Shown here piece by piece: positions 1 through 64,000 of a stretch of 64,000 nucleotides of DNA. The first letter of the stretch is position 1, and the number at the start of each line of letters is the position of its first letter. The stretch comes from Paracoccaceae bacterium (GTDB taxonomy: Bacteria; Pseudomonadota; Alphaproteobacteria; Rhodobacterales; Rhodobacteraceae), in the NCBI GenBank assembly GCA_003605175.1, contig QWDA01000003.1, positions 318,501 through 382,500 of the forward strand. The letters are read 5' to 3'. Below the pieces are notes generated by a model, which worked only from the letters and a program-made list of their open reading frames with translations, was not told the DNA's origin and ran no database searches. The position numbers and the translations under genes are program-made.

Positions 1-64
1 ACGCGCCGAGGCCGAGCCCGCCGAGGATCAGCGAGATCGGGATCAGGTAGACCAGCACGTCCAT
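1..64 (-). CDS. ccoS: CcoS, cbb3 oxidase maturation protein (partial)
   Basis: This is the N-terminal 21 codons of a minus-strand gene that runs off the left edge. The peptide opens MDVLVYLIPISLILGGLGLG, a single membrane helix typical of CcoS/FixS, a very small inner-membrane protein needed to load cofactors into cbb3-type cytochrome oxidase. Its ATG shares one base with the TGA of ccoI (TGATG), so translation is coupled. The call rests on this leader plus its position as last gene of ccoGHIS. Confidence 0.85.
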   Translation of the reverse strand, partial: MDVLVYLIPISLILGGLGLGA

Positions 65-2247
65 CAGCGCACCCGCATCGCGTTCAGCGTGACCGAGATC
101 GAGGAGGCCGACATTGCCAGCGCCGCCATCAGGGGCGTGGCGAGGCCGAACAGCGCCACCGGCACCGCGATGAGGTTGTAGGCCGCGGAGATCGCGAAGT
201 TCTCGCGGATCCGCCGGACCGCCGAGCGCGCGGTGTCGAGCATGCCGGGCAGGGCGGCGAAGCCCTCGCCCAGGAGCACGATATCCGAGGCCACCCGCGC
301 GGCGTCCACCGCGGAGGCGGGCGAGACCGAGACATGGGCGGCGGCGAGCGCGGCGGTGTCGTTCAGCCCGTCGCCGATCATCAGCACCCGGTGGCCCTCG
401 GCGGCGAGCCGGGTGACGAAAACCGCCTTTTCCTCGGGCGTCATCCCCGCGCGGAACTCGGTAAGGCCGATCCGCCCGGCCAGCGCCGCCACCGGCGCCG
501 CGACATCGCCCGACAGCAGGATCTGCCGGAGCCCGCGCCCGGCAAAGCCCGCCACCACCGCCTCGGCGCCGGGGCGGAGACGGTCGGCGAAGGCGAAACC
601 CACCGGCGCGCGGCCCGGGCGCGCCAGCCAGGTCGCGGTTTCGGAACCTGCCTCGGCGCCCACCCAGCCGGCGCGGCCGAGCCGCACCGTATGGCCCTGA
701 AGCATTGCCTCTACGCCGTAGCCCGGCACCTCGCGCGGGGCCTCGACCGGGGCAGGGGCCACGCCCCGCGCCTCCAGCGCCCTTGCCAGCGCTGCCGCCA
801 GCGGATGCGCCGAGGCCCGCGCTAGCGCCAGCGCCACGGGCAGATCGTCCGGGTCGGCCGCGTCGAGCCCCAGGGGCTCGGGTGCGCCCAGGGTCAGCGT
901 GCCGGTCTTGTCGTAGACCACCGTGTCGACGGCGGCGAGCCGCTCCAGCGCGGTGGCCGACTTGATCAGGAAACCGCGCCGGTAGAGCCGCCCCGAGGCG
1001 GTGCTGGTCACCGCCGGCACCGCGAGACCCAGCGCGCAGGGGCAGGTGATGATGAGGACCGCGACGGCAATGTTGAGCGCGAGCCGCGCCTCGCCCGTGG
1101 CCCAGAACCAGCCCAGGAACGCTGCCAGGGCGAGGAGATGTACAACGGGCGCATAGGCCCGCGCGGCCCGGTCGGCCAGCGCCGAATAGTTCGCCCGCCC
1201 GCTCTCGGCCACCGCCACCAGCGCGGCGATCCGCGCGAGCGCCGTGTCCTGCCCGGCCGCCGCGACGCGGACCGTGAGCGGCCCGGTCAGGTTGATCTCG
1301 CCCGCCAGCACGGCATCGCCGGGCCCGGCGAAGGCCGGCAGCGTCTCGCCGGTCATCGCCGATCGGTCGATCTCGCTCGTCCCCTCCGCCACCGCGCCGT
1401 CCACCGGCACCCGGCCGCCGGGGCGCACGCGAACGAGGTCCCCCGGGGCGAGGTCGGCGGTCCGCACCACCTCCTCGGCGCCGTCCCGCAGCCGCACCGC
1501 GCGCGGCACTTCCAGTGCTGCCAGTTCCTGCGCGGCCGAGCGGGCGGCCGAGCGGCTCCGGTGGTCGAGATAGCGCCCGCCGAGCAGGAAGAAGGTCAGC
1601 GACAGCGCCGCGTCGAAATAGGCATGCTGCCCCGAGAGCGCCGTCTCCCAGATCGACACGCCCACCGCGAGCAGGATGGCGAGCGAGATCGGCACGTCCA
1701 TGTTGAGGCGCCGGCCCCGCAGCGCCGCCAGCGCCGAGGCGTAGAACGGCCGCCCGGCGAAACCGACGGCGGGCACCGCGATGGCGGCGGAAATCCAGTG
1801 GAACAGGTCGCGCGTGGCATCCTCGGCGCCGGACCAGACCGCGACCGAGAGGAGCATCACGTTCATCTGCGCGAAGCCCGCCACCGCGAGCCGCATCAGG
1901 AGCTCGCGCCCCGCCGGGTCGCCCTCGCTCGCGGCCAGCATGTCGCCGTCGAGCTCGTGCGCCTCGTGGCCGAGCCGGTCGAGCGCGGCGATGGCCTCGG
2001 CTGCCGTGAAGCCCGGCGCCGCCTCGATCGCCACCCGCTTGAGCGTCAGGTTGACCCGGGCCGAGCGCACGCCGGGCAGCGCGGACAGCCCGCGTTCGAC
2101 CGTCGAGATGCAGCCGGCGCAATGGATGCCCGGCAGCGACAGGCGGATCGCCGCGTCAGGCGTTGCGTCCGAAGGGGTCGCAAGCGCCGCGGGGGCCGCC
2201 GCGCAGCCGGGGCAGGCGAAGCCGCCGGGATACTCGGCCGCGCTCAT
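64..2247 (-). CDS. ccoI: CcoI/FixI copper-transporting P1B-type ATPase
   Basis: This 727-aa copper P-type ATPase supplies copper to cbb3-type cytochrome oxidase in the inner membrane. It has an N-terminal CPGC (residues 12-15) and a heavy-metal-associated domain with CAGC at 43-46. The TGE actuator loop is at 299-301 and the CPC metal site in the membrane at 402-404. The phosphorylation motif DKTGT is at 446-450, the HP signature near 481 and the hinge GDGLND at 625-630. All P1B catalytic landmarks are present and the length is normal. Its ATG overlaps the ccoH stop by 4 nt. FixI/CcoI differs from CopA mainly by context, which here is unambiguous (ccoG-ccoH upstream, ccoS downstream). Confidence 0.96.
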   Translation of the reverse strand: MSAAEYPGGFACPGCAAAPAALATPSDATPDAAIRLSLPGIHCAGCISTVERGLSALPGVRSARVNLTLKRVAIEAAPGFTAAEAIAALDRLGHEAHELDGDMLAASEGDPAGRELLMRLAVAGFAQMNVMLLSVAVWSGAEDATRDLFHWISAAIAVPAVGFAGRPFYASALAALRGRRLNMDVPISLAILLAVGVSIWETALSGQHAYFDAALSLTFFLLGGRYLDHRSRSAARSAAQELAALEVPRAVRLRDGAEEVVRTADLAPGDLVRVRPGGRVPVDGAVAEGTSEIDRSAMTGETLPAFAGPGDAVLAGEINLTGPLTVRVAAAGQDTALARIAALVAVAESGRANYSALADRAARAYAPVVHLLALAAFLGWFWATGEARLALNIAVAVLIITCPCALGLAVPAVTSTASGRLYRRGFLIKSATALERLAAVDTVVYDKTGTLTLGAPEPLGLDAADPDDLPVALALARASAHPLAAALARALEARGVAPAPVEAPREVPGYGVEAMLQGHTVRLGRAGWVGAEAGSETATWLARPGRAPVGFAFADRLRPGAEAVVAGFAGRGLRQILLSGDVAAPVAALAGRIGLTEFRAGMTPEEKAVFVTRLAAEGHRVLMIGDGLNDTAALAAAHVSVSPASAVDAARVASDIVLLGEGFAALPGMLDTARSAVRRIRENFAISAAYNLIAVPVALFGLATPLMAALAMSASSISVTLNAMRVR

Positions 2248-2705
2248 CCCTGCCGGTCCACATGGAGCGACAGGCGCTGGTGGAAGCGCGTGCCGTCGGC
2301 GGCCTCGGCCTCGATCCGGAGCGTCCAGAGCCCGGGCCCGAGCGTCACCGGGCCCACGAAGGCGGCGCCGTCGAAGCGCAGATCGGGCCGCACGTCATCG
2401 GCGGCCGAGGTGGTCCGCCCGACCAGCACCGAGAGTGCGGCGGGCGCCACCGGGCGGCCCCGGTCATCGGTGATCGCCAGCCGCATCTCGCCCTGCGCCG
2501 CCTCGGCCTCCACGGTCCAGCCAAGCGCCTCCTGCGCGGCGCGTTCGCGGTCGAAGCTCTGGCTCGCGACATAGGAGTTCTGCACCTCGAGCCCCGGGAA
2601 GGTCCGCACCGCGCTGACCGCCAGCGTGATGTTGACCCCGATGATCACCGCGAAGGCGCTGGCGGTGATGAGAAACACGTGCCGGCCGGTCAGTTCCCTG
2701 TTCAT
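2244..2705 (-). CDS. ccoH: CcoH/FixH cbb3 oxidase assembly protein
   Basis: This is a 153-aa membrane-anchored protein of the FixH family. One N-terminal helix (about residues 9-31) is followed by a periplasmic beta-rich domain carrying the SYVASQSFDRE segment and a conserved GW, both usual for FixH. FixH/CcoH stays associated with cbb3 oxidase and helps its assembly. The gene lies between ccoG and ccoI with ATGA overlaps at both ends, so the three are co-translated. Confidence 0.92.
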   Translation of the reverse strand: MNRELTGRHVFLITASAFAVIIGVNITLAVSAVRTFPGLEVQNSYVASQSFDRERAAQEALGWTVEAEAAQGEMRLAITDDRGRPVAPAALSVLVGRTTSAADDVRPDLRFDGAAFVGPVTLGPGLWTLRIEAEAADGTRFHQRLSLHVDRQG

Positions 2706-4240
2706 TTCGCGTCTCCGTTGAAGACCGTGTCCTTGTGGACCCGCTCGCCGTTCAGAAGATCCTCGACCCAGAACCGGAAGCCGGTGCGGTCGCCGGTGGC
2801 GGGCGGGGAATTCGGCGGCGCGATCACGTAGACGCGCTGCAGGAGCTGTTCGTTGGCCGGGACCGTGATCGATTCGTAGGGCGTGCCGTCGAGCTGGATC
2901 CTGAGCGTCGGCGGGCCCTTGAGCGAGATCCGGAACGGCCGGGCCTCGCCATGCTTGTTGCGCAGCCGCACGTCATAGGTGTTGCGGATCGAGCCGTCGG
3001 ACAGGGTGACAAAGGTCGGGTTGCGGACCGGCGCGACGGTCACGTCGATATCGCCGCGGATGAACAGCGCGACGAGGAGCCCGACCCCCACCAGCGACCA
3101 GAGCGCGGTGTAGAGAATGGTTCGCGGCCGGAACACGTGCCGCCAGATCTTGCGCGGCGTCTCGCCCGCCCGTTCGCGGCGTTCGTCGGTGAGCGCGATG
3201 TAGTCGATCAGGCCGCGCGGCATCCCGACCCTTGCCATCACGTCGTCGCAGGCGTCGATGCAGAGCGCGCAGGTGATGCAGGCCATCTGCTGCCCGTCGC
3301 GGATGTCGATCCCCATCGGGCAGACATTGACGCAGGCGTTGCAGTCGATGCAGTCGCCCAGCCCTTCCTTGGCCGGGATCGCCCCGCCCACGCCCGAGCG
3401 CATCCCGGGCATCGGGACGTTCGGCGACCGGCCGCCGATCCGGGGGCCGGCCGCCTGGGTGCCGGCAAGGGCGCTCTCGGCGATCTCGCGCCGCCGTTTC
3501 CCCCTGCCGCGCGGCTCGCCGCGCCATTCGCGATAGGCGACGGTGATGGTCTCTTCGTCCATCATCGCCGCCTGGATGCGCGGCCAGGGGCAAGCGTAGA
3601 TGCAGATCTGTTCGCGGGCGAAACCGCCGAACACGAAGGTGGTGGCGGTCAGGACCGCGATCGTGGTGTAGGCGATGGCGGGCGCGCGGAAACCCACCAG
3701 CGCGCGGGCGAGATCGGGCGCGTCGGTGAAATAGAACACCCAGGCGCCGCCGGTGGCGACCGCGATCAGCAGCCAGATCGCCCATTTGGTCAGCCGGAGC
3801 CGGATCTTGCGCGCGTCCCAGCCGGCCTTCCAGAGGCGCATCCGCGCGTTGCGGTCGCCCTCGACCCAGCGCTCGACCAAGACGAACAGGTCGGTCCAGA
3901 CGGTCTGCGGGCAGGCATAGCCGCACCAGACCCGGCCCAAGGCCGAGGTGAACAGGAACAGCCCGAGCCCCGCCATGATCAGAAGCCCCGCCACGAAGTA
4001 GAACTCGTGCGGCCAGATCTCGATCCAGAAGAAGAAGAACCGCCGATTCGCCATGTCGACCAGCACCGCCTGGTCGGGCAGCTCCGGCCCCCGGTCCCAG
4101 CGCAGCCAGGGCGTGAGGTAGTAGATCCCGAGCGTCACCGCCATGATCCACCATTTCAGGGTGCGGAACCGGCCCTTGACCCGGCGCGGAAAGATCGGCT
4201 CGCGGGCCGCGTAGAGCGGCTGGTCGTCGGTGCTGGACAT
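2702..4240 (-). CDS. ccoG: CcoG/FixG/RdxB iron-sulfur membrane protein
   Basis: This 512-aa polytopic protein is the first gene of ccoGHIS. It has about five membrane helices, the CGYACPQTVWTDLF and CIYACPWPRI segments of the family, and two cytoplasmic ferredoxin-type clusters (CIDCNACVNVCP and CITCALCIDAC). An immunoglobulin-like C-terminal domain lies beyond the last helix. CcoG has been linked to copper reduction for cbb3 oxidase biogenesis. The frame stays open to 4312, but I place the start at the ATG at 4240 (MSSTDDQPLY) because the longer form would translate through an FNR-type operator at 4299-4312. The stop overlaps the ccoH start by 4 nt. Confidence 0.95.
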   Translation of the reverse strand: MSSTDDQPLYAAREPIFPRRVKGRFRTLKWWIMAVTLGIYYLTPWLRWDRGPELPDQAVLVDMANRRFFFFWIEIWPHEFYFVAGLLIMAGLGLFLFTSALGRVWCGYACPQTVWTDLFVLVERWVEGDRNARMRLWKAGWDARKIRLRLTKWAIWLLIAVATGGAWVFYFTDAPDLARALVGFRAPAIAYTTIAVLTATTFVFGGFAREQICIYACPWPRIQAAMMDEETITVAYREWRGEPRGRGKRRREIAESALAGTQAAGPRIGGRSPNVPMPGMRSGVGGAIPAKEGLGDCIDCNACVNVCPMGIDIRDGQQMACITCALCIDACDDVMARVGMPRGLIDYIALTDERRERAGETPRKIWRHVFRPRTILYTALWSLVGVGLLVALFIRGDIDVTVAPVRNPTFVTLSDGSIRNTYDVRLRNKHGEARPFRISLKGPPTLRIQLDGTPYESITVPANEQLLQRVYVIAPPNSPPATGDRTGFRFWVEDLLNGERVHKDTVFNGDAK

Positions 4241-4298
4241 GAAGAACCCGGGTAACCTGTTCGCCCGCCGGTTCTGCCACGCGGCCGGGGACCCGGCC

Positions 4299-4312
4299 TT
4301 GATCGAGGTCAA
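4299..4312 (-). promoter_or_regulatory. FNR/FnrL-type box upstream of ccoG
   Basis: The site reads TTGATCGAGGTCAA, matching the FNR/Anr consensus TTGAT-N4-ATCAA except for one base. Its centre lies about 65 bp upstream of the ccoG ATG. If FnrL binds at -41.5, transcription would begin near 4264. FnrL control of rdxBHIS is established in Rhodobacter; assigning it here is inference from the site. Confidence 0.75.
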
Positions 4313-4319
4313 GCTTTTT

Positions 4320-4979
4320 TCAGCCGATCAGCAGCCTGAGGCCCTGGGTCACGTCGGTCCGCACCGCGAGCCGCAGCCCGGGCTCGTCGCCCGCGCGCAG
4401 CGCCGCGAGAATCAGCCGGTGGTGCGGCGGCACGTCGGTCCGGCTGCGCTTTTCGTAGATCTTCCGCATGGTCGGGCCGAGCTGCAGCCAGACCGTCTCG
4501 ATCATCGCCAGCATCGCCGGCGCCTGGGCGCGCAGGTAGAGCGTGCGGTGGAACTCGAGATTCGTGCGGATATAGGCGACCGCGTCGCCCTGCAGGATCG
4601 TCTCGGGCAGCGCCGCGTTGATCGTCTGCAGCCGCTCGATCAGCGCGATATGCGCGCGCGGCAGGGCCCGGCTGGCGAGCTCGGTCTCGATCAGCGCGCG
4701 CACCGCGGAGAGCTCCTCGATCCGCTCGCTCGACAGCTCCGGCGTGGTGACCCGGCCCGAGGGCGACAGCACCAGCGCGCCTTCGGCGGCCAGCCGCCGC
4801 ACCGCCTCGCGCGCCGGGGTCATCGACACCCCGAACTGCGCGCCGATGCCGCGGATCGTCAGCGGCGCCCCGGGCGGCAGCTCGCCATGCAGGATCCGCC
4901 CGCGCAAGGCGCGGTAGACCCGCTCATGGGCGGAGACCGGTGCGGGTTTTTCCGGCGGACGGGCGGGGGAGATCAGCAT
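4320..4979 (-). CDS. GntR-family (FadR/FCD subgroup) transcriptional regulator
   Basis: This is a 219-aa regulator. Residues about 15-80 form a GntR winged helix (HERVYRALRGRIL start, recognition region GVSMTPAREAVRRLAAEG), followed by an all-helical FCD ligand-binding domain. The start is the ATG at 4979 (MLISPARPPEK); the frame is open further upstream, but that extension overlaps the next gene and looks like shadow sequence. It sits head-to-tail 7 nt before the ccoG FNR box and is unlikely to be part of that operon. The effector, probably a carboxylic acid as for most FCD proteins, cannot be told from sequence. Confidence 0.88.
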   Translation of the reverse strand: MLISPARPPEKPAPVSAHERVYRALRGRILHGELPPGAPLTIRGIGAQFGVSMTPAREAVRRLAAEGALVLSPSGRVTTPELSSERIEELSAVRALIETELASRALPRAHIALIERLQTINAALPETILQGDAVAYIRTNLEFHRTLYLRAQAPAMLAMIETVWLQLGPTMRKIYEKRSRTDVPPHHRLILAALRAGDEPGLRLAVRTDVTQGLRLLIG

Positions 4980-5010
4980 GCCGGATCGTGTGATCACAGC
5001 GGGTCCGGTG

Positions 5011-5697
5011 TCAATCCTCGAAGCGGAAGGCGTGGAGCCGGGCGCCCTCTTCGTGCAGCCAGCGGCGGTGCCTGCGCCAGTCCGGGTCGAGCCGCGCCAC
5101 CACCCGCCAGAAGGCCGGCGAATGGTCCATGCGCACCAGATGCGCCACCTCGTGCACCGCGACATAGGCCAGGATCTCGGGCGGCGCCATCGCCAGCCGC
5201 CAGGAGAACATCAGCCGTCCCTGATGGCTGCAGGAGCCCCAGCGCGACCGCGTATCGCGCAGGGCGAGTTCGGCATAGGTCACGTCCAGCGCCCGGGCGG
5301 CGGTGTCGCAGGATGCCGCCAGCCGGTCGCGGGCCAGGCATTTCAGGAACGCCGCCGCCGCCCGCGCCGGCCGGGCCCGGGGCAGGGTCAGGACCTCGCC
5401 CGCGAGCACCGGTGCGGGCGCCGGGGCGAGGGCGATGCGGCGGAGCAGGCCCTCCACCGGCAGGAGCGCGCCCTCGGCGATCGCCACGGGCGCCCGGGTG
5501 CCCGCCCGCGCCTCGAGGATCCAGTCGCGCCGCTCGCCGGCGAAGGCGATCGCCTCGGCCACCGGCAGCCGCGCCGGCACGGTCATCGTCACCTGCCCGT
5601 CCAGGGCCGAGACCCTGAGCGACAGCCGCCGCGCCCGCGCCGAGCGCCGGAGCCGGATCTCGACCGGTGCCTCGCCCTCGAGCCGGATGATCTTCAT
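5011..5697 (-). CDS. YgjP/DUF45-type metal-dependent hydrolase
   Basis: This 228-aa protein belongs to the YgjP (DUF45) family. It has the family core RWGSCS near residues 152-157 and a zinc-binding HEVAH at 182-186, with a downstream SPAFW. YgjP-like proteins resemble M48 metallopeptidases in fold, and the E. coli member was reported as a nucleotide pyrophosphatase; the substrate here is unknown. The ATG at 5697 (MKIIRLEGEA) gives a normal family length, and the open frame beyond it antisenses the next gene. It ends 31 nt before the GntR start, so the two may be co-transcribed. Confidence 0.85.
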   Translation of the reverse strand: MKIIRLEGEAPVEIRLRRSARARRLSLRVSALDGQVTMTVPARLPVAEAIAFAGERRDWILEARAGTRAPVAIAEGALLPVEGLLRRIALAPAPAPVLAGEVLTLPRARPARAAAAFLKCLARDRLAASCDTAARALDVTYAELALRDTRSRWGSCSHQGRLMFSWRLAMAPPEILAYVAVHEVAHLVRMDHSPAFWRVVARLDPDWRRHRRWLHEEGARLHAFRFED

Positions 5698-5832
5698 GGC
5701 GCCCCCTTGCGGCTGTTGAACTTGCCCGCCCGCGCCCCAGATGGGGGCGGACGGGGCGAAAGGCTTTGACAGCCCCCCGGCAGTATGGCAGGAGCCACCG
5801 GGTTTCCGCCAGAGTCGACGAGAGGTAAGACA

Positions 5833-6168
5833 ATGCCCAAGGAAGAATGGGGCACGAAACGGGTTTGCCCGACCACGGGCAAGCGGTTCTATGATCTGAA
5901 CAAGAATCCGATCGTGAGCCCGTATACCGGCGAGATCGTCACGCTCGACACCGGCAAGCATTCCCGTGTGATGGTCGCCGACAAGGCCGACAAGGATTCG
6001 GTCACCGAGGAAGAAGACGATCTGATCGACGACGATGATGTCGTGCTCGAGGAAGAGGACGACGATTCGAGCGACATGGATCTCGGCGACGACGTGCTCG
6101 AGGAAGAGGACGACGACAACGTGTCGCTCGACGACATCGCCGACGTTTCCGGCGACGACGACGACTGA
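5833..6168 (+). CDS. FYDLN acid domain protein (TIGR02300)
   Basis: This is a 111-aa protein of a family widespread in alphaproteobacteria. The first 35 residues hold the conserved GTKRVCPTTGKRFYDLNKNP segment, with one Cys and a zinc-ribbon-like look. The rest is extremely acidic (runs of E and D, about residues 60-111). The ATG at 5833 is preceded by GAGAGGTAAGA, a good ribosome-binding site. No biochemical role is known to me. It stands alone ahead of tRNA-Ala. Confidence 0.9.
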   Translation: MPKEEWGTKRVCPTTGKRFYDLNKNPIVSPYTGEIVTLDTGKHSRVMVADKADKDSVTEEEDDLIDDDDVVLEEEDDDSSDMDLGDDVLEEEDDDNVSLDDIADVSGDDDD

Positions 6169-6180
6169 CGCGATTTTCGC

Positions 6181-6209
6181 TTGAACCGGCAGGCTCGCTG
6201 TCCTAGAGA
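6181..6209 (+). promoter_or_regulatory. Candidate sigma-70 promoter of tRNA-Ala
   Basis: TTGAAC (6181-6186) and TAGAGA (6204-6209) are separated by 17 bp, giving a start roughly 30 nt before the mature tRNA. The match is moderate, but the position is right for a stand-alone tRNA gene. Confidence 0.45.
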
Positions 6210-6216
6210 GCCTGCC
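6188..6216 (+). terminator. Stem-loop after the FYDLN gene
   Basis: GGCAGGCTC (6188-6196) pairs perfectly with GAGCCTGCC (6208-6216) around an 11-nt loop, 20 nt after the stop. There is no T-run, so it is a weak intrinsic terminator at best, and it overlaps the tRNA promoter candidate. Confidence 0.4.
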
Positions 6217-6244
6217 ACGGGCGCCCCCGCGCGCCCACCCGGTC

Positions 6245-6320
<76 letters not shown>

Positions 6321-6444
6321 TATTCCTCGATCCGGAACCTGATGTACAAGCGATGCTCCGTTTCGCGTTGAGCGTTGCGGTCACTCCTCCCGGCATTGGG
6401 ACAAATTTTTTTTGTAACCCCCGTCGCGCGGGCCTCTTCCCGGT

Positions 6445-7935
6445 TCAGGCGAAGAGGTCGTGCGCGACGCCGGCCTTCTCGAAGATGTAGTCGCGGCTTT
6501 CCTCCAGCTCGCGCCGCAGCTTCTCCATGTCGTGGCCCAGGAGCCGGCCCTGCCATTTGCGGATCCTGCCCGCCACCATGACGGTATCGACATTCGAGCG
6601 GTCCATGAGGGTGACCACGGCCCCGGCGGCGTTGTTGAGGGGCGCGACGTTCATTGCCGTGGCATCCAGGAGGATGATGTCGGCGTCCTTGCCCGGGGTC
6701 AGCGATCCGGTCTTCCTGTCGAGGCGGAGGCCCCTGGCGCCTTCGATGGTGGCGTGACGGATGGCGTCGGCGGTTCGCATGAGTTTCGGGTGGTGCGGGT
6801 CGCCGGAGAGCGCGCGCTCGTTGGCGCGCATCCGCTGGAGCGTGACGAGGGCGCGCATCTGGGTGAAGAAATCCGCCGACATGGTGCATTCCACGTCGGA
6901 CGAGAGCGACACCGACATGCCCAGGTCGAGCGCTTTCTGGATCGGCGGTTCGCCATGGCGCATGTGCATCTCGATCGGCACCGAGAGCGAGACATGGGCG
7001 CCGGCATCCGCCGCCGCCTTCCAGGCTTCGTCGGTCATGCCGGTCATGTGGATGAAGATGTTGTCGGGGCCGAACATGCCTTTCGCCGCCAGTTCGTCGA
7101 AGGTGGGTGTCATGCCGAAGGTTGTCACGACATGCAGGGCGATCTGCAGGTCGAGCTCGCGCCCGATGGCCCACATCTCCTCGTAGCCGTCGATGTAGAT
7201 CTCGCCGCCCATGGCCATGGTCAGGAGCTGGTCGTCGGAGGAGAAATACCGTTCGCGGATGCGCCGCGCGCCGCCGGGGTGCTCCTTGCCCTCCCACCAG
7301 CCTTCGAAATAGCCGAACACGCCGCGCCGTCCCGCGTCGCGCAGGCCCTCGATGGCGGCGTCCGAATGTTCGGCGGAGTGGTGGATCTGGCTGACGTCCA
7401 TCACCGTGGTCACGCCGGCGTCGAGCTGCGCAAGCCCGCCATAGAGCTCGTTGATATACACATCCCGCGGCCGGTAGTGCTGCGAGAAGCCAAGCAGCAT
7501 GGCCTCGTAGTAGTTCCTGGCGTTCTCGGGCTTGCCGTCGTTCACCACGATGGCATCGGCCAGCGTCGAGCGCAGGCCGGTTTCGAACTGGTGGTGATGG
7601 GTGTCGATGAAGCCCGGCATCACGATCTTGCCGGAGGCGTCGAGGATGCGGGCATCGCCCGCCTCGATGCTGGCCGCGACCTCGACGATCCTGTCGCCTT
7701 CGACCAGCACGTCGCCCTTCGCGAAATTGCCCACCGCGTCGTCGACCGACATCACGACACCGCCCTTGATCAGGATGCGCATGCCTTTCTCGCCCGACAT
7801 CCCGGGCAGCGACCCGGCCGAGACGTCGGCTCGCGGGGCGTTTGCGCCGGAACCGCTTTCGGCGGGGGCCGACGGGATGGCGGCCTTGCCGGGGCACAGC
7901 GCCTTCGGGGTTGCGGGGTTGCAGAGTCTGCACAT
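6445..7935 (-). CDS. COG0402-type amidohydrolase
   Basis: This 496-aa metal-dependent amidohydrolase belongs to the TrzA/AtzB/deaminase group. Metal ligands are visible as DTHHH (111-115), ALH (H268), FIH (H296) and SSD (D347). The C-terminal beta-sandwich part reads GSLTPGKDADIILLD. Such enzymes deaminate or dechlorinate ring nitrogens or hydrolyse amides; the substrate is not readable. An unusual Cys-bearing N-terminus (MCRLCNPATP) precedes the canonical start-like MRILIKGG at residue 52. I keep the long form because GGAGGAGAAAG lies just before its ATG. It is the last gene of the operon with the dioxygenase and IclR genes, so it probably acts on a precursor in the same pathway. Confidence 0.85.
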   Translation of the reverse strand: MCRLCNPATPKALCPGKAAIPSAPAESGSGANAPRADVSAGSLPGMSGEKGMRILIKGGVVMSVDDAVGNFAKGDVLVEGDRIVEVAASIEAGDARILDASGKIVMPGFIDTHHHQFETGLRSTLADAIVVNDGKPENARNYYEAMLLGFSQHYRPRDVYINELYGGLAQLDAGVTTVMDVSQIHHSAEHSDAAIEGLRDAGRRGVFGYFEGWWEGKEHPGGARRIRERYFSSDDQLLTMAMGGEIYIDGYEEMWAIGRELDLQIALHVVTTFGMTPTFDELAAKGMFGPDNIFIHMTGMTDEAWKAAADAGAHVSLSVPIEMHMRHGEPPIQKALDLGMSVSLSSDVECTMSADFFTQMRALVTLQRMRANERALSGDPHHPKLMRTADAIRHATIEGARGLRLDRKTGSLTPGKDADIILLDATAMNVAPLNNAAGAVVTLMDRSNVDTVMVAGRIRKWQGRLLGHDMEKLRRELEESRDYIFEKAGVAHDLFA

Positions 7936-7960
7936 GGTCTTTCTCCTCCCAGAGCCGGAT

Positions 7961-8764
7961 CTATCCTCCGAGTGCCGACCGAAGCGTCGGGTAGCGGGCC
8001 ATCTGATGCGCGATGTGGGACGCGGCTTCCTGCAGCACGGGCAGGCGTTCCTTCACGAGCTGGTCGGGCGTCACCATGCCGGAGTAGCCCGAGGTGTTCA
8101 GCGCGGCGATGGTGGCGCCGTCGGCCGTGCGGATCGGCACGGCCAGCGCGGTGATTCCGTAGTCCAGCTGATCGACGGTCGTCGCATAGCCGTTGCGGCG
8201 CGCGGCCATGACCTCGGCCCTGAGCGCCTTTGCGTTCGTGCAGGTCTTCGATGTCAGCTTCTCGGGCCGGTAGCTCGACAGGTAGGCGTCGATCTTCGCG
8301 TCCGGCAGCCCCGCCAGAAGCACCCGCCCCATCGAGGTGGCGTAGGCCGGATATCGCGCGCCCGGCACCGCCGCCGCGCGCCGCGCGCGCTGGACGGAAT
8401 GGTGCGCGACATAGATCACGTCGCCGCCGTCCAGCGTCCCGACCGAGGACGCGTCGCCGAAGCGTTCCACGATCGCGCGCAGGTCGTCCTGGAGGATCTC
8501 GTCGATCCGTGCCGTGAAGTGGAAGGCCGAGCCGAGCGCCATAAGCTTGGGGCGCAGGTGGAAGCGTTTTTCCTTGCGCCCGATATAGCCCAGCGTCTCG
8601 AGCGTCAGAAGCGCGCGGCGCGCGGCGGCGGGCGTCAGCCCCACGCGCCGGGCGACTTCCGAAAGCGTCATTTCGGGATTGTCCGCGTCGAAGGATTCGA
8701 GGATGGCGATGCCCTTCGCCAGCGCCTCGACGAACTCCGCGGGTTTCTGGCGCGCCTCTGCCAA
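7961..8764 (-). CDS. IclR-family transcriptional regulator
   Basis: This is a 267-aa IclR/PcaU-type regulator. The N-terminal winged helix reads SEVARRVGLTPAAARRALLT, and the C-terminal effector domain has the usual SSVGTLDGGDVIYVAHH and SMGRVLLAGLP segments. The start appears to be the TTG at 8764, 2 nt after the dioxygenase stop; no ATG lies upstream in a sensible place, and starting at an internal Met would remove the DNA-binding domain. PcaR/PobR relatives control aromatic ring-cleavage genes. Its most likely targets are the two divergent operons meeting at 9631-9753. Confidence 0.88.
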   Translation of the reverse strand: MAEARQKPAEFVEALAKGIAILESFDADNPEMTLSEVARRVGLTPAAARRALLTLETLGYIGRKEKRFHLRPKLMALGSAFHFTARIDEILQDDLRAIVERFGDASSVGTLDGGDVIYVAHHSVQRARRAAAVPGARYPAYATSMGRVLLAGLPDAKIDAYLSSYRPEKLTSKTCTNAKALRAEVMAARRNGYATTVDQLDYGITALAVPIRTADGATIAALNTSGYSGMVTPDQLVKERLPVLQEAASHIAHQMARYPTLRSALGG

Positions 8765-8766
8765 GT

Positions 8767-9630
8767 TCAGCCTTCCGGGGCCAGCACGAAATCGAATTCG
8801 CAGACGGCGTCGGGTTCCCTGTCCAGGTCGTAGCCAAGCGCCGCGACATCCCTGGCGGGGAGGACCCTGGCCAGAAGCGATTTCCGCACCCCGAACACCG
8901 CGTCGTTGTCGGTATACTCGGTGCCTTCGAAGAAGATCTCGGTGGTGATCGCGTTCATCCCCGGATGGCGGATGATGTAGTGCAGATGCGCCGCGCGCCA
9001 GGCATGGCGGTCGCCGGCGCGCAGCAGTCTTCCGACCGGCCCGTCGAAGGGCACGGTATAGGGTTTGGGCAGGATGGTCGTATAATAGTAGCGCCCCTGG
9101 TCGTCGGTCTCGAAGATGCCGCGCAGGTCCATCTTGTCCTGTCCCTGCGCCTGCTCCTGTATCGGGTAGGTGCCCGCGCCGTCGGCCTGCCAGGTGTCGA
9201 CGATGGCGCCGGGCAGCGGCTTGTGAAGGGTGTCGGTCACCTTGCCGTGGACCAGGACGCAGGCGCCTTCGCGGCCGCCGGCAAGGTCGGCGCCAAGCTT
9301 CTTGCGGGGCGCGTCGTCGAGGTAGAAGGGGCCGAGGTTCGACCCCTCGGTCGCCCCGCCCTTGGAGTTGATCAGATCGACCAGCGCCGAGAAGCCCACC
9401 ACATCCGACAGCAGGATGAATTCGTGCCGCTCCGGCGTTGAGATCTGACCGCAATCGTAGAGGAAGTTCAGCACACCCATCCACTCTTCGTGGGTGATCT
9501 GGTTCTCGCGCGTGAAGTCGTGGAGGTGGTCTAGAAAGCCGTGAAGCAGCTTCTCGAACCGGCTGCCGGCTTCGGTCCTGAAGGAGTCCTTCACCGCCTG
9601 GGTGATCGTGAACTGATTGATGTCCCGCAT
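8767..9630 (-). CDS. Intradiol ring-cleavage dioxygenase (hydroxyquinol/catechol 1,2-dioxygenase family)
   Basis: This 287-aa protein has a helical N-terminal linker domain followed by the beta-sandwich catalytic domain. Predicted non-haem Fe(III) ligands are Y155 (WQADGAGTY), Y191 (PKPYTVPFDGPVG), H215 and H217 (AHLHY). The NLGPFY segment near 98-103 is also typical. Intradiol enzymes open catechols or hydroxyquinol to muconate or maleylacetate. The ATG at 9630 gives the usual length. The genes that normally follow (maleylacetate reductase, muconate cycloisomerase) are absent; an IclR gene and an amidohydrolase follow instead, so the natural substrate is open. Confidence 0.88.
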   Translation of the reverse strand: MRDINQFTITQAVKDSFRTEAGSRFEKLLHGFLDHLHDFTRENQITHEEWMGVLNFLYDCGQISTPERHEFILLSDVVGFSALVDLINSKGGATEGSNLGPFYLDDAPRKKLGADLAGGREGACVLVHGKVTDTLHKPLPGAIVDTWQADGAGTYPIQEQAQGQDKMDLRGIFETDDQGRYYYTTILPKPYTVPFDGPVGRLLRAGDRHAWRAAHLHYIIRHPGMNAITTEIFFEGTEYTDNDAVFGVRKSLLARVLPARDVAALGYDLDREPDAVCEFDFVLAPEG

Positions 9631-9673
9631 GTTTTTCTTCCCTGGCCCGGTCACCACCCGACACGCCCGATAA

Positions 9674-9742
9674 TTCGGCTTGACGAAAGGCTAGTCGGCT
9701 CCATAATTTTCGGCAAGAGCAAAAATTTTCGGCATACGAAAA
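9674..9742. promoter_or_regulatory. Operator-like repeats in the divergent promoter (IclR candidate)
   Basis: The region between the dioxygenase and the citrate-synthase-like gene holds a perfect dyad TTTTCGGCATACGAAAA at 9726-9742. The same AATTTTCGGCA is repeated directly at 9705-9715 and 9724-9734. A weaker dyad, TTCG-N6-CGAA, lies at 9674-9687. Spacing and symmetry fit an IclR-type regulator controlling both operons. The identity of the binder is inferred from neighbourhood only. Confidence 0.6.
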
Positions 9743-9753
9743 GAGGAGATGCC

Positions 9754-10566
9754 ATGCGAATCGGAAAGCAGGACCGGGCCTTTACCGCCATTGCGACGTC
9801 GGATGCCGAAAGCGTGACGGTGCGCGGCCTCGATCTCTGCGAGGAGCTGATCGGCAGGATCAACTTCACCGACTATTTCTGGCTCCTCGTTCTGGGCGAG
9901 AAGCCGAGCGGGGCGCAGCGCGACATGATGGATGCCTGTCTTGTCGCCATTGCCGAGCATGGGCTTGTCCCCTCGGTTCAGGCCGCGCGGATGACGCTGG
10001 CCGCCGGTCCCGATGCCTGGCAGGGGGCCATGGCCGCCGGGCTGCTCGGCATGGGAAGCGTCGTCGCGGGCAGTTCCGAGGCCGCGGGCCGCTATCTTGC
10101 CGAGGTCATCGCGAAGGCCGAAGCGGACGGCACCGATATCGAGACCGCCGCCATCGCCAGCCTGAGAGACTGCAAGGCGCAGAGGAAGAAGGTCGCCGGT
10201 CTCGGCCACCCGCAGCACAGTTCCGGCGACCCGCGCGCCGACCGGCTGCTCGCCATCGCCGACGATCTGGGGATCTCCGGCAAGTATATCGAGACCCTGC
10301 GCATCCTAGGCAGGCACGCCCCCGGCATCATCGAACGGCCGCTGCCCATCAATGTCTCGGGCGCGATACCGGCCTGCATCCTCGACGCCGGCTGGCCGCT
10401 CGAGGCGATCAAGGCGGTGCCGCTCCTGGCCCGCGCCGCCGGGCTCTCGGCCCATCTCTTCGAAGAGGCCGGCCGTTCGATCGGGTTCATCATGTCGCAC
10501 CAGGCCGATCTTGCCATCGACTATGACGGCAAGCCGTCGAAGCGCCGTTCCCCGGCGGCGGAGTAG
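9754..10566 (+). CDS. Citrate synthase-like / citryl-CoA lyase-family protein
   Basis: This 270-aa all-helical protein of the citrate synthase superfamily is shorter than true citrate synthase and similar in size to proteins annotated as citryl-CoA lyase. The region GLGHPQHSSGDPRA corresponds to the GHRVYK..DPRA active-site segment, so that His is kept. The usual LHGGA is replaced by VVAGSSE, and the usual NVD is replaced by NVSGA, so two catalytic positions look changed. The start at 9754 follows AAGAGGAGAT. It stands 4 nt before a CoA-transferase, suggesting that it acts on a CoA thioester made there; lyase or condensing activity is unproven. Confidence 0.75.
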   Translation: MRIGKQDRAFTAIATSDAESVTVRGLDLCEELIGRINFTDYFWLLVLGEKPSGAQRDMMDACLVAIAEHGLVPSVQAARMTLAAGPDAWQGAMAAGLLGMGSVVAGSSEAAGRYLAEVIAKAEADGTDIETAAIASLRDCKAQRKKVAGLGHPQHSSGDPRADRLLAIADDLGISGKYIETLRILGRHAPGIIERPLPINVSGAIPACILDAGWPLEAIKAVPLLARAAGLSAHLFEEAGRSIGFIMSHQADLAIDYDGKPSKRRSPAAE

Positions 10567-10570
10567 GCGC

Positions 10571-11716
10571 ATGGTCAAGATCCTCAAGGATATCCGCGTC
10601 GTCGAGCTCGGCACCTACATCACCGGCCCGGCGGCGGGCCTGCACCTGGCCGATCTCGGGGCCGACGTCATCAAGGTCGAACGGCCCGGTACCGGCGACC
10701 CGTTTCGCGCCTTCAAGGGCGGGCTCTACTCGCCGCATTACCAGACCTACAACCGCAACAAGCGTTCCATCGCGCTCGACACGAAGAACCCCGCCGATCT
10801 CGAGACGTTGCACGATCTGGTTGCCACGGCGGATGTCTTCATCCAGAACTTCCGCCCCGGAGTCGCGGAGAAACTCGGCGCGGGGGAGGAGGAGCTGCGC
10901 AGGCACCGACCCGACCTGATCTATTGCGCCATCTCGGGCTTCGGCACCTCGGGCCCGTCCCGCGACCGGCCCGCGTATGACACCGTCGCACAGGCCGCCA
11001 GCGGGTATCTCCGCCTGCTCACGCCTCCCGCCAGCCCCCGCGTCATCGGCCCCGCCATCGCGGATGCCGTCACCGGGCAATATGCCGCCATGGGCATCCT
11101 CGCCGCGCTGCTGGAACGCGCCAGGACGGGCGAGGGGCGGCGGCTCGACATCTCGATGCTCGAGGCCATGTGCCACTTCAACCTCGACAGCTTCACGCAT
11201 TACTATTCGGTGGGCGAGGTCATGGGGCCGCTCTCGCGCCCCGTCGTGTCGCAATCCTACACCTTCGAATGTTCGGACGGAAAATGGATCGCGATCCACT
11301 TGTCCTCGCCCGAGAAGTTCTGGGAGGGGCTTCTGGCCGCGACCGGCCAGGAACGGCTCGGGGACGACCCGCGCTTCGCGGAGCGGCTCGCACGGGTCGA
11401 GCACCAGGACGACCTGATCGAGCACTTCGCGCCGGTCTTCCGCGAAAAGCCGCGCGATGCCTGGTGCGATCTCCTGCTCGCGAACGAGGTGCCGCATTCT
11501 CCGGCCTACGATTCGAACGAGGCGCTGGAGGATCCGCAGGCGCAGCACCTGAACATCAGGATCGCGGCGCCTTCGTCGGAGCTCGGAACCTTCACCACGG
11601 TCCGCCCGCCCTACAATTTCGATGGTGCGCCGGAACTCGATGTGCTGCCGCCGCCGGTGCTTGACGAGCATGGCGACGAGATCCGCGCCGAACTTGCCCG
11701 GAGGAAAGCAGGCTAG
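10571..11716 (+). CDS. Class III CoA-transferase (CaiB/BaiF family)
   Basis: This 381-aa protein opens with the family signature (VVELGTYITGPAAG, then LADLGADVIKVERPG). It has NRNKRSIALD and the IADAVTG segment, whose D165 corresponds to the aspartate that forms the acyl anhydride in formyl-CoA transferase. These dimeric enzymes move CoA between carboxylic acids. The start is the ATG at 10571, 4 nt after the previous stop. With a citrate-synthase-like partner and a TRAP importer it probably activates an acid derived from the imported compound or from ring cleavage. Confidence 0.9.
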   Translation: MVKILKDIRVVELGTYITGPAAGLHLADLGADVIKVERPGTGDPFRAFKGGLYSPHYQTYNRNKRSIALDTKNPADLETLHDLVATADVFIQNFRPGVAEKLGAGEEELRRHRPDLIYCAISGFGTSGPSRDRPAYDTVAQAASGYLRLLTPPASPRVIGPAIADAVTGQYAAMGILAALLERARTGEGRRLDISMLEAMCHFNLDSFTHYYSVGEVMGPLSRPVVSQSYTFECSDGKWIAIHLSSPEKFWEGLLAATGQERLGDDPRFAERLARVEHQDDLIEHFAPVFREKPRDAWCDLLLANEVPHSPAYDSNEALEDPQAQHLNIRIAAPSSELGTFTTVRPPYNFDGAPELDVLPPPVLDEHGDEIRAELARRKAG

Positions 11717-11760
11717 AATATCAATCGGCGGTCGACCGGCCGCATTCAGGGAGGAAGCAA

Positions 11761-12810
11761 ATGAAGATCTTACATGGCGCGCTTCTGGGCGCTGTGCTGG
11801 CCTTGCCGGTGCAGGCGCAGGAAACCATCAACCTGACCGTAGCCTCCAGCCACCCGACCGTCGTGCCCTGGGTCGGCATGATCCAGACGCATTTCATGGC
11901 GAAGACCGACGCGCTTCTGGCCGAGACCGGCAATTACAGGATCGAGTGGAACGAGGCCTTCGGTGGCCAGCTCTACAAGGCGAACGCCACGCTCACCACC
12001 GTCGAGGAGGGGATCACCGATATCGGATGGGTCTTCTCGTTCCTCGAACAGGCCAAGCTGCCGCTGAGCCAGGGCTCGTCCAACGCGCCCTTTGCCACCT
12101 CGAACCCGCCGGTTCTGCTCTCCGTCATGACGGATCTCATCGAGAACAACGCGGCGTTCAGAAACGAATGGGAACAGCACAATCTGAAGGTGCTCGGGCT
12201 CACCGCGACCGACCTTTACGATTTCTACCTGAAGGAGCCGATCTCCGGCATCGACGACCTCGAGGGCCGCAAGATCTCCGCCCCCGGCGTTCTCGGCAAC
12301 TGGCTTCGCGGAACCGGGGCCAACGCCGTCGACGGCTCGCTGCCGACCTACTACACCGACGTGCAGACCGGCGTTTCCGACGGGGTGCTCTCGCTCGCCC
12401 TCGGTGCCCTTCCGATCAAGCTCTATGAAGTGGCCCCGTATATCGCGCGTTTCGATGGCGGCTCGGTCTTCTCGGGCGCCGTCGCCATCAACCGCGACAC
12501 CTGGGACAGCCTTCCCGAGGAAGTGCAGAACGCGATGGTCGAGGCCGGCAAGTACTACACCGAAAGCCACGGGCAGGATCTTGTCGACCGCCACGAATTC
12601 GCGCTGAACAAGATGGTCGAGCTGGGGGCCACGATCGTCGAGATGCCGGAGGGCGAAACCGCGAAATGGGTTGGCAAGCTGCCCGATATCGCGGGGGACT
12701 GGGCGGCCCCGCTCGAAGAACGCGGTATCCCGGCCAGAGAATTCCTTGCCGCCTATATGCAGGGTCTCCACGATGCCGGGGAAACCCCGGCGCGCGACTG
12801 GGGCAAGTAG
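11761..12810 (+). CDS. TRAP transporter substrate-binding protein (DctP family)
   Basis: This is a 349-aa periplasmic solute-binding protein. A Sec signal peptide (MKILHGALLGAVLALPVQAQ) precedes a mature domain with the GGQLYKAN, EGITDIGWVFSF and SLALGALPIKLYEVAPYI segments usual in DctP. The gene begins 44 nt after the CoA-transferase, with GGAGGAAGCAA as ribosome-binding site. The ligand is likely a carboxylate; in this setting an aromatic acid or its cleavage product is a reasonable guess. Confidence 0.92.
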   Translation: MKILHGALLGAVLALPVQAQETINLTVASSHPTVVPWVGMIQTHFMAKTDALLAETGNYRIEWNEAFGGQLYKANATLTTVEEGITDIGWVFSFLEQAKLPLSQGSSNAPFATSNPPVLLSVMTDLIENNAAFRNEWEQHNLKVLGLTATDLYDFYLKEPISGIDDLEGRKISAPGVLGNWLRGTGANAVDGSLPTYYTDVQTGVSDGVLSLALGALPIKLYEVAPYIARFDGGSVFSGAVAINRDTWDSLPEEVQNAMVEAGKYYTESHGQDLVDRHEFALNKMVELGATIVEMPEGETAKWVGKLPDIAGDWAAPLEERGIPAREFLAAYMQGLHDAGETPARDWGK

Positions 12811-12819
12811 GGCCGGGAC

Positions 12820-13374
12820 TTGACGCGGGATGAAAACACCGCCGCCTCCCCCACGGGGGAGGTGCAGGAAACCGCGCTGGAACGGGGCTGGCACCGGCTG
12901 GTCGAGGCCTTCGCCGCGCTCGGAACCGTTCTGATCGGTGTCCTCATGGTCATCATCTGTGCCGACATCGTGGCCCGGAACGCCATGGGGGCTTCGCTGC
13001 CGCTGGTCTCCGAAGGTGGCGCGCTTCTGGTCGTCACCCTGGTCGCCCTGCAGCTTGCCGCGACCGTCCGTGCCGGACGGCTGGCGCGGACGGAGGTCTT
13101 CATCATCCCCTTCACCGACCGCTTCCCGAGGGCAGGGGCCATCCTCGCCGCCTTCTACGATCTGACCGGCGCCGTGATCCTGGGCATCATCGCCTGGGCC
13201 TCGATCCGCGTCGTCGGGAAAGATCTGGCGGCGGCCGAGTTCATCGGCATCAGCGGAATGGCCACCCTTCCGACATGGCCCTTCCGGGTGCTGATCCTGG
13301 CGGGCTTTGCCGTCGCCGCCCTCGAATTCGCCGTCCGCCTGCTTGCGGCGCTGCGTGGCAGGCCGCTCCCATGA
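12820..13374 (+). CDS. TRAP transporter small permease (DctQ family)
   Basis: This is a 184-aa membrane protein with four hydrophobic helices and the DIVARN motif (about residues 48-53) seen in DctQ proteins. It starts at a TTG (12820), 9 nt after dctP; no ATG upstream of the first helix is available. Its stop overlaps the dctM start (ATGA). It pairs with the large permease in sodium-driven import. Confidence 0.88.
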   Translation: MTRDENTAASPTGEVQETALERGWHRLVEAFAALGTVLIGVLMVIICADIVARNAMGASLPLVSEGGALLVVTLVALQLAATVRAGRLARTEVFIIPFTDRFPRAGAILAAFYDLTGAVILGIIAWASIRVVGKDLAAAEFIGISGMATLPTWPFRVLILAGFAVAALEFAVRLLAALRGRPLP

Positions 13375-14681
13375 GCCCTTTCGACATCGGGGCAGGGGCC
13401 ATTGGCGTTCTCGTCGTCCTGATCGTGATCGGCATGCCGATCGGCATCGGCATGCTCGCCGTCTCGCTGGCCGCCGTCGCGCTGATCCGCAACGAGACCG
13501 TCGCCATCCGCATGATGACGCAGGTCGCCAATGACAGCCTCGAGGAATACCTCTTCGCCGTGGTCCCCCTCTTCGTGCTCATGGGCCTCCTTGTGACCGT
13601 CTCCGGCGTCGGCAAGGACACGTTCGACGTGTTCCAGAAGTTTCTTCGCCGCGTCACCGCCGGCCTCGGCGTCGCCACGGTCTTCGCCAATGCCGTCTTT
13701 GCGGCCATCACCGGCATCTCCATCGCCTCGGCGACGGTCTTCAGCCGTATCGCCGTGCCCGAGATGCGGCGTCACGGCTATACCAGGCGCTTCGCCACCG
13801 GTGTCGTTGCGGGCTCCTCCGTCCTCGGCATGCTGATCCCGCCATCGCTTCTGATGATCGTCTATGCCGTTCTTGCCGAGCAATCGGTGGGCCGCATGTT
13901 CCTGGCCGGCGTCGGCCCCGGCATCCTGCTGGCCCTTGCCTTTACCGCGACGATCCTGCTCCTCGCCACGACCCGCCGCGGGTTCGTCTTCGAGGTGGGC
14001 GACACCGCCGGGTATCACGACATCGGCGCTCTCGACGTCGTGCGGAAATCGATTCCCATCGCAGCGCTCATGGGGCTTGTGCTCGGCGGGCTCTACGGCG
14101 GGTTTCTCAACCCGACCGAGGCCGGCGCGGCCGGCGCCTTCGGCGCGCTGGTGATCGCGCTTCTCCGCCGCTCGCTCGACCGCGCCAGCTTCTGGCGGCT
14201 CCTGGTCGAGACCGGTCAGATCACCGTCGCCGTGCTCTTTCTCATCCTTGCCGCCACGTTCTTCAGCCGCATGCTCGCGCTCTCCGGGGTGCCGCGCGAA
14301 CTGGCCCAGTTCTTTCTCTCCGGCAATATCGGCCCCTATGGCTTCCTGTTTGCATATGTCGTCCTGATCGTCGCGCTCGGCTGCCTGATCGACTCGATCT
14401 CGATCATGCTCATCGTCCTGCCCATCGCGTTACCCGTGGCCGACCAGGCCGGTTTCGATCTCGTCTGGTTCGGCGTCGTCACGGTGATCGCCGTGGAAAT
14501 CGGCCTCCTGACACCGCCCTTCGGCCTTTCGGTCTACACGATCAAATCGGCAATGGACGATCCCGACCTGAAGGTGGGCGAGATCTTCCGTGGTGCCATC
14601 CCGTTCGTTCTCGCGATGCTGGCCACGCTGGCCGTCATCATCATCGTTCCCGCTACGGCCACCTGGCTGGCCCGGCTCTGA
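13371..14681 (+). CDS. TRAP transporter large permease (DctM family)
   Basis: This 436-aa polytopic permease has about 12 helices. It contains GMPIGIGM near the start, the SVLGMLIPPSLLMIVYAV segment and a second EIGLLTPPFGLSVY repeat, the two inverted halves of DctM. The ATG at 13371 overlaps the dctQ stop by 4 nt and removes an out-of-context extension. It completes the DctPQM importer of the catabolic island. Confidence 0.93.
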   Translation: MSPFDIGAGAIGVLVVLIVIGMPIGIGMLAVSLAAVALIRNETVAIRMMTQVANDSLEEYLFAVVPLFVLMGLLVTVSGVGKDTFDVFQKFLRRVTAGLGVATVFANAVFAAITGISIASATVFSRIAVPEMRRHGYTRRFATGVVAGSSVLGMLIPPSLLMIVYAVLAEQSVGRMFLAGVGPGILLALAFTATILLLATTRRGFVFEVGDTAGYHDIGALDVVRKSIPIAALMGLVLGGLYGGFLNPTEAGAAGAFGALVIALLRRSLDRASFWRLLVETGQITVAVLFLILAATFFSRMLALSGVPRELAQFFLSGNIGPYGFLFAYVVLIVALGCLIDSISIMLIVLPIALPVADQAGFDLVWFGVVTVIAVEIGLLTPPFGLSVYTIKSAMDDPDLKVGEIFRGAIPFVLAMLATLAVIIIVPATATWLARL

Positions 14682-14695
14682 CAGGTAGATACCCA

Positions 14696-15223
14696 ATGCC
14701 CGATCTTCTCGTTGTTCCCGGAAGCCTGCGCGAAGCCTCTTCCTCCCGTGCCGCTGCCCGCACCCTGGCCCGGCGCCTGGAGGGCCGCGCCGCCTGCACG
14801 ATCGCGGATGTCGGGCGGCTTCCGCACTACAATGCCGATGTGACCGACGACCCGAATGTCGCGCGCTTCATAGAACAGGTGGGTGCCGCCGACGGCATCC
14901 TTTTCGTCACGCCGGAGTACAATTACAGCATCCCCGGCGTGCTGAAGAACGCGATCGACTGGGCCTCGCGCCCGGCCTACGCCTCGGTTTTCAAGGACAA
15001 GCCCTGCTTTGTCGTCAGCGTCTCCGGCGGCGCGCTTGGCGGTGTCCGCGCGCAGGCGCATCTCAAGTACATACTGAACGGCATGCTGGCGCGTGTGTTT
15101 CCCGCGAAAGAGGTCGTGGTCCCGCAGGCGAACGCAAAGGTCGCCGACGGCATGCTCAACGACGAAGACACGCTCGCCTTCGCCGAGGCCGAGATCCGGC
15201 CGTTCCTCGACAGTCTCGGCTGA
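14696..15223 (+). CDS. NAD(P)H-dependent FMN reductase family protein
   Basis: This 175-aa flavodoxin-like protein has the phosphate-binding PGSLREASSSR near residues 8-18 and the PEYNYSIPG segment that contacts FMN. Related enzymes (ChrR, YieF, SsuE groups) reduce quinones, chromate or free FMN. It is the last gene of the plus-strand operon, 14 nt after dctM. It could keep a hydroxyquinol-type intermediate reduced or feed electrons to an oxygenase, but no flavin monooxygenase is nearby. Confidence 0.85.
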   Translation: MPDLLVVPGSLREASSSRAAARTLARRLEGRAACTIADVGRLPHYNADVTDDPNVARFIEQVGAADGILFVTPEYNYSIPGVLKNAIDWASRPAYASVFKDKPCFVVSVSGGALGGVRAQAHLKYILNGMLARVFPAKEVVVPQANAKVADGMLNDEDTLAFAEAEIRPFLDSLG

Positions 15224-15323
15224 CATGCCGACCTGACGGGCGCTTGCGGCGATGCTGCGGCGGCCGGGCGCCCCCGGCACGACGAGCGGCAGAGCGCGAC
15301 GGCAGCCGCCGTTCGAGCATTTT

Positions 15324-15893
15324 CTATCCGGTGCATCGGGCGGTCAGCAACCTGACCGCTTCGTCGAAGATCGAAACGCGTTCGGCAGCGCGTGCGGCCA
15401 GGTGCGCGCCTTCGAGAAGCGCCAGCGCCGCGCGTGCCTCTCCGCCGGGATCCTTGACGGCCTGGATGGTCCGGTCGGCCGCACCTCGCGCGAAAACCGC
15501 CTCGAGCCGGTCGATCATGTCGGAGCGGAAGCCGCTGATCTCCTCCAGCACATCCCCGGCAAGGCTTTCCCGGCTGATCGTCAGTGCCACGCAGAGGCAA
15601 AGGCTTCGGCCCTCGTTCAACGCGTCCCGGTACAGCGAGACGAGGGCGCAAAGCTGCGCGCCGCCCGTCTGCCGGCGGGCTGCGATCCCATCGCAAGCCG
15701 CCATCATCTTTACCCGGTAGCGGCGCATGAGTTCTGTCGAGAGCACCGCTTTGGTCGCGAAATGGTAATGGATCGACGCAGTGCGAATTCCGACGGCATC
15801 GGCAAGGTCGGCATAGCTGAAGCCGTCGAACCCGCGCGCCCGGGCTGCCTGTTCGGCGGCATCAAGAAGGGCTGTCTTCGTGTCGGTCGTCAT
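15324..15893 (-). CDS. TetR-family transcriptional regulator
   Basis: This 189-aa regulator has an N-terminal TetR helix-turn-helix (FSYADLADAVGIRTASIHYHF, about residues 26-46) and an all-helical ligand domain containing several cysteines. I chose the ATG at 15893; an upstream ATG at 15929 lies inside the preceding gene. It is the last gene of the five-gene minus-strand operon. The perfect palindrome at 18978-18993, on the promoter of that operon, is its probable operator, giving autoregulation with the structural genes. Confidence 0.88.
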   Translation of the reverse strand: MTTDTKTALLDAAEQAARARGFDGFSYADLADAVGIRTASIHYHFATKAVLSTELMRRYRVKMMAACDGIAARRQTGGAQLCALVSLYRDALNEGRSLCLCVALTISRESLAGDVLEEISGFRSDMIDRLEAVFARGAADRTIQAVKDPGGEARAALALLEGAHLAARAAERVSIFDEAVRLLTARCTG

Positions 15894-15900
15894 GGCGCCA

Positions 15901-16950
15901 TCACACCGGTTCGCGCGCGGTGAGCGCAAGCGCGATTTCCGCGGCCTCGAGCGCGCCTTCCAGATAGCCGCCGAAGCGGGGCGCGGTTTCGGTGCCGCTC
16001 AGGATCAAACGGTCGTCCCAGATCCCGGTGAGCGTGCGCGGCAGCCCGTAATGGGGATGCGTGTAAAGCGGGCGTTGATCGTGTTCCGTCGCCGTGAAGC
16101 GGTCAAACGCCCAGTCCTTGACGATCAGCCTGGACGGTGCCGCGGCTTCGGGGCCGAACAGGCGGCCCAGTTGCGAGCGGAGTGCGTCTTTCAGGCCGTT
16201 CATGTCGCGACGGGCCGCTGGGACAATGCCGATGAAGCCGAAAAGCGCGAATGGCCCGCCATCGGCCGGCGACGCATCGTGGATCTCTACCATCGGGCCG
16301 CGTCGGCTCATCGCGTCGCCGGACAGGCCGGCCTCGCGCCAGAACGGCCGCTCGTAGGTCGCGATGGCCTTGGCCTGTCCGGCCATCCAGGTGGGGATCG
16401 CGTCCATGGCTTGAAGCACCGCCGGCGGCAAGGCCGGCGCGAAGCCGAGCCCGCGTGCCAGGCGCGGCGGAAGCGCAAGCACCACGCGCTCGGCGTGAAA
16501 CGCCTCTCCGGCCTGGGTGACGACCTCGACGCCTCGCGCGGTTTTCGTTAGCCGCGTGACCGGCGTTGCGAGATGGATGCGGTCTTGCGGCAGCTCATGC
16601 GACAGCGCCTCGATCAGCCGTCCGAGGCCGCCCTCAAGGCGCCAGGATCCCTCCATCGAGGCGAAACCGCGCCCGCGTTCGATGCGGCCCTGCTCGTCCT
16701 CGAAGGTCAGGGCGCCGGTGCCGTACTGGTCGAACCGCCTCAGCCCGAGCCGCGAGATCAGCGCCGCGATCCGGGGCTGGCCGGGCCAGAACCAGGCCGG
16801 TCCGAGATCGAGGCCGTCTTCGCTCAGGATGCGCCCGCCAAGCCGGTCGCGCGCCTCGCCAAGCCGGACGTCCCGCCCCGCCGCGTGCAGTTGGCGGGCA
16901 AGCGACAGGCCGGAAAGACCGCCGCCGATGACGAGTATCTCGCTCTTCAT
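15901..16950 (-). CDS. FAD-dependent amine oxidase-like flavoprotein
   Basis: This 349-aa flavoprotein has the N-terminal dinucleotide-binding motif VIGGGLSGLSLARQL (residues about 6-20), followed by the second glycine segment RLGGRI of the amine oxidase family. A C-terminal LSGTETAPRFGGYLEGAL binds the flavin tail. It is shorter than most monoamine oxidases. The ATG is at 16950, 1 nt after the SDR stop. The substrate is unknown; with GST, cupin and SDR partners it may serve detoxification. Confidence 0.85.
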   Translation of the reverse strand: MKSEILVIGGGLSGLSLARQLHAAGRDVRLGEARDRLGGRILSEDGLDLGPAWFWPGQPRIAALISRLGLRRFDQYGTGALTFEDEQGRIERGRGFASMEGSWRLEGGLGRLIEALSHELPQDRIHLATPVTRLTKTARGVEVVTQAGEAFHAERVVLALPPRLARGLGFAPALPPAVLQAMDAIPTWMAGQAKAIATYERPFWREAGLSGDAMSRRGPMVEIHDASPADGGPFALFGFIGIVPAARRDMNGLKDALRSQLGRLFGPEAAAPSRLIVKDWAFDRFTATEHDQRPLYTHPHYGLPRTLTGIWDDRLILSGTETAPRFGGYLEGALEAAEIALALTAREPV

Positions 16951-16951
16951 G

Positions 16952-17635
16952 TCAGAAACCCTCTGATGCCGGGCGCAGGTCCAGTTCATGCGTCCATGTC
17001 GAAGGCGGCTGGTGGGCAAGCTGCCAGTACGCCTCCGCGATTTCGCCGGCATCCATCATCCTGGCCGGGTCGAGGTCATGCAGATCGCGCGACCGGGGCG
17101 TGTCGATGATTCCGTCGAGGATCACATGAGCGACGTGAATGCCGGCGGGCTGGTACTCGCGCGCCAGCGACTGGGTCAGGCCGCGCAGCGCGAACTTGGC
17201 CGAGGCGAATGCCGAGAACCGCGCACCGCCCCTCAAGGACGCCGTTGCGCCCGACACGATCAGCGTGCCCCCGCCGCCCCGCACCATCGGTTGCAGCGTT
17301 GCCTGCGCCAGCAGCACCAGCGTTTCGACCATGGAGGACCAGGTGCGGCGATAATCGCCAAGAGTCGTCTCGGCGAACGGCGCAATGACCAGCTCGGCGG
17401 TGTTGTGCACGACGATCTTCGGCGGTCCGTGCCGCTGGATCAGATCGGTGACACAGGGCCAGGTCTGGTCGGGGTCCGCCAGATCGACTTCGCGGAACGC
17501 GCCCGCCACCGTCCCGGGGCGCGTGCGCCCCAGTCCGACCGCTGTCATCCCGCCTGCCTCGAAACGCGCGCAAAGGGACTGGCCGAGGCCAGCCCCCGCG
17601 CCCGCGACAAGGGCAAGTGGTGCGCCGCTCGGCAT
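16952..17635 (-). CDS. SDR-family protein with Phe at the catalytic Tyr position
   Basis: This 227-aa short-chain dehydrogenase/reductase has the glycine motif GAGAGLG (12-18) and the NT segment of the NNAG position (HNTAEL). The active-site motif YxxxK reads FASAK, with Phe at 143 and Lys at 147, so the proton-donating Tyr is missing. A subgroup of SDRs shares this FAxAKFALR motif and the later IHVAHVILDG, so it is a family trait rather than a mutation. Normal redox catalysis is doubtful. It is in the middle of the GST-cupin-SDR-flavoprotein operon. Confidence 0.82.
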   Translation of the reverse strand: MPSGAPLALVAGAGAGLGQSLCARFEAGGMTAVGLGRTRPGTVAGAFREVDLADPDQTWPCVTDLIQRHGPPKIVVHNTAELVIAPFAETTLGDYRRTWSSMVETLVLLAQATLQPMVRGGGGTLIVSGATASLRGGARFSAFASAKFALRGLTQSLAREYQPAGIHVAHVILDGIIDTPRSRDLHDLDPARMMDAGEIAEAYWQLAHQPPSTWTHELDLRPASEGF

Positions 17636-17639
17636 CGCG

Positions 17640-18308
17640 TCAGGCCGCCGGGGCCTTGGCGAACGGCAGGTGCCCGGTCTTCATCCAGACCCTGGCGCCG
17701 TCGCCACCGGCGGTCAGGGAAAGCGGCGTGCCTTCGGGCAGCCGCAGCCAGCCGTTCCGATCCAGCGTATCCTCCCCCGCCGTAACCGATCCGCCGATCA
17801 CCAGGATCTCGATTCCGCCCGCTGCATCCGAGGTCAGCACGGCGCCCGGGTCCAGGTGGCTGTAGGTCACCCGCTCGCGGTCATCCTCGTGCAGCGTGGC
17901 GGTCGCGACGCCATCCGACGGCGTGCCGAGTTCGGCCGCCATGTCCTTGCGGAACTGGTTGCGGTCGTCCATGTCGAACTGCCAGAGCTTGACGAAGATC
18001 GTGCAGCCCGCGTCCGAGCCCGGGGTGTGGCTGGTCGTCGGCGGGTTGCGCACATAGGTGCCGGCCGGGAAGTCGCCATGCTCGTCCTGGAAGACGCCTT
18101 CGAGCACGATGAACTCTTCGCCGCCGCTATGGGTGTGGGCCGAGAACTTGCTGCCCGGCGCATAGCGCACGATGGTCGTGGCGCGCGCCACCTCGCCGCC
18201 GATCCGGTCGAGCATGCGCCGCTCGACGCCTTTCATCGGCGAGGCCTGCCATTCGAGTTGGTCGGCGTGGACGACCACGCGTTCGGAGAAGTCGGCGTTG
18301 AGTTCCAT
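17640..18308 (-). CDS. Bicupin protein related to the ChrR anti-sigma cupin domain
   Basis: This 222-aa protein has one clear cupin motif ([20 protein letters not shown], about residues 52-71) with histidines and a glutamate suitable for metal binding. Its second half is a cupin-like repeat that lacks the ligands. The pattern resembles the C-terminal cupin of ChrR, but the zinc-binding anti-sigma N-terminal domain is missing and no ECF sigma gene is adjacent. A role as sensor or dioxygenase cannot be decided. It lies 4 nt before the SDR gene. Confidence 0.78.
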
Positions 18309-18322
18309 CTGTCAGCTCCCGT

Positions 18323-18943
18323 TCAGGCTGCAATCGAGGGACGTGCCGCGACCCGGGCGCGCCATGCGTGAAGGTTCGCCAGGCTCTCGGGGATCTCGAC
18401 CCTCGCGAAATCGGCGAAGGCGAGACCGGCGAAGGCGGTGATATCGGCAATCGAGAACGCCTCGCCGGCCAGATATTCGCTGTCCGCGAGCACGCCGTCC
18501 AGATAGCTCATGGTGTTCGCGGCGACCTGTTTCTGCCTGTTGCCCCACTCGGCGCACTGATCGGTCTCGAGATCGGGGCCGAGGCCGGGCGTCGCGTGGT
18601 GGAAATAGGCTCCGACCGCGTTGAGCAGGCCGTTCTCGGCGCGGAGGTTCATCATCGAGATGCGGGCGCGCTCTTTCGGCGTGGTGCCGGTGAGCGAGGG
18701 GCCGTCGAAGACGCCGTCGATATACTCGGTGATCGCGTTGCACTGGGAGATATGCGAGCCGTCCTCCAGCTCGAGGCAGGGCACGACCGCGTCCGGGTTC
18801 TTGGCGCGGAACGCCTCCGACCGGTGTTCGCCGCCCATCACGTCGACGGGGATGAACGTCACCTTGTCCGTCGCGCCCTTCTCGGCAAGGGCGATGCGCA
18901 CGCGGGCGGGGTTGGGGAAGCCTTCGACATCGTAGATCTTCAT
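18323..18943 (-). CDS. Glutathione S-transferase family protein
   Basis: This 206-aa GST has the thioredoxin-fold N-terminal domain (MKIYDVEGFPNPARVRIAL, cis-Pro at AVVPCLEL, QCNAITEYID glutathione contact) and the helical C-terminal domain (YLAGEAFSIADITAF). The start at 18943 follows the operator/promoter. It is the first gene of the operon ending in tetR and is a close paralogue of the next GST at 19024-19674. Confidence 0.92.
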   Translation of the reverse strand: MKIYDVEGFPNPARVRIALAEKGATDKVTFIPVDVMGGEHRSEAFRAKNPDAVVPCLELEDGSHISQCNAITEYIDGVFDGPSLTGTTPKERARISMMNLRAENGLLNAVGAYFHHATPGLGPDLETDQCAEWGNRQKQVAANTMSYLDGVLADSEYLAGEAFSIADITAFAGLAFADFARVEIPESLANLHAWRARVAARPSIAA

Positions 18944-18977
18944 GGGTTGGTCGTCCTCTGATCGGTGCTTGTGTGGA

Positions 18978-19006
18978 TACCTACTAGTAGGTAGGTTGCT
19001 TTGCAA
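18978..19006 (-). promoter_or_regulatory. Promoter with perfect 16-bp palindromic operator (TetR candidate)
   Basis: TACCTACTAGTAGGTA at 18978-18993 is a perfect palindrome. On the minus strand a -35 element TTGCAA (19006-19001) and a -10-like TAGGTA (18983-18978) are 17 bp apart, so the palindrome covers the spacer and -10. A bound repressor would block RNA polymerase. The TetR protein encoded at the end of the same operon is the natural candidate. Confidence 0.7.
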
Positions 19007-19023
19007 GATGGTGCTGCGTCAGT

Positions 19024-19674
19024 TCAGGTGAAGTCTGTTTCGCCTGCCGCCGCCTTGGAGGACGGCCGTTCGGCAATCCGCGCGCGCCAGTCTCCCAGGG
19101 CGGTGAGGTCTCGCGGGACGACCACCTTTGGATAGGTCTCCGAGAAATTCAGGCCGGTGTAGACGGTGATGTCGGCCATCGAGAACCTTGCGCCCGCGAT
19201 ATAGGGCTGGCTTTGCAGGACGCGGTCAAAGTAGCGCATGCCGTCAAGCGTCTTCACCAGATGCGCCTCGCCCCAGGCCTTGTTCTGGTTCAGTTCGATC
19301 CCGGGTCCAAAACCGGGCGTCGCGTGGTGGAAGTAGGCGCCGATGGCGTCAACGATCTTCTGCTCCCCCCGGCGTTGCATCATGTGAATGATCGCACGTT
19401 CCCGCGCGGTCTCGCCGGTCAGACGGATGCCGGGAAACGTATGGTCGATATATTCCGTGATCGCGGTCGTCTCGGAAATCGCGGTCCCGTCGTCGAGCAC
19501 GATCAGCGGAATGGTGACGCTGGGATTGAGCGCGCGGAATGCCTCGGTCCGGTGTTCCCCTTTCCAGAGGTTCACCTGTTTCACCGTCACCTGGTCCATC
19601 ACGCCTTTCTCTTCGAGCGCGATCCGCACCCGGTCGGGGTTCGGCAGGCCGTGGGAATCGTAGAATGTCAGCAA
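19024..19674 (-). CDS. Glutathione S-transferase family protein (second copy)
   Basis: This 216-aa GST shares the architecture and many motifs of the neighbour at 18323-18943 (GLPNPDRVRIALEEKG, SETTAITEYIDH, HHATPGFGPG, SMADITVYTGL), so the pair arose by duplication. The ATG is at 19674. It is divergent from a LysR-type gene across a 128-bp promoter region and is probably its target. It is separated from the first GST by that gene's own operator, so the two GSTs appear to be under different control. Confidence 0.92.
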   Translation of the reverse strand: MLTFYDSHGLPNPDRVRIALEEKGVMDQVTVKQVNLWKGEHRTEAFRALNPSVTIPLIVLDDGTAISETTAITEYIDHTFPGIRLTGETARERAIIHMMQRRGEQKIVDAIGAYFHHATPGFGPGIELNQNKAWGEAHLVKTLDGMRYFDRVLQSQPYIAGARFSMADITVYTGLNFSETYPKVVVPRDLTALGDWRARIAERPSSKAAAGETDFT

Positions 19675-19772
19675 GGTCTGTCTCCTGATGGGCTGATCGT
19701 GCTGTGCGATGGTCTTGCGGTCAGGCTAGACCTTCGACAATTGACGCAGGAGTTGCCTTTTGAGTATCTCTG

Positions 19773-19790
19773 ACGTGCAAAATCGCACGT
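19773..19790. promoter_or_regulatory. Inverted repeat in the GST/LysR divergent promoter
   Basis: ACGTGC-AAAATC-GCACGT is a perfect 6-6-6 dyad lying 12 bp before the lysR start. Its place and symmetry are what is expected of a LysR-type recognition site controlling its own gene and the divergent GST. Confidence 0.5.
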
Positions 19791-19802
19791 TATGAGAGCG
19801 GC

Positions 19803-20654
19803 ATGGCGGAAACCTGGGACGATCTCGCGCTGGTCTTGGCGATCGTCGAGCATGGCGGGGTGATGGGTGCTGCACGTGCTCTCGGCGTGCATCATGCGAC
19901 CGTGCTGCGCCGGCTCGACGCCTTCGAGGGGCGGCGCGGCGTGGTCCTGTTCGAGCGGCGCAAGACAGGCTATGTGCCGACACCGCTCGGCGGTCATCTG
20001 GCGGCGCGGGCCAAGGCGATTTCGGTCGAGGTCGACCAGACCTATCGTGAACTCGCCGGCGAAGACCTGCGGCTGTCAGGCACGCTGCGCGTCACCTCCA
20101 CCGATTTTCTCGCGCAGAGCGTGCTGCCTCCGGTACTGTCCGCCTTTCGCGGGCGCTACCCGGATGTGGAAATCGACCTCATGGTGTCTGCCCGGCAGGA
20201 GAACCTTGGCCGGCGGGATGCGGATGTCGCGTTTCGGATACTCTCCAGCCCGCAGCAGGATCTGGCGGGCGAGCGCCTCATGGAGCTCGACTACGCGATC
20301 TACGGGACGCCGGAACTGGCCGAGATCGATCCGCCAGACTGGCCTTGGGTTCTGGATGACCAAACCTTGCTGCACACGAAGGTTCAGGAATGGTGGCAGC
20401 GCGACTTTGGCGGCGGGCGCGTCGCGATGCGGGTCAACAGTACAATGGCCCGCGCCGCGGCGATCCGGGCCGGCGCCGGTGTCGGGTTTCTGCCGACCCG
20501 CTTGGCTGGCATGAACGGCGACCTTGTTGCGCTGCGGGAAAAGCCCGAATGGCGGCTTGAGGTCTGGTTCCTCGTCCTTGCCGAACTCTCGCGCCTGCCC
20601 CGGGTTCAGGCATTGCGCCGCGTGGCGCGACAATTGCTGTCAGACAGCGCCTGA
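19803..20654 (+). CDS. LysR-family transcriptional regulator
   Basis: This 283-aa regulator has an N-terminal winged helix (residues about 1-60, GVMGAARALGVHHATVLRRLDAF region, then GYVPTPLGGHL) and a two-lobed periplasmic-binding-like effector domain. It is divergently oriented from the second GST gene and probably controls it. Immediately downstream lies a decayed regulator fragment. Confidence 0.9.
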   Translation: MAETWDDLALVLAIVEHGGVMGAARALGVHHATVLRRLDAFEGRRGVVLFERRKTGYVPTPLGGHLAARAKAISVEVDQTYRELAGEDLRLSGTLRVTSTDFLAQSVLPPVLSAFRGRYPDVEIDLMVSARQENLGRRDADVAFRILSSPQQDLAGERLMELDYAIYGTPELAEIDPPDWPWVLDDQTLLHTKVQEWWQRDFGGGRVAMRVNSTMARAAAIRAGAGVGFLPTRLAGMNGDLVALREKPEWRLEVWFLVLAELSRLPRVQALRRVARQLLSDSA

Positions 20655-20661
20655 CCCCGTT

Positions 20662-20880
20662 CAAGCCCCGGCCTGGACTGCGTAGATTTCGCGGGCCCTG
20701 CAGATCGCGCGGTGGCTGGTGTCGGCCCAGGTTGCGAGCTCCGTCATCGGAATCAGAAAGGAACAGCCGGGATCCGTGAGCTCGTATTCGACGCGCGGCG
20801 GAACCTCGGGGTAAAATGTGCGCCGGATAACCCGTTCTCTTCCAGATGTTTCAGGGCGCGATCAAGTCGAGGTTCTCCCG
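20662..20880 (-). pseudogene. Remnant of an HxlR-type regulator, frameshifted
   Basis: Reading the minus strand, one frame gives VIRRTFYPEVPPRVEYELT and then WADTSHRAICRAREIY before a TGA at 20664-20662. This is the typical C-terminal half of an HxlR winged-helix regulator. The preceding LKHLEENG is in a different frame, and ENLDLIA before that is in a third, so at least two single-base shifts have occurred. The N-terminal half is missing, replaced by REP-like sequence. Confidence 0.75.
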
Positions 20881-20894
20881 CGCGGTTAAGGGTG

Positions 20895-20915
20895 GGATGG
20901 GGTTCCACCCCATCC
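20895..20915. repeat. REP-like hairpin 1
   Basis: GGATGGGG (20895-20902) and CCCCATCC (20908-20915) enclose the loop TTCCA. It is the inverse of REP hairpin 2, and the pair brackets the transposase remnant. Confidence 0.75.
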
Positions 20916-20937
20916 TGCGATCCCCGTCCAAGGTGAC

Positions 20938-21153
20938 AAAAGGGCTTGGCAGCGCCGGTTGTGGGAGCACACGATCAGGGACGAGGCGGATCTTGCGATG
21001 CATGTCAGGGATTGCCCGGACAACCTGGTGAAGCACGGCATCGCGGTGCGCGCCGTGGATTGGCCGTATTCGTCGATCCATCGGGACATGCGTGCGGGGC
21101 GAGTGGAGGCGGAGTGGGGCGGGGAGACATTCGGGGGGGAGTTCGGGGAGTGA
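20938..21153 (+). pseudogene. Remnant of a REP-associated tyrosine transposase (RAYT, IS200-like)
   Basis: The frame reads WQRRLWEHTIRDEADLA (from 20947), then NLVKHGIAVRAVDWPYSSIHR and ends GGEFGE. This is the C-terminal part of a Y1/RAYT transposase, whose usual form is WQRRFWEHTIRDE...NPVKHGLV...DWPHSSFHR. The N-terminal two-thirds, including the HUH motif and catalytic Tyr, is gone. The stretch that should read DYIHFNP is scrambled. Flanking REP hairpins support the identification. Confidence 0.8.
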
Positions 21154-21163
21154 TGGCGGGGAG

Positions 21164-21184
21164 GGATGGGGTGGAACCCCATCC
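21164..21184. repeat. REP-like hairpin 2
   Basis: GGATGGGG (21164-21171) and CCCCATCC (21177-21184) enclose TGGAA, and TACG follows. It is the reverse complement of hairpin 1, so the two form an inverted pair around the RAYT remnant, as RAYT-mobilised REPs usually do. Confidence 0.75.
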
Positions 21185-21214
21185 TACGGTTGCTGTCTGG
21201 GCAGTTCGGGGAAT

Positions 21215-21234
21215 GATGGGTGCGAGCACCCATC
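21215..21234. repeat. REP-like hairpin 3
   Basis: GATGGGTGC (21215-21223) pairs with GCACCCATC (21226-21234) around GA and is followed by CTACGG, like hairpin 2. It ends 10 nt from the stop codon of the nuclease-like gene, so that gene's 3' end abuts a REP. Confidence 0.7.
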
Positions 21235-21243
21235 CTACGGGTG

Positions 21244-22173
21244 CTACGATTGCCGACCAAATGTGTAGATGTCTTCCTTGAACTTTATTCCTACCCGTTC
21301 AAGAAAGTCCAACTTATCTGAAAGGTTTACTGGATCGTATGGGGCTGGCGCAACTTCCACAACTTGATCTACGAGCTGAAGTTTATCGACATCGGGCATG
21401 GCATCCCATTTTTGAAGTGATAAGTACTGATCTTCTCCGAGTTCAATTTGAAGCACTCCAACCCGAAACTTCTCCGCGTAATCAAGAACGTTCAGAAGGG
21501 TCTTCTGATCGGATCCACCGGTTCGAAAACAGAAATATACGCGCTCCGCGAAACGTTTGTGCGAAACGGCTTCAAAAAAATAATATTGCCAATTCGTCGT
21601 TGATGGCTTTACCTCCACCGTCACGACTTCAACGTCGAAGAATCCCAACCTATCAATTGGCCGCAGGGCCAGAACGTCAGGGTTACCCCATTTCCCTCCT
21701 GATTTTACGTTTGCATATTCGTGCGTCGCCTGTTTGAGGTCCTTTTGCGATTTTAGCCAATGCGATACAAGCGGCCAGATGTGTCTCTCGTATGTCTTTT
21801 CTGGTTCTGCAGAGAAACGTTCCAGCGGTTCCCCGTCTGAGAATGAGTTGGTGAGACCTGGGCTATCCCCGGTGTTATTTAAAACTTCAGAGGCATCCAA
21901 AAAGTAACCGCCAGAGCGCCCTTTCCGGCTTTGAATTGGGCTTTCGAGGTTTTTTGATGCATTGAGTAGGATGTTGTATACTTGTCCATCCCTAAGGGAT
22001 TGAGATATTTCCTTCCTGATTTTCTGAATGACGTCCTTTGTTCCCATGGGTTGATCGGACGTATATCCCTCGAGGATCTTAAGTGCCTTCAAATAGATGT
22101 CCCTGTCGACTTCTTCCTCGATTTCATCCGGGACAGTGAATGCGTGCGAATTTGCATCCTCGGGTAATTGCAT
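21244..22173 (-). CDS. Standalone PD-(D/E)XK nuclease-like protein of unknown function
   Basis: This is a 309-aa protein. Residues about 25-90 are helical and may form a winged helix, ending in RKGRSGGYF. Residues 161-215 carry the nuclease-like core: GNPDVLAL with D166, then VEVVTVEVKPS with E187 and K189, followed by a helix and RFAERVYFCF. This fits the PD-(D/E)XK pattern of restriction enzymes and HrgA-like proteins. The start at 22173 is chosen because GAGGTGGAG lies 5 nt upstream; an ATG at 22239 has none. Codon use is clearly A+T-richer than all neighbours, indicating recent transfer. No methylase or partner is adjacent. The exact function is unknown. Confidence 0.75.
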   Translation of the reverse strand: MQLPEDANSHAFTVPDEIEEEVDRDIYLKALKILEGYTSDQPMGTKDVIQKIRKEISQSLRDGQVYNILLNASKNLESPIQSRKGRSGGYFLDASEVLNNTGDSPGLTNSFSDGEPLERFSAEPEKTYERHIWPLVSHWLKSQKDLKQATHEYANVKSGGKWGNPDVLALRPIDRLGFFDVEVVTVEVKPSTTNWQYYFFEAVSHKRFAERVYFCFRTGGSDQKTLLNVLDYAEKFRVGVLQIELGEDQYLSLQKWDAMPDVDKLQLVDQVVEVAPAPYDPVNLSDKLDFLERVGIKFKEDIYTFGRQS

Positions 22174-22287
22174 TCGCTCCACCTCGCAAACTTCTTGCGC
22201 TTGAGCCGTTTTCGGCTCCACCGCAGTATAACACCTCAACCAGGTGCCGCACGCAGTTTGGCTGCGCCAAACCGCTTTCGCGCACGC

Positions 22288-22325
22288 GTCGAACCCAAGC
22301 TAGAAATACAAGAAACCTGCGCTAG
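22288..22325 (+). repeat. Degenerate inverted copy of the ettA 3' end
   Basis: The plus strand from 22288 starts GTCGAACCCAAG, and its first 13 bases are the exact inverse of 22351-22363 within ettA. The following bases (CTAGAAATACAAGAAA, then TGCGC and TAG) align to the ettA tail that encodes [13 protein letters not shown]-stop, with one 2-nt gap near the start and a few substitutions. It is therefore a relict copy in opposite orientation, marking a junction between the core gene and the A+T-rich patch. The two arms could also pair in RNA, but no T-run follows. Confidence 0.65.
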
Positions 22326-23977
22326 CGCGCAAACTTTTTATATTTCAAGCGCTTGGGTTCGACGGAATCCGGCCCCAGCCGCCGCTTCTTGTCCTCCTCG
22401 TAATCCTCGAAATTGCCCTCGAACCATTCCACATGGGCCTCGCCCTCGAAGGCGAGGATGTGGGTGCAGAGGCGGTCGAGGAAGAAGCGGTCGTGGGAGA
22501 TGAGGACGGCGCAGCCGGCGAAGTCGGTCAGGGCGTCTTCCAGGGCGCGGAGGGTTTCGACGTCGAGGTCGTTGGTCGGTTCGTCGAGCAGGAGGACGTT
22601 GCCGCCGGATTTCAGGAGCTTCGCCATGTGGACGCGGTTGCGTTCGCCGCCCGAGAGGAGGCCGACCTTCTTCTGCTGGTCGCCGCCCTTGAAGTTGAAG
22701 GCGCCGCAATAGGCGCGGGAATTCATCGAGGCATCGCCCAGCTCGATCACCTCGGCGCCGCCGGAGATTTCCTCCCAGACGGTCTTTCCGGCATCGAGCG
22801 CGTCGCGGGACTGGTCGACATAGGCGAGCTTCACGGTCTCGCCATAGCTGATCTCGCCGGCATCGGGGGTTTCCTGGCCGGTGAGCATGCGGAAGAGCGT
22901 GGTCTTGCCGGCACCGTTCGGGCCGATCACGCCGACGATGCCGCCGGGGGGGAGCGAGAAGCTGAGGCCCTCGATGAGCTGCTTGTCGCCGAGATGCTTG
23001 GCGAGGCCCTCGACCTCGATGACCTTCTGGCCGAGGCGCGGCCCGTTCGGGATGACGATCTGGGCGCGGCCGATCTTTTCGCGCTCGGATTGCGCGGCGA
23101 GGTCGTTGTAGCGGTCGATCCGGGCCTTCTGCTTCGACTGGCGTGCCTTGGCGCCCTGCCGGATCCATTCGAGTTCGCGTTCGAGCGTCTTCTGGCGCGA
23201 CTTGTCCTCGCGGGCCTCCCGTTCGAGCCTTTTCGCCTTCTGTTCGAGCCAGGAGGAGTAGTTGCCCTCGTAGGGGATGCCCCGGCCGCGATCGAGTTCG
23301 AGGATCCAGCCGGTGATGTCGTCGAGGAAGTAGCGGTCGTGGGTGACGATCAGGATCGTGCCCTTGTAGTCGATCAGGTGCTGCTGCAGCCAGGCGATGG
23401 TCTCCGCGTCGAGATGGTTGGTCGGTTCGTCGAGCAGGAGCATCTCGGGCGCCTCGAGCAGCAGCTTGCAGAGCGCGACGCGGCGCTTCTCGCCGCCCGA
23501 GAGCGTGGCGACCGCGGCCTCGTCGGGCGGGCAGCGCAGCGCTTCCATGGCGACGTCGATCTGGCTGTCCAGGTCCCAGAGGTTCTGGCTGTCGATCTCG
23601 TCCTGCAGCGTCGCCATCTCGTCGGCGGTCTCGTCGGAGTAGTTCATCGCGAGCTCGTTGAACCGGTCGAGCTTGGCCTTCTTGGCGGCGACGCCCAGCA
23701 TGACGTTGTCGCGCACGGTGAGGGTCTCGTCGAGCTCGGGCTCCTGGGGGAGGTAGCCCACGCGGGCACCCTCGGCGGCCCATGCCTCGCCGGAGAAATC
23801 CTTGTCGATGCCGGCCATGATGCGCAGGAGCGTCGATTTGCCGGCGCCGTTGACGCCCACGACGCCGATCTTCACGCCGGGCAGGAAGGACAGTCGAACG
23901 TTCTCGAAGCACTTCTTGCCGCCCGGATAGGTCTTGGAGACGCCGTCCATATGGTAGACGTACTGGTAGCTGGCCAT
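22322..23977 (-). CDS. ettA: EttA, energy-dependent translational throttle ABC-F ATPase
   Basis: This 551-aa ABC-F protein has no membrane part. It contains two ATPase domains, with Walker [10 protein letters not shown] and GPNGAGKTT, signature [13 protein letters not shown] and [13 protein letters not shown], and Walker [12 protein letters not shown] and [11 protein letters not shown]. The basic arm region [15 protein letters not shown] lies between them. The opening [19 protein letters not shown] and the ending KYKKFAR identify EttA, which binds the ribosomal E site and gates the first elongation steps according to energy state. The ATG at 23977 gives the family length; the open frame upstream is not supported. 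Confidence 0.96.
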
Positions 23978-24184
23978 GAAGGGGTCCTTCGTTCGCGCGT
24001 TGCGGGTCGACCGGCTAGATAGCGGCGGGGCGGTCCGGGGGCAATGGCGACGGCCCCGGGCGCCGCCAGTTTCGGCCGGGTGGAGACGGCGGGGGATCTT
24101 CGGTTGCATCCGCTGACGGCACGGCGGGTGGAAAAGGGCGTGCCGGAGAGAATGGGGGCGAAGAAGGCCGGGAGGCGTGCCGCG

Positions 24185-24625
24185 CTAGCTGGTCACCCCG
24201 GCGTGCGAGGTCGCGGCGCCGTTCTGCAGATCGCGCTGCGTGGTCGCCGCGAGGAACAGGTCGACGAAGGCGTCGAGCAGCTTGAGATCCTCGCAGGCCG
24301 CCATTGCGCGGACGATCTGCTGGCCGCGGCGGGTGGCCATGAAGTGCAGCGTCTCGATCGAGGTCGCGGGCTTGACCTGGGTGCCCCCGTCGAGCCGCTC
24401 TTCGAGCTCGCTCAACAGGTCGCTCGCGGTCACGCCCAGCGCCGCGGCGACGGTGTAGAGCCGCGAGACCGAGACCTTGTTGGCGCCGGATTCGTATTTC
24501 TGGATCTGCTGGTAGGAGATCCCGGCGGCGTCGCCGAGTTCGACCTGGGACAGACCGGCGGAAAGGCGATACAGGCGGACGAGTTCGCCAAGCTCGCTGT
24601 CGAGCCGTTCGGATATGGAAGTCAA
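24185..24625 (-). CDS. XRE-family helix-turn-helix regulator
   Basis: This 146-aa protein has a central Cro/C1-type helix-turn-helix (LSQVELGDAAGISYQQIQKY, residues 25-44) followed by the NKVSVSRLYTVAAALGV helix common in alphaproteobacterial XRE proteins, then a helical tail. The start is a TTG at 24625 overlapping the TGA of the Lrp gene (TTGA), so the two regulators are translationally coupled. The coupling suggests joint control of the divergent YqcI/YcgG operon. Confidence 0.85.
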   Translation of the reverse strand: MTSISERLDSELGELVRLYRLSAGLSQVELGDAAGISYQQIQKYESGANKVSVSRLYTVAAALGVTASDLLSELEERLDGGTQVKPATSIETLHFMATRRGQQIVRAMAACEDLKLLDAFVDLFLAATTQRDLQNGAATSHAGVTS

Positions 24626-25125
24626 GAGACCGGTTCCCCCCTTCGGGTAATGACGTATTCTTCGGGGGCTGTTTCCTGGATGCCCGAGATCCGCTCGCAC
24701 CAGGTCTTGAGGACCATGGTCGTGGTCAGCGACGCGACTTCGGGGTGGCGGGCCAGCCGGTCGCGCAGATCCTCGATGATCGAGTGATCCGCGGCTTCGA
24801 CCAGCACCCGCATGTCGACCGATCCGGAGGTCGACCAGGCCGAGACCAGTTCGCTCCAGTTCGAGATCGACGAGTAGACCTTGCCGCAGACATTGCGGCG
24901 GAGCCGGACATCGAACATCGCGCGGATGCCCGTGGGCATGGAATCGTCGACCGTGTCGATATCGACGGTGAAGCGCCGGATCACCTTCTGGCGGACCAGC
25001 TTGTCGACATGGTGGCGCACGGTGGGCCGCGAAAGGCCGACGATGCCGGCGATTTCGGTCAGCGATCTGCGGCCGTTCTCCCGCAACAGTTCGAGAATCA
25101 TCTTATCTGTTGGACTGAGGCGCAC
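24622..25125 (-). CDS. Lrp/AsnC-family transcriptional regulator
   Basis: This 167-aa regulator has an AsnC-type winged helix (SLTEIAGIVGLSRPTVRHHVDKL, residues about 21-43) and a shorter-than-typical ligand domain with an atypical RRNVCGKVYSSI segment. Lrp/AsnC proteins usually sense amino acids. It is divergent from the YqcI/YcgG-cupin-permease operon across 134 bp and is followed in overlap by an XRE gene. Control of the divergent operon by an amino-acid-like ligand is inferred. Confidence 0.87.
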   Translation of the reverse strand: MRLSPTDKMILELLRENGRRSLTEIAGIVGLSRPTVRHHVDKLVRQKVIRRFTVDIDTVDDSMPTGIRAMFDVRLRRNVCGKVYSSISNWSELVSAWSTSGSVDMRVLVEAADHSIIEDLRDRLARHPEVASLTTTMVLKTWCERISGIQETAPEEYVITRRGEPVS

Positions 25126-25259
25126 TTGTCATCCTCCGTTTGGCATCAACTTACGGTAGTTTTTCGTCGAAACGAAGAGAAAATTTCAATTCGAAAGCTG
25201 CGCAACCGTTCGATTCCGACAATTCTCGACGAAATGTTCAAAATTTGGGGCCTGAGGTA
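25126..25259. promoter_or_regulatory. Divergent promoter region with TCGTCGAAA-type repeats
   Basis: This A+T-rich 134-bp spacer holds TTTCGTCGAAA (25162-25172) and a related TCTCGACGAAA (25224-25234), plus GAAAATTTC and AATTCGAAA between them. The repeated pyrimidine-CG-purine half-sites could bind the Lrp/AsnC or XRE protein. A ribosome-binding GAGG precedes the start of the plus-strand operon. Confidence 0.45.
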
Positions 25260-26015
25260 ATGGCAAGACTCCTTACATCCGGTGAGGTGCGCAGCCTGCA
25301 CGACTCACCATCCTGGCAGCGTGTCGTCTTTTCCGAGTTCGAATCGACGCTGACGAGCAAGTCGCGACCGTTTCCCTGCGTGTTCGGCGTGGCGGGCCTG
25401 AAGGCCGACCAGTTGCGCTATGTCTTCCTCGATCCGCTGGAACCCGAGCCTCTGGCGGAAGCGCTCCGGGAATACCTGCCGGCGGCGCGCGGGTTCGGGC
25501 GGATGACCTCGCTCGTGGTGTTCGGCCGGCCGGGGCCGGTGCAGAACATCGAGCACTACAGGAGCCGGTTCTGGAACATCCTGGACGGGCTCGAGCGGAT
25601 GGACACCGCGCCGCGGCCCGAGCTGGTCGACCGGCAGCTCGACAGCCCGTCCTGGGAGTTCTGCTTCGCGGGTGAGCCGATCTTCGTGGTCTGCAACTCG
25701 CCGGCCCATGTGCTCCGGCAGAGCCGGCGTTCGACCTCGTTCATGATCACGTTCCAGCCGCGCTGGGTGTTCGAGGGGATCACCGATTCCGAGGAGCCGG
25801 CGATGAAGAAGGCGCTGACCACGGTGCGCGAGCGCCTGAGGGCCTTCGACGCGATCTCGCCCTCGCCGCATCTGGGCGTCTATGGTGCCGAGGAAAATCG
25901 CGAGTACCGCCAGTATTTCATCGATGACAGCAACGATACGCCGGTCTGCCCGTTCCACAACCTCGGCCGGAGCAAGGGCACGGCGGAGGATGACAAGGAA
26001 GGACGTGTGGCATGA
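25260..26015 (+). CDS. YqcI/YcgG family protein (possible haem-dependent N-hydroxylase)
   Basis: This 251-aa protein has the family landmarks RPFPCVFG (residues 36-43), RFWNILDGL (103-111), WEFCFAGEPIFVVCNSPAH (132-150), SFMITFQPRWVF (160-171) and YRQYFIDD...CPFH (217-233). YqcI/YcgG proteins were long uncharacterised; from memory, some members in natural-product clusters were reported as haem-dependent amino-acid N-hydroxylases, and that is the only functional hint. The start is the ATG at 25260 after CTGAGGTA; the frame extends upstream without a credible ribosome site. It heads a four-gene operon with overlapping junctions. Confidence 0.8.
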   Translation: MARLLTSGEVRSLHDSPSWQRVVFSEFESTLTSKSRPFPCVFGVAGLKADQLRYVFLDPLEPEPLAEALREYLPAARGFGRMTSLVVFGRPGPVQNIEHYRSRFWNILDGLERMDTAPRPELVDRQLDSPSWEFCFAGEPIFVVCNSPAHVLRQSRRSTSFMITFQPRWVFEGITDSEEPAMKKALTTVRERLRAFDAISPSPHLGVYGAEENREYRQYFIDDSNDTPVCPFHNLGRSKGTAEDDKEGRVA

Positions 26016-26368
26016 ATCATCATGCGAGTTTCGACAGCACCGATGGCGATTTCAGGATCTTCTCGATGGAGATCGACACCGGCGACCTGCGCCCGCTGAT
26101 CGAGCAGCTTCTGCCCGATCAGGGCGCGATCGAGGTCCAGCGCGACGTGCCCGGCAAGGAGCATGCCTGGCACACCCATGACACCGACGAGACGCTGGTG
26201 ATCCTTGACGGGCGGGTGCGGTTCTACTGGGACCAGGGCGAGAAGATCTGCGGCCCCGGCACGGTGATCTCGCTGCCGGCGGGCACGCTGCACGGCTCGG
26301 TCGCGCTGGAGGAGGGGGCCACCTACCTGATCGCCTTCAACGCGGTGAAGTTCACCCATCATGGCTGA
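26012..26368 (+). CDS. Small single-domain cupin protein
   Basis: This 118-aa protein is one cupin barrel. Motif 1 supplies H54, H56 and E60 (HAWHTHDTDETLVIL) and motif 2 supplies H94 (PAGTLHGSV), a complete metal-binding set. The ATG overlaps the YqcI/YcgG stop by 4 nt, and the stop overlaps the permease start, so it is co-translated with both. It may act on, or bind, the product of the YqcI/YcgG enzyme. No precise activity can be read. Confidence 0.85.
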   Translation: MNHHASFDSTDGDFRIFSMEIDTGDLRPLIEQLLPDQGAIEVQRDVPGKEHAWHTHDTDETLVILDGRVRFYWDQGEKICGPGTVISLPAGTLHGSVALEEGATYLIAFNAVKFTHHG

Positions 26369-27623
26369 TCTCGACAAGGCCATCGGGCCCTGGCGCGGGA
26401 CGGCGATGCTGTTGAACATCGTCCTCGGCGCCGGGCTTCTGGCGCTGCCGGGGCTGGCGGTGAAAGCCGCCGGCTCTTCGGCGATTCTCGTTTGGGTGAT
26501 CTGCGCGGTGGCGGCGGTGCCGCTGCTCGTGGTCTTCGCCACGCTCGGGCGGTCGTTTCCCGATGCGGGCGGGCTTGCGACCTTCATGAAACACGCCTTC
26601 GGCGCGCCGGGCTATGCCTGCGCGACCTTCCTGTTCCTGGGCGCGGTGGCGGTCGGGCTGCCGGCGATCGCGCTCACCGGGGGCTATTATGCCGCCGCGG
26701 TGCTGGGCGGGCCGCCGACGCTCTTTGCCGCGCTCCTGATCGGCGGCGCGCTGATGGCGAACCTGCTTTCGGCCGAGATCGCTGCCCGGGTCAATGCCGC
26801 GCTCGCCTCGGCGATCCTCCTGGTCCTCGTCGCGGTCGCGGTGCTGGGCTGGGTCGCGGTGCGGCCGAGCCTGGACACGGTGACGCTGGTGCCGCAGACG
26901 CTGCCTGACCCGCCGGTTCTCGGCCTCGCGGTGATGATGGTATTCTTCGCCTTCACCGGCTGGGAGGTCGGCGCCAATCTGGGCGGCGAGTTCAGGAACC
27001 CCGAACGCGATTTCCCGATCGCCATCGCCGCGAGCTTCGGGATCGCGGTGGCGCTCTATCTGGTTCTCGCGGTGATCGTCGTGGCGGCGGGGCCGGAAGG
27101 GGCCAGCGAGGCGCCCTTCGCGGCGATTTTCGGCGACCGGTTCGGCCCGGCGGGCGGGCAGGCGATCTCGGCGATCTCGGTGGTGATGATCTTCGCCAAT
27201 CTCTCGGCGGCGTTCTGGGCGGTGTCGCGCATGGTCTATTCGGCGGCGGGCGAGCGGCTCCTCGCGCGCGATCTTGCGCGGCTGAGCCGGGGCGTGCCCC
27301 TGCGCGCGGTCTTCGCGACGGCGGCGGTGCTGCTTGCGGTCGTGCTCCTGGCGGCATCGGGACTGCTCGACCTGAGCGTGCTTCTGGGTGCGGCCGGGCA
27401 GAACTTCCTTTTGCTTTATGCCGGCGCCGCCGCGGCGCTGGTCAGGCTGGGCAGCCGGCCGGGCCACAAGGTGCTGGGCTGGCTCTGCCTCGCGATGGTG
27501 ACCTGCATGATGGCGATCCGGGGGCCGGACGGGCTCTACTATCCGGCGATCCTGATCGCGGTCGGGCTCGGCGTGGCGTTCCTGCGCCGGCCCCGGAATT
27601 CGGAGGCGACGGGAGGCGCATGA
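26361..27623 (+). CDS. APC-superfamily amino acid permease
   Basis: This 420-aa polytopic protein has about 11-12 helices. The first helix carries NIVLGAGLLALPGL, the glycine-rich break that binds substrate amine and carboxylate in APC transporters, and the FFAFTGWEVGANLGGEFRNPERDFP segment matches helix 6 and the following loop. It overlaps the cupin gene by 8 nt and the next small gene by 4. In this operon it probably moves an amino acid or a modified amino acid; direction is not readable. Confidence 0.87.
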   Translation: MADLDKAIGPWRGTAMLLNIVLGAGLLALPGLAVKAAGSSAILVWVICAVAAVPLLVVFATLGRSFPDAGGLATFMKHAFGAPGYACATFLFLGAVAVGLPAIALTGGYYAAAVLGGPPTLFAALLIGGALMANLLSAEIAARVNAALASAILLVLVAVAVLGWVAVRPSLDTVTLVPQTLPDPPVLGLAVMMVFFAFTGWEVGANLGGEFRNPERDFPIAIAASFGIAVALYLVLAVIVVAAGPEGASEAPFAAIFGDRFGPAGGQAISAISVVMIFANLSAAFWAVSRMVYSAAGERLLARDLARLSRGVPLRAVFATAAVLLAVVLLAASGLLDLSVLLGAAGQNFLLLYAGAAAALVRLGSRPGHKVLGWLCLAMVTCMMAIRGPDGLYYPAILIAVGLGVAFLRRPRNSEATGGA

Positions 27624-27916
27624 AACACGTACGCAGCGAACAGGAGTTCACCCGGCACGGCCGCGAAGAGCTGAAGGACAAGCTCTTCGTGATTCTTGCC
27701 GGCCTGGACGAGCGGCGCCTCATGACGGTGCTCGATTTCGTGAACGAGGTGGTGACGTGCAACGATCCCGACGTGGTCGACGAGTTCGTCGAGTGGCGCG
27801 AAGATCCGATGATCGGCAGCATCCTGCAGATCGCCGCAACGATCAGCCGCGAGACGCGCGAGCAGCTCCTGTTCGCGGCGGAGGAACTGTTTTCGAGCGA
27901 GTCGGTGCATCACTGA
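27620..27916 (+). CDS. Uncharacterised 98-aa acidic helical protein
   Basis: I do not recognise this protein. It is 98 aa, soluble, rich in Glu, Asp and Leu, and predicted mostly helical, with LKDKLFVILAGLDERRLMTV and WREDPMIGSILQIAATISRE as its main blocks. Its ATG overlaps the permease stop by 4 nt (ATGA), so it is clearly the fourth gene of the YqcI/YcgG operon. It could be a regulatory or adaptor subunit. No terminator follows within 200 nt. Confidence 0.7.
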   Translation: MKHVRSEQEFTRHGREELKDKLFVILAGLDERRLMTVLDFVNEVVTCNDPDVVDEFVEWREDPMIGSILQIAATISRETREQLLFAAEELFSSESVHH

Positions 27917-28113
27917 GCCGGTGGCGCCGGCGCGGCAGCGGATGCGCATCGCGGCCATCCTGACGCTGGCGGCCCGGTGGTCCACGCCCGGCGCGAAGGT
28001 TTCCGCTTCCGACGCGACGCGCGCCCTTGACGGGCCTGCGGCGGCGGATAGCGTTTGCGGAACATGAGCCCCGGTACGCCGATCCCTGATCCGTCCTTTC
28101 CCGGAGCCGCCGG

Positions 28114-28875
28114 GTGAACGGGCTGTTCGGCCTCTGGACCGGGCTGCTCGAACCGGGCACGGCGGCCTGGCTGCTCGCCGCGAGTTTCGGGGCGTCCTTC
28201 GTGACCGCCGCCCTTGGGATCGGCGGTGGCGTCCTTCTTCTCGCGGTGATGGCGAGCCTCCTGCCGCCGGCGGCGCTGATCCCGGTGCACGGCGTGATCC
28301 AGCTGGGCTCCAATGCCGGGCGGGCCTCGGTGCTTGCGCGGCACATCTCCCGGGCGCCGCTCGGCGCCTTTGCCCTGGGCGCGGCGCTCGGCGTGGCGCT
28401 GGGCGGGCTGGTGGCGGTCGACCTGCCGCCGTCGGTGGTGCAGATCGGCGTCGGGCTCTTCGTGATCTGGACGGTGCTTGCCGCCGCGCCGCGCTGGCTG
28501 ACGGGGCATCCGGCGATGACCGGAGCGGTGTCGAGCTTCCTGACCATGTTCTTCGGCGCCTCGGGGGTCTTCGTGGCGAGCTATTCCCGCTCGCTCGGCC
28601 TGACCCGGCAGGGCACCGTCGGCACCCATGCGGCGCTGATGGTGCTGCAGCACGGGCTCAAGGTGGCGATGTTCGCGGCCCTGGGCTTCGCCTACGGGCC
28701 CTGGCTCGGCTTCATCGCGGCAATGGCGCTCGCCGGTTTCCTGGGCACGCTGGTCGGGCGGCAGGTGCTCGAGGGCTGGTCCGACCACCGCTTCCGCCGG
28801 GGGTTCGACCTGGTGCTCGTCCTCCTCGCGCTGCGGCTGATCTGGGGCGGCGGATCGGCGCTCTGGGCGGGGTGA
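28114..28875 (+). CDS. TauE/SafE family sulfite/sulfonate exporter
   Basis: This 253-aa membrane protein has about eight helices in two repeats, each with the family's Gly-rich turn (ALGIGGGVLLLAVM near the start, MFFGASGVFVASY in the second half). TauE/SafE proteins export sulfite, sulfoacetate or related organosulfur acids. The start is a GTG at 28114. The 197 bp before it holds no gene that I can support. It appears monocistronic. Confidence 0.87.
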   Translation: MNGLFGLWTGLLEPGTAAWLLAASFGASFVTAALGIGGGVLLLAVMASLLPPAALIPVHGVIQLGSNAGRASVLARHISRAPLGAFALGAALGVALGGLVAVDLPPSVVQIGVGLFVIWTVLAAAPRWLTGHPAMTGAVSSFLTMFFGASGVFVASYSRSLGLTRQGTVGTHAALMVLQHGLKVAMFAALGFAYGPWLGFIAAMALAGFLGTLVGRQVLEGWSDHRFRRGFDLVLVLLALRLIWGGGSALWAG

Positions 28876-28890
28876 GCCGTTTACCTTTCG

Positions 28891-28918
28891 TTGACCTTTT
28901 CCGGAATCCTGCCATACT
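28891..28918 (+). promoter_or_regulatory. Sigma-70 type promoter
   Basis: TTGACC (28891-28896) and CATACT (28913-28918) are 16 bp apart, about 30 bp before the GTG at 28948. This placement argues against starting the next gene at 28891. Confidence 0.6.
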
Positions 28919-28947
28919 CGCCCGGTTGCCTGTGCGGGGTGGGTACA

Positions 28948-29382
28948 GTGGCGAAATCGGTTAAAACCAGAGCATTTGGGAAGAAATTGTTGTTGGGCGT
29001 GGCGATCGGGGCGACTCCGATCCTCGGCGCGGTGACGCTTGCGCAGGATCTGCCGCCGGCACCGGTGCTGGCCCAGGCCGAGATCGATCCGCTGGAGCGG
29101 CAGATGTTCGAGCAGGCGGCGCAATCGGGCGATCCCGCGCGGATCAACGCCTTCCTGCGCGCCTATCCCGACAGTCCGCTGGTCCGCTCGCTGCTGGTCA
29201 ACCTGCCGCCCGAGACGCTGCAATTCATCGAACGCTCCGCGCTGTCGCTGGTGGGCCCGGCGGTGGTCCGGAGCCTACCGATCGCGCTTCGCCAGTCCTT
29301 GGGACTGCCGGCGCCCTCGGGCTTCGGCACGCCGGGATCGTCGGGGTCCGAGTCCGTGACGACCGACACCTATGCGGGCTGA
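28948..29382 (+). CDS. Uncharacterised small exported protein
   Basis: This 144-aa protein is not recognised. It begins MAKSVKTRAFGKKLLLGVAI, a basic leader followed by a hydrophobic stretch and ending near TLAQDLPPAP, so export or membrane anchoring is likely. The mature part contains ERQMFEQAAQSGDPARINAFLRAYPDS, reminiscent of a single TPR-like hairpin, and a Gly/Ser tail. GTG at 28948 is chosen because a sigma-70 promoter covers the upstream open frame. The large glycosyltransferase gene follows 21 nt later. Confidence 0.65.
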   Translation: MAKSVKTRAFGKKLLLGVAIGATPILGAVTLAQDLPPAPVLAQAEIDPLERQMFEQAAQSGDPARINAFLRAYPDSPLVRSLLVNLPPETLQFIERSALSLVGPAVVRSLPIALRQSLGLPAPSGFGTPGSSGSESVTTDTYAG

Positions 29383-29403
29383 CGGGCCCGCCTTCCCCGT
29401 GAC

Positions 29404-32400
29404 GTGACCCGCCTTCTCCGGACCCCCGACCCGCAGCCGGGCGCGGCGCTCCGCGTGTCGGTCGTGGTGACGAATTACAATTACGGCCATTACCTCGGCG
29501 CCTGCCTGGCGAGCCTGCGCGCGCAGACCAGCCCGGCCGACGAGATCGTCGTCGTGGATGACGGTTCGACCGACGGGAGCCGGGCGCTTCTGGCGGGCGA
29601 GACGGCGGCCCGGGTAGTGTTGCAGGAAAATGCGGGCCAGGCGGCGGCGTTCAATGCGGGTTTCGCGGCGACCACGGGCGACGTGGTGATCTTCCTCGAT
29701 GCCGACGACCTCCTTTACCCCGAGGCGATTGCGGTCGTGCGGGCGCTCTGGACCGGGCGCGAGGCGATCCTGTGCTGGCGGCTTGACACGGTGGACGCGG
29801 CGGGGCGGAAGACCGGGCGCTACGAGAAATGGGCGCCGGATCTCGACATGCTGCCGCGGCTTCTGGACGGGTTGCTGTTGCCGTTCATGCCGACGAGCGC
29901 CAATGCGTTTTCGCGGGAGGCCATCGCCTGGTCCTTTCCCTTGCCGGCCGCGCGCTGGCGGATCAGCGCCGATGCGCTCCTGGTGCGGGCGGGTGTTCTG
30001 GCGGGGCCGATGCGGCCGGTGGCGCAGGTCTTGGGCGGCTACCGGATTCATGGCGGGAACAACTATCACCGGGGCAGCGAGGCACAGACGGCGAATATCT
30101 TTCGCGGCCTGAACGACATCGCCGATGCGGGGCTCGATCTGGTGGAGATGGCGGGGCGCGCCGGGCGGCTCGAGCGGGGCCAGCGGGTGAAGCTACTCGC
30201 GAGCGCCTTGCGGGTGCGGCTCCGGGCGGATGCGATCCTGCCCGATGCGGCGCGGTTCCGGGTGTTTCTCGCGCGGCTCGCACGGGTGGCGCGGCAGGGC
30301 GGGCCGCGGCTGGCGCTGGCGGGGTGGCTAGCGGCGCGGCTCCTGCCGCGGAGCGCAGCGTTGCGGCAGTACGTGCGGGAGCCGGCTTGCCGGCCACGGG
30401 GGGTGCAGGGCTGGATCGAGCGGGTCGCCGGGGCGGCGCTGGCCACCGAGCGCTATGCCGTGACGCCGCGCCGGGCGCCCCATGACGGACCGCCGGCAGA
30501 GCCGGGGGAACAGGGCGGGCTCTACCTCCCCGACCTGCTGGAAGCGCCGGAATGGGAGCGGGACTGGGTCGATGGCAGTTTCGCGCTCCGCGCCGCGAGG
30601 GGCCGGTTCCGGCTGCAGCGGCCACCGGGGCGGGTGCATGATCTGCGGCTCTCGCTGGCGCCCGCGGGGCCGTTCGGGCTGATCGTCAAGGTCATGGGCA
30701 ACGGGCTGCCGCTCGCGAACCGCTATGTCACCGGGCAGGATGACCTCCTGATGGCGTTGCCGCCGCGTGCGCCGGGCCATTGGGCGCCGGACGAGATCGA
30801 GATCCTGGTGGAGGAGACCGGGCGGCCCGGGCGCTGGCGCGAAAGGTGGCGGCAACCGGTGGTGCGGCTGAAACTCCATGGGGTGGTGCTCACCCAGGCG
30901 GGCGCGGAGGGGGTCGACGGGGTGTTGCCGGTGCTCGACGAGCGGCCCATGGAGGCGCTGGGCCCGGTCCTGCGCGCGGCTTCGGGCGCGGTGCTGGAGG
31001 GCGAGACGCTGGTCGGACCGGGCGAGAAGCTCTGCCTCGCGCTGCCGGTCCTGCCGGCGCCCTATGCGCTGGTGCTGCGCTTCGCGCCGGGGCAGGGAGC
31101 GGGAAGCCTGAGCCTGACGGGTGGCGGCCGGGTGCTGTTCGCGGGCGAGATCGGGCCGGCGCAGAGGATCGCGGTGGAGATCCCGCCCGACCTCGCCGCC
31201 TCGACGCGGATCGAGCTCGCGCCGGCGTTCCGGCCCGAGGGGTTCCTCGACGGGGCCGAACTGGCCATCGCCTCGCTCGGCTGGATGCCGGGGCGCGATA
31301 CCGCGCGGGGCGGGGTGCCGGCGCTTTCGCCGGGCGAGATGGTGGGGCCGGGCGGTGGGCGACCGCTCTGGCCGTTCCTGGGGTCGGGCTGGGATCTCGA
31401 CGAGAACGGTGCGGCCCACATGGCGGGCGCCACGGCGGAATTGCAGCTCGCGCCGGTCGAGGGCTCGGGCGTGGCGCAGGTGGTGCTCGATCTCGAGCCG
31501 CTCGCGCCCTTCGCGGCGGAGACGCCGCCCCTGGTGGTGGTCTCGGTGGGCCAGACCGAGCTGACGAGCCTGCGGCTCGCGGGGCGCGCGAAGGTGGTGT
31601 TCGGCGTGGCGGCCGAGCCGGTGGAGCTGGCGGTCCATGCAGCGGGCGTCGGGCAGGACGGCACCGTGGGGGCCGAGCATGGCGGGATCGTTCTGCACGG
31701 GATCGGGCTCGCGGCCTCTTCCGACCGGCTTCCGGCGCCCGTGGCGCTCCGGGCCGAGGCGCCGGGCGGGCTGATCGGGCGGCTTTGGGAGCTCCGGCGG
31801 GCCGGGGGTCTGCCGGTGGCGGAGCGCGGGGCCCTGCGTGACGCGCTGGCGGCGGAGATCGCGGCGGCGGCGCCGGGGGCGCTCTGGCATCTGGTGGATG
31901 CGGACGGATTGCGGGCGATGGCGGAGCTGGCGCGCGGAGTGCCGGTCCGGGCGGGCGACCTGCCGGCGCCGGCGGGGCCGGAGGGCTGGCTGGCGGGGTT
32001 CGCGCTGAGGGTGCTGGCGGGGCCGGGGCATGCGGATGCGCCGGTGCGCCTGTCGCTTGACGATGTGCCGGATCTGCCCGAGGCGCTGGCGCGCGCGGTG
32101 GCGGAGATCGTGGTGGCGGACCCGGGGCCGGGGGCGGCGCGGGAGGTGCTGGCAGCATATCAGGCGGCGCTGGTCGCACGGCTCGACGAGGCGCGGGCGA
32201 TCCTCGCCCATGCGCCCGCCACCTCGGCGCGCTGGGCGCTGGCGCGGGTGCTGGTGCGGGCCACGCGGCCCAATGCGCTGCTCTTCAGCGATCTCGACCT
32301 GAAGCCCCATGTCGCGGCCTTCGGGCGGGCGCTTGAGGCGATGCTCCTCCGCGAAGGCCATGTGCTGGGGCTGGAGGAGCGGAGCCCGAGGCCCGAGGGC

Positions 32401-34158
32401 GCGCGGGTGCGGATCGGGCTTCTGCTGCGCCATGCCGGGCCGGTGCCGGAGACCTGGATCGCCCGGGGCGTGAGCGCCGCCCTGCCGCCCGAGCGGGCGG
32501 AGGTGATCGTGTTCCTGACCCAGGGCGGCGGTGGCGCGGCGGAGGATCTTTCGCCCGCAAAGGTGATCTCGCTGGCCGGGCGGAGCGTGTCGGAGACGGT
32601 GGCGGAGATAAGGGCGGCGCGGCTCGACGTGATGCTGCTCGGCGCGGCGTTCCACGGCTACATGCCCGATGCCGCCTTCGCCGCGCACCGGCTGGCGCCG
32701 CGGCAGATCGCGCTCGCGGCGGCACAATACGCGACGACGGGGCTGGGCGCGGTGGACGAGATGGTGATCGGCGCCCTGCAGGCGCCCGAGGCGGCGCGGG
32801 CGGATTGCACCGAGAAGGTGGTGGTGGCGCCGGGGACGGGACAGGCCTTCGTGTTCGGTGCGCCCGCGCGCGAGCCGGCGCCGCGCGAGCGGATGCGGCG
32901 GCGGCTGGGGCTCGATGGCGAGACGGTGCTGCTGACGAGCGGGGCGATGCGCGACAAGATCGGGCCCGAGGTGCTGGCCTCCTGGATCGCGGTGCTGGCC
33001 GGGGCGGAGGGGGCGGTGCTGGCGCTCTACCCCTTCGCGGAGAACTGGCACCGCGACTACGATCAGGCGGGGTTCGTCGCCGAGGTCCGGACGGCCTGCG
33101 CGGAAGGCGGGGTCGATCCGGCGCGGGTGATCGTGCTGCCGCCTTTGGGCGCCGCCGGGGTGGCGGACATGCTGGCGGCGGCGGATCTGTACCTCGCGGC
33201 GTTCCCGTTCTCGGGGGCGACGACGACCGTGGAGGCGCTGCGGGCGGGGCTGCCGGTGGTGGCGCGGGCCGAGCGGACCCAGCGCGGCCACCAGGCGGCG
33301 GGCTGGCTGGAAGCGTTCGGGGTGGGCGGGCTGGTGGCGGCAACGACGGCGGACTACGTGCGGATGGCGGCGGAGCTGGCGGGCTCGGCGGAGGCGCGCG
33401 GGGCGGCAGCGGCGACGATCCGGGCGGCGGAGGAGGCGGCGCTGGGGCAGGCGGAGTTCCGGGGCTGGCTGGCGCGGCATGTGATCGACGGCAATGAAGC
33501 GCCCAAGGATCAATACAGGTACTTCTTTCACCATGTTCCCAAATCTGGCGGGATGAGCCTCGTACGTCTCTTTGAAGGCTGGTTCGATTTGATAAGGGAC
33601 TATCGCGAGCCTTGGGGAAAGTTCCTCACGGACCGTGTGGAGCTAAGCTCGTTGCGGCCGAACCAGATGGTTGCGGGGCATTTTTGGTCTCCCGACATGC
33701 CGATTGATTTCCGGTATCCGGAGTTGCGAACGTCGTCCGTTTGGCGTGTGATATCTTTTGCACGAGATCCGCTGGAACTGGCACTCTCTGAGTATTTCTT
33801 CACGTGCAGGTCGCGACCGAAATTCGATCCGGACTTCGTGCCAAAACCTCTGAACGAGTTCCTGGTGGAGAGGAAGCGTTTCTATCTTTCGCAATTCAGC
33901 GCCACCGAGGAGAACTGGCGCGAGGTTCTGGACCGCTACTGGTTCATCGGCACGCTGGAGCGGTTCGGGGAGTGCGTTACCTATCTCGCCGATGCGATGG
34001 GCAAGCCGCGGCCGGAGAACCTGCCGGTGGAGAACGTCACGCCGCGGAGCGAGGAGCCGGACCCCGACGCGGTGGCGGCGTTCAAGGCGAACAACGCCAC
34101 CGATTACGCGATCTACGAGGAGGTGAACCGGCGGCTCGACCGGCTCCTGGGCGGGTGA
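29404..34158 (+). CDS. 1584-aa fusion: GT2 glycosyltransferase, GT41/OGT-like domain, C-terminal sulfotransferase
   Basis: Residues about 15-280 are a GT-A glycosyltransferase 2 domain (VSVVVTNYNYGHYLGACLAS, DDGSTDGS, LDADDLL). About 380-800 is a beta-rich, low-complexity middle part that I cannot assign. About 955-1360 resembles the catalytic part of GT41/SPINDLY/OGT (FSDLDLKPH, LYPFAENWHRDY, AFPFSGATTTVEAL, AGLPVV). About 1368-1584 is a sulfotransferase whose HHVPKSGGMSL is the PAPS phosphate-binding loop. It starts with GTG at 29404. The sulfotransferase stretch 33,500-33,900 is visibly A+T-richer than the rest, pointing to a recent graft. It probably builds a sulfated surface glycan; acceptor and sugar are unknown. 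Confidence 0.85.
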   Translation: MTRLLRTPDPQPGAALRVSVVVTNYNYGHYLGACLASLRAQTSPADEIVVVDDGSTDGSRALLAGETAARVVLQENAGQAAAFNAGFAATTGDVVIFLDADDLLYPEAIAVVRALWTGREAILCWRLDTVDAAGRKTGRYEKWAPDLDMLPRLLDGLLLPFMPTSANAFSREAIAWSFPLPAARWRISADALLVRAGVLAGPMRPVAQVLGGYRIHGGNNYHRGSEAQTANIFRGLNDIADAGLDLVEMAGRAGRLERGQRVKLLASALRVRLRADAILPDAARFRVFLARLARVARQGGPRLALAGWLAARLLPRSAALRQYVREPACRPRGVQGWIERVAGAALATERYAVTPRRAPHDGPPAEPGEQGGLYLPDLLEAPEWERDWVDGSFALRAARGRFRLQRPPGRVHDLRLSLAPAGPFGLIVKVMGNGLPLANRYVTGQDDLLMALPPRAPGHWAPDEIEILVEETGRPGRWRERWRQPVVRLKLHGVVLTQAGAEGVDGVLPVLDERPMEALGPVLRAASGAVLEGETLVGPGEKLCLALPVLPAPYALVLRFAPGQGAGSLSLTGGGRVLFAGEIGPAQRIAVEIPPDLAASTRIELAPAFRPEGFLDGAELAIASLGWMPGRDTARGGVPALSPGEMVGPGGGRPLWPFLGSGWDLDENGAAHMAGATAELQLAPVEGSGVAQVVLDLEPLAPFAAETPPLVVVSVGQTELTSLRLAGRAKVVFGVAAEPVELAVHAAGVGQDGTVGAEHGGIVLHGIGLAASSDRLPAPVALRAEAPGGLIGRLWELRRAGGLPVAERGALRDALAAEIAAAAPGALWHLVDADGLRAMAELARGVPVRAGDLPAPAGPEGWLAGFALRVLAGPGHADAPVRLSLDDVPDLPEALARAVAEIVVADPGPGAAREVLAAYQAALVARLDEARAILAHAPATSARWALARVLVRATRPNALLFSDLDLKPHVAAFGRALEAMLLREGHVLGLEERSPRPEGARVRIGLLLRHAGPVPETWIARGVSAALPPERAEVIVFLTQGGGGAAEDLSPAKVISLAGRSVSETVAEIRAARLDVMLLGAAFHGYMPDAAFAAHRLAPRQIALAAAQYATTGLGAVDEMVIGALQAPEAARADCTEKVVVAPGTGQAFVFGAPAREPAPRERMRRRLGLDGETVLLTSGAMRDKIGPEVLASWIAVLAGAEGAVLALYPFAENWHRDYDQAGFVAEVRTACAEGGVDPARVIVLPPLGAAGVADMLAAADLYLAAFPFSGATTTVEALRAGLPVVARAERTQRGHQAAGWLEAFGVGGLVAATTADYVRMAAELAGSAEARGAAAATIRAAEEAALGQAEFRGWLARHVIDGNEAPKDQYRYFFHHVPKSGGMSLVRLFEGWFDLIRDYREPWGKFLTDRVELSSLRPNQMVAGHFWSPDMPIDFRYPELRTSSVWRVISFARDPLELALSEYFFTCRSRPKFDPDFVPKPLNEFLVERKRFYLSQFSATEENWREVLDRYWFIGTLERFGECVTYLADAMGKPRPENLPVENVTPRSEEPDPDAVAAFKANNATDYAIYEEVNRRLDRLLGG

Positions 34159-34201
34159 TCTGGCGTGCCCGGCCCGGGGCCGCAGGGCCGCGCCGCCGTC
34201 T

Positions 34202-34723
34202 CTAGCGCAAGCGGCGCAGGGTGCGGGAGCCGGTCGCTTTCGAGGCGATCCGCCCGCCCGCTTCGGCGGCGTTCTTGGCGGCCGCGCCGGCGGGGCCGAC
34301 GCCGACGGCCATCGGGTTGACGATGGCGGCGAGGGCGCGGAGCGTCGGGTCGGCGCCGGACTGGTTCAGGAGGAACTGTTCGGGGGCGACGAGGCCCAGG
34401 AGCGTCTGGCCGGCCGGCGAGTTCTCGAAACCCTCGGCGTCGCCCGGGATATCGCCCGCCTCCTCGCCGAGGATCGCGAGAATGTCGAAGAGGTCGGCGA
34501 GGAAGTCGGCGAGGAGCGACTGGACCGCGCCTGGCACCGCGAGCGCGGTCGCGGCCATCGCCTCGAGCGAGGCCGCCGCGAGGTTCGGCCAGGCGCCGAT
34601 CAGCGCCCAGAGCGCCTCGGTCGCCCAGAATTTGCCGCCGATATGCGGCGAGAGCGGCTTGTACCTGTCTTGCGCCAGAAGCGCATCGACGGCGCCCGCG
34701 AGTTGCGGCTTGCTGATATTCAT
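34202..34723 (-). CDS. Uncharacterised 173-aa protein
   Basis: I do not recognise this protein. It opens MNISKPQLAGAVDALLAQDR and contains two long Ala/Leu-rich, moderately hydrophobic helices (about residues 40-95), then a Gly/Ala-rich and basic tail ending RTLRRLR. The start is the ATG at 34723, 6 nt after AGGGGG; the ATG at 34729 lies directly on that site. It converges with the 1584-aa glycosyltransferase gene, 43 nt apart, and is upstream of pepN on the same strand in the reverse order, so no operon partner is evident. Confidence 0.6.
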   Translation of the reverse strand: MNISKPQLAGAVDALLAQDRYKPLSPHIGGKFWATEALWALIGAWPNLAAASLEAMAATALAVPGAVQSLLADFLADLFDILAILGEEAGDIPGDAEGFENSPAGQTLLGLVAPEQFLLNQSGADPTLRALAAIVNPMAVGVGPAGAAAKNAAEAGGRIASKATGSRTLRRLR

Positions 34724-34815
34724 GTCCATCCCCCTACACAACACTACGGGGAGGAAGGTTACCTCATCCGGGGCGCTACGCCTAGCTGCTGGAGCGGTTG
34801 GGCGCCGGGCAGGGC

Positions 34816-37443
34816 TCAGCCTCCGAGGATGCGGCCGACCATCTCGCCGGTGTCGCGGCTGAGGTCGGGGGTGGCGGCGATGCGTTCGAGCGCGGTGCGG
34901 ATCATCGACTGGCGGTCGGCGTCGTAGCGGGCCCAGGTCTCGAAGATCGTGGTCATCCGCGCGGTGGTCTGCGGGTTGAGCGGGTCGAGGCGGATCAGCC
35001 AGTCGGCGACGAAATCGTAGGCGGCGCCCGAGGGGTGGTGGAAGCCCGCGGTGTTCATCGCGAGCCCGCCGATCAGCGCGCGGAAGCGGTTCGGGTTCTT
35101 CCAGTCGAAATCGGCGTGCTGCGCGAGGTCACGCGCCACGGCGGCGGCGTCGCCGGGTTTCGCGTGGGCGACCTGGAGGGAGAACCACTTGTCCATCACC
35201 AGCCGGTCATGGGACCAGCGGCGGTAGAACCGCGCGACTTCCTCGGCGCCGTTGCCGGCATCGAGCAGGCAGGCGAGGGCGCCGATCTCCTCGGTCATGT
35301 TGTCGGCGGCGAGGAACTGCGCGCGGGCCTGCGCGCCGTCGTCGAGCCGGGTCAGGAGGCCGAGCGCGGTGAGCCGGAGCGAACGGCAGCCGGCGGCCTT
35401 GGGGTCGGGCGAGTAGGGGCCGGGGAGCGACATCGCCTCGTAGATGCCGGGCAGGATGGCCGAAAGGTGCTCGGCGGCGGCCTTGGCGAGGCGTTCGCGG
35501 GCGGCGTGGATCGCGGTCGGGTCGGGGGTGACGCCGGAATCGTGGAGCGTCTGCGCCATGTCGTCCTCGGAGGGCAGGCGCAGGGCGAGGGCGCGGAAGG
35601 CCGGGTCGAGGCTGTCGTCGCGGGCGACCATCTGGAGCGCGTCGAGATAGGCGGGGCCGGGGGCGGCGCCTTGCGCGACCATGGCGGTCAGCACGTCCTT
35701 GGCGAGCTGGCGCCCGGCCTCCCACTTGTTGAACGGGTCGGTGTCATGGGCGAGGAGGAAGGCGCGTTCCTCGGCGGTCGACGGGCGTTCGAGGATGACG
35801 GGCGCGGAGAAGTTGCGGAGGATCGAGGGGATCGGTTTGGCGGCGGCGGCCTCCCCCCCGGCCCCCCTCCCGGCGGGAGGGGAGGGCGGTACCGTCGCTG
35901 TGGGTTCCCAGCCTTCCGGCGTGGCGCGGAAGGCGAAGCCTTGCCGGGCCTCGGTCATCTCGAGCACCGTGGTGGGCATCACCTCGTCGCCGTTCGGGCC
36001 GAGCAGTCCGACGGCGATGGGGATCACCTGCGGCGCCTTCATCGGCTGGCCGGGGGTGGGCGGCGTTTCCTGTTCGAAATGGAGCGTATAGGTGCCGTCG
36101 CGGAAGTCTTCCTTCACGCGCAGGCGCGGGGTGCCCGACTGGGAATACCATTGCGCGAATTGCGAGAGGTCGCGGCCGGTGGCGTCTTCGAAGACCTTCA
36201 GCCAGTCCTCGATGGTGGCCGCATCGCCGTCGTGGCGGCTGAAGTAGAGGTCGAGCGCCGCCCTGTAGCCCTCTTCCCCGACGAGCGTCTTCAGCATGCC
36301 GATCACCTCGGCGCCCTTTTCGTAGACGGTGGCGGTGTAGAAGTTGTTGATCTCGACGAAGCTCGCGGGCCGAACGGGGTGCGAGAGCGGGCCGTTGTCT
36401 TCGCGGAACTGCCGGGCGCGGAGTTGCAGGACGTCCTCGATGCGCTTGACGGCATGGGATCTCTGGTCGCCGGAGAATTGCTGGTCGCGGAAGACGGTGA
36501 GGCCTTCCTTGAGGCAGAGCTGGAACCAGTCGCGGCAGGTGATGCGGTTGCCTGTCCAGTTGTGGAAGTATTCGTGGGCGACGATGCCCTCGATCAGTTC
36601 GAAGTCGCGGTCGGTTGCTGTCTCGGGCGAGGCGAGGACGTATTTGGAGTTGAAGACGTTCAGCCCCTTGTTCTCCATCGCGCCCATGTTGAAATCGTCC
36701 ACGGCGACGATGTTGAACACATCGAGATCGTATTCGCGGCCATAGACCTGCTCGTCCCAGCGCATCGAGCGCCTGAGCGCGTCGAGCGCGTAGTCGCAGC
36801 GGGTTTCGTCGCCGGGGCGGACCCAGACGTTCAGGTCGACCGGCTTGCCCGAGGCGGTGGTGAAGGCGCCGGAATGGGCGGTGAGGTCGCCCGCGACGAG
36901 GGCGAAGAGATAGGCGGGCTTGGGCCAGGGGTCGTGCCATTCGGCCCAGCCAGTGCCGGTGTCGCCGGGATTGCCGTTGGAGAGGAGGACCGGGAGGTCG
37001 CTTTCGATCCGGACGGTGAAGGGCGCCATCACGTCGGGGCGGTCCGGGTAATAGGTGATCTTGCGGAAGCCTTCGGCCTCGCACTGGGTGCAGTACATGC
37101 CCCTGGAGATGTAGAGCCCTTCGAGCGCGGTGTTCGCGGCAGGGTCGATCTCGACCTCGGCCTCCCAGATGAAGGGCGCGTCGGGGGCGGGGCAGGTGAG
37201 GCCCTCGTCGGTGAGCTCCGGTGAGATCTCGGTGCCGTCGATGGCGGCGCGGATCAGGGTGAGCTTCTTGCCATGGAGGAAGAAGCGGCTGTCCGTCGCA
37301 TCCGGGTTCGGCCGGAAGGCGATGCGCGACAGGACCCGGGTGCGGGACGGGTCCAGCCGGAAAGTCAGATTGACGGAGTCGACGAGATAGGCAGGAGGTG
37401 TATAGTCGGCGAGGAAGACGGCCTTGGGGGCGGCGTCCTTCAT
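34816..37443 (-). CDS. pepN: Aminopeptidase N (M1 family)
   Basis: This 875-aa zinc aminopeptidase matches E. coli PepN in length and layout. It has the N-terminal beta domain (ending in substrate motif GAMEN near residue 253), the thermolysin-like catalytic domain with HEYFHNW near 289-295 and the second Glu in CLKEGLT about 19 residues later, then a beta domain and a helical C-terminal domain. It degrades cytosolic peptides from the N-terminus. The ATG is at 37443. Residues around 520-535 (PPSPPAGRGAGGE) are an in-frame insertion encoded by a palindromic repeat. Confidence 0.96.
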   Translation of the reverse strand: MKDAAPKAVFLADYTPPAYLVDSVNLTFRLDPSRTRVLSRIAFRPNPDATDSRFFLHGKKLTLIRAAIDGTEISPELTDEGLTCPAPDAPFIWEAEVEIDPAANTALEGLYISRGMYCTQCEAEGFRKITYYPDRPDVMAPFTVRIESDLPVLLSNGNPGDTGTGWAEWHDPWPKPAYLFALVAGDLTAHSGAFTTASGKPVDLNVWVRPGDETRCDYALDALRRSMRWDEQVYGREYDLDVFNIVAVDDFNMGAMENKGLNVFNSKYVLASPETATDRDFELIEGIVAHEYFHNWTGNRITCRDWFQLCLKEGLTVFRDQQFSGDQRSHAVKRIEDVLQLRARQFREDNGPLSHPVRPASFVEINNFYTATVYEKGAEVIGMLKTLVGEEGYRAALDLYFSRHDGDAATIEDWLKVFEDATGRDLSQFAQWYSQSGTPRLRVKEDFRDGTYTLHFEQETPPTPGQPMKAPQVIPIAVGLLGPNGDEVMPTTVLEMTEARQGFAFRATPEGWEPTATVPPSPPAGRGAGGEAAAAKPIPSILRNFSAPVILERPSTAEERAFLLAHDTDPFNKWEAGRQLAKDVLTAMVAQGAAPGPAYLDALQMVARDDSLDPAFRALALRLPSEDDMAQTLHDSGVTPDPTAIHAARERLAKAAAEHLSAILPGIYEAMSLPGPYSPDPKAAGCRSLRLTALGLLTRLDDGAQARAQFLAADNMTEEIGALACLLDAGNGAEEVARFYRRWSHDRLVMDKWFSLQVAHAKPGDAAAVARDLAQHADFDWKNPNRFRALIGGLAMNTAGFHHPSGAAYDFVADWLIRLDPLNPQTTARMTTIFETWARYDADRQSMIRTALERIAATPDLSRDTGEMVGRILGG
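35864..35882. repeat. Palindromic repeat inserted in pepN
   Basis: CCCCTCCC (35864-35871) and GGGAGGGG (35875-35882) flank GGC, inside a longer C-rich/G-rich dyad. On the coding strand it reads SPPAGRGAGGE, a peptide often seen where this type of mobile palindrome sits in frame inside proteobacterial genes. Confidence 0.6.
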
Positions 37444-37541
37444 GGGGCTACTCCGCGAGAGGGGAACATCTGCTGAGGGGGACGTTACGGTTTTGTCCTG
37501 CCCCGTCAACCGGGGCGAATGCCAGATCAGGGGAGGCAGCA

Positions 37542-37724
37542 ATGTCCGCACCCGATACCGACACGGAACATGAAGCCGAACAGCACAGGGTGCCGATCAT
37601 CGGCATCGCGGCAACGCTGGTCTTCGCCTTTTTCATCGCGGTCGCGGTGATGGGAGTGATGAACGAGGCGGCGGGCCCGGCGGCGCCCGACGATGCGACC
37701 GCGGCCGACCGGGGCGCCAGCTAG
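37542..37724 (+). CDS. Small single-pass membrane protein
   Basis: This 60-aa protein has a charged N-terminus (MSAPDTDTEHEAEQHR), one hydrophobic helix (IIGIAATLVFAFFIAVAVM) and an Ala/Asp-rich tail. GGGGAGGCAG lies 5 nt before the ATG, a strong ribosome-binding site. It is divergent from pepN. The function is unknown; such short tail proteins are common and hard to assign. Confidence 0.65.
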   Translation: MSAPDTDTEHEAEQHRVPIIGIAATLVFAFFIAVAVMGVMNEAAGPAAPDDATAADRGAS

Positions 37725-37884
37725 GCGGGATGCGTTTCCCGGGAAATCGGGAACCTTTCGCAGTTCGAGCCTTGATGTCGGCTCCGCCCGAAGGCGCGTG
37801 AAGCCCTTTGCAACGGCTGCGCATTTGCCCCGCCCGGCTTCGCGCGCCGCGGCATGGCAGATGGGCTCCGCCCGTTCGCCCATC

Positions 37885-37905
37885 GAAACGTCCCCCGGAC
37901 GTTTC
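37885..37905. repeat. GAAACGTCC dyad in a gene-free spacer
   Basis: GAAACGTCC (37885-37893) and GGACGTTTC (37897-37905) form a 9-bp hairpin with loop CCC. It sits in the 267-bp spacer 37725-37991 between the small membrane protein and the SRPBCC gene, which converge; no gene is supportable there. It may act as a two-way terminator, though no T-run follows. Confidence 0.5.
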
Positions 37906-37991
37906 GCCGGCTTTGCCGGGCCGGGGCTCACTCCCACGGGCAGGCGCTCGCCCGGCTCCGCGCTTGGTGGTGGCGGATGGGTTGCGGCCGG

Positions 37992-38453
37992 TCAGTCAGT
38001 GCCGATGAAGCGGGCGAGTTTGCCGAGGGTCTGGAGGCCGAGTTCGACGGCGCCGAAGCCCTTGGCCTGTTCGTATTCCTCGGGCGTCACGAAGACCATG
38101 GTGAGGGTAACGCGGGTGCCGTCGCCCTGCGGCTCGAACCGGGCAGAGGCGTCGGCGTGCTTGGGGCCGTTCTCGCCCCAATGCAGCGTGTAGTCGATGC
38201 CGGTCTCGCGGTCGAAGCGGTGGTACTTGTGGTGGTTGGGGAAGATCGTGCCGTCGGGGCCGATCATGTCGAACACCCATTCGCCGCCCGTGCGGAGGTC
38301 GATCCGGTCGGTGCGGCAGGAGAACCCGTCGGGCCCCCACCATCGCGGCAGCGCCTGCGGATCGGACCAGGCGGCCCAGATCGCGTCGATCGGCGCTGCG
38401 ATCAGGCGTTCGATGACCATGGTGCGGTCGGCGGGTTTCACGTCGATGTTCAT
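37992..38453 (-). CDS. SRPBCC (AHSA1-like) domain protein
   Basis: This 153-aa START/Bet v1-like protein has IAAPIDAIWAAWSDPQALPRWWGP at the front and a GEWVFDMIGPDG strand, both standard for AHSA1 proteins. These bind small hydrophobic ligands or act as cochaperones; no ligand is known here. The ATG overlaps the preceding SRPBCC stop by 4 nt. It is the third gene of an ArsR-SRPBCC-SRPBCC operon. Confidence 0.87.
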   Translation of the reverse strand: MNIDVKPADRTMVIERLIAAPIDAIWAAWSDPQALPRWWGPDGFSCRTDRIDLRTGGEWVFDMIGPDGTIFPNHHKYHRFDRETGIDYTLHWGENGPKHADASARFEPQGDGTRVTLTMVFVTPEEYEQAKGFGAVELGLQTLGKLARFIGTD

Positions 38454-38920
38454 CTTGCCAATCCTTGCGCATAGGCCTCGAGCTGGTCGACCACCGTGCC
38501 CCAGCCATCGAAGAAGCCCATCTTCTTGTGCTGTTCCGCCGTATCGGGGGAGCGGTGGCGGGCGATGGCGGTGTATCTGGTGCGGCCGTCGCCCAGATCC
38601 TCGAAGGTGACGATGGCGGTCATGAAGGGCTCGGGCGCGGGCTTCCAGCCTTCGGTGTAGGTGTCGGTGAAGACGAGCTTTTCGTTCTCGACCAGTTCGA
38701 GGAAGACGCCGTTGTTCTGCATTTCGTTGCCGTCGACATTGAACGTCGTCTCGAAGGCGCCGCCGACGCGCGGGTCGAGCCGGCAATGGGTGACGCTGTG
38801 CGGTTTCGGCACGAAGAAATGCGGGATGTGCTCGGGGCTGGTCCAGCATTCATAGAGAAGTGCGGCGGGCGCGTTGACGGTGCGTTCGAGAACGAGGTCG
38901 AGCGTCGGGTCAAGGTTCAT
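38450..38920 (-). CDS. SRPBCC (AHSA1-like) domain protein
   Basis: This 156-aa protein is of the same family as its downstream neighbour (TVNAPAALLYECWTSPEHIPHFFVP, GWGTVVDQLEAYAQ). Its start overlaps the end of the arsR gene by 11 nt. ArsR regulators coupled to AHSA1-type proteins are a frequent bacterial pairing of unknown physiological role. Confidence 0.88.
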   Translation of the reverse strand: MNLDPTLDLVLERTVNAPAALLYECWTSPEHIPHFFVPKPHSVTHCRLDPRVGGAFETTFNVDGNEMQNNGVFLELVENEKLVFTDTYTEGWKPAPEPFMTAIVTFEDLGDGRTRYTAIARHRSPDTAEQHKKMGFFDGWGTVVDQLEAYAQGLAR

Positions 38921-39257
38921 CGGATCTTTCCTGCATCAGGGTTTGGACATAGCTGTCGAGCCGGTCGAGCCGCGCCTCCCAGATCGCGCGCTGCTGTGAG
39001 AGCCAGCCCGAGGCGGTGTCGATCGCCGCGAGGTTCGCGCGGCAAATCCGCGTGCGGCCTTGCTTTTCCGAGCGGACGAGGCCGCCACGCTCGAGCTTGG
39101 CGAGGTGCTGGAGCACCGTGGGGAGCGCCATGTCGAGGGGTGCAGCGAGTTCGCTGACCGAGGCCGGGCCGGCCATCAGGCGCTCGATCATGCCGCGCCG
39201 CGTGGGGTCGGAGAGGGCCTGGAACAGGGCGTCGAGGGTGGGATCATGCTTAGCCAT
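38910..39257 (-). CDS. ArsR-family transcriptional regulator
   Basis: This 115-aa winged-helix regulator reads LFQALSDPTRRGMIERL, then SELAAPLDMALPTVLQHLAKLE (recognition region) and VRSEKQGRTRICR for the wing. No metal-binding Cys motif is present, so it belongs to the non-metal ArsR group usually paired with SRPBCC proteins. Its ATG (39257) is inside the operator-like palindrome 39249-39266, so it probably represses its own operon. Confidence 0.9.
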   Translation of the reverse strand: MAKHDPTLDALFQALSDPTRRGMIERLMAGPASVSELAAPLDMALPTVLQHLAKLERGGLVRSEKQGRTRICRANLAAIDTASGWLSQQRAIWEARLDRLDSYVQTLMQERSDEP

Positions 39258-39266
39258 ATGACTAAG
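39249..39266. promoter_or_regulatory. ArsR operator-like palindrome over the start codon
   Basis: CTTAGCCATATGACTAAG pairs at eight of nine positions and includes the arsR start codon. The symmetry and length are typical of ArsR sites. Binding here would block transcription or initiation directly. Confidence 0.65.
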
Positions 39267-39397
39267 TATCTGGTGGCGCGGCGGGGCGCAAGCAAAAACT
39301 TAGGCGTTTGGCTAGGTTTTGCCGCTGGCGGGGTGCTTGCCTCCGGCAGGGACGCGCCCTAGAACCCTGTCAGGTGGTATACCAGAGGAGAGGCGCT

Positions 39398-41545
39398 ATG
39401 GCCGAGATGACCGAGATTGCGGGATTGCAGGTGGCCTCCGAGCTGGCCGCTTTCATCGAGAGCGAGGCCTTGCCGGGCACCGGATTGGACCGGGATGCGT
39501 TCTGGGCGGGCTTCGCGGCGATGGTCGCGGAGTTCCAGCCGAAGAATGCCGCCCTCCTGGCGCGGCGCGCGGAGTTGCAGGCGAAGATCGACGCCTGGCA
39601 CCTGGCGCGGCGGGACCAGCCGCATGACCATGTGGCCTACAAGGCTTTCCTGGAGGAGATCGGCTATCTGGAGCCCGAGGGGGCGCCGTTCGAGATCGAC
39701 ACGTCGAACATCGACCCGGAGATCGCCACGGTGCCGGGGCCGCAGCTTGTCGTGCCGATCACCAATGCGCGCTATTCGCTGAACGCGGCAAATGCGCGCT
39801 GGGGCAGCCTCTATGACGGACTCTACGGGACCGACGCGATGGGCAGCCCGCCGCCGCCGGGCGGCTACGAGCGGGGCCGGGGCGCGCGGGTCGTGGCGCG
39901 GGCGCGGGTGTTCCTCGACGAGGCGTTTCCGCTTGAGGGCACGAGTCATGCGGATGCGCGGCGCTATCACGTCAATGGCGGGGCGCTTCTGGTGGACGAC
40001 CTGCCGCTGGTCTCGCCCGAGAAGTTCATCGGCTATCGCGGCCATCCGAGGGCGCCCGAGGCGGTTCTGTTGCGGAACAACGGGTTGCATGTGGAGCTGG
40101 TGTTCGACCGGACCCATCCGGTGGGCTCGCGCGACCAGTGCGGGCTGGCGGATGTGCGGCTCGAAAGCGCGGTCACCTCGATCATGGATTGCGAGGATTC
40201 GGTCGCCTGCGTCGATGCCGAGGACAAGGTTCTGGCCTATCGCAACTGGCTCGGCCTGATGAAGGGCGACCTGGCGGATACGTTCGAGAAGGGCGGGAAA
40301 CAGATGACCCGCGCGCTGAACCCGGACCTGACCTTCACCGCGCCGGACGGCAAGGGTGAGGTGACGGTCAAGGGCCGCGCGCTGATGCTGGTGCGGAACG
40401 TCGGCCACCTGATGACCAACCCGGCGATGCTGACCGGGGACGGCGCGGAGGTGTACGAGGGGTTGATGGACGCGATGGTCACGGTGCTGATCGCGCTTCA
40501 CGACCTGAAGAAGACCGCGGGCCTCAGGAATTCGGTGGCCGGCTCGGTCTATGTGGTGAAGCCGAAGCTGCACGGGCCGGAGGAGACGGCCTTTGCCGAT
40601 GCGGTGTTCTCCCATGTCGAGAAGGTGCTGGGGCTGGCGCAATACACGGTTAAGCTCGGCATCATGGACGAGGAGCGGCGCACCTCGGTCAATCTCAAGG
40701 AATGCATCCGGGCGGCGAAGCACCGGGTGGCGTTCATCAATACGGGCTTCCTCGACAGGACCGGCGACGAGATCCATACCTCGATGGAGGCGGGGCCGTT
40801 CAGCCGCAAGGATTTCATCAAGCGGAAGTCCTGGATCGGCGCCTACGAGAACCTGAACGTGGATGTAGGGCTCGAATGCGGGCTCTCGGGCAAGGCGCAG
40901 ATCGGCAAGGGCATGTGGGCGATGCCCGACAAGATGGCGGCGATGCTGGAGGCGAAGATCGAGCATCCGAAGGCGGGGGCGAATACCGCCTGGGTGCCGT
41001 CGCCCACGGCGGCGGTGCTCCACGCGATGCATTACCACAAGGTCGACGTCTTCGCCGTGCAGGCGGCGCTCCGGAAGGGCGGGCCACGGGCGCATGTGGA
41101 CGGGATCCTGGATATTCCGCTGGCCTCGTTCAAGAAGTGGTCGAAGCCGCAGATCCTGCGCGAGGTGGAGAACAACGCGCAGGGCATCCTGGGATACGTG
41201 GTACGGTGGATCGACCAGGGAGTCGGCTGTTCCAAGGTGCCCGACATCAACGACGTGGGGCTGATGGAGGACCGGGCGACCTGCCGGATCTCGGCCCAGC
41301 ACATAGCGAACTGGCTGCATCACGGGATTGTCTCGGACGAGGAGGTCGAGGCGGTGTTCCGCAAGATGGCCGAGGTGGTCGACCGGCAGAACGCGGGCGA
41401 TCCGGCCTACAAGCCGATGGCGCCGGGCTTCGACGGGGTGGCGTTCCGGGCGGCGCGGGACCTGGTGTTCGCGGGGCGGGCGCAGCCGTCGGGCTATACC
41501 GAGCCGCTCCTGCACGCCTACCGGCTCGAGGCGAAGGCGGGGTAG
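39398..41545 (+). CDS. glcB: Malate synthase G
   Basis: This 715-aa single-chain malate synthase condenses glyoxylate with acetyl-CoA. It shows the long G-type layout with RGLHVE-like [27 protein letters not shown], the [11 protein letters not shown] segment and a late NWLHHGIV. The G form (about 720 aa) differs clearly from the shorter A form. The start is the ATG at 39398 with AGAGGAGAGG before it. A GlcG-like gene lies 1.2 kb downstream, consistent with glycolate/glyoxylate use. Confidence 0.96.
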
Positions 41546-41880
41546 CGGCGGCGTCTCGTCGGAAGCGGTCCGCCCGGCTTCGCGCTTCGTCCCGGGCCTT
41601 GTTCCCGGCGGGGCAACGAACCACCGTCAGGCAAGCCGGCGCCTCCGGCGCTTTTCGGGTGGGAAGACGTACGGGTGTTGAACGGCGGGAAGTTCGCGCT
41701 GGACAGGTGGCGATCCTGCGCCACGTACCGTCCTCGCGAAGTCGGACGGCTTGCCCGTCCCGTCCGCACAATTGTGCGACTCGGGTCGGTTTGGTAGGAT
41801 CCGCCCAGTCGTTGGCCGGCCATTTTGTTTCCGGCCGGTCCGCGGCTGATTTTCAGAAGTGTAGTTTCAGGAGCAATTTC
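41546..41880. other. 335-bp gene-free region with palindromes
   Basis: No gene is supportable. The region holds GCGCC-TCC-GGCGC followed by TTTT (41639-41655), a weak terminator for glcB. It also has a perfect palindrome CGCACAATTGTGCG (41765-41778) and a GGCCGG/CCGGCC dyad (41815-41837). The AATTGT palindrome is well placed as an operator for the following pair of genes. Confidence 0.5.
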
Positions 41881-42210
41881 ATGGCACTCCGTGCAAAATC
41901 CATCCCCGTCGCCGATGTCACCAAGCGCGCCAGCGAGGCCGCGCGGAGCGTTGCGGCCGAACGGCTCAAGGTGCTGGGCGGCCGTCCCGAGATCGGGGTG
42001 TTCCCGGATATCGGCACCATCGGGATCATCCTGCGCGACCCGGATCTCGGCCGCCTCGGCACCGGCGAGCTGCTCGAGGTCGCGGAGCGGATCACCGGGG
42101 CGATGGGCCCGCTCGCCGAGGGTGCCGAGCCGATGGTCAATATCGTCAAGGGCGGCATCACGATGGGGTATTTCCCGAGTGCGCCCATTCTGTTTTCGGA
42201 AGGGTTTTGA
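41881..42210 (+). CDS. Uncharacterised 109-aa protein
   Basis: I do not recognise the family. The protein opens MALRAKSIPVADVTKRASEA, has FPDIGTIGIILRDPDLGRLG in the middle and ends MGYFPSAPILFSEGF; it has no signal peptide or membrane helix and looks like a small alpha/beta domain. TTTCAGGAGCAATTTC precedes the ATG. Its TGA overlaps the TTG start of the Cys-rich gene that follows (TTGA), so the two are made together. Confidence 0.7.
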   Translation: MALRAKSIPVADVTKRASEAARSVAAERLKVLGGRPEIGVFPDIGTIGIILRDPDLGRLGTGELLEVAERITGAMGPLAEGAEPMVNIVKGGITMGYFPSAPILFSEGF

Positions 42211-42638
42211 GCACCGGGGCTGACCGGCGCCTCGACTGCCCGTCCGCGCAGCCCGAGATGGCGGGCGCGCGCGTCTTGGGCGTGGTCGAGCGCGGTCCGG
42301 AGGGCGTGCGCCTCGCCTATGCGGCGGGGCAAGTGCCGGTCACGGCGGAGGTCCTGGATGTGGCGGGCGCGGTGCCGCCGACCCTGGTCTACCGCTTCGC
42401 CGCCCCCTGCGCCGCCGAGCGCTGCACCCATTTCGACGGGAGCCGGTGCCGGCTCGCACAGCGCATCGTCGCGGGACTCGACCCGGCGGTGGACCGGCTG
42501 CCGGCCTGCGCGATCCGGCCGAGTTGCCGGTGGTATGCCGAGCAGGGCGCGGGGGCCTGCCACCGCTGCCCCTCGGTGGTGACGCGAATGGAGGAAGCCG
42601 ACCCGGCGCTGATGGAGATCGCCGGCCTCCCGGCCTGA
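42207..42638 (+). CDS. Cys-rich protein, possible Fe-S or zinc protein
   Basis: This 143-aa protein starts at TTG (42207) overlapping the previous stop. Its second half has a dense cysteine set: CAAERCTHFDGSRCRLAQRI, then ACAIRPSCRWY and ACHRCPS, i.e. seven Cys plus His residues with regular spacing. This could hold an Fe-S cluster or zinc sites. I recall similar CxIRPxCRW/CxRCP proteins in other bacteria without a known function. The coupled partner is equally unknown. Confidence 0.72.
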   Translation: MSTGADRRLDCPSAQPEMAGARVLGVVERGPEGVRLAYAAGQVPVTAEVLDVAGAVPPTLVYRFAAPCAAERCTHFDGSRCRLAQRIVAGLDPAVDRLPACAIRPSCRWYAEQGAGACHRCPSVVTRMEEADPALMEIAGLPA

Positions 42639-42645
42639 AACCCGC

Positions 42646-42674
42646 GGGACGGCGTTGTATTCCGGCGCCGTCCC
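42646..42674. terminator. GGGACGGCG hairpin
   Basis: GGGACGGCG (42646-42654) pairs perfectly with CGCCGTCCC (42666-42674) around 11 nt, just after the Cys-rich gene stop. There is no T-run, so termination is only suggested by position. Confidence 0.4.
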
Positions 42675-42713
42675 GTCGTATCCCGTCCGGGTAACGGAAC
42701 GGGAGGCAGCGAC

Positions 42714-43142
42714 ATGGCGGAGATCGGGCTGAGCAAGGCGCGCAGGATCATCAAGGAGGCGTTGGCCAAGGGCCGCGCGCAGGAGTTGAAGCCGTTGTCG
42801 GTGGTGGTGCTCGACGCTGGCGGGCATGTGAAGGCCTTCGAGCGCGAGGACGGGGCGGCGCCCGGGCGGTTCGCGATCGCCCATGGCAAGGCCTATGGTT
42901 CGGTGATGCTGGGCATGGCGGGTACCGCGCAGATGGCGCGGGCCGAGGCTCAGGGCTACTTCATGAACGCGGTGAACGGGCTCTATGGCGGCCAGGTGGT
43001 ACCGGTGCCGGGCGGCGTCCTGGTCCGCGACAAGAAGGGCGAGATCATCGGCGCGGTGGGGGTGACGGGCGACACGTCGGAGAACGATGCGGCGGCGGCC
43101 ACGGCCGGGATCGAGGCGGCGGGCTTTACGGCCGAGATCTGA
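42714..43142 (+). CDS. GlcG/HbpS-type haem-binding domain protein
   Basis: This 142-aa protein fits the GlcG/HbpS fold: LSVVVLDAGGHVKAFEREDGA near residues 28-48 and VPVPGGVLVRDKKGEIIGAVGVTG near 94-117. GlcG is found in glycolate operons, and HbpS binds haem extracellularly; no signal peptide is seen here, so it is probably cytosolic. Its closeness to glcB supports the GlcG reading but the role is unknown. GGGAGGCAG precedes the ATG at 42714. Confidence 0.85.
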   Translation: MAEIGLSKARRIIKEALAKGRAQELKPLSVVVLDAGGHVKAFEREDGAAPGRFAIAHGKAYGSVMLGMAGTAQMARAEAQGYFMNAVNGLYGGQVVPVPGGVLVRDKKGEIIGAVGVTGDTSENDAAAATAGIEAAGFTAEI

Positions 43143-43265
43143 TCCGCCGCGATCTGCCCATTTGCGCGTCATTCGCGTAATGCACAGGCTTGTGTGCGCT
43201 GCATGAGCTTTCGCAATGCGTTCGGGGGTCATAGATTGGCCAAGAATTCAGCGTATCGAGGTTCC

Positions 43266-44042
43266 ATGACGCGCCCTGTTGTCGGCATTATCGGGAATTC
43301 CTACCTCCTCCATGACGATTATCCCGTCCATGCCGGCGGAACGATGAACTCCGAGGCGGTGGCCTGTGTCGCCGATGCCGTGCCGCTGCTGGTGCCGGCG
43401 GATCCGAACTATCTGTCGGTCGAGGAGCTTCTGGAGGTCTGCGACGGGTTCGTGCTTACCGGCGGGCGTCCGAACGTGCATCCCGAGGAGTATGGCGAGG
43501 CGCCGACCGAGGCGCATGGCGCCTTCGACCGGGCGCGGGACGCGATCACGCTGCCCCTGGTGCGCGCCTGCGTCGAGCGCGGCCAGCCGTTCCTGGCGAT
43601 CTGCCGGGGCTTCCAGGAAGTGAACGTGGCGATGGGCGGCACGCTCCATCCCGAGATTCGCGAGTTGCCGGGGCGGCTCAATCACCGGATGCCGCCGGAC
43701 GGCACGCTGGAGGAGAAGTTCGCGCTGCGCCACGAGGTGACTTTCACCGAGAACGGGCCGTTTCACCGGCTGATGGGGGCGCAGGTGGTGCGGACGAACA
43801 CCTTGCACGGGCAGGGCATCCTGCGGCCCGGCAAGCGGGTGGTGATCGACGGCACCGCGCCCGACGGCACGCCCGAGGCGCTCTATATCGAGGGCGCGCC
43901 CGGCTTCTCGCTGGGGGTGCAATGGCATCCGGAATACAACGCCGCCTGCGATCCGGTCTCGCGGCCCCTGTTCGACGCGTTCGGCGCGGCGGCGCGCGCC
44001 TGGGCCGAGGGCGCGCGGCCGGGGCGGCTCAGACGGGCGTGA
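43266..44042 (+). CDS. Class I glutamine amidotransferase-like hydrolase (PuuD/peptidase C26 type)
   Basis: This 258-aa enzyme has the catalytic triad C113 (FLAICRGFQE), H221 and E223 (GVQWHPEY). The DGFVLTGGRPNVHPEEYGE segment is typical of gamma-glutamyl-gamma-aminobutyrate hydrolases, which cleave gamma-glutamyl amides in polyamine breakdown. No other puu genes are adjacent. The ATG at 43266 (MTRPVVGIIGN) is preferred over upstream options that would add a non-conserved leader. Confidence 0.87.
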   Translation: MTRPVVGIIGNSYLLHDDYPVHAGGTMNSEAVACVADAVPLLVPADPNYLSVEELLEVCDGFVLTGGRPNVHPEEYGEAPTEAHGAFDRARDAITLPLVRACVERGQPFLAICRGFQEVNVAMGGTLHPEIRELPGRLNHRMPPDGTLEEKFALRHEVTFTENGPFHRLMGAQVVRTNTLHGQGILRPGKRVVIDGTAPDGTPEALYIEGAPGFSLGVQWHPEYNAACDPVSRPLFDAFGAAARAWAEGARPGRLRRA

Positions 44043-44081
44043 TCCGTCGGGTGGTGTAGCGATTCCCGCACGGAAATCGCC

Positions 44082-44104
44082 GCGGAAGATGAATTATCTT
44101 CCGC
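44082..44104. promoter_or_regulatory. Perfect 9-bp dyad before the lyxose-isomerase-like gene
   Basis: GCGGAAGAT-GAATT-ATCTTCCGC lies 40 bp upstream of the next start. A second dyad, GCGATT/AAATCGC, is just before it. It could be an operator of a LacI-type sugar regulator, or a hairpin ending the previous gene; no T-run follows. Confidence 0.45.
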
Positions 44105-44143
44105 CCCTTGCCGGGATCGCGCGCCTGGCCGAAACTCGGGCGC

Positions 44144-44827
44144 ATGAAACGCTCACGCATCAACGAGATCATGGAAGAGGCCGACGCGATGATCCGCGCG
44201 CATGGCTTCACGCTGCCGCCCTTCGCCTATTGGACGCCTGACGAATTTCGCGCCCGCACCGATGCCGTGCGGATCGTCGAGGCGCGGATGGGCTGGGACA
44301 TCACCGATTACGGGCAGGGCCGTTATGAGGAACTGGGGCTGTTCCTGTTCACGCTCCGCAACGGGTTCGCCGCCGATCTGGAGCGCGGGCGCGGCATGGT
44401 CTATGCCGAGAAGCTGCTGATTTCGAAACAGGATCAGATCAGCCCGTGCCACACCCACATCGTGAAGTCCGAGGACATCATCAACCGGGGCGGCGCGACT
44501 TTGGCGATCGAGCTTTTCGGGTCGGACGATGCCGGCGGCTTCGCGGAGGATCGGGGCGGCACGGTGCTGTGCGACGGAATCGCGCGGGATTACGCTCCGG
44601 GCGAGATCCTGTGCTTCGCGCCGGGCGAGAGCGTGACGCTGATGCCGGGGGACTGGCACGCCTTCTGGGGCGAGGACGGCGACGTGCTGATCGGCGAGGT
44701 GTCGACGGTGAACGACGATCTCACCGACAACATCTTCCGCGAACCGATCGGCCGTTTCGCAGAGATCGAGGAAGACGAAGCGCCCCGCCATCTTCTGGTC
44801 AGCGACTACGCGGGCTGGCTGTCGTAG
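44144..44827 (+). CDS. D-lyxose ketol-isomerase family cupin protein
   Basis: This 227-aa protein matches the D-lyxose isomerase family: GRYEELGLFLFTLRNG, then YAEKLLISKQDQISPCHTHIVKSEDIINRG with two His and a Glu for the metal, and GDWHAFWGEDGDVLIGEVSTVNDD near the end. It would interconvert D-lyxose and D-xylulose. The ATG at 44144 is chosen because MKRSRINEIM is the usual beginning. No sugar kinase or transporter is adjacent, so the real substrate may differ. Confidence 0.85.
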   Translation: MKRSRINEIMEEADAMIRAHGFTLPPFAYWTPDEFRARTDAVRIVEARMGWDITDYGQGRYEELGLFLFTLRNGFAADLERGRGMVYAEKLLISKQDQISPCHTHIVKSEDIINRGGATLAIELFGSDDAGGFAEDRGGTVLCDGIARDYAPGEILCFAPGESVTLMPGDWHAFWGEDGDVLIGEVSTVNDDLTDNIFREPIGRFAEIEEDEAPRHLLVSDYAGWLS

Positions 44828-44948
44828 CGCGCCCGCGGCAGGCTTTCCGGCGCTCGCGCCAGCTAATGCTTGCTTGCGGGGGCGTTTGGCGGCACTGTGC
44901 GGTCAATGAATCTGGTCGACCACATACCAATTGTGAACCCTGCCGCGC

Positions 44949-45398
44949 ATGAAGGCGATCGACATACCACCGGTCTGGCTCGGGCTGTTCCTGCTCCTCG
45001 CCTGGTTGCAGACGCGGCTCCTGCCGCTTGCCGCATGGCCCGACGGGGGGGCTGGCGAAACGGTCGGTACGACATTGGTCGCGCTCGGCCTTGGGCTGAT
45101 GGCGGCAGGCGTGGCTGCGCTGATCCTGGGCGAGACCACGCCGATCCCGCATCGGGCGCCCGCCGCGCTGGTCACCGGCGGCGTGTTCCGGCTGAGCCGC
45201 AACCCGGTCTATCTGGGCGACGTTCTGGTGCTTCTGGGGTTTGTCCTGCGCTGGGAAGCGGCGATTGCGCTCGTCCTCGTGCCGGGGTTCATTGTGCTGA
45301 TCGAGTGCCGATTCATCCGGGGCGAGGAGGCCCGGCTCCGGGCGGCGTTCGGGACGGAATTCGATGCTTACTGCGCCCGCGTGCGGCGCTGGATATGA
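44949..45398 (+). CDS. Isoprenylcysteine carboxyl methyltransferase (ICMT)-like membrane protein
   Basis: This 149-aa protein has four to five helices and the ICMT/phospholipid methyltransferase signature GVFRLSRNPVYLGDVLVLLGF, with a late RGEEARLRAAFGTEFDAYCARVRRWI (helical tail that holds S-adenosylmethionine). The substrate of these bacterial proteins is generally unknown. It stands alone between the lyxose-isomerase-like gene and pntA. Confidence 0.85.
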   Translation: MKAIDIPPVWLGLFLLLAWLQTRLLPLAAWPDGGAGETVGTTLVALGLGLMAAGVAALILGETTPIPHRAPAALVTGGVFRLSRNPVYLGDVLVLLGFVLRWEAAIALVLVPGFIVLIECRFIRGEEARLRAAFGTEFDAYCARVRRWI

Positions 45399-45513
45399 TT
45401 TGATACCGCCGTAAGTATGCTTGTGAAAGATTGTTGCGCCAGTTAGTCAGACAGCCGCGCGGATCGGGCGAAAGACCGGGGTCCGGCCGGAGAACGAGGG
45501 GGATCACCACCAG

Positions 45514-47088
45514 ATGAAGATTGGCACACCGAAGGAAGTTCTTGCCGGGGAAGCGCGGGTCGCGATGACGCCCGATTCCGCCCTGCAATTGCAGAAGCTC
45601 GGCTATGACTGCGCGATCCAGGCGGGCGCGGGCCTTGCCGCGGGGTTCACCGACGCGGCCTATGCGGCGGCGGGGGTGACGGTGGTCAAGACCGCGCCGG
45701 CCCTGTGGAAAGAGGCCGACATCATCGCCAAGGTGCGGCCGCCCACGGAGGCCGAGCTGAAGCGGCTGTCGAAGGGCAAGACGCTGGTCTCGTTCTTCTA
45801 TCCGGGCCAGAACGAGAAGCTTCTGGAGGCTGCGAAGGGCACCGGCGCGAACGTGATCGCGATGGACATGGTGCCGCGGATCAGCCGCGCGCAGAAGATG
45901 GACGCGCTCTCGTCGATGGCGAATATCGCGGGCTATCGCGCGGTGATCGAGGCGGGGAACAATTTCGGCCGCTTCTTCACCGGCCAGGTGACGGCGGCGG
46001 GCAAGGTGCCGCCGGCGAAGGTCTTGGTGATCGGCGCCGGGGTCGCGGGGCTTGCCGCGATCGGGACCTCCACTTCGCTGGGCGCGATCACCTATGCGTT
46101 CGACGTGCGGCCCGAGGTGGCGGAGCAGATCGAGAGCATGGGCGCGGAGTTCGTGTTCCTCGATTTCGAGGAGACGGGCCAGAACAGCGCGGCAACCGGG
46201 GGCTATGCGGCGCCGTCGAGCCCGGAGTTCCGCGAGAAGCAGCTCGAGAAGTTCCGCGAACTGGCGCCCGAGATCGACATCGTCATCGCCACCGCGCTGA
46301 TCCCGGGCCGGGACGCGCCGGTTCTCTGGACCAAGGACATGGTCGAGGCGATGAAGCCGGGTTCGGTGATCGTCGACCTCGCCGCCGAGCGGGGCGGCAA
46401 CTGCGAACTGACCAAGCCCGACGAGAAGATCGTCACCGACAATGGCGTGACCATCGTCGGCTACACCGATTTCCCGAGCCGGATGGCGACGCAATCCTCG
46501 ACGCTCTACGCGACCAATGTCCGTCACATGATGACCGACCTGACGCCCGGGAAGGACGGCACGGTCAATCACAACATGGAAGACGACGTGATCCGGGGCG
46601 CGACGGTGACGCATGAGGGCGAGATCACCTTCCCGCCGCCGCCGCCCAAGGTGGCGGCCATCGCCGCGGCGCCGAAGAAGGAGAAGCCGAAGGAGCTGAC
46701 GCCCGCGGAGAAGAAGGCGGCCGAGTTGGCGGCCTTCCAGGCGCAGACCAGGAGCCAGGTGACGCTGCTGACCGTGGGGGGCGGGCTGATCCTTCTGGCC
46801 GGTCTCTTCGCGCCGGCGAGTTTCATGCAGCATTTCATCGTCTTCGTGCTGTCGGTCTTCGTGGGCTTCCAGGTGATCTGGAACGTCTCGCACAGCCTGC
46901 ACACGCCGCTGATGGCGATCACCAATGCGATCTCGTCGATCATCATTCTCGGCGCGCTGATGCAGATCGGGTCGAGTTCGACGCTGGTGATGATCCTCGC
47001 CGCCTTGTCGGTCTTCATGGCCGCGATCAACATCTTCGGCGGTTTCCTCGTGACACGGCGCATGCTCGCCATGTTCCAGAAGTCCTAA
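45514..47088 (+). CDS. pntA: NAD(P) transhydrogenase subunit alpha (fused form)
   Basis: This 524-aa protein combines the NAD-binding domain I (KIGTPKEVLAGEARVAMTPD, VIGAGVAGLAAIGTSTSLGA, MVEAMKPGSVIVDLAAERGG) with a C-terminal four-helix membrane part after an Ala/Lys/Glu-rich linker (about residues 380-415). In some relatives these are two genes (pntAA, pntAB); here they are fused as in E. coli. The complex uses proton-motive force to make NADPH. GGGGGATCACC precedes the ATG. Confidence 0.96.
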   Translation: MKIGTPKEVLAGEARVAMTPDSALQLQKLGYDCAIQAGAGLAAGFTDAAYAAAGVTVVKTAPALWKEADIIAKVRPPTEAELKRLSKGKTLVSFFYPGQNEKLLEAAKGTGANVIAMDMVPRISRAQKMDALSSMANIAGYRAVIEAGNNFGRFFTGQVTAAGKVPPAKVLVIGAGVAGLAAIGTSTSLGAITYAFDVRPEVAEQIESMGAEFVFLDFEETGQNSAATGGYAAPSSPEFREKQLEKFRELAPEIDIVIATALIPGRDAPVLWTKDMVEAMKPGSVIVDLAAERGGNCELTKPDEKIVTDNGVTIVGYTDFPSRMATQSSTLYATNVRHMMTDLTPGKDGTVNHNMEDDVIRGATVTHEGEITFPPPPPKVAAIAAAPKKEKPKELTPAEKKAAELAAFQAQTRSQVTLLTVGGGLILLAGLFAPASFMQHFIVFVLSVFVGFQVIWNVSHSLHTPLMAITNAISSIIILGALMQIGSSSTLVMILAALSVFMAAINIFGGFLVTRRMLAMFQKS

Positions 47089-47106
47089 GGCAGGGGAGTA
47101 AGAACA

Positions 47107-48540
47107 GTGGAATTCGGTTTCACCACGGCGGCCTATGTGGTCGCGGCCGTTCTCTTCATCCTCGCCTTGGGCGGGCTGTCGGGACAGGAAAGCGCTAAGC
47201 GGGCGATCTGGTACGGGATCGTCGGCATGGCCATCGCCGTTCTGGCGACGCTGATCGGGCCGGGGCACGGGCTCTGGCTGGCCTCGCTCGTGCTGATCGC
47301 GGGCGGCGCGGCGATCGGCTACCAGTTGGCGACGCGGGTGCAGATGACGCAGATGCCCGAGCTGGTGGCGATCATGCACTCGCTCGTGGGTCTCGCGGCG
47401 GTGTTCGTGGGCTTCAACGCGCATTTCACCATCGGCGGGGTCGAGGCGGCCCATGCGGCGGGAACGGCGGTCGAGGGCGTCTTCGCGAGCCTCGTGGCGC
47501 ACAAGACGCCGGTCGAGATCACGATCCTGCAGATCGAGCTGGTGCTCGGCGTCTGGATCGGGGCGGTGACCTTCACCGGCTCGGTGATCGCCTATGGCAA
47601 GCTCGCGGGCAAGGTCGACAGCGTGGCGAAGAAGCTGCCGGGCGGGCACATGCTGAATGCCGGTGCCGCGGCGCTCTCGGCGATCTTCGCGATCTGGTAT
47701 TTCTCGGGCGGCGGCCTGGTGGCGCTGATCCTCTTGACCATCCTCGCGCTTTTCATCGGCTATCACCTGATCATGGGGATCGGCGGCGCGGACATGCCGG
47801 TGGTCGTGTCGATGCTGAACAGCTACTCGGGCTGGGCGGCGGCGGCGATCGGCTTCTCGCTCGGCAACGATCTCCTGATCACGGTCGGCGCGCTGGTGGG
47901 CTCCTCGGGGGCGATCCTCTCCTACATCATGTGCAAGGCGATGAACCGGTCCTTCGTGAGCGTGATCCTGGGCGGCTTCGGCGGCACGGCTGGCCCGCAG
48001 CAGGCGGTCGAGGGCGAGATGATCGCCATCGAGGCCGAGGGCGTGGCCGCTTCGCTCAACGAGGCGGATTCGGTGATCATCGTGCCGGGCTATGGCATGG
48101 CGGTGGCGCAGGCGCAGCAATCGGTGGCCGAGCTGGTGCGGAAGCTGCGCGCGGCGGGCAAGGAGGTGCGGTTCGGCATCCACCCGGTCGCGGGGCGGCT
48201 GCCGGGGCACATGAACGTGCTCCTGGCCGAGGCGAAGGTGCCCTATGACATCGTTCTGGAGATGGACGAGATCAACGACGATTTCCCCTCGACGGATGTC
48301 GCCATCATCATCGGGTCGAACGACATCGTGAACCCGGCGGCGCAGGACGATCCGAATTCGCCGATCGCGGGGATGCCGGTGCTGGAAGTGTGGAAGGCGA
48401 AGCAGGTCTTCGTTTCGAAGCGCGGCCAGGGGACTGGCTATTCGGGGATCGAGAACCCGCTGTTCTTCAAGGACAACACGCGGATGTTCTATGGCGATGC
48501 GAAGGCCTCTCTGGACAAGCTCCTGCCGCTGATCGACTGA
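47107..48540 (+). CDS. pntB: NAD(P) transhydrogenase subunit beta
   Basis: This 477-aa protein has eight to nine membrane helices followed by the NADP-binding domain III ([53 protein letters not shown]). It starts with GTG at 47107, 18 nt after pntA, with AGGGGAGTAAG before it. It completes the proton-translocating transhydrogenase. Confidence 0.96.
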
Positions 48541-48581
48541 GTCTGATCCAAAGGAGCGCCTTCGGCGCACGACATGTCTCA

Positions 48582-48605
48582 CCCCACGCCCTTGCGGGCG
48601 TGGGG
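48582..48605. terminator. Strong 10-bp hairpin after pntB
   Basis: CCCCACGCCC (48582-48591) pairs perfectly with GGGCGTGGGG (48596-48605) around TTGC, 42 nt after the pntB stop. The stem is strong but followed by TTCGGG rather than a T-run, so it may stop polymerase only partly or protect the mRNA end. Confidence 0.55.
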
Positions 48606-48730
48606 TTCGGGTTCTCCGGGAAGGGTGGCGATGTTCCGCCTCGGGGCGGGGGCTCGCCCGAAAGTGAATTTGCCGGGGCCGGGCCGCCGCTATCCTTGCG
48701 GGAGGCGCGCATTTTCAGGGAGTATTGGAC

Positions 48731-49639
48731 ATGACGGCTCAGGACCGCCCGCGGCCCCGAAAGAAAGCGGGGGATTTCGATCCACGCATTCTCGAGATCT
48801 TCGACGGCTACGTGCATGGCCGGGTCACCAAGCGAGAATTCATCTCGCAGGCCGGCAAATATGCGGCCGCGGGAGTGACCGGCGCGATGATCCTGGCCGA
48901 GCTGCAGCCGAACTACGCGCTTGCCCAGCAGGTGGCGCCGGACGATCCGGCGATCGAGACAATGGAGGCCGGGTACCAGAGCTCGGACGGGCATGGCGCG
49001 ATCGGGGGGCTGATGGCACGGCCGGTGGGCGTCGAGGAGCCCTTGCCGGCGGTCCTGGTGGTGCATGAGAACCGGGGGCTCAACCCCTATATCGAGGATG
49101 TGGTGCGGCGCGTGGCGAAGGCGGGGTATCTGGCGCTGGGGCCCGACGGGCTGACGCCCCTTGGCGGCTATCCCGGCACCGACGAGGAGGGGCGTGAGAT
49201 GCAGCGCAGCCTCGACGGGGCGAAGCTGATGGCGGATTTCTTTGCCGGGTTCGAATACCTTCGCGACCATCCGCAATCCACCGGACGGGTCGGCTGCGTC
49301 GGGTTCTGCTATGGCGGCGGGGTCTGCAACGCGCTCGCCGTGGCCTATCCCGACCTGGCCGCCTCGGTGCCGTTCTACGGGCGTCAGCCGGCGGCGGAAG
49401 ACGTGCCGAAGATCGAGGCGCCGCTCCTGATCCACTATGCCGGGCTCGACGAGCGGATCAACGCGGGCTGGCCGGAGTTCGAGGCGGCGCTGAAGGCGGG
49501 CGGCAAGGATTACGAGGCACATGTCTACCCGGGCGTGAACCACGGGTTCCACAACGACACCACGCCGCGCTATGACGAAGCGGCCGCGACCCTTGCCTGG
49601 GAGCGGACGCTGGCGTTCTTCGCCGCGCATCTGTCCTGA
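48731..49639 (+). CDS. Dienelactone hydrolase family protein with N-terminal leader
   Basis: This 302-aa alpha/beta hydrolase has the dienelactone hydrolase triad: C193 in GFCYGGGV, D240 in AGLDERIN and H271 in GVNHGF. A leader segment ([20 protein letters not shown], residues 32-51, ending NYALAQQ) resembles a Tat-type signal in which the twin arginine reads KR, a form common in this subfamily. It would act in or near the periplasm if exported. The true substrate is unknown; enzyme members open dienelactone in chloroaromatic breakdown. Confidence 0.87.
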
Positions 49640-49677
49640 GGGGGCGGTTGGCGGTACACCGTCGTGTGCCGATAACC

Positions 49678-49702
49678 GGCGAAAATAATTGCATTTTTCG
49701 CC
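49678..49702. terminator. GGCGAAAA/TTTTCGCC stem-loop
   Basis: GGCGAAAA (49678-49685) and TTTTCGCC (49695-49702) are perfectly inverted around an A+T-rich 9-nt loop, 38 nt after the hydrolase stop and before the DUF3422 gene. It resembles a bidirectional terminator with A and T tracts inside the stem. Confidence 0.45.
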
Positions 49703-49754
49703 TGTGTCGGCGAAAGTCCGGCGCGACCCTTTGCGGGAACGGGACGGGGCCGGC

Positions 49755-51035
49755 ATGCGCACACTCGAGGATCATCCGCTTCGTTACGCGTTGGCGAACG
49801 AGCTGCACGCCCGGCCGTTCCCGCCGCTGGAGCCGCCGAGCCGCGCGGCTTTCGTGGCGATCAAGCGGCCGGAGGATGCGGCGGCGCGCGACCGGGAGGC
49901 GGATCTCGCACATCTCTGCGAACTCCTGGACCGGTTCGGCGCGCAACACCCGCAGCCCGGCGCGACCCATTGGTACGGGCAGATCGGCAACCATCACCTG
50001 AAATGGGAGAGCCATACCGAATTCGTGACCTATACCGTGTTCGGCCGCGGCACCGCGGAGACGCCGTTCGACAGCCGCACCTTCGACGTGTTCCCGCAGG
50101 ACTGGCTGTCGGGGGCGCCGGGGGTGCGGATCACCTCGGCGCTGATCCGGGTCGAGAGCCAGGCGGGTGATGCGGGGATCGCGGAGAAGCTCGACCGGTG
50201 GTTCGTGCCCGAGAGCCTCGCGGTGAGCCGGGTGGTCGATGACGGGGCGATCGTCGCGGGGGATTTCCGGATCGATCCGGCCGGGCACATGCGCTTTGCG
50301 GTCTTCGCGCGGCCGGGGCTCGGCCCGCGCCGGCTGGGGCGGATCGCGCAGCGGCTGAGCGAGATCGAGACCTACAAGTCGATGTCGATGCTGGGCTTCG
50401 CCCGGGTGGGCGAGCTGGCGCCGCGGATGGGCGCGATCGACCGGCAGCTTACCCGGCTGATGGGCGAGATGACCGGCGAGGACAGCCGGCCCGATGCGGT
50501 GCTGGGCTCGCTTCTGAAGATCTCCTCCGAGCTTGAGACGCTGGCGGCGCGGACCTCGTTCCGGTTCGGGGCGACGCGGGCCTACGAGACGCTGGTGCAT
50601 GAGCGGATCCGGGTGCTGCGCGAGGAACGGTTCGAGGGACGGCAGACCTTCAACGAGTTCATGGTGCGGCGCTACGATCCGGCGATGCGGACGGTGAAGG
50701 CGGCCGAGCGCCGGCTGCACGGGATGGCGGAGCGGGCCATGCGGGCCGCCGGTCTTCTCCGGACGCAGGTGGATGTGGAACGCTCGGCGCAGAACCAGGC
50801 ACTTCTGGCGAGCATGGACCGGCGGTCGGACCTGCAACTGAGGCTGCAGCGCACGGTCGAGGGGCTGTCGGTGGTGGCGATCAGCTATTACGCGGTGAAC
50901 CTTTGCCTTTATCTTCTGGGGCCGGCCGAGAAGGCGCTGGAGCTGTCCAAGACCGTGCTGGCCGCCGGGGTGACGCCGGTGGTGGTGCTGCTCGTGTGGC
51001 TGATGATCCGGCGCATTCACAGGAAGATGCATTGA
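49755..51035 (+). CDS. DUF3422 family membrane-anchored protein
   Basis: This 426-aa protein matches the DUF3422 family: HPLRYALANELHARPFPPLEPP at the start, WESHTEFVTYT near 95, long helical middle and two C-terminal membrane helices (about residues 375-420). The family is common in proteobacteria; no function is established. The ATG at 49755 is the start consistent with the conserved beginning. Confidence 0.88.
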   Translation: MRTLEDHPLRYALANELHARPFPPLEPPSRAAFVAIKRPEDAAARDREADLAHLCELLDRFGAQHPQPGATHWYGQIGNHHLKWESHTEFVTYTVFGRGTAETPFDSRTFDVFPQDWLSGAPGVRITSALIRVESQAGDAGIAEKLDRWFVPESLAVSRVVDDGAIVAGDFRIDPAGHMRFAVFARPGLGPRRLGRIAQRLSEIETYKSMSMLGFARVGELAPRMGAIDRQLTRLMGEMTGEDSRPDAVLGSLLKISSELETLAARTSFRFGATRAYETLVHERIRVLREERFEGRQTFNEFMVRRYDPAMRTVKAAERRLHGMAERAMRAAGLLRTQVDVERSAQNQALLASMDRRSDLQLRLQRTVEGLSVVAISYYAVNLCLYLLGPAEKALELSKTVLAAGVTPVVVLLVWLMIRRIHRKMH

Positions 51036-51087
51036 GCCTGCCCCGGCGATGGGAGTAAGCCTGCTCCCATGTGACAAGGGGATGACG

Positions 51088-52251
51088 ATGGCGATCAGGA
51101 ACCGTTTCGCGGAGATGCTGCCCGAGATCGTGGAATGGCGGCACGATATCCACGCCCATCCCGAACTGATGTTCGAAACGCACCGGACGGCGGCGCTTGT
51201 GGCCGAAAAGCTGAAGGCGTTCGGTTGCGACGAGGTGGTGACCGGGATCGGGCGGACCGGGGTGGTGGGCGTGATCCGGGGCCGGTCCCGGGGCGCCGGG
51301 CGCTGCGTCGGGCTGCGCGCGGACATGGATGCCCTGCCGATCGAGGAAGCGACGGGGCTGCCCCATGCCTCGACCGTATCGGGGGCGATGCATGCCTGCG
51401 GCCATGACGGGCATACGGCGATGCTGCTCGGTGCGGCGAAATACCTGTGCGAGACGCGGGCATTCGCGGGCACCTGCGTGGTGATCTTCCAGCCGGCCGA
51501 GGAGGGCGGCGGCGGCGGGCGCGAGATGGTGCAGGACGGGTTGATGGAGCGGTTCGGGATCGACGAGGTCTATGGCATGCACAATTGGCCCGGCATCCCG
51601 ACCGGCCAGTTCGCGATCCGGCCCGGGCCGTTCTTCGCGGCGGCGGATCTTTTGCAGATCGATATCACAGGGCGCGGCGGCCATGCCGCGAAGCCGCACC
51701 AGACGGTGGATGCGACGCTGGTGGCGAGCCATGTGGTGACCGCGCTGCAGAGCGTGGTGAGCCGCAACGTGGATCCCGTCGAGCAGGCGGTGATGACGAT
51801 TTCGGCGCTGCACACGGATTCGACGGCGTTCAACGTGATCGCGCAGAAGGCGGTTCTGAAGGGCACGGTCCGGACGCTGAAGCCGGAGGTGCAGGACCTT
51901 TGCGAGGCGCGGATCCGGGCGCTGGCGGCCTCGGTCGCGGAGGGGTTCGGGGCGCGGGCCGAGGTGACCTACAAGCGGAACTACCCGGTGATGGTGAATG
52001 CCGAGACGGAGACCGGCTTCGCGGCGGAAGCGGCGGCGGCGGTTTCGGGCGCCTGCGCGGAGAGCCCGCTGATCATGGGCGGCGAGGATTTCGCCTTCAT
52101 GCTGAACGCGCGGCCGGGGGCCTATATCCTCGTCGGCAACGGCGATACGGCGATGGTGCACACGGCGGATTACGACTTCAACGACGAGGCGATCCCGGCG
52201 GGCTGCTCCTGGTTTGCGGAGATCGTCGAGCGGCGGCTGCCGGCGGCCTGA
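51088..52251 (+). CDS. M20 family amidohydrolase (hippurate hydrolase/N-acyl-amino-acid type)
   Basis: This 387-aa metallopeptidase-like enzyme has RHDIHAHPEL near the start, the metal-binding ADMDALPIEE and HACGHDGHTAMLLGAA, EEGGGGG and the late GGEDFAFM. Such enzymes cleave N-acyl amino acids such as hippurate. The start at 51088 is preferred over 51082 because AAGGGG lies 6 nt before 51088 but abuts 51082. It is a single gene. Confidence 0.9.
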   Translation: MAIRNRFAEMLPEIVEWRHDIHAHPELMFETHRTAALVAEKLKAFGCDEVVTGIGRTGVVGVIRGRSRGAGRCVGLRADMDALPIEEATGLPHASTVSGAMHACGHDGHTAMLLGAAKYLCETRAFAGTCVVIFQPAEEGGGGGREMVQDGLMERFGIDEVYGMHNWPGIPTGQFAIRPGPFFAAADLLQIDITGRGGHAAKPHQTVDATLVASHVVTALQSVVSRNVDPVEQAVMTISALHTDSTAFNVIAQKAVLKGTVRTLKPEVQDLCEARIRALAASVAEGFGARAEVTYKRNYPVMVNAETETGFAAEAAAAVSGACAESPLIMGGEDFAFMLNARPGAYILVGNGDTAMVHTADYDFNDEAIPAGCSWFAEIVERRLPAA

Positions 52252-52364
52252 GGCGAGGCTGATCCATCGGAGCGCTGCCGCGCGTTTCCATTCTGCGCGT
52301 GGCGGGGTGACGCGCATGTCCGGCGTGGCGCATGTGGCGCGGTTTTTCCATTTGCCGAGAAGCG

Positions 52365-52389
52365 CTTCAGGAGCAGGCTGCTCCTGAAG
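52365..52389. terminator. 12-bp perfect hairpin between convergent genes
   Basis: CTTCAGGAGCAG (52365-52376) and CTGCTCCTGAAG (52378-52389) pair perfectly with a single-base centre. It lies in the 280-bp gene-free spacer 52252-52531, where the M20 gene and the moaA-waaA-GT4 operon converge, the place expected of a two-way terminator. No T-run follows on either strand. Nothing else is supportable in the spacer. Confidence 0.55.
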
Positions 52390-52531
52390 GCGCCTTGTCG
52401 AGTGTATGCGCGTCAAGGCGCTTCGCCCGGGCTGCGCCCGGCGCCTGCGTTCGTTGGGCCGTCCGTCCACTGGACGGGCGGCTGATCCTCCTCACCCTTG
52501 ACCCGCCCCCGCTCCGCGGGAGGCCCTGTCG

Positions 52532-53590
52532 TCAGGGTTCGGCGAGGAGGCGGCGGTAGAGGGCGACGAGGGCCCGGGCTTCGCCCTCGATGCGGAAGTT
52601 TTCGAGCACGTGCGGGCGGGCGGCCTCGGCCATGCGGGTGCGGAGGGCGGTGTCGTCGAGGAAGGGTTCGATGGCGGCGGCGAGCGCGGGGATGTCGTTC
52701 GGGGGGATGAGGCGGCCGGTGGTGCCGTCTTCTACGAGTTCCTCGAAGGCGCCGACGCGGGTGGCGACGACGGGGACGCCCGCGGCCATGGCTTCGAGAA
52801 CGGTGAGGCCGAAGCCTTCCCAGCGCTGCGGCGCGACGTAGAGGTCGAGCGCGGCGTACCAGTCGGGCATGTCTTCGACGGGGACTTCGGGGAGGAGGCG
52901 GAGGCGGGAGGCGAGGCCGGCGCAGTCGATCCGGGTCTGCAACTCGCGGGCGTAGCCTTCGTGGCCCACCGTGCCGCCCATGGCGATGGCATGGACCTCT
53001 GGACGGCTGCGCAGGAGGCGGATCATCGCGTCGGTGAAATCGCCGGTGCCCTTCTGGGCGCGGATCCGTCCGTAACAGCCGACGAGGAGTGCGTTCGGGT
53101 CGAGACCGAGGCGCTGGCGCAGGGCGGCGCGGTTCTCGGCCGGTTTGAAACGGTCGGTGTCGATGCCGTGGCGGATCACCTCGTGCGGGACGGTGAGATA
53201 GGCGGCGGATTTGCCGGAGACGGCGACGACATGGTCCATCCGGGCGATGAGAGCCTTGGTGAGCCAGCTGTGGTGGCGCTGCGAGGCGGAGGTGAAGAGG
53301 AGTTTCAGGCGCTTGCGGAGGAGATGCTTGAGGGCGAGGCCGGCGATCATCTCGGTATTGCGCCGCGCGTGCCAGAGGCGGGGGCCGGAAGGGCCCCGGC
53401 GGGGCATCGCGAGGAGCCGGGCGAGGGTGATCTGCGGGATGTGGTCGGGAAGCGCCGGGCCGATCGCCGCGATGGCGATGAGCTTCGCCTGGAGGGGGAC
53501 GAGCGCATGGACGGTGGCGGTGACGCCCGAGAGGCGGCGCTTGAGGTTGGGCGCGATCACGTCGAGGGTCTTCGGGTCGGGGTGGGTCAC
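52532..53590 (-). CDS. GT4-family glycosyltransferase
   Basis: This is a 352-aa GT-B enzyme. The C-terminal donor domain shows VGCYGRIRAQKGTGDF, RLLPEVPVEDMPDWYAALD and QRWEGFGLTVLEAMAAGVPV, the EX7E-type motif of GT4. It starts with GTG at 53590 overlapping the waaA stop (GTGA). Being coupled to waaA suggests a role in lipopolysaccharide core assembly, which is inference. Confidence 0.87.
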   Translation of the reverse strand: MTHPDPKTLDVIAPNLKRRLSGVTATVHALVPLQAKLIAIAAIGPALPDHIPQITLARLLAMPRRGPSGPRLWHARRNTEMIAGLALKHLLRKRLKLLFTSASQRHHSWLTKALIARMDHVVAVSGKSAAYLTVPHEVIRHGIDTDRFKPAENRAALRQRLGLDPNALLVGCYGRIRAQKGTGDFTDAMIRLLRSRPEVHAIAMGGTVGHEGYARELQTRIDCAGLASRLRLLPEVPVEDMPDWYAALDLYVAPQRWEGFGLTVLEAMAAGVPVVATRVGAFEELVEDGTTGRLIPPNDIPALAAAIEPFLDDTALRTRMAEAARPHVLENFRIEGEARALVALYRRLLAEP

Positions 53591-54867
53591 GGGCGGCGGT
53601 CCATCAGGGCGAGAAGATCGGTCGCGAAGGCGTCGACATCGACGGCGGCGGTGACCGAGGCGGCGGCGTCGCGGAGCGCCTGCTGTTTCTCGGGGTGACC
53701 GAGATAGCCGACCAGCGCGCGGGCGAGTTCGTGCCGGTCCTCGACCCTGCGGGCCGCGCCGGCCTCGAAGAGCGCGGCGTAGTCGCCGGTGGCATTGGCG
53801 ACGTTGGGGCCGAAGAGCAGTGCCGCGCCCGCCGCGATGGGTTCCCACGGGTTGTGGCCGCCGGCCCTGCCGAGGGAGCCCGCGAGGAAGACGAGCGGCG
53901 CAGCGCGGTACCAGAGGCCCATCTCGCCCATCGTGTCGGCGATGTAGACCTGCGTTTTCGGCGCGAGCGGCTGGTTCGCGGACCGGAGGGCCGTGGTCAG
54001 ACCCATCGCGGCGGCGAGATCGGCGATGGCGGGGCCGCGGTCCGGGTGGCGCGGGGCGAGGATGCAGAGCGCGCCGGGGAAGGTTTCGAGGACCTCGCGG
54101 TGGGCTTCGAGGAGGGGCGCGTCTTCGCCCTCGTGGGTGGAACTCGCGACCCAGGCGGGGCGTCCGGCGAGACGCTCTTTCCAGGTTTCGACCTGGTCCG
54201 GATCGGCTGGCGGCGCGGGGGCGGCGGCCTTCAGGTTGCCGCCGGTGCGGATCTCGGTATCGGCCAGTTCGGCGATCCGCGCGCGGGTGGCGTCGTCCTG
54301 CGTGAGGATCAGGTCGAACCGGCCGAAAACATGGCGGGCGGTCGCGCCGAGGCGCCGCCAGGCCCGCAGGCTTTTCTGGGAGAGGCGCGCGTTGACCAGG
54401 GCGAGCGGGATGCCGCGCCGCTTCGCCTCGGCGAGCTGGCGGGGCCAGAGCTCGCTTTCGACGAAGATGCCGAGATCGGGGTGCCAGTGGTCGAGGAAAC
54501 GGCCGACCGGCCCGGGCGTGTCGAGCGGCGCGAACTGGTGCAGCGCACGGTCGGGCAGGCGCGTGGCGAGGAGCCGGGCCGAGGTGGCGGTGCCCGAAGT
54601 CACGAGCGCGTGGAGGGCGGGGCGCCTTGCGAGCATCCTGTCGAGGAGGTCGAGGAGCGAGAGGCTCTCGCCGACGCTGGCGGCGTGGAACCAGACAAGA
54701 GGGCCTTCGGGACGGGGTTTCGTGGCATGGCCCCGCCGTTCGGGGAGACGGTCTTGCGGTACGTCGGCGCGCGCCTGCTTGCGGGCGACATGGGCGTGGA
54801 TGGCCGGCGCGGCGAGGGCCGTGAGCGCGGCATAGGCCCGGTAGGCCGCGCCCGGACGGTCCGGCAT
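53587..54867 (-). CDS. waaA: 3-deoxy-D-manno-octulosonic acid (Kdo) transferase
   Basis: This 426-aa GT30 enzyme transfers Kdo from CMP-Kdo to lipid A at the inner membrane. The family features are LVWFHAASVGESLSLLDLLD with the catalytic Glu, FVESELWPRQLAEAKRRGI, LVNARLSQKS, WVASSTHEGED and GSLGRAGGHNPWEP. It has a short membrane-proximal N-terminus. The ATG overlaps the moaA stop by one base (TGATG). Confidence 0.94.
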   Translation of the reverse strand: MPDRPGAAYRAYAALTALAAPAIHAHVARKQARADVPQDRLPERRGHATKPRPEGPLVWFHAASVGESLSLLDLLDRMLARRPALHALVTSGTATSARLLATRLPDRALHQFAPLDTPGPVGRFLDHWHPDLGIFVESELWPRQLAEAKRRGIPLALVNARLSQKSLRAWRRLGATARHVFGRFDLILTQDDATRARIAELADTEIRTGGNLKAAAPAPPADPDQVETWKERLAGRPAWVASSTHEGEDAPLLEAHREVLETFPGALCILAPRHPDRGPAIADLAAAMGLTTALRSANQPLAPKTQVYIADTMGEMGLWYRAAPLVFLAGSLGRAGGHNPWEPIAAGAALLFGPNVANATGDYAALFEAGAARRVEDRHELARALVGYLGHPEKQQALRDAAASVTAAVDVDAFATDLLALMDRRP

Positions 54868-55874
54868 CAGCCGCCCGTGTGGCTCATGTGGCGCGACATC
54901 TGGCCGCCGAGCGACTGGCGCGAATAGTCGAAATCGTGGCCCCTGGGCTTTTGCGCGATGGCGGCGCGGATCGCGTCTTCGAGGGGCGCGTCGGTTTCGG
55001 GATGGGCGCGGAGCGGCGCGCGCAGGTCGGCGCGGTCTTCCTGGCCGAGGCAGGTGAAGATCTCGCCGGTGCAGGTGATCCGCACGCGGTTGCAGCTTTC
55101 GCAGAAATTATGCGTGAGCGGCGTGATGAAGCCGATCTTCTGGCCGGTTTCCCGGAGCTGCACGTAGCGGGCGGGGCCGCCGGTGCGTTCGGCGAGGTCG
55201 ATCAGGGTGTAGCGTTCGGCGAGGCTGGCGCGGAGATCCTTGAGCGACCAGTACTGGTCGAGCCGGTTCTCGTTGCCGATATCGCCCATCGGCATGACCT
55301 CGATGAAGGTCAGGTCCATGTCGCGCTCCGCGCACCACTGGGCGAGGGGGAAAAGCTCGTCCTCGTTGAAGCCCTTGAGTGCCACGGTGTTGATCTTGAC
55401 GCGCAGCCCGGCCTTCTGGGCGGCGTCGATGCCGTTCAGGACCTGCTTGAGGCGGCCCCAGCGGGTGATCTCGGCGAATTTCGCCTCGTCGAGCGTATCG
55501 AGCGAGACGTTGATGCGTTTCACCCCGGCGGCGGCGAGCTGCGGCGCGAAGCGGGCGAGCTGGCTGCCGTTGGTGGTGAGCGTCAGTTCCTTCAGCGCGC
55601 CGGCGCCGAGATGGCGCGACATCGCGTCGAAGAAGGTGAGGATGCCCTTGCGGACCAGGGGTTCGCCGCCGGTGATGCGGAGTTTCTCGACGCCGAGGCG
55701 GATGAAGGCGGAGCAGAGCCGGTCGAGCTCCTCGAGCGTGAGCAGTTCCGCCTTGGGCAGGAAGGTCATGCTTTCCGACATGCAATAGACGCAGCGGAAA
55801 TCGCATCGGTCGGTGACCGAGACGCGCAGGTAGGAAATCGCGCGCTGGAAGGGATCGACGAGCGGTGTGGTCAT
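54867..55874 (-). CDS. moaA: GTP 3',8-cyclase MoaA (molybdenum cofactor biosynthesis)
   Basis: This 335-aa radical SAM enzyme performs the first step of molybdopterin synthesis. The radical SAM cluster is C24/C28/C31 ([11 protein letters not shown]), and the C-terminal cluster is in [20 protein letters not shown]. The protein ends in GG, as catalytically competent MoaA does. The ATG at 55874 fits the family start. It is the first gene of an operon with waaA and GT4, an arrangement that ties cofactor and envelope genes together by overlap only. Confidence 0.95.
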
Positions 55875-56000
55875 GACCCGCCGAAGGTAGAGCGTGGGCG
55901 GGGGCGGCGCAAGGGCGACGAAAAGGGGATGGCCCTGGCCGCCGCCCGCGGATGCGTGGCCCACTCGCGTTCGGCGGTTCTCTGACCGGAGCGCAGGCTG

Positions 56001-57353
56001 TCAGGGGGCGGAGAGGTTTTCCTCCAGCCAGTGCTCGAGCCAGTGGATGTCGTAATCGCCCGCCTGGATCGCCGGGTCGGCGAGCAGCGCGTCGAACAGC
56101 GGTACGGTGGTGTCGATACCGTCGATGATCAGCTCGCCGAGCGCGCGGTGCAGGCGGGCCAGCGCCTCGGGCCGGTCGCGGCCGTGGACGATGAGCTTGC
56201 CGATCAGGCTGTCGTAATAGGGCGGGATCCGGTAGCCGTCGTAGAGCGCGGAATCCATCCGCACGCCGAGGCCGCCGGGTGCGTGATATTGCGAGATCCG
56301 GCCCGGCGAGGGCGAGAATTTCGGCAGTTTCTCGGCGTTGAGGCGGACCTCAATGGCGTGGCCGTTGATCTTGAGGTCTTCCTGGTGGAGGTCCATCGGC
56401 AGGCCGGCGGCGACGCGGATCTGTTCGCGGACGAGATCGACGCCGAAGATCGCCTCCGTGACCGGGTGCTCGACCTGGAGGCGGGTGTTCATCTCGATGA
56501 AGAAGAACTCGCCGTTCTCGTAGAGGAACTCGATGGTGCCGGCGCCGGAATAGCCCAGGTCGCCCACCGCCTTGGCGCAGATGCCGCCGATCCGGGCGCG
56601 CTCCTCGGCGCTGATCGCCGGGCCGGGCGCCTCTTCGAAGACCTTCTGGTGGCGGCGTTGCAGGGAACAGTCGCGCTCGCCGAGATGCACCGCGCGGCCC
56701 TTGCCATCGCCGAAGACCTGGATCTCGATATGGCGCGGCTTGCCGAGATATTTCTCGATATAGACCTCGTCATTGCCGAAGGCGGCCTTGGCCTCGGAGC
56801 GGGCGGTCCGGAAGGCGTTTTCCATCTCGGCTGCGGTCCTGGCGAGCTTCATGCCACGCCCGCCGCCGCCGGCCGTCGCCTTGACGATGACCGGGTAGCC
56901 GAATTCCTCGCCGATCTTCCTGGCCGCGTCGAGATCGGGCACGCCGCCTTCGGAGCCGGGCACCACGGGGATACCCAGCTTCTTCGCGGTTTCCTTGGCG
57001 GTGATCTTGTCGCCCATGATGCGGATATGCTCCGCCGAGGGGCCGATGAAGGTGAGCTGGTGGTCCTCCACCATCTGCACGAAATTCGCGTTCTCGGAGA
57101 GGAAGCCGTAGCCCGGGTGGATTGCCTGGGCGCCGGTAATCTCGCAGGCCGAGATGATCGCGGGCATCGAGAGGTAGCTGTGGCTGCCCGGCGGCGGGCC
57201 GATGCAGACGCTTTCGTCGGCCATCCGGACATGCATCGCGTCGGAATCGGCGGTGGAATGGACCGCGACCGAGCGGATGCCCATCTCGCGGCAGGCGCGA
57301 ACGACGCGGAGGGCGATTTCGCCCCGGTTGGCGATCAGGATCTTGTCGAACAT
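56001..57353 (-). CDS. accC: Biotin carboxylase subunit of acetyl-CoA carboxylase
   Basis: This 450-aa ATP-grasp enzyme carboxylates biotin on AccB for fatty acid synthesis. It begins [20 protein letters not shown] and has the glycine loop [28 protein letters not shown] and [14 protein letters not shown]. The length is the standard bacterial one. It follows accB by 9 nt. Confidence 0.97.
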
Positions 57354-57362
57354 GGCCAGGCC

Positions 57363-57863
57363 CTATTCGATGATCATGAGCGGGGCGCCGAATTCGACCG
57401 GGGCGCCATCCTCGACGAGGATGCGCTTGACCTTGCCGGCCCTGGGCGCGGGGATCTGGTTCATGGTCTTCATCGCCTCGACGATGAGCAGCGTCTGGCC
57501 CTCGGTCACGGCGTCGCCGATCGCGACGAAGGCGGCGGCGCCCGGTTCGGGCGAGAGATAGGCGGTACCGACCATCGGCGAGGTGACGGCGCCGGGATGG
57601 CTGGACGGATCCAGGGAGGCGGGCGGCTCGGCGGCAGAAGGTGCCGCCGGAGTGGCGGGCGTGGCCGGGGCGGCCGGCGCGGCCGGGGCCGCGTAGACCG
57701 GCGCCGGGGCGGCGACCGGGCTGCCGCGGCTGACCTGGACGTTCAGGCTGTCGCCCTCGCCGTAGTCGCGCTTCACCCGGAGTTCGGTCAGGTCGTTCTC
57801 GCGGAGCACCTCGGCCAGAGCCTGAATAAACTCCACATCGGTCTGATAGGTCCGTTTGGTCAT
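57363..57863 (-). CDS. accB: Biotin carboxyl carrier protein
   Basis: This 166-aa carrier has a helical N-terminus, an Ala/Pro-rich hinge (about residues 50-80) and the biotinyl domain with the modified K132 in [13 protein letters not shown]. The usual AMKM reads AMKT, common in alphaproteobacteria. The ATG at 57863 is chosen because [13 protein letters not shown] is the conserved beginning. It is divergent from preT. Confidence 0.96.
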
Positions 57864-58084
57864 GCGCTGTCCTCGCCTCGGTCCCGCTTTGGTTTTGCGT
57901 GTTCTGCCCGAGATATACGGCAGCGATCCGGGGCTGAAAAGCAAGTCGTTGCCGCAAAGGCAGGCCGGGAAGCGGAATTTGCGGGCAAGGGCGGCGTGTC
58001 GGCACCGGTTCAAAATTTTACCAGTTGATAAATTTTCGGGTTGTGCCAGTCTTCGATGCGACAGAAATCGCGGGAGTGTCCCCC

Positions 58085-59404
58085 TTGACCAACAATCCGA
58101 TGACGCCGGGGATCGTGCCGGGCCGGTTGCCCGCCGAGACCTATCGCGAGAATTTCGCCGACCTGCATCCGCCCTATGACGCGCATGAGGCGCGGGTGGC
58201 GGCGGATCGCTGCTACTTCTGTTACGAGGCGCCCTGCATTCAGGCCTGCCCGACCTCGATCGACATACCGCTCTTCATCCGGCAGATCCAGGCGGGACAG
58301 CCGCAGGCGGCGGCGGGAACGATCCTCGAACAGAACATCCTCGGCGGCATGTGCGCCCGGGTCTGTCCGACCGAGACGCTGTGCGAGGAAGCCTGCGTGC
58401 GCGAGGCGGCCGAGGGCAAGCCGGTGGAGATCGGGCGGCTGCAACGCTATGCGACCGACGCGCTGATGGCGGCGGGGGAGCATCCGTTCACCCGGGCCGA
58501 CTCCACGGGCAAGCGCGTGGCGGTTGTCGGCGCGGGGCCGGCGGGGCTCGCCTGTGCGCACCGGCTGGCCATGCATGGGCACGAGGTGGTGCTTTACGAC
58601 GCGCGGCCGAAGCCGGGCGGGCTGAACGAATACGGCATCGCGAGCTACAAGGCGGTGGACGGCTTCGCGCAGGCCGAGGTGGCCTGGCTGATGCGGATCG
58701 GCGGGATCGAGATGGTGCAGGGGCAGGCGCTCGGGCGCGAGCTGACGCTGGACGGGTTGGCCGCCGAATACGACGCGGTGTTTCTCGGGATCGGGCTTTC
58801 GGGTGTGAACGCGCTGGGCGCAGAGGGCGACGATGGGGCTGGCGTCTCGGACGCGGTCGATTTCATCGCGGAGCTGCGGCAGGCCGAGGATCTGGCCACC
58901 TTGCCGGTGGGGCGCAACGTGGTGGTGATCGGCGGCGGCATGACGGCGGTGGACGCGGCGGTGCAGGCAAAGCTCCTGGGCGCCGAGAGCGTGACGATCC
59001 TCTACCGGCGCGGCCGCGAGAAGATGCCGGCGAGCGGGTTCGAGCAGGATCTGGCGGCCTCGAAGGGGGTGCGGATCCTCGCCCATGCGATGCCGGTGGC
59101 GGTGCATGGCGCGGAGATCGAGTGCGAATACACCGAAGACGGGCCCGACGGGCTCACCGGCACCGGCGAGCGGTTCCGTCTGCCGGCGGACCAGGTATTG
59201 CGGGCAATCGGGCAAAGGCTCGAGGGGGCGCCGGCGGGGCTGGCGCTCGACGGCGGCAAGATCCGGGTCGAGGGGCCGGGACGGACCTCGCGGAAGGGTG
59301 TCTGGGCGGGCGGCGATTGCGCGACGGGGGGCGACGATCTGACGGTGACGGCGGTGGCCGAGGGCCGGGATGCGGCGGAGGACATCAACGCCACGCTCTG
59401 CTAA
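58085..59404 (+). CDS. preT: NAD(P)-dependent dihydropyrimidine dehydrogenase subunit PreT
   Basis: This is a flavoprotein of about 439 aa related to the small glutamate synthase subunit. It has two N-terminal Fe-S Cys sets ([20 protein letters not shown] and [20 protein letters not shown]), an FAD motif ([15 protein letters not shown]) and an NAD motif ([16 protein letters not shown]). PreT passes electrons to PreA. The start is uncertain: I take the TTG at 58085 because GGGAG lies 8 nt before it; GTG 58076 and ATG 58100 are alternatives. Its partner preA is 1.8 kb away beyond three other genes. Confidence 0.92.
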
Positions 59405-59442
59405 AGTGACGGCATTTGTCACGAAGAGCATTTGGAGGACCG

Positions 59443-60276
59443 ATGTCCGGGATCGCAACCGCACTTGCCGACCACTACACGCCCGAGAACCTGCTCGAGG
59501 CGATCAACCGGGGCCTCACCCAGGCGGGGGTCGACCCCGAAGCGCCGGCGCCCGAGGACCTGAAGCCGGTGGACGAGTTCCACTTGGGCGGTGTCGAGGC
59601 GACCGAGGCGTTCCTCGACCCGCTGGGGATCACGGCGGAGATGGAGGTTCTCGACATCGGCAGCGGGATCGGCGGGACGGCCCGGTTCATCGCCGGCCGC
59701 TACGGGGCGCAGGTGACGGGCGTGGACCTGACGCCGGCTTTCGTCGCGACGGCGAAGATCCTGAGCGCGCGGGTCGGGCTTGGCCGCAGGACGCGGTTTG
59801 TCGAGGGGAGCGCGCTGGCGCTGCCGGTGGAGGCGGCGGCGTACGATCTCGCGACGCTGTTTCACGTGGGGATGAATATCGAGGACAAGGCGGGGCTGTT
59901 CCGCGAGGTGGCGCGGGTGCTGAAGCCCGGCGGGCGCTTCGCGGTGTTCGACCTGATGACGCGGGACGGGCGGCCGCTCGATTTCCCGGTGCCCTGGTCG
60001 ACCGCGCCGGAGACTTCCTTCGTGACAAAGCCGGATGCCTATCGCACGGCGGCCGAGGCGGCGGGGCTGACGCCCCTGGCCGAGCGGGATTGCTACGACT
60101 ACGCCACAGCGTTCTTCGAGCGGGTCATGGCACAGGCGGCGAAGGCCGACGGGCCGCCGCCGGTGGGGCTGCACCTGATCATGGGGGCCACCGCGCAGGA
60201 GAAATACGGCAATGCCGCCGCAGCGGTGCTGGATGGCAGGATCGGGCCCCGGGAAATGGTGTTCGGGAAAGGCTGA
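59443..60276 (+). CDS. SAM-dependent methyltransferase
   Basis: This 277-aa class I methyltransferase has motif I VLDIGSGIGGTARFIA (about residues 69-84), GVDLTPAFVATA and a late VLKPGGRFAVFDL. The substrate cannot be read; the pattern is near UbiE- and sarcosine-methyltransferase-like families. The ATG at 59443 follows TTTGGAGGACC. It shares one base with the next gene's ATG (TGATG). Confidence 0.85.
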   Translation: MSGIATALADHYTPENLLEAINRGLTQAGVDPEAPAPEDLKPVDEFHLGGVEATEAFLDPLGITAEMEVLDIGSGIGGTARFIAGRYGAQVTGVDLTPAFVATAKILSARVGLGRRTRFVEGSALALPVEAAAYDLATLFHVGMNIEDKAGLFREVARVLKPGGRFAVFDLMTRDGRPLDFPVPWSTAPETSFVTKPDAYRTAAEAAGLTPLAERDCYDYATAFFERVMAQAAKADGPPPVGLHLIMGATAQEKYGNAAAAVLDGRIGPREMVFGKG

Positions 60277-60656
60277 TGGCGCTGAAGCGGATCTCCTTCC
60301 AGTCGATCCCGGTCCAGGATCAGGACCGGGCGCTGGCCTTCTGGCGCGACGTGATGGGGATGGAGGTGCAGGTCGACGCGCCCTACGAGGAAGGCTGGCG
60401 CTGGATCTTCCTCGCGATCCCGGGCTCGGACAGTCGGATCACCTTCGCGAAGGCGGACCAGATCGTCGCGAAGGAGGGGGTGCCGGTCCTGGCGCTCGTC
60501 TCCGAGGATGTGGACGCCGATTGCGCGCGCTGGCGCGACGCCGGGGTCACGGTCGAGGGCGGTCCGGGTGACGCGCCCTGGATGGAGGGCGTCCGCTGGG
60601 CGCTGATCAGGGACAGCGAGGGGAACCTCGTCTTTGTCGAGAGCTGGAAAGGATAG
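60276..60656 (+). CDS. VOC (glyoxalase/dioxygenase-like) family protein
   Basis: This 126-aa vicinal-oxygen-chelate protein has the paired beta-alpha-beta units, with LKRISFQSIPVQDQDRALAFWRDVMGMEV at the front half split by strand breaks and LIRDSEGNLVFVES at the end. It overlaps the methyltransferase stop by one base. The first metal His position looks replaced (SFQS), so catalysis is uncertain. Confidence 0.82.
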   Translation: MALKRISFQSIPVQDQDRALAFWRDVMGMEVQVDAPYEEGWRWIFLAIPGSDSRITFAKADQIVAKEGVPVLALVSEDVDADCARWRDAGVTVEGGPGDAPWMEGVRWALIRDSEGNLVFVESWKG

Positions 60657-60659
60657 CGG

Positions 60660-61121
60660 ATGGCCGGACCTTCACTTCCCGCCGAGGGCGGCTGCCGCTG
60701 CGGCAAGCTGCGGTTCCGGGTCACGGCGCCGCCGATCCTGACGGCGGCCTGCCATTGCACCGGCTGCCAGCGCATGTCGGGAGGGGCGTTCTCGACCACG
60801 GCGATGTTTCCGGCGGACGGGTTCGAAGTGATTCAGGGCGCCCCCGTGCTGGGCGGGCTGAAAGGGCCGGAACTCCATCACCAGCACTGCCCGGACTGCC
60901 TGAGCTGGGTGTTCACAACCTTCGGGCCGGAGCGGCCCATCGTGAATGTGCGCGCGGTGATGCTGGACGATCCGTCCTGGTTCGTGCCCTTCGTGGAGAG
61001 CTGGACCTCCGAGAAATTCGCCTGGGCCGAGACCGGGGCCGTTCACGGTTTCGAAGAGTTCCCGCTGCCCGAACAGCGCCCCGCCCTGATGGCGGAATTC
61101 GCGGAGCGCGCGAAAGGATGA
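60660..61121 (+). CDS. GFA family (DUF636, Mss4-like) zinc protein
   Basis: This 153-aa protein has the zinc ligands of glutathione-dependent formaldehyde-activating-like proteins: GGCRCGKL (structural pair), CHCTGCQRMSG and HQHCPDCLSW. Despite the name, most members have no proven formaldehyde role. It is separated by 3 nt from the VOC gene and is part of the cargo between preT and preA. Confidence 0.85.
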   Translation: MAGPSLPAEGGCRCGKLRFRVTAPPILTAACHCTGCQRMSGGAFSTTAMFPADGFEVIQGAPVLGGLKGPELHHQHCPDCLSWVFTTFGPERPIVNVRAVMLDDPSWFVPFVESWTSEKFAWAETGAVHGFEEFPLPEQRPALMAEFAERAKG

Positions 61122-61131
61122 GTGCCGAGAC

Positions 61132-61194
61132 GCCCCGGGCTTGACCCGGGGCCTCACCGTTGAGGAACAGGAGGCCCCGGGTCGAGCCCGGGGC
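61132..61194. repeat. 63-bp dispersed palindrome before preA
   Basis: Two 24-nt arms (61132-61155 and 61171-61194) match at 23 of 24 positions when inverted, with a 15-nt centre; each arm contains CCCGGG twice. CCCCGGGTCAAGCCCGGGG-type palindromes are common as dispersed repeats in this family. It sits 18 nt before the preA start. Confidence 0.75.
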
Positions 61195-61212
61195 GGCGAC
61201 AGGAGTGACGAC

Positions 61213-62514
61213 ATGGCCGACCTGACGACCGATTTCGTGGGGATCAAGTCCCCGAACCCGTTCTGGCTGGCCTCGGCGCCGCCGACGGACAAGGAATACA
61301 ACGTGGTGCGCGCCTTCAAGGCGGGCTGGGGCGGCGTGGTGTGGAAGACGCTGGGGCTCGACCCGCATATCGTCAACGTGAACGGGCCGCGCTACGGGGT
61401 GGTCTATGGCGCCGACCGGCGGGTGCTGGGGCTCAACAATATCGAGCTTATCACCGACCGGCCCCTGGAGGTGAACCTGCGCGAGATCAAGCAGGTGAAG
61501 CGCGACTGGCCGGACCGGGCGATGGTGGTCTCGCTGATGGTTCCCTGCGAGGAATGGGCCTGGAAGGAGATCCTGCCCAAGGTCGAGGAGACCGGCGCGG
61601 ACGGGATCGAGCTCAATTTCGGCTGCCCGCACGGGATGAGCGAGCGCGGTATGGGCTCGGCGGTGGGGCAGGTGCCTGAATACATCGAGATGGTCACCCG
61701 CTGGTGCAAGCAGAACACGCGGATGCCGGTGATCGTGAAGCTGACGCCGAACATCACCGATATCCGCTTTCCGGCGCGGGCGGCCTATGCGGGCGGGGCG
61801 GATGCGGTCTCGCTGATCAACACGGTGTCGTCGATCACCAGCGTGAACCTCGACACGATGAGCCCGGAGCCCTCGATCGACGGCAAGGGCAGCCATGGCG
61901 GCTATTGCGGGCCGGCGGTGAAGCCGATCGCGCTCAACATGGTGGCCGAGATCGCCCGCGACGTGGAGACGCTCGACCTGCCGATCTCGGGCATCGGCGG
62001 GATCACCACCTGGCGCGATGCTGCGGAGTTCCTGGCGCTCGGCGCCGGGACGGTGCAGGTCTGCACGGCGGCGATGACCTATGGCTTCAAGATCATCGAC
62101 GAGATGACGCGCGGGCTCTCGGACTGGATGGACGGGAAGGGGTACGCGAGCGTCGCCGATGTTGTGGGCCGCGCGGTGCCGAACGTGACCGACTGGCAGT
62201 ACCTGAACCTGAATTACGTTACCAAGGCGCGGATCGACCAGGAGCTTTGCATCAAGTGCGGGCGCTGCTTCGCCGCCTGCGAGGACACTTCGCACCAGGC
62301 GATCTGGATGAAGGAAGGCCGGGTCTTCGAGGTGAACGACGCCGAATGCGTGGCCTGCAACCTCTGCGTCGATGTCTGCCCGGTGGAGGGCTGCATCACC
62401 ATGGAGGAACTGGCGCCGGGGGTGACCGATCCGCGGACGGGCCGGGTGATCGCGGCGGAATACGCCAACTGGACGACCCATCCGAACAATCCGGCGGCGA
62501 AGGCGGCGGAGTGA
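61213..62514 (+). CDS. preA: NAD-dependent dihydropyrimidine dehydrogenase subunit PreA
   Basis: This 433-aa FMN protein reduces uracil and thymine to dihydropyrimidines together with PreT. The TIM-barrel part has NPFWLASAPPTD, GIELNFGCPHGMSERGMG and GIGGITTWRDAAEF. The C-terminal ferredoxin part has CIKCGRCFAACED and CVACNLCVDVCPVEGC. The ATG at 61213 after GGAGTGACGAC is the conserved beginning. Downstream pyrimidine genes (hydantoinase, ureidopropionase) are not in the window. Confidence 0.95.
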   Translation: MADLTTDFVGIKSPNPFWLASAPPTDKEYNVVRAFKAGWGGVVWKTLGLDPHIVNVNGPRYGVVYGADRRVLGLNNIELITDRPLEVNLREIKQVKRDWPDRAMVVSLMVPCEEWAWKEILPKVEETGADGIELNFGCPHGMSERGMGSAVGQVPEYIEMVTRWCKQNTRMPVIVKLTPNITDIRFPARAAYAGGADAVSLINTVSSITSVNLDTMSPEPSIDGKGSHGGYCGPAVKPIALNMVAEIARDVETLDLPISGIGGITTWRDAAEFLALGAGTVQVCTAAMTYGFKIIDEMTRGLSDWMDGKGYASVADVVGRAVPNVTDWQYLNLNYVTKARIDQELCIKCGRCFAACEDTSHQAIWMKEGRVFEVNDAECVACNLCVDVCPVEGCITMEELAPGVTDPRTGRVIAAEYANWTTHPNNPAAKAAE

Positions 62515-62639
62515 TCGACCTCGAGGAAGTCTGGCGGATCCGCGAGAAGGAGGTCTATCCGAGGCTCTTCGGCCCCCTGTCGCGGAGGGAGGCGCTCGAC
62601 CAGGACGTGTTCGCGCGCAGCCGCGCCTCGGTGGTCTGA
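62511..62639 (+). CDS. 42-aa ORF translationally coupled to preA
   Basis: GTG at 62511 overlaps the preA TGA (GTGA). The 42 codons read MIDLEEVWRIREKEVYPRLF, then GPLSRREALDQDVFARSRAS and VV. The opening resembles, from memory, the start of SUFU-like proteins (WxxREExVYPxLFGPxSRG), so this may be a truncated relict or a real micro-protein. The coupling supports expression. Confidence 0.5.
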   Translation: MIDLEEVWRIREKEVYPRLFGPLSRREALDQDVFARSRASVV

Positions 62640-62659
62640 CGCAGGGGGAGGACAGCGAC

Positions 62660-63049
62660 ATGATCGAACGGCTCGACCACATCAACATCCGCACGCACCG
62701 GCTGGACGAGATGATCGCGTGGTATCGGGACGTGCTGGGCATGGAGGTGGGGCCGCGCCCGGCCGCGTTCGATTTTCCGGGCGCATGGCTTTACGCGAAC
62801 GGCCAGCCGCTGGTGCATTTCGTCGGGGTCGCGGCGCAGCCGAGCGATCCGGGGACCGACCTGAAGCTGGAGCACGGGGCGTTTTCCGCGACAGGCTTCA
62901 AGGGGTTCGTCGAGAAGCTCGAGGCGCGCGGGGAACGCTTTCGCCTTACGCGGATCGAGGAGTTCGGGATCGCGCAGGTGAATGTCTGGGACCCGGACGG
63001 GAACCACCTGCATATCGACTTCGCGCTGGCGGAGGAGGGGGCCGGCTAG
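62660..63049 (+). CDS. VOC family (glyoxalase-like) protein
   Basis: This 129-aa vicinal-oxygen-chelate protein has RLDHINIRTHRLDEMIAWY (first His ligand), LVHFVGV and VWDPDGNHLHIDF (last His/Glu-type region), so metal ligands look intact. GGGGGAGGACAG precedes the ATG. It follows preA and the small ORF by 20 nt and may be in the same transcript. Confidence 0.87.
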   Translation: MIERLDHINIRTHRLDEMIAWYRDVLGMEVGPRPAAFDFPGAWLYANGQPLVHFVGVAAQPSDPGTDLKLEHGAFSATGFKGFVEKLEARGERFRLTRIEEFGIAQVNVWDPDGNHLHIDFALAEEGAG

Positions 63050-63069
63050 CACCGGCCCCGACTTGGGTC

Positions 63070-63816
63070 TCAGGCGGGACGGAGGCCGGTGTCCGGTTCG
63101 AGCTGGCGCGCAGCCAGTTCGCCGAAGACGAGGCCGAGCGCCGTCCAGATCACCGCGTGCAGCCCGATCGAGGCGGTGCGGAACTGCCAGAGCACATCGG
63201 CCGGGAAGTCCGGACCCACCTCGTTCACCGCGGGCAGAATGGTGCCGGCGGCGAGCATCAGCACGGCATAGGTGGCGCAGCCCGCGATGGCGGCGTGCCA
63301 GGGTTGGAGCCTGACGCTTTTCAGGATCTTGATGCCGATGGCCGCGGCCGCCAGAGAGGCGACGATCAGGCCGAAATAGAGGCCGGTGCGGGTGCCGATG
63401 GTTTCGAGCGCGCCCACCGCAGGCGGGTTCGGCGGGTATTTGAGCGCCGGCACAAGCGAGACCGTCACGAAGCCAGCGAGCGCCGTGAGGCCGGCCGTGG
63501 CGCGGGCGCCGAGCGGGATCACGCGGCCGTGCAGGAACGCGAAGGCCAGCGCGAAGAGGCCGCCGAGCGCGGTGCAGAACACTGCGGTTCCGGTGAAGAG
63601 GCCCATGCCGGCCTGGGTTTCGCGGCTGACGAGTTCTTCCTCCCCGTGGGAATGGTCCGGGGCGGTGCCGGGGGCGTGGTCATGCGCCGCCGCGGCTTCC
63701 TCGAGTGCGATGGCCGCGTCAACGGACGGTTCGCCCCAGACCCGCGCGGTGCCAAAGGCCAGAACGCCGGCGATGAAGCCGGCGATCAGGCCGCTTACGA
63801 GCAGCTTTCCGATCAT
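63070..63816 (-). CDS. cbtA: CbtA, predicted cobalt transporter subunit
   Basis: This 248-aa membrane protein has five to six helices and the His-rich segment HDHAPGTAPDHSHGEE (about residues 45-60), with LVPALKYPPNPPAVG in the middle, all typical of CbtA. CbtAB is predicted to import cobalt for cobalamin synthesis, usually under a B12 riboswitch; that region would be beyond the right edge. The ATG at 63816 (MIGKLLVSGL) is 10 nt after the cbtB stop. Confidence 0.92.
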   Translation of the reverse strand: MIGKLLVSGLIAGFIAGVLAFGTARVWGEPSVDAAIALEEAAAAHDHAPGTAPDHSHGEEELVSRETQAGMGLFTGTAVFCTALGGLFALAFAFLHGRVIPLGARATAGLTALAGFVTVSLVPALKYPPNPPAVGALETIGTRTGLYFGLIVASLAAAAIGIKILKSVRLQPWHAAIAGCATYAVLMLAAGTILPAVNEVGPDFPADVLWQFRTASIGLHAVIWTALGLVFGELAARQLEPDTGLRPA

Positions 63817-63826
63817 GATCGTTCCC

Positions 63827-64000
63827 TCAGTGGCAGGGGAAGCCGAGCAGGTGGCGCGCGTCGTGCACGTATTCATGCACATAGCCGCCCTCGGTGAGCG
63901 CGGCCGCGCCCTGCTCGGTCGTCACGAAATAGAGCGCGACGAGCATGAGGAGGCCGAAGAACACCGCCCAGGGGGCGAGATCACGGAGGGGGATCGGGGC
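63827..64000 (-). CDS. cbtB: CbtB, predicted cobalt transporter subunit (partial)
   Basis: The minus strand encodes the last 57 residues of a short protein that enters from the right edge. It has one helix (LAPWAVFFGLLMLVALYFV) and ends YVHEYVHDARHLLGFPCH, the His-rich terminal motif of CbtB. The 5' end lies outside the window. Confidence 0.92.
   Translation of the reverse strand, partial: APIPLRDLAPWAVFFGLLMLVALYFVTTEQGAAALTEGGYVHEYVHDARHLLGFPCH

Follow-up and report, generated by a model that had tools for sequence, protein, structure and literature searches.

A predicted YqcI/YcgG haem N-oxygenase and a single-domain cupin in a compact, mobile unit of six genes from a rhodobacter-type bacterium

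Genes and control region of the unit

The window analysed in this study, a stretch of 64,000 nucleotides, contains six genes of a rhodobacter-type bacterium that form a compact, mobile unit, in which lrp and an XRE gene form one transcription unit on the minus strand, and yqcI, a cupin gene, a permease gene and a small-protein gene form a divergent one on the plus strand (Table 1). The six genes, their coordinates and their overlaps, as proposed in an earlier sequence-only reading, were all recovered as open frames at the same places. The lrp stop and the XRE start share 4 nt, and the plus-strand genes overlap by 4 nt (yqcI/cupin), 8 nt (cupin/permease) and 4 nt (permease/small-protein gene). 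A GAGG motif is located at 25254-25257, directly 5′ of the yqcI ATG. The TTG start previously assigned to the XRE gene agrees with the orthologues in Silicimonas and IP29b, which have ATG there, matching the 4-nt overlap with the lrp stop. The six-gene unit lacks a gene for a redox partner, and no NRPS was present among the open frames around it.

Table 1. Features of the six-gene unit (positions in the window)
Feature	Position	Strand	Evidence or remark
XRE-family HTH regulator	24185..24625	-	TTG start; HTH_3 1.9e-13
Lrp/AsnC-family regulator	24622..25125	-	HTH_24 2.3e-13, AsnC_trans_reg 1.2e-9
Divergent promoter region, lrp/yqcI gap	25126..25259		Seven-locus alignment
Conserved 41-bp operator-like block	25160..25200		Inside the lrp/yqcI divergent promoter region
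YqcI/YcgG haem-thiolate guanidine N-oxygenase (predicted)	25260..26015	+	PF08892 5e-62; AglA homology
Single-domain cupin	26012..26368	+	Cupin_2 2.8e-9
APC-superfamily amino acid carrier	26361..27623	+	AA_permease_2 1.8e-30; PRK11021 3.3e-50
Small helical protein, no known family	27620..27916	+	Conserved DPDxxxxF and R-x-D positions

The divergent promoter region holds a conserved 41-bp block, TTTTTCGTCGAAACGAAGAGAAAATTTCAATTCGAAAGCTG, within which lies the palindrome TTTCGTCGAAA. Across the seven loci the block is gap-free, with a column identity of 82% inside it versus 56% outside, and its leave-one-out score exceeded 500 of 500 shuffles in all seven six-gene loci. The block was also found in SC52 and Thioclava, and it has one match in the window, where 0 are expected. 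As Thioclava has the block and no XRE gene is annotated there, Lrp is the likelier binder of this candidate operator.

The small protein, which had no Pfam or NCBIfam match, aligned with five orthologues at 32–38% identity, and its AlphaFold model (pLDDT 60) was too poor for use. The idea that it is kin to the C-terminus of the XRE protein was dropped, as no kinship was found. For the unit as a whole, anti-phage defence was rejected, since PADLOC gave no match for the four plus-strand proteins, and so was a link to the adjacent ABC-F gene, which is shared only by the window and one other locus, the flanks at the other loci being unrelated.

Distribution and coupling of the oxygenase and cupin genes

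The cassette is rare and patchy in its distribution. Among 298 genomes from the same family, 9 carry a PF08892 gene. The cassette type turned up in 4 of 385 genomes at class level and in 2 of 399 at phylum level, each count including the window's own genome. Five further loci have the six genes in the same order at 32–82% protein identity, while their flanking genes differ, indicating that the arrangement is not due to chance; at another locus (IP29b), the sequence stops inside the permease gene. The Lrp/AsnC protein is the best conserved of the unit (78–82% in the six closest relatives), and the XRE orthologues of these relatives share 37–52% identity. The XRE and small proteins are fast-evolving and dispensable, neither being annotated in Thioclava.

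The constant core is YqcI plus the cupin, usually with a permease, and it extends well beyond close relatives, being present in three proteobacterial classes. It is carried by plasmids of Rhodobacteraceae SC52, Thioclava and Leisingera, and the YqcI–cupin–permease set also occurs in Halomonas, Billgrantia and Aidingimonas (with an Lrp gene downstream), in Tistrella and in one Burkholderiales MAG. The third gene usually encodes a YjeH-type exporter and sometimes an MFS carrier (as at L079) or an ATP-grasp ligase (as at L008 and at the Allorhizobium locus L009, the latter also having an MFS carrier). The Allorhizobium locus has a FecI–FecR–receptor neighbourhood; a siderophore role drawn from it was set aside as suggestive only, since the receptor has only STN and a weak plug match.

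Phylogenetic analysis placed the cassette YqcI proteins in one clade (support 100/99), separate from the GrbE group and sister to Firmicutes enzymes without a cupin. The cupin gene lies directly 3′ of yqcI in 15 of 15 clade members and at three plasmid loci, that is, at all 18 intact loci checked in alpha-, beta- and gammaproteobacteria, and L079, which was found by the YqcI search alone, has the cupin as well. The distances of the two proteins are correlated (Mantel r 0.92; 0 of 5000 permutations), in part reflecting shared species history. Further, plasmid NZ_CP019242.1 of Rhodoferax antarcticus encodes a YqcI–cupin fusion as one protein of 357 residues (YqcI part 291 bits, cassette cupin part 93 bits), in which no Met lies close to where the cupin begins; the next gene, which overlaps it, encodes a permease. 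This Rosetta-stone fusion ties both activities to one pathway, and a joint YqcI–cupin pathway is very likely.

Concerning the carrier, the window protein scored 171.3 bits against the YjeH model PRK11021, below the equivalog cut-off of 284, and is thus only a homologue of E. coli YjeH, which likewise belongs to the APC superfamily and exports the neutral amino acids Met, Leu, Ile and Val (PMC8140960). This homology and the exporter swaps in relatives suggest that the window carrier transports outward. Five Firmicutes yqcI genes without a cupin adjoin LysE-type exporters (Pfam LysE was tested for one, L014), as would be expected if the cupin removes the guanidinium charge; such a removal would also explain the neutral amino acid exporter in the units that have a cupin.

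Active sites of the two enzymes

The window YqcI, the only copy in its genome, scored 209.9 bits against PF08892 (cut-off 27) in the profile search and matched AglA (PDB 9ub3), the single member of the family that the PDB yielded, at E=7e-29. In the alignment, the axial haem cysteine (Cys44 of AglA, Cys47 of ChmN) corresponds to Cys40 of the window protein, a position invariant in 14 of 14 cassette YqcI sequences. Mapping of the pocket residues named for AglA (PMC12866846) showed that Phe152, Arg166, Gln177, Arg179, Phe182, Arg200 and Gln228 correspond to F142, R156, Q166, R168, F171, R190 and Q218, so that the residues of the haem-propionate and guanidine pocket are kept. As these positions are near-universal among 50 family proteins, they show membership and competence and are no proof of arginine as the substrate. 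On this homology, the suggestion that the protein is a haem N-hydroxylase has gained strong support, and N-hydroxylation of an arginine-like guanidine is its probable activity.

The argolaphos enzyme AglA is likewise a haem-thiolate member of the YqcI family that has the axial Cys and the guanidine pocket. Its substrate is aminomethylphosphonate-arginine, and it shows essentially no activity on free Arg; its phosphonate-binding residues have no counterpart in the window YqcI. Lys196 of AglA is Leu in the window protein, and the loss of the cationic residue at this position (Leu, Phe, Val or Thr) is specific to the cassette proteins. Identity with GntA was rejected, the NF041366 equivalog score being 43.6 bits against a required 145. 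The haem enzyme ChmN di-hydroxylates Arg (PMC10849742).

The cupin, a protein of 118 residues, consists of the cupin domain only, without HDO-like domains in front, and was correctly read from the sequence as metal-complete, with all four ligands (H54, H56, E60 and H94) present in the alignment. The cassette pattern HxHDxDE…LHG is followed by an invariant Tyr 11 residues past the last His; this Tyr105 is kept in 14 aligned cassette cupins and in the further ones read, while seven other cupins of the same genome have R, V, V, T, I, F and L at this position. Aligned via MobE of Tistrella, a GrbD relative in the tistrellabactin cluster (PMC10391617), SznF reads H407-C-H409-D-G-D-E413 ... L-H448-G ... 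Y459 against H54-T-H56-D-T-D-E60 ... L-H94-G ... Y105 of the window cupin, the His-to-Tyr distance being 11 in both and the His-to-His distance 39 versus 38. The cassette site is of the common 3-His-1-Glu type, whereas the SznF metal site is described with three His only, and MobE has Arg at the Glu position.

Overall kinship with these proteins appears weak. In the PDB search with the window cupin, generic Cupin_2 proteins and a quercetinase came ahead and SznF reached only E=0.19; with the predicted structure (AlphaFold, pLDDT 86.5), none of the top 50 PDB matches had a higher query TM-score than SznF (0.61), which ranked 38th by E. The cassette cupin profile, run against 1747 open frames, placed the GrbD-type cupins of three Accumulibacter/Propionivibrio loci first (27.3, 26.8 and 24.1 bits), ahead of all 13 other own-genome cupin matches in this small pool, the best of which scored 22.7 bits; SznF scored 15.4 bits and the Tistrella GrbD (MobE) 6.4 bits. 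A MobE query gave no match in the window's genome, and the search for GrbD relatives among 249 genomes gave one match, Tistrella itself. The likeness of the predicted metal site and catalytic Tyr to those of SznF may reflect common descent or convergence.

Candidate pathway and known systems

Taken together, we propose, at a probability of roughly 45%, that the unit produces a small amino acid that is N-oxidised and probably N–N-bonded, and exports it. The YqcI/YcgG protein would bind haem via Cys40 and, like ChmN, hydroxylate free L-arginine, or a closely related compound, at its guanidine nitrogens. The cupin would bind one metal, probably Fe(II), through H54/H56/E60/H94 and could rearrange the hydroxylated guanidine, with Tyr105 in the role of SznF Tyr459. 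The likeliest product would be a graminine-like diazeniumdiolate or an N-nitroso amino acid, which, its guanidinium charge gone, may be exported by the YjeH-type carrier. Lrp/AsnC, and in some relatives XRE too, would sense the amino acid and control the divergent promoter via the 41-bp block. In this scheme, the YqcI and cupin steps would be inseparable, and the export or ligation step exchangeable.

The chance that the unit forms an N–N bond is about even. The small, perhaps N–N-bonded product of the sequence-only reading is plausible, and the YqcI–cupin fusion and the parallel with SznF/GrbD have put it on firmer ground. Alternatively, the N-hydroxylation may be as proposed and the cupin may oxidise or cleave the hydroxylated guanidine to N-hydroxyornithine, a hydroxyurea or an oxime, which is then exported with no N–N bond made. 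This is consistent with the closest sequence matches of the cupin, which are generic Cupin_2 proteins and a quercetinase, and with its 3-His-1-Glu site. Further, DcsA-type pathways run on hydroxyarginine and make no N–N bond. DcsA is named in the report on ChmN (PMC10849742). However, the cupin has SznF-like spacing, an HxHDxDE...LHG pattern and the Tyr at His+11, and three known pairings of an amino acid N-oxygenase with a cupin lead or are thought to lead to N–N bonds (PMC11705231, PMC2922099). This alternative is the less likely of the two.

The sensing or detoxification of an N-oxidised amino acid, which had also been suggested, is less likely, as the permease is similar to the YjeH exporter and the genes as a set behave like a unit for biosynthesis plus export. 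A resistance or catabolic unit, in which an arginine analogue is rendered harmless by YqcI and the cupin, the permease takes it up or expels it and Lrp induces the genes, would fit the divergent Lrp/XRE genes, the patchy distribution and the plasmid location, all suited to a conditional function, but it is improbable given that the unit has no transaminase, hydrolase or lyase, that the carrier is nearest an exporter, and that its replacement by an ATP-grasp ligase in relatives points to biosynthesis. Still more improbable is a non-catalytic cupin (for binding, sensing or folding) in a unit yielding hydroxyarginine only: the Phycocomes cupin has lost two of the four metal ligands and yet remains in the operon, but the other cassette cupins retain them along with the Tyr, and Rhodoferax joins cupin and oxygenase in one polypeptide.

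Returning to the proposed N-oxidised product, the unit might represent a carrier-free two-enzyme route (one polypeptide in one organism) from free arginine to an exported N–N-bonded amino acid serving as a metal chelator, NO-releasing compound or signal in aquatic and other bacteria, a view that we offer tentatively and with some doubt. It would point to free N–N amino acids as a class that searches of genomes by SznF, NRPS or A-domain codes would tend to overlook. The cupin step of ChmM/GrbD is still without reconstitution; the 118-residue cupin with its own oxygenase, and the natural fusion, would be a much simpler test system for the graminine N–N bond.

The HDO-cupin/YqcI operons noted in 2010 are reportedly an observation of Iyer and colleagues. 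In them, YqcI and efflux genes accompany HDO-cupin proteins and ATP-grasp or NRPS (PMC2922099). The papers searched, most subscription journals being outside that scope, describe neither the present cassette nor a fusion of YqcI to a cupin, nor YqcI together with a free cupin; the view that the set is undescribed thus holds for these papers, although YqcI plus cupin chemistry has already been proposed for the graminine siderophores. In chalkophomycin (ChmN and ChmM) and gramibactin (GrbE and GrbD), as here, a YqcI haem oxygenase stands beside an HxH...H...Tyr cupin protein, the Tistrella counterpart being the MobF N-terminus and MobE (PMC10391617). GrbD and GrbE are required for graminine, which is made from Arg (PMC9679993), and arginine is the precursor in both systems (PMC10849742, PMC9679993, PMC10391617), as proposed for the cassette. 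In contrast, ChmM and GrbD are SznF-like proteins with the cupin at their C-terminal end, whereas the cassette cupin is a free protein, and their product is used by an NRPS, whereas none was seen beside the cassette. Since Tistrella has both a graminine cluster and the cassette, the products may differ.

SznF of streptozotocin biosynthesis similarly combines an N-oxygenase with a subsequent mononuclear cupin whose ligand spacing and Tyr459 position resemble those of the cassette, but it oxidises with a diiron HDO domain and not with haem, and its overall sequence similarity to the cassette is weak. The Rhodoferax fusion has the one-polypeptide layout of SznF, with haem in place of diiron. In hydrazine synthetases (MetRS-cupin plus N-monooxygenase), an amino acid N-oxygenase and a small cupin, fused or free, also give an N–N bond, but with a flavin oxygenase and an ATP-dependent MetRS domain, both absent from the cassette. 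The cassette is a minimal variant of known YqcI plus cupin chemistry and possibly the smallest route known so far to an N–N-bonded amino acid, one without a peptide assembly line.

Genes near the cassette and a cupin variant

The ABC-F ATPases that border the cassette in the window and in the Burkholderiales MAG are 55% identical, and no ABC-F gene lies beside the cassette in any of the remaining loci checked. The 331-residue protein of the window matched no significant Pfam family. The operon of Phycocomes zhengii is intact, yet two metal ligands of its cupin have been replaced, H56 by N and H94 by R.

Positions of the compared genes (L numbers denote loci of other genomes)
Locus	Positions	Feature
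Window	21244-22239	331-residue protein, minus strand
Window	22322-24109	ABC-F ATPase
L010, Burkholderiales MAG	6045-7934	ABC-F ATPase
L006, Phycocomes zhengii	2257-2619	Cupin
L008	9128-10405	YqcI-cupin pair with ATP-grasp ligase
L009	10450-12932	YqcI-cupin pair with ATP-grasp ligase
L021, Accumulibacter or Propionivibrio	4085-8789	GrbD-like, AMP-binding adenylation and YqcI genes, consecutive
L029, Accumulibacter or Propionivibrio	4286-8762	Same order
L034, Accumulibacter or Propionivibrio	4293-8696	Same order
L083	8357-9897	2OG-Fe(II) oxygenase and LysE-family transporter, after Rhodoferax YqcI-cupin fusion

YqcI genes with other partners

The Accumulibacter and Propionivibrio rows, whose adenylation protein was tested against Pfam in L029 among the three, apparently represent a cryptic N-N cluster. 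At L009, a FecI-FecR-STN/plug receptor set adjoins the ATP-grasp locus, which hints at a metallophore. The genes following the Rhodoferax fusion encode an oxygenase and a transporter; therefore, its product may undergo further processing.

LysE-type exporters adjoin the Firmicutes YqcI genes at L014, L015, L017, L018, and L024, around which the cupin is absent; a DUF1989 gene is also nearby at L014 and L018.

Divergent YqcI proteins

Five divergent YqcI proteins (L051-L055) from the bacterial family of the window genome carry Asn in place of Gln177 of the crystallised member AglA, and three of them have His at the Arg179 position; these proteins probably act on other substrates.
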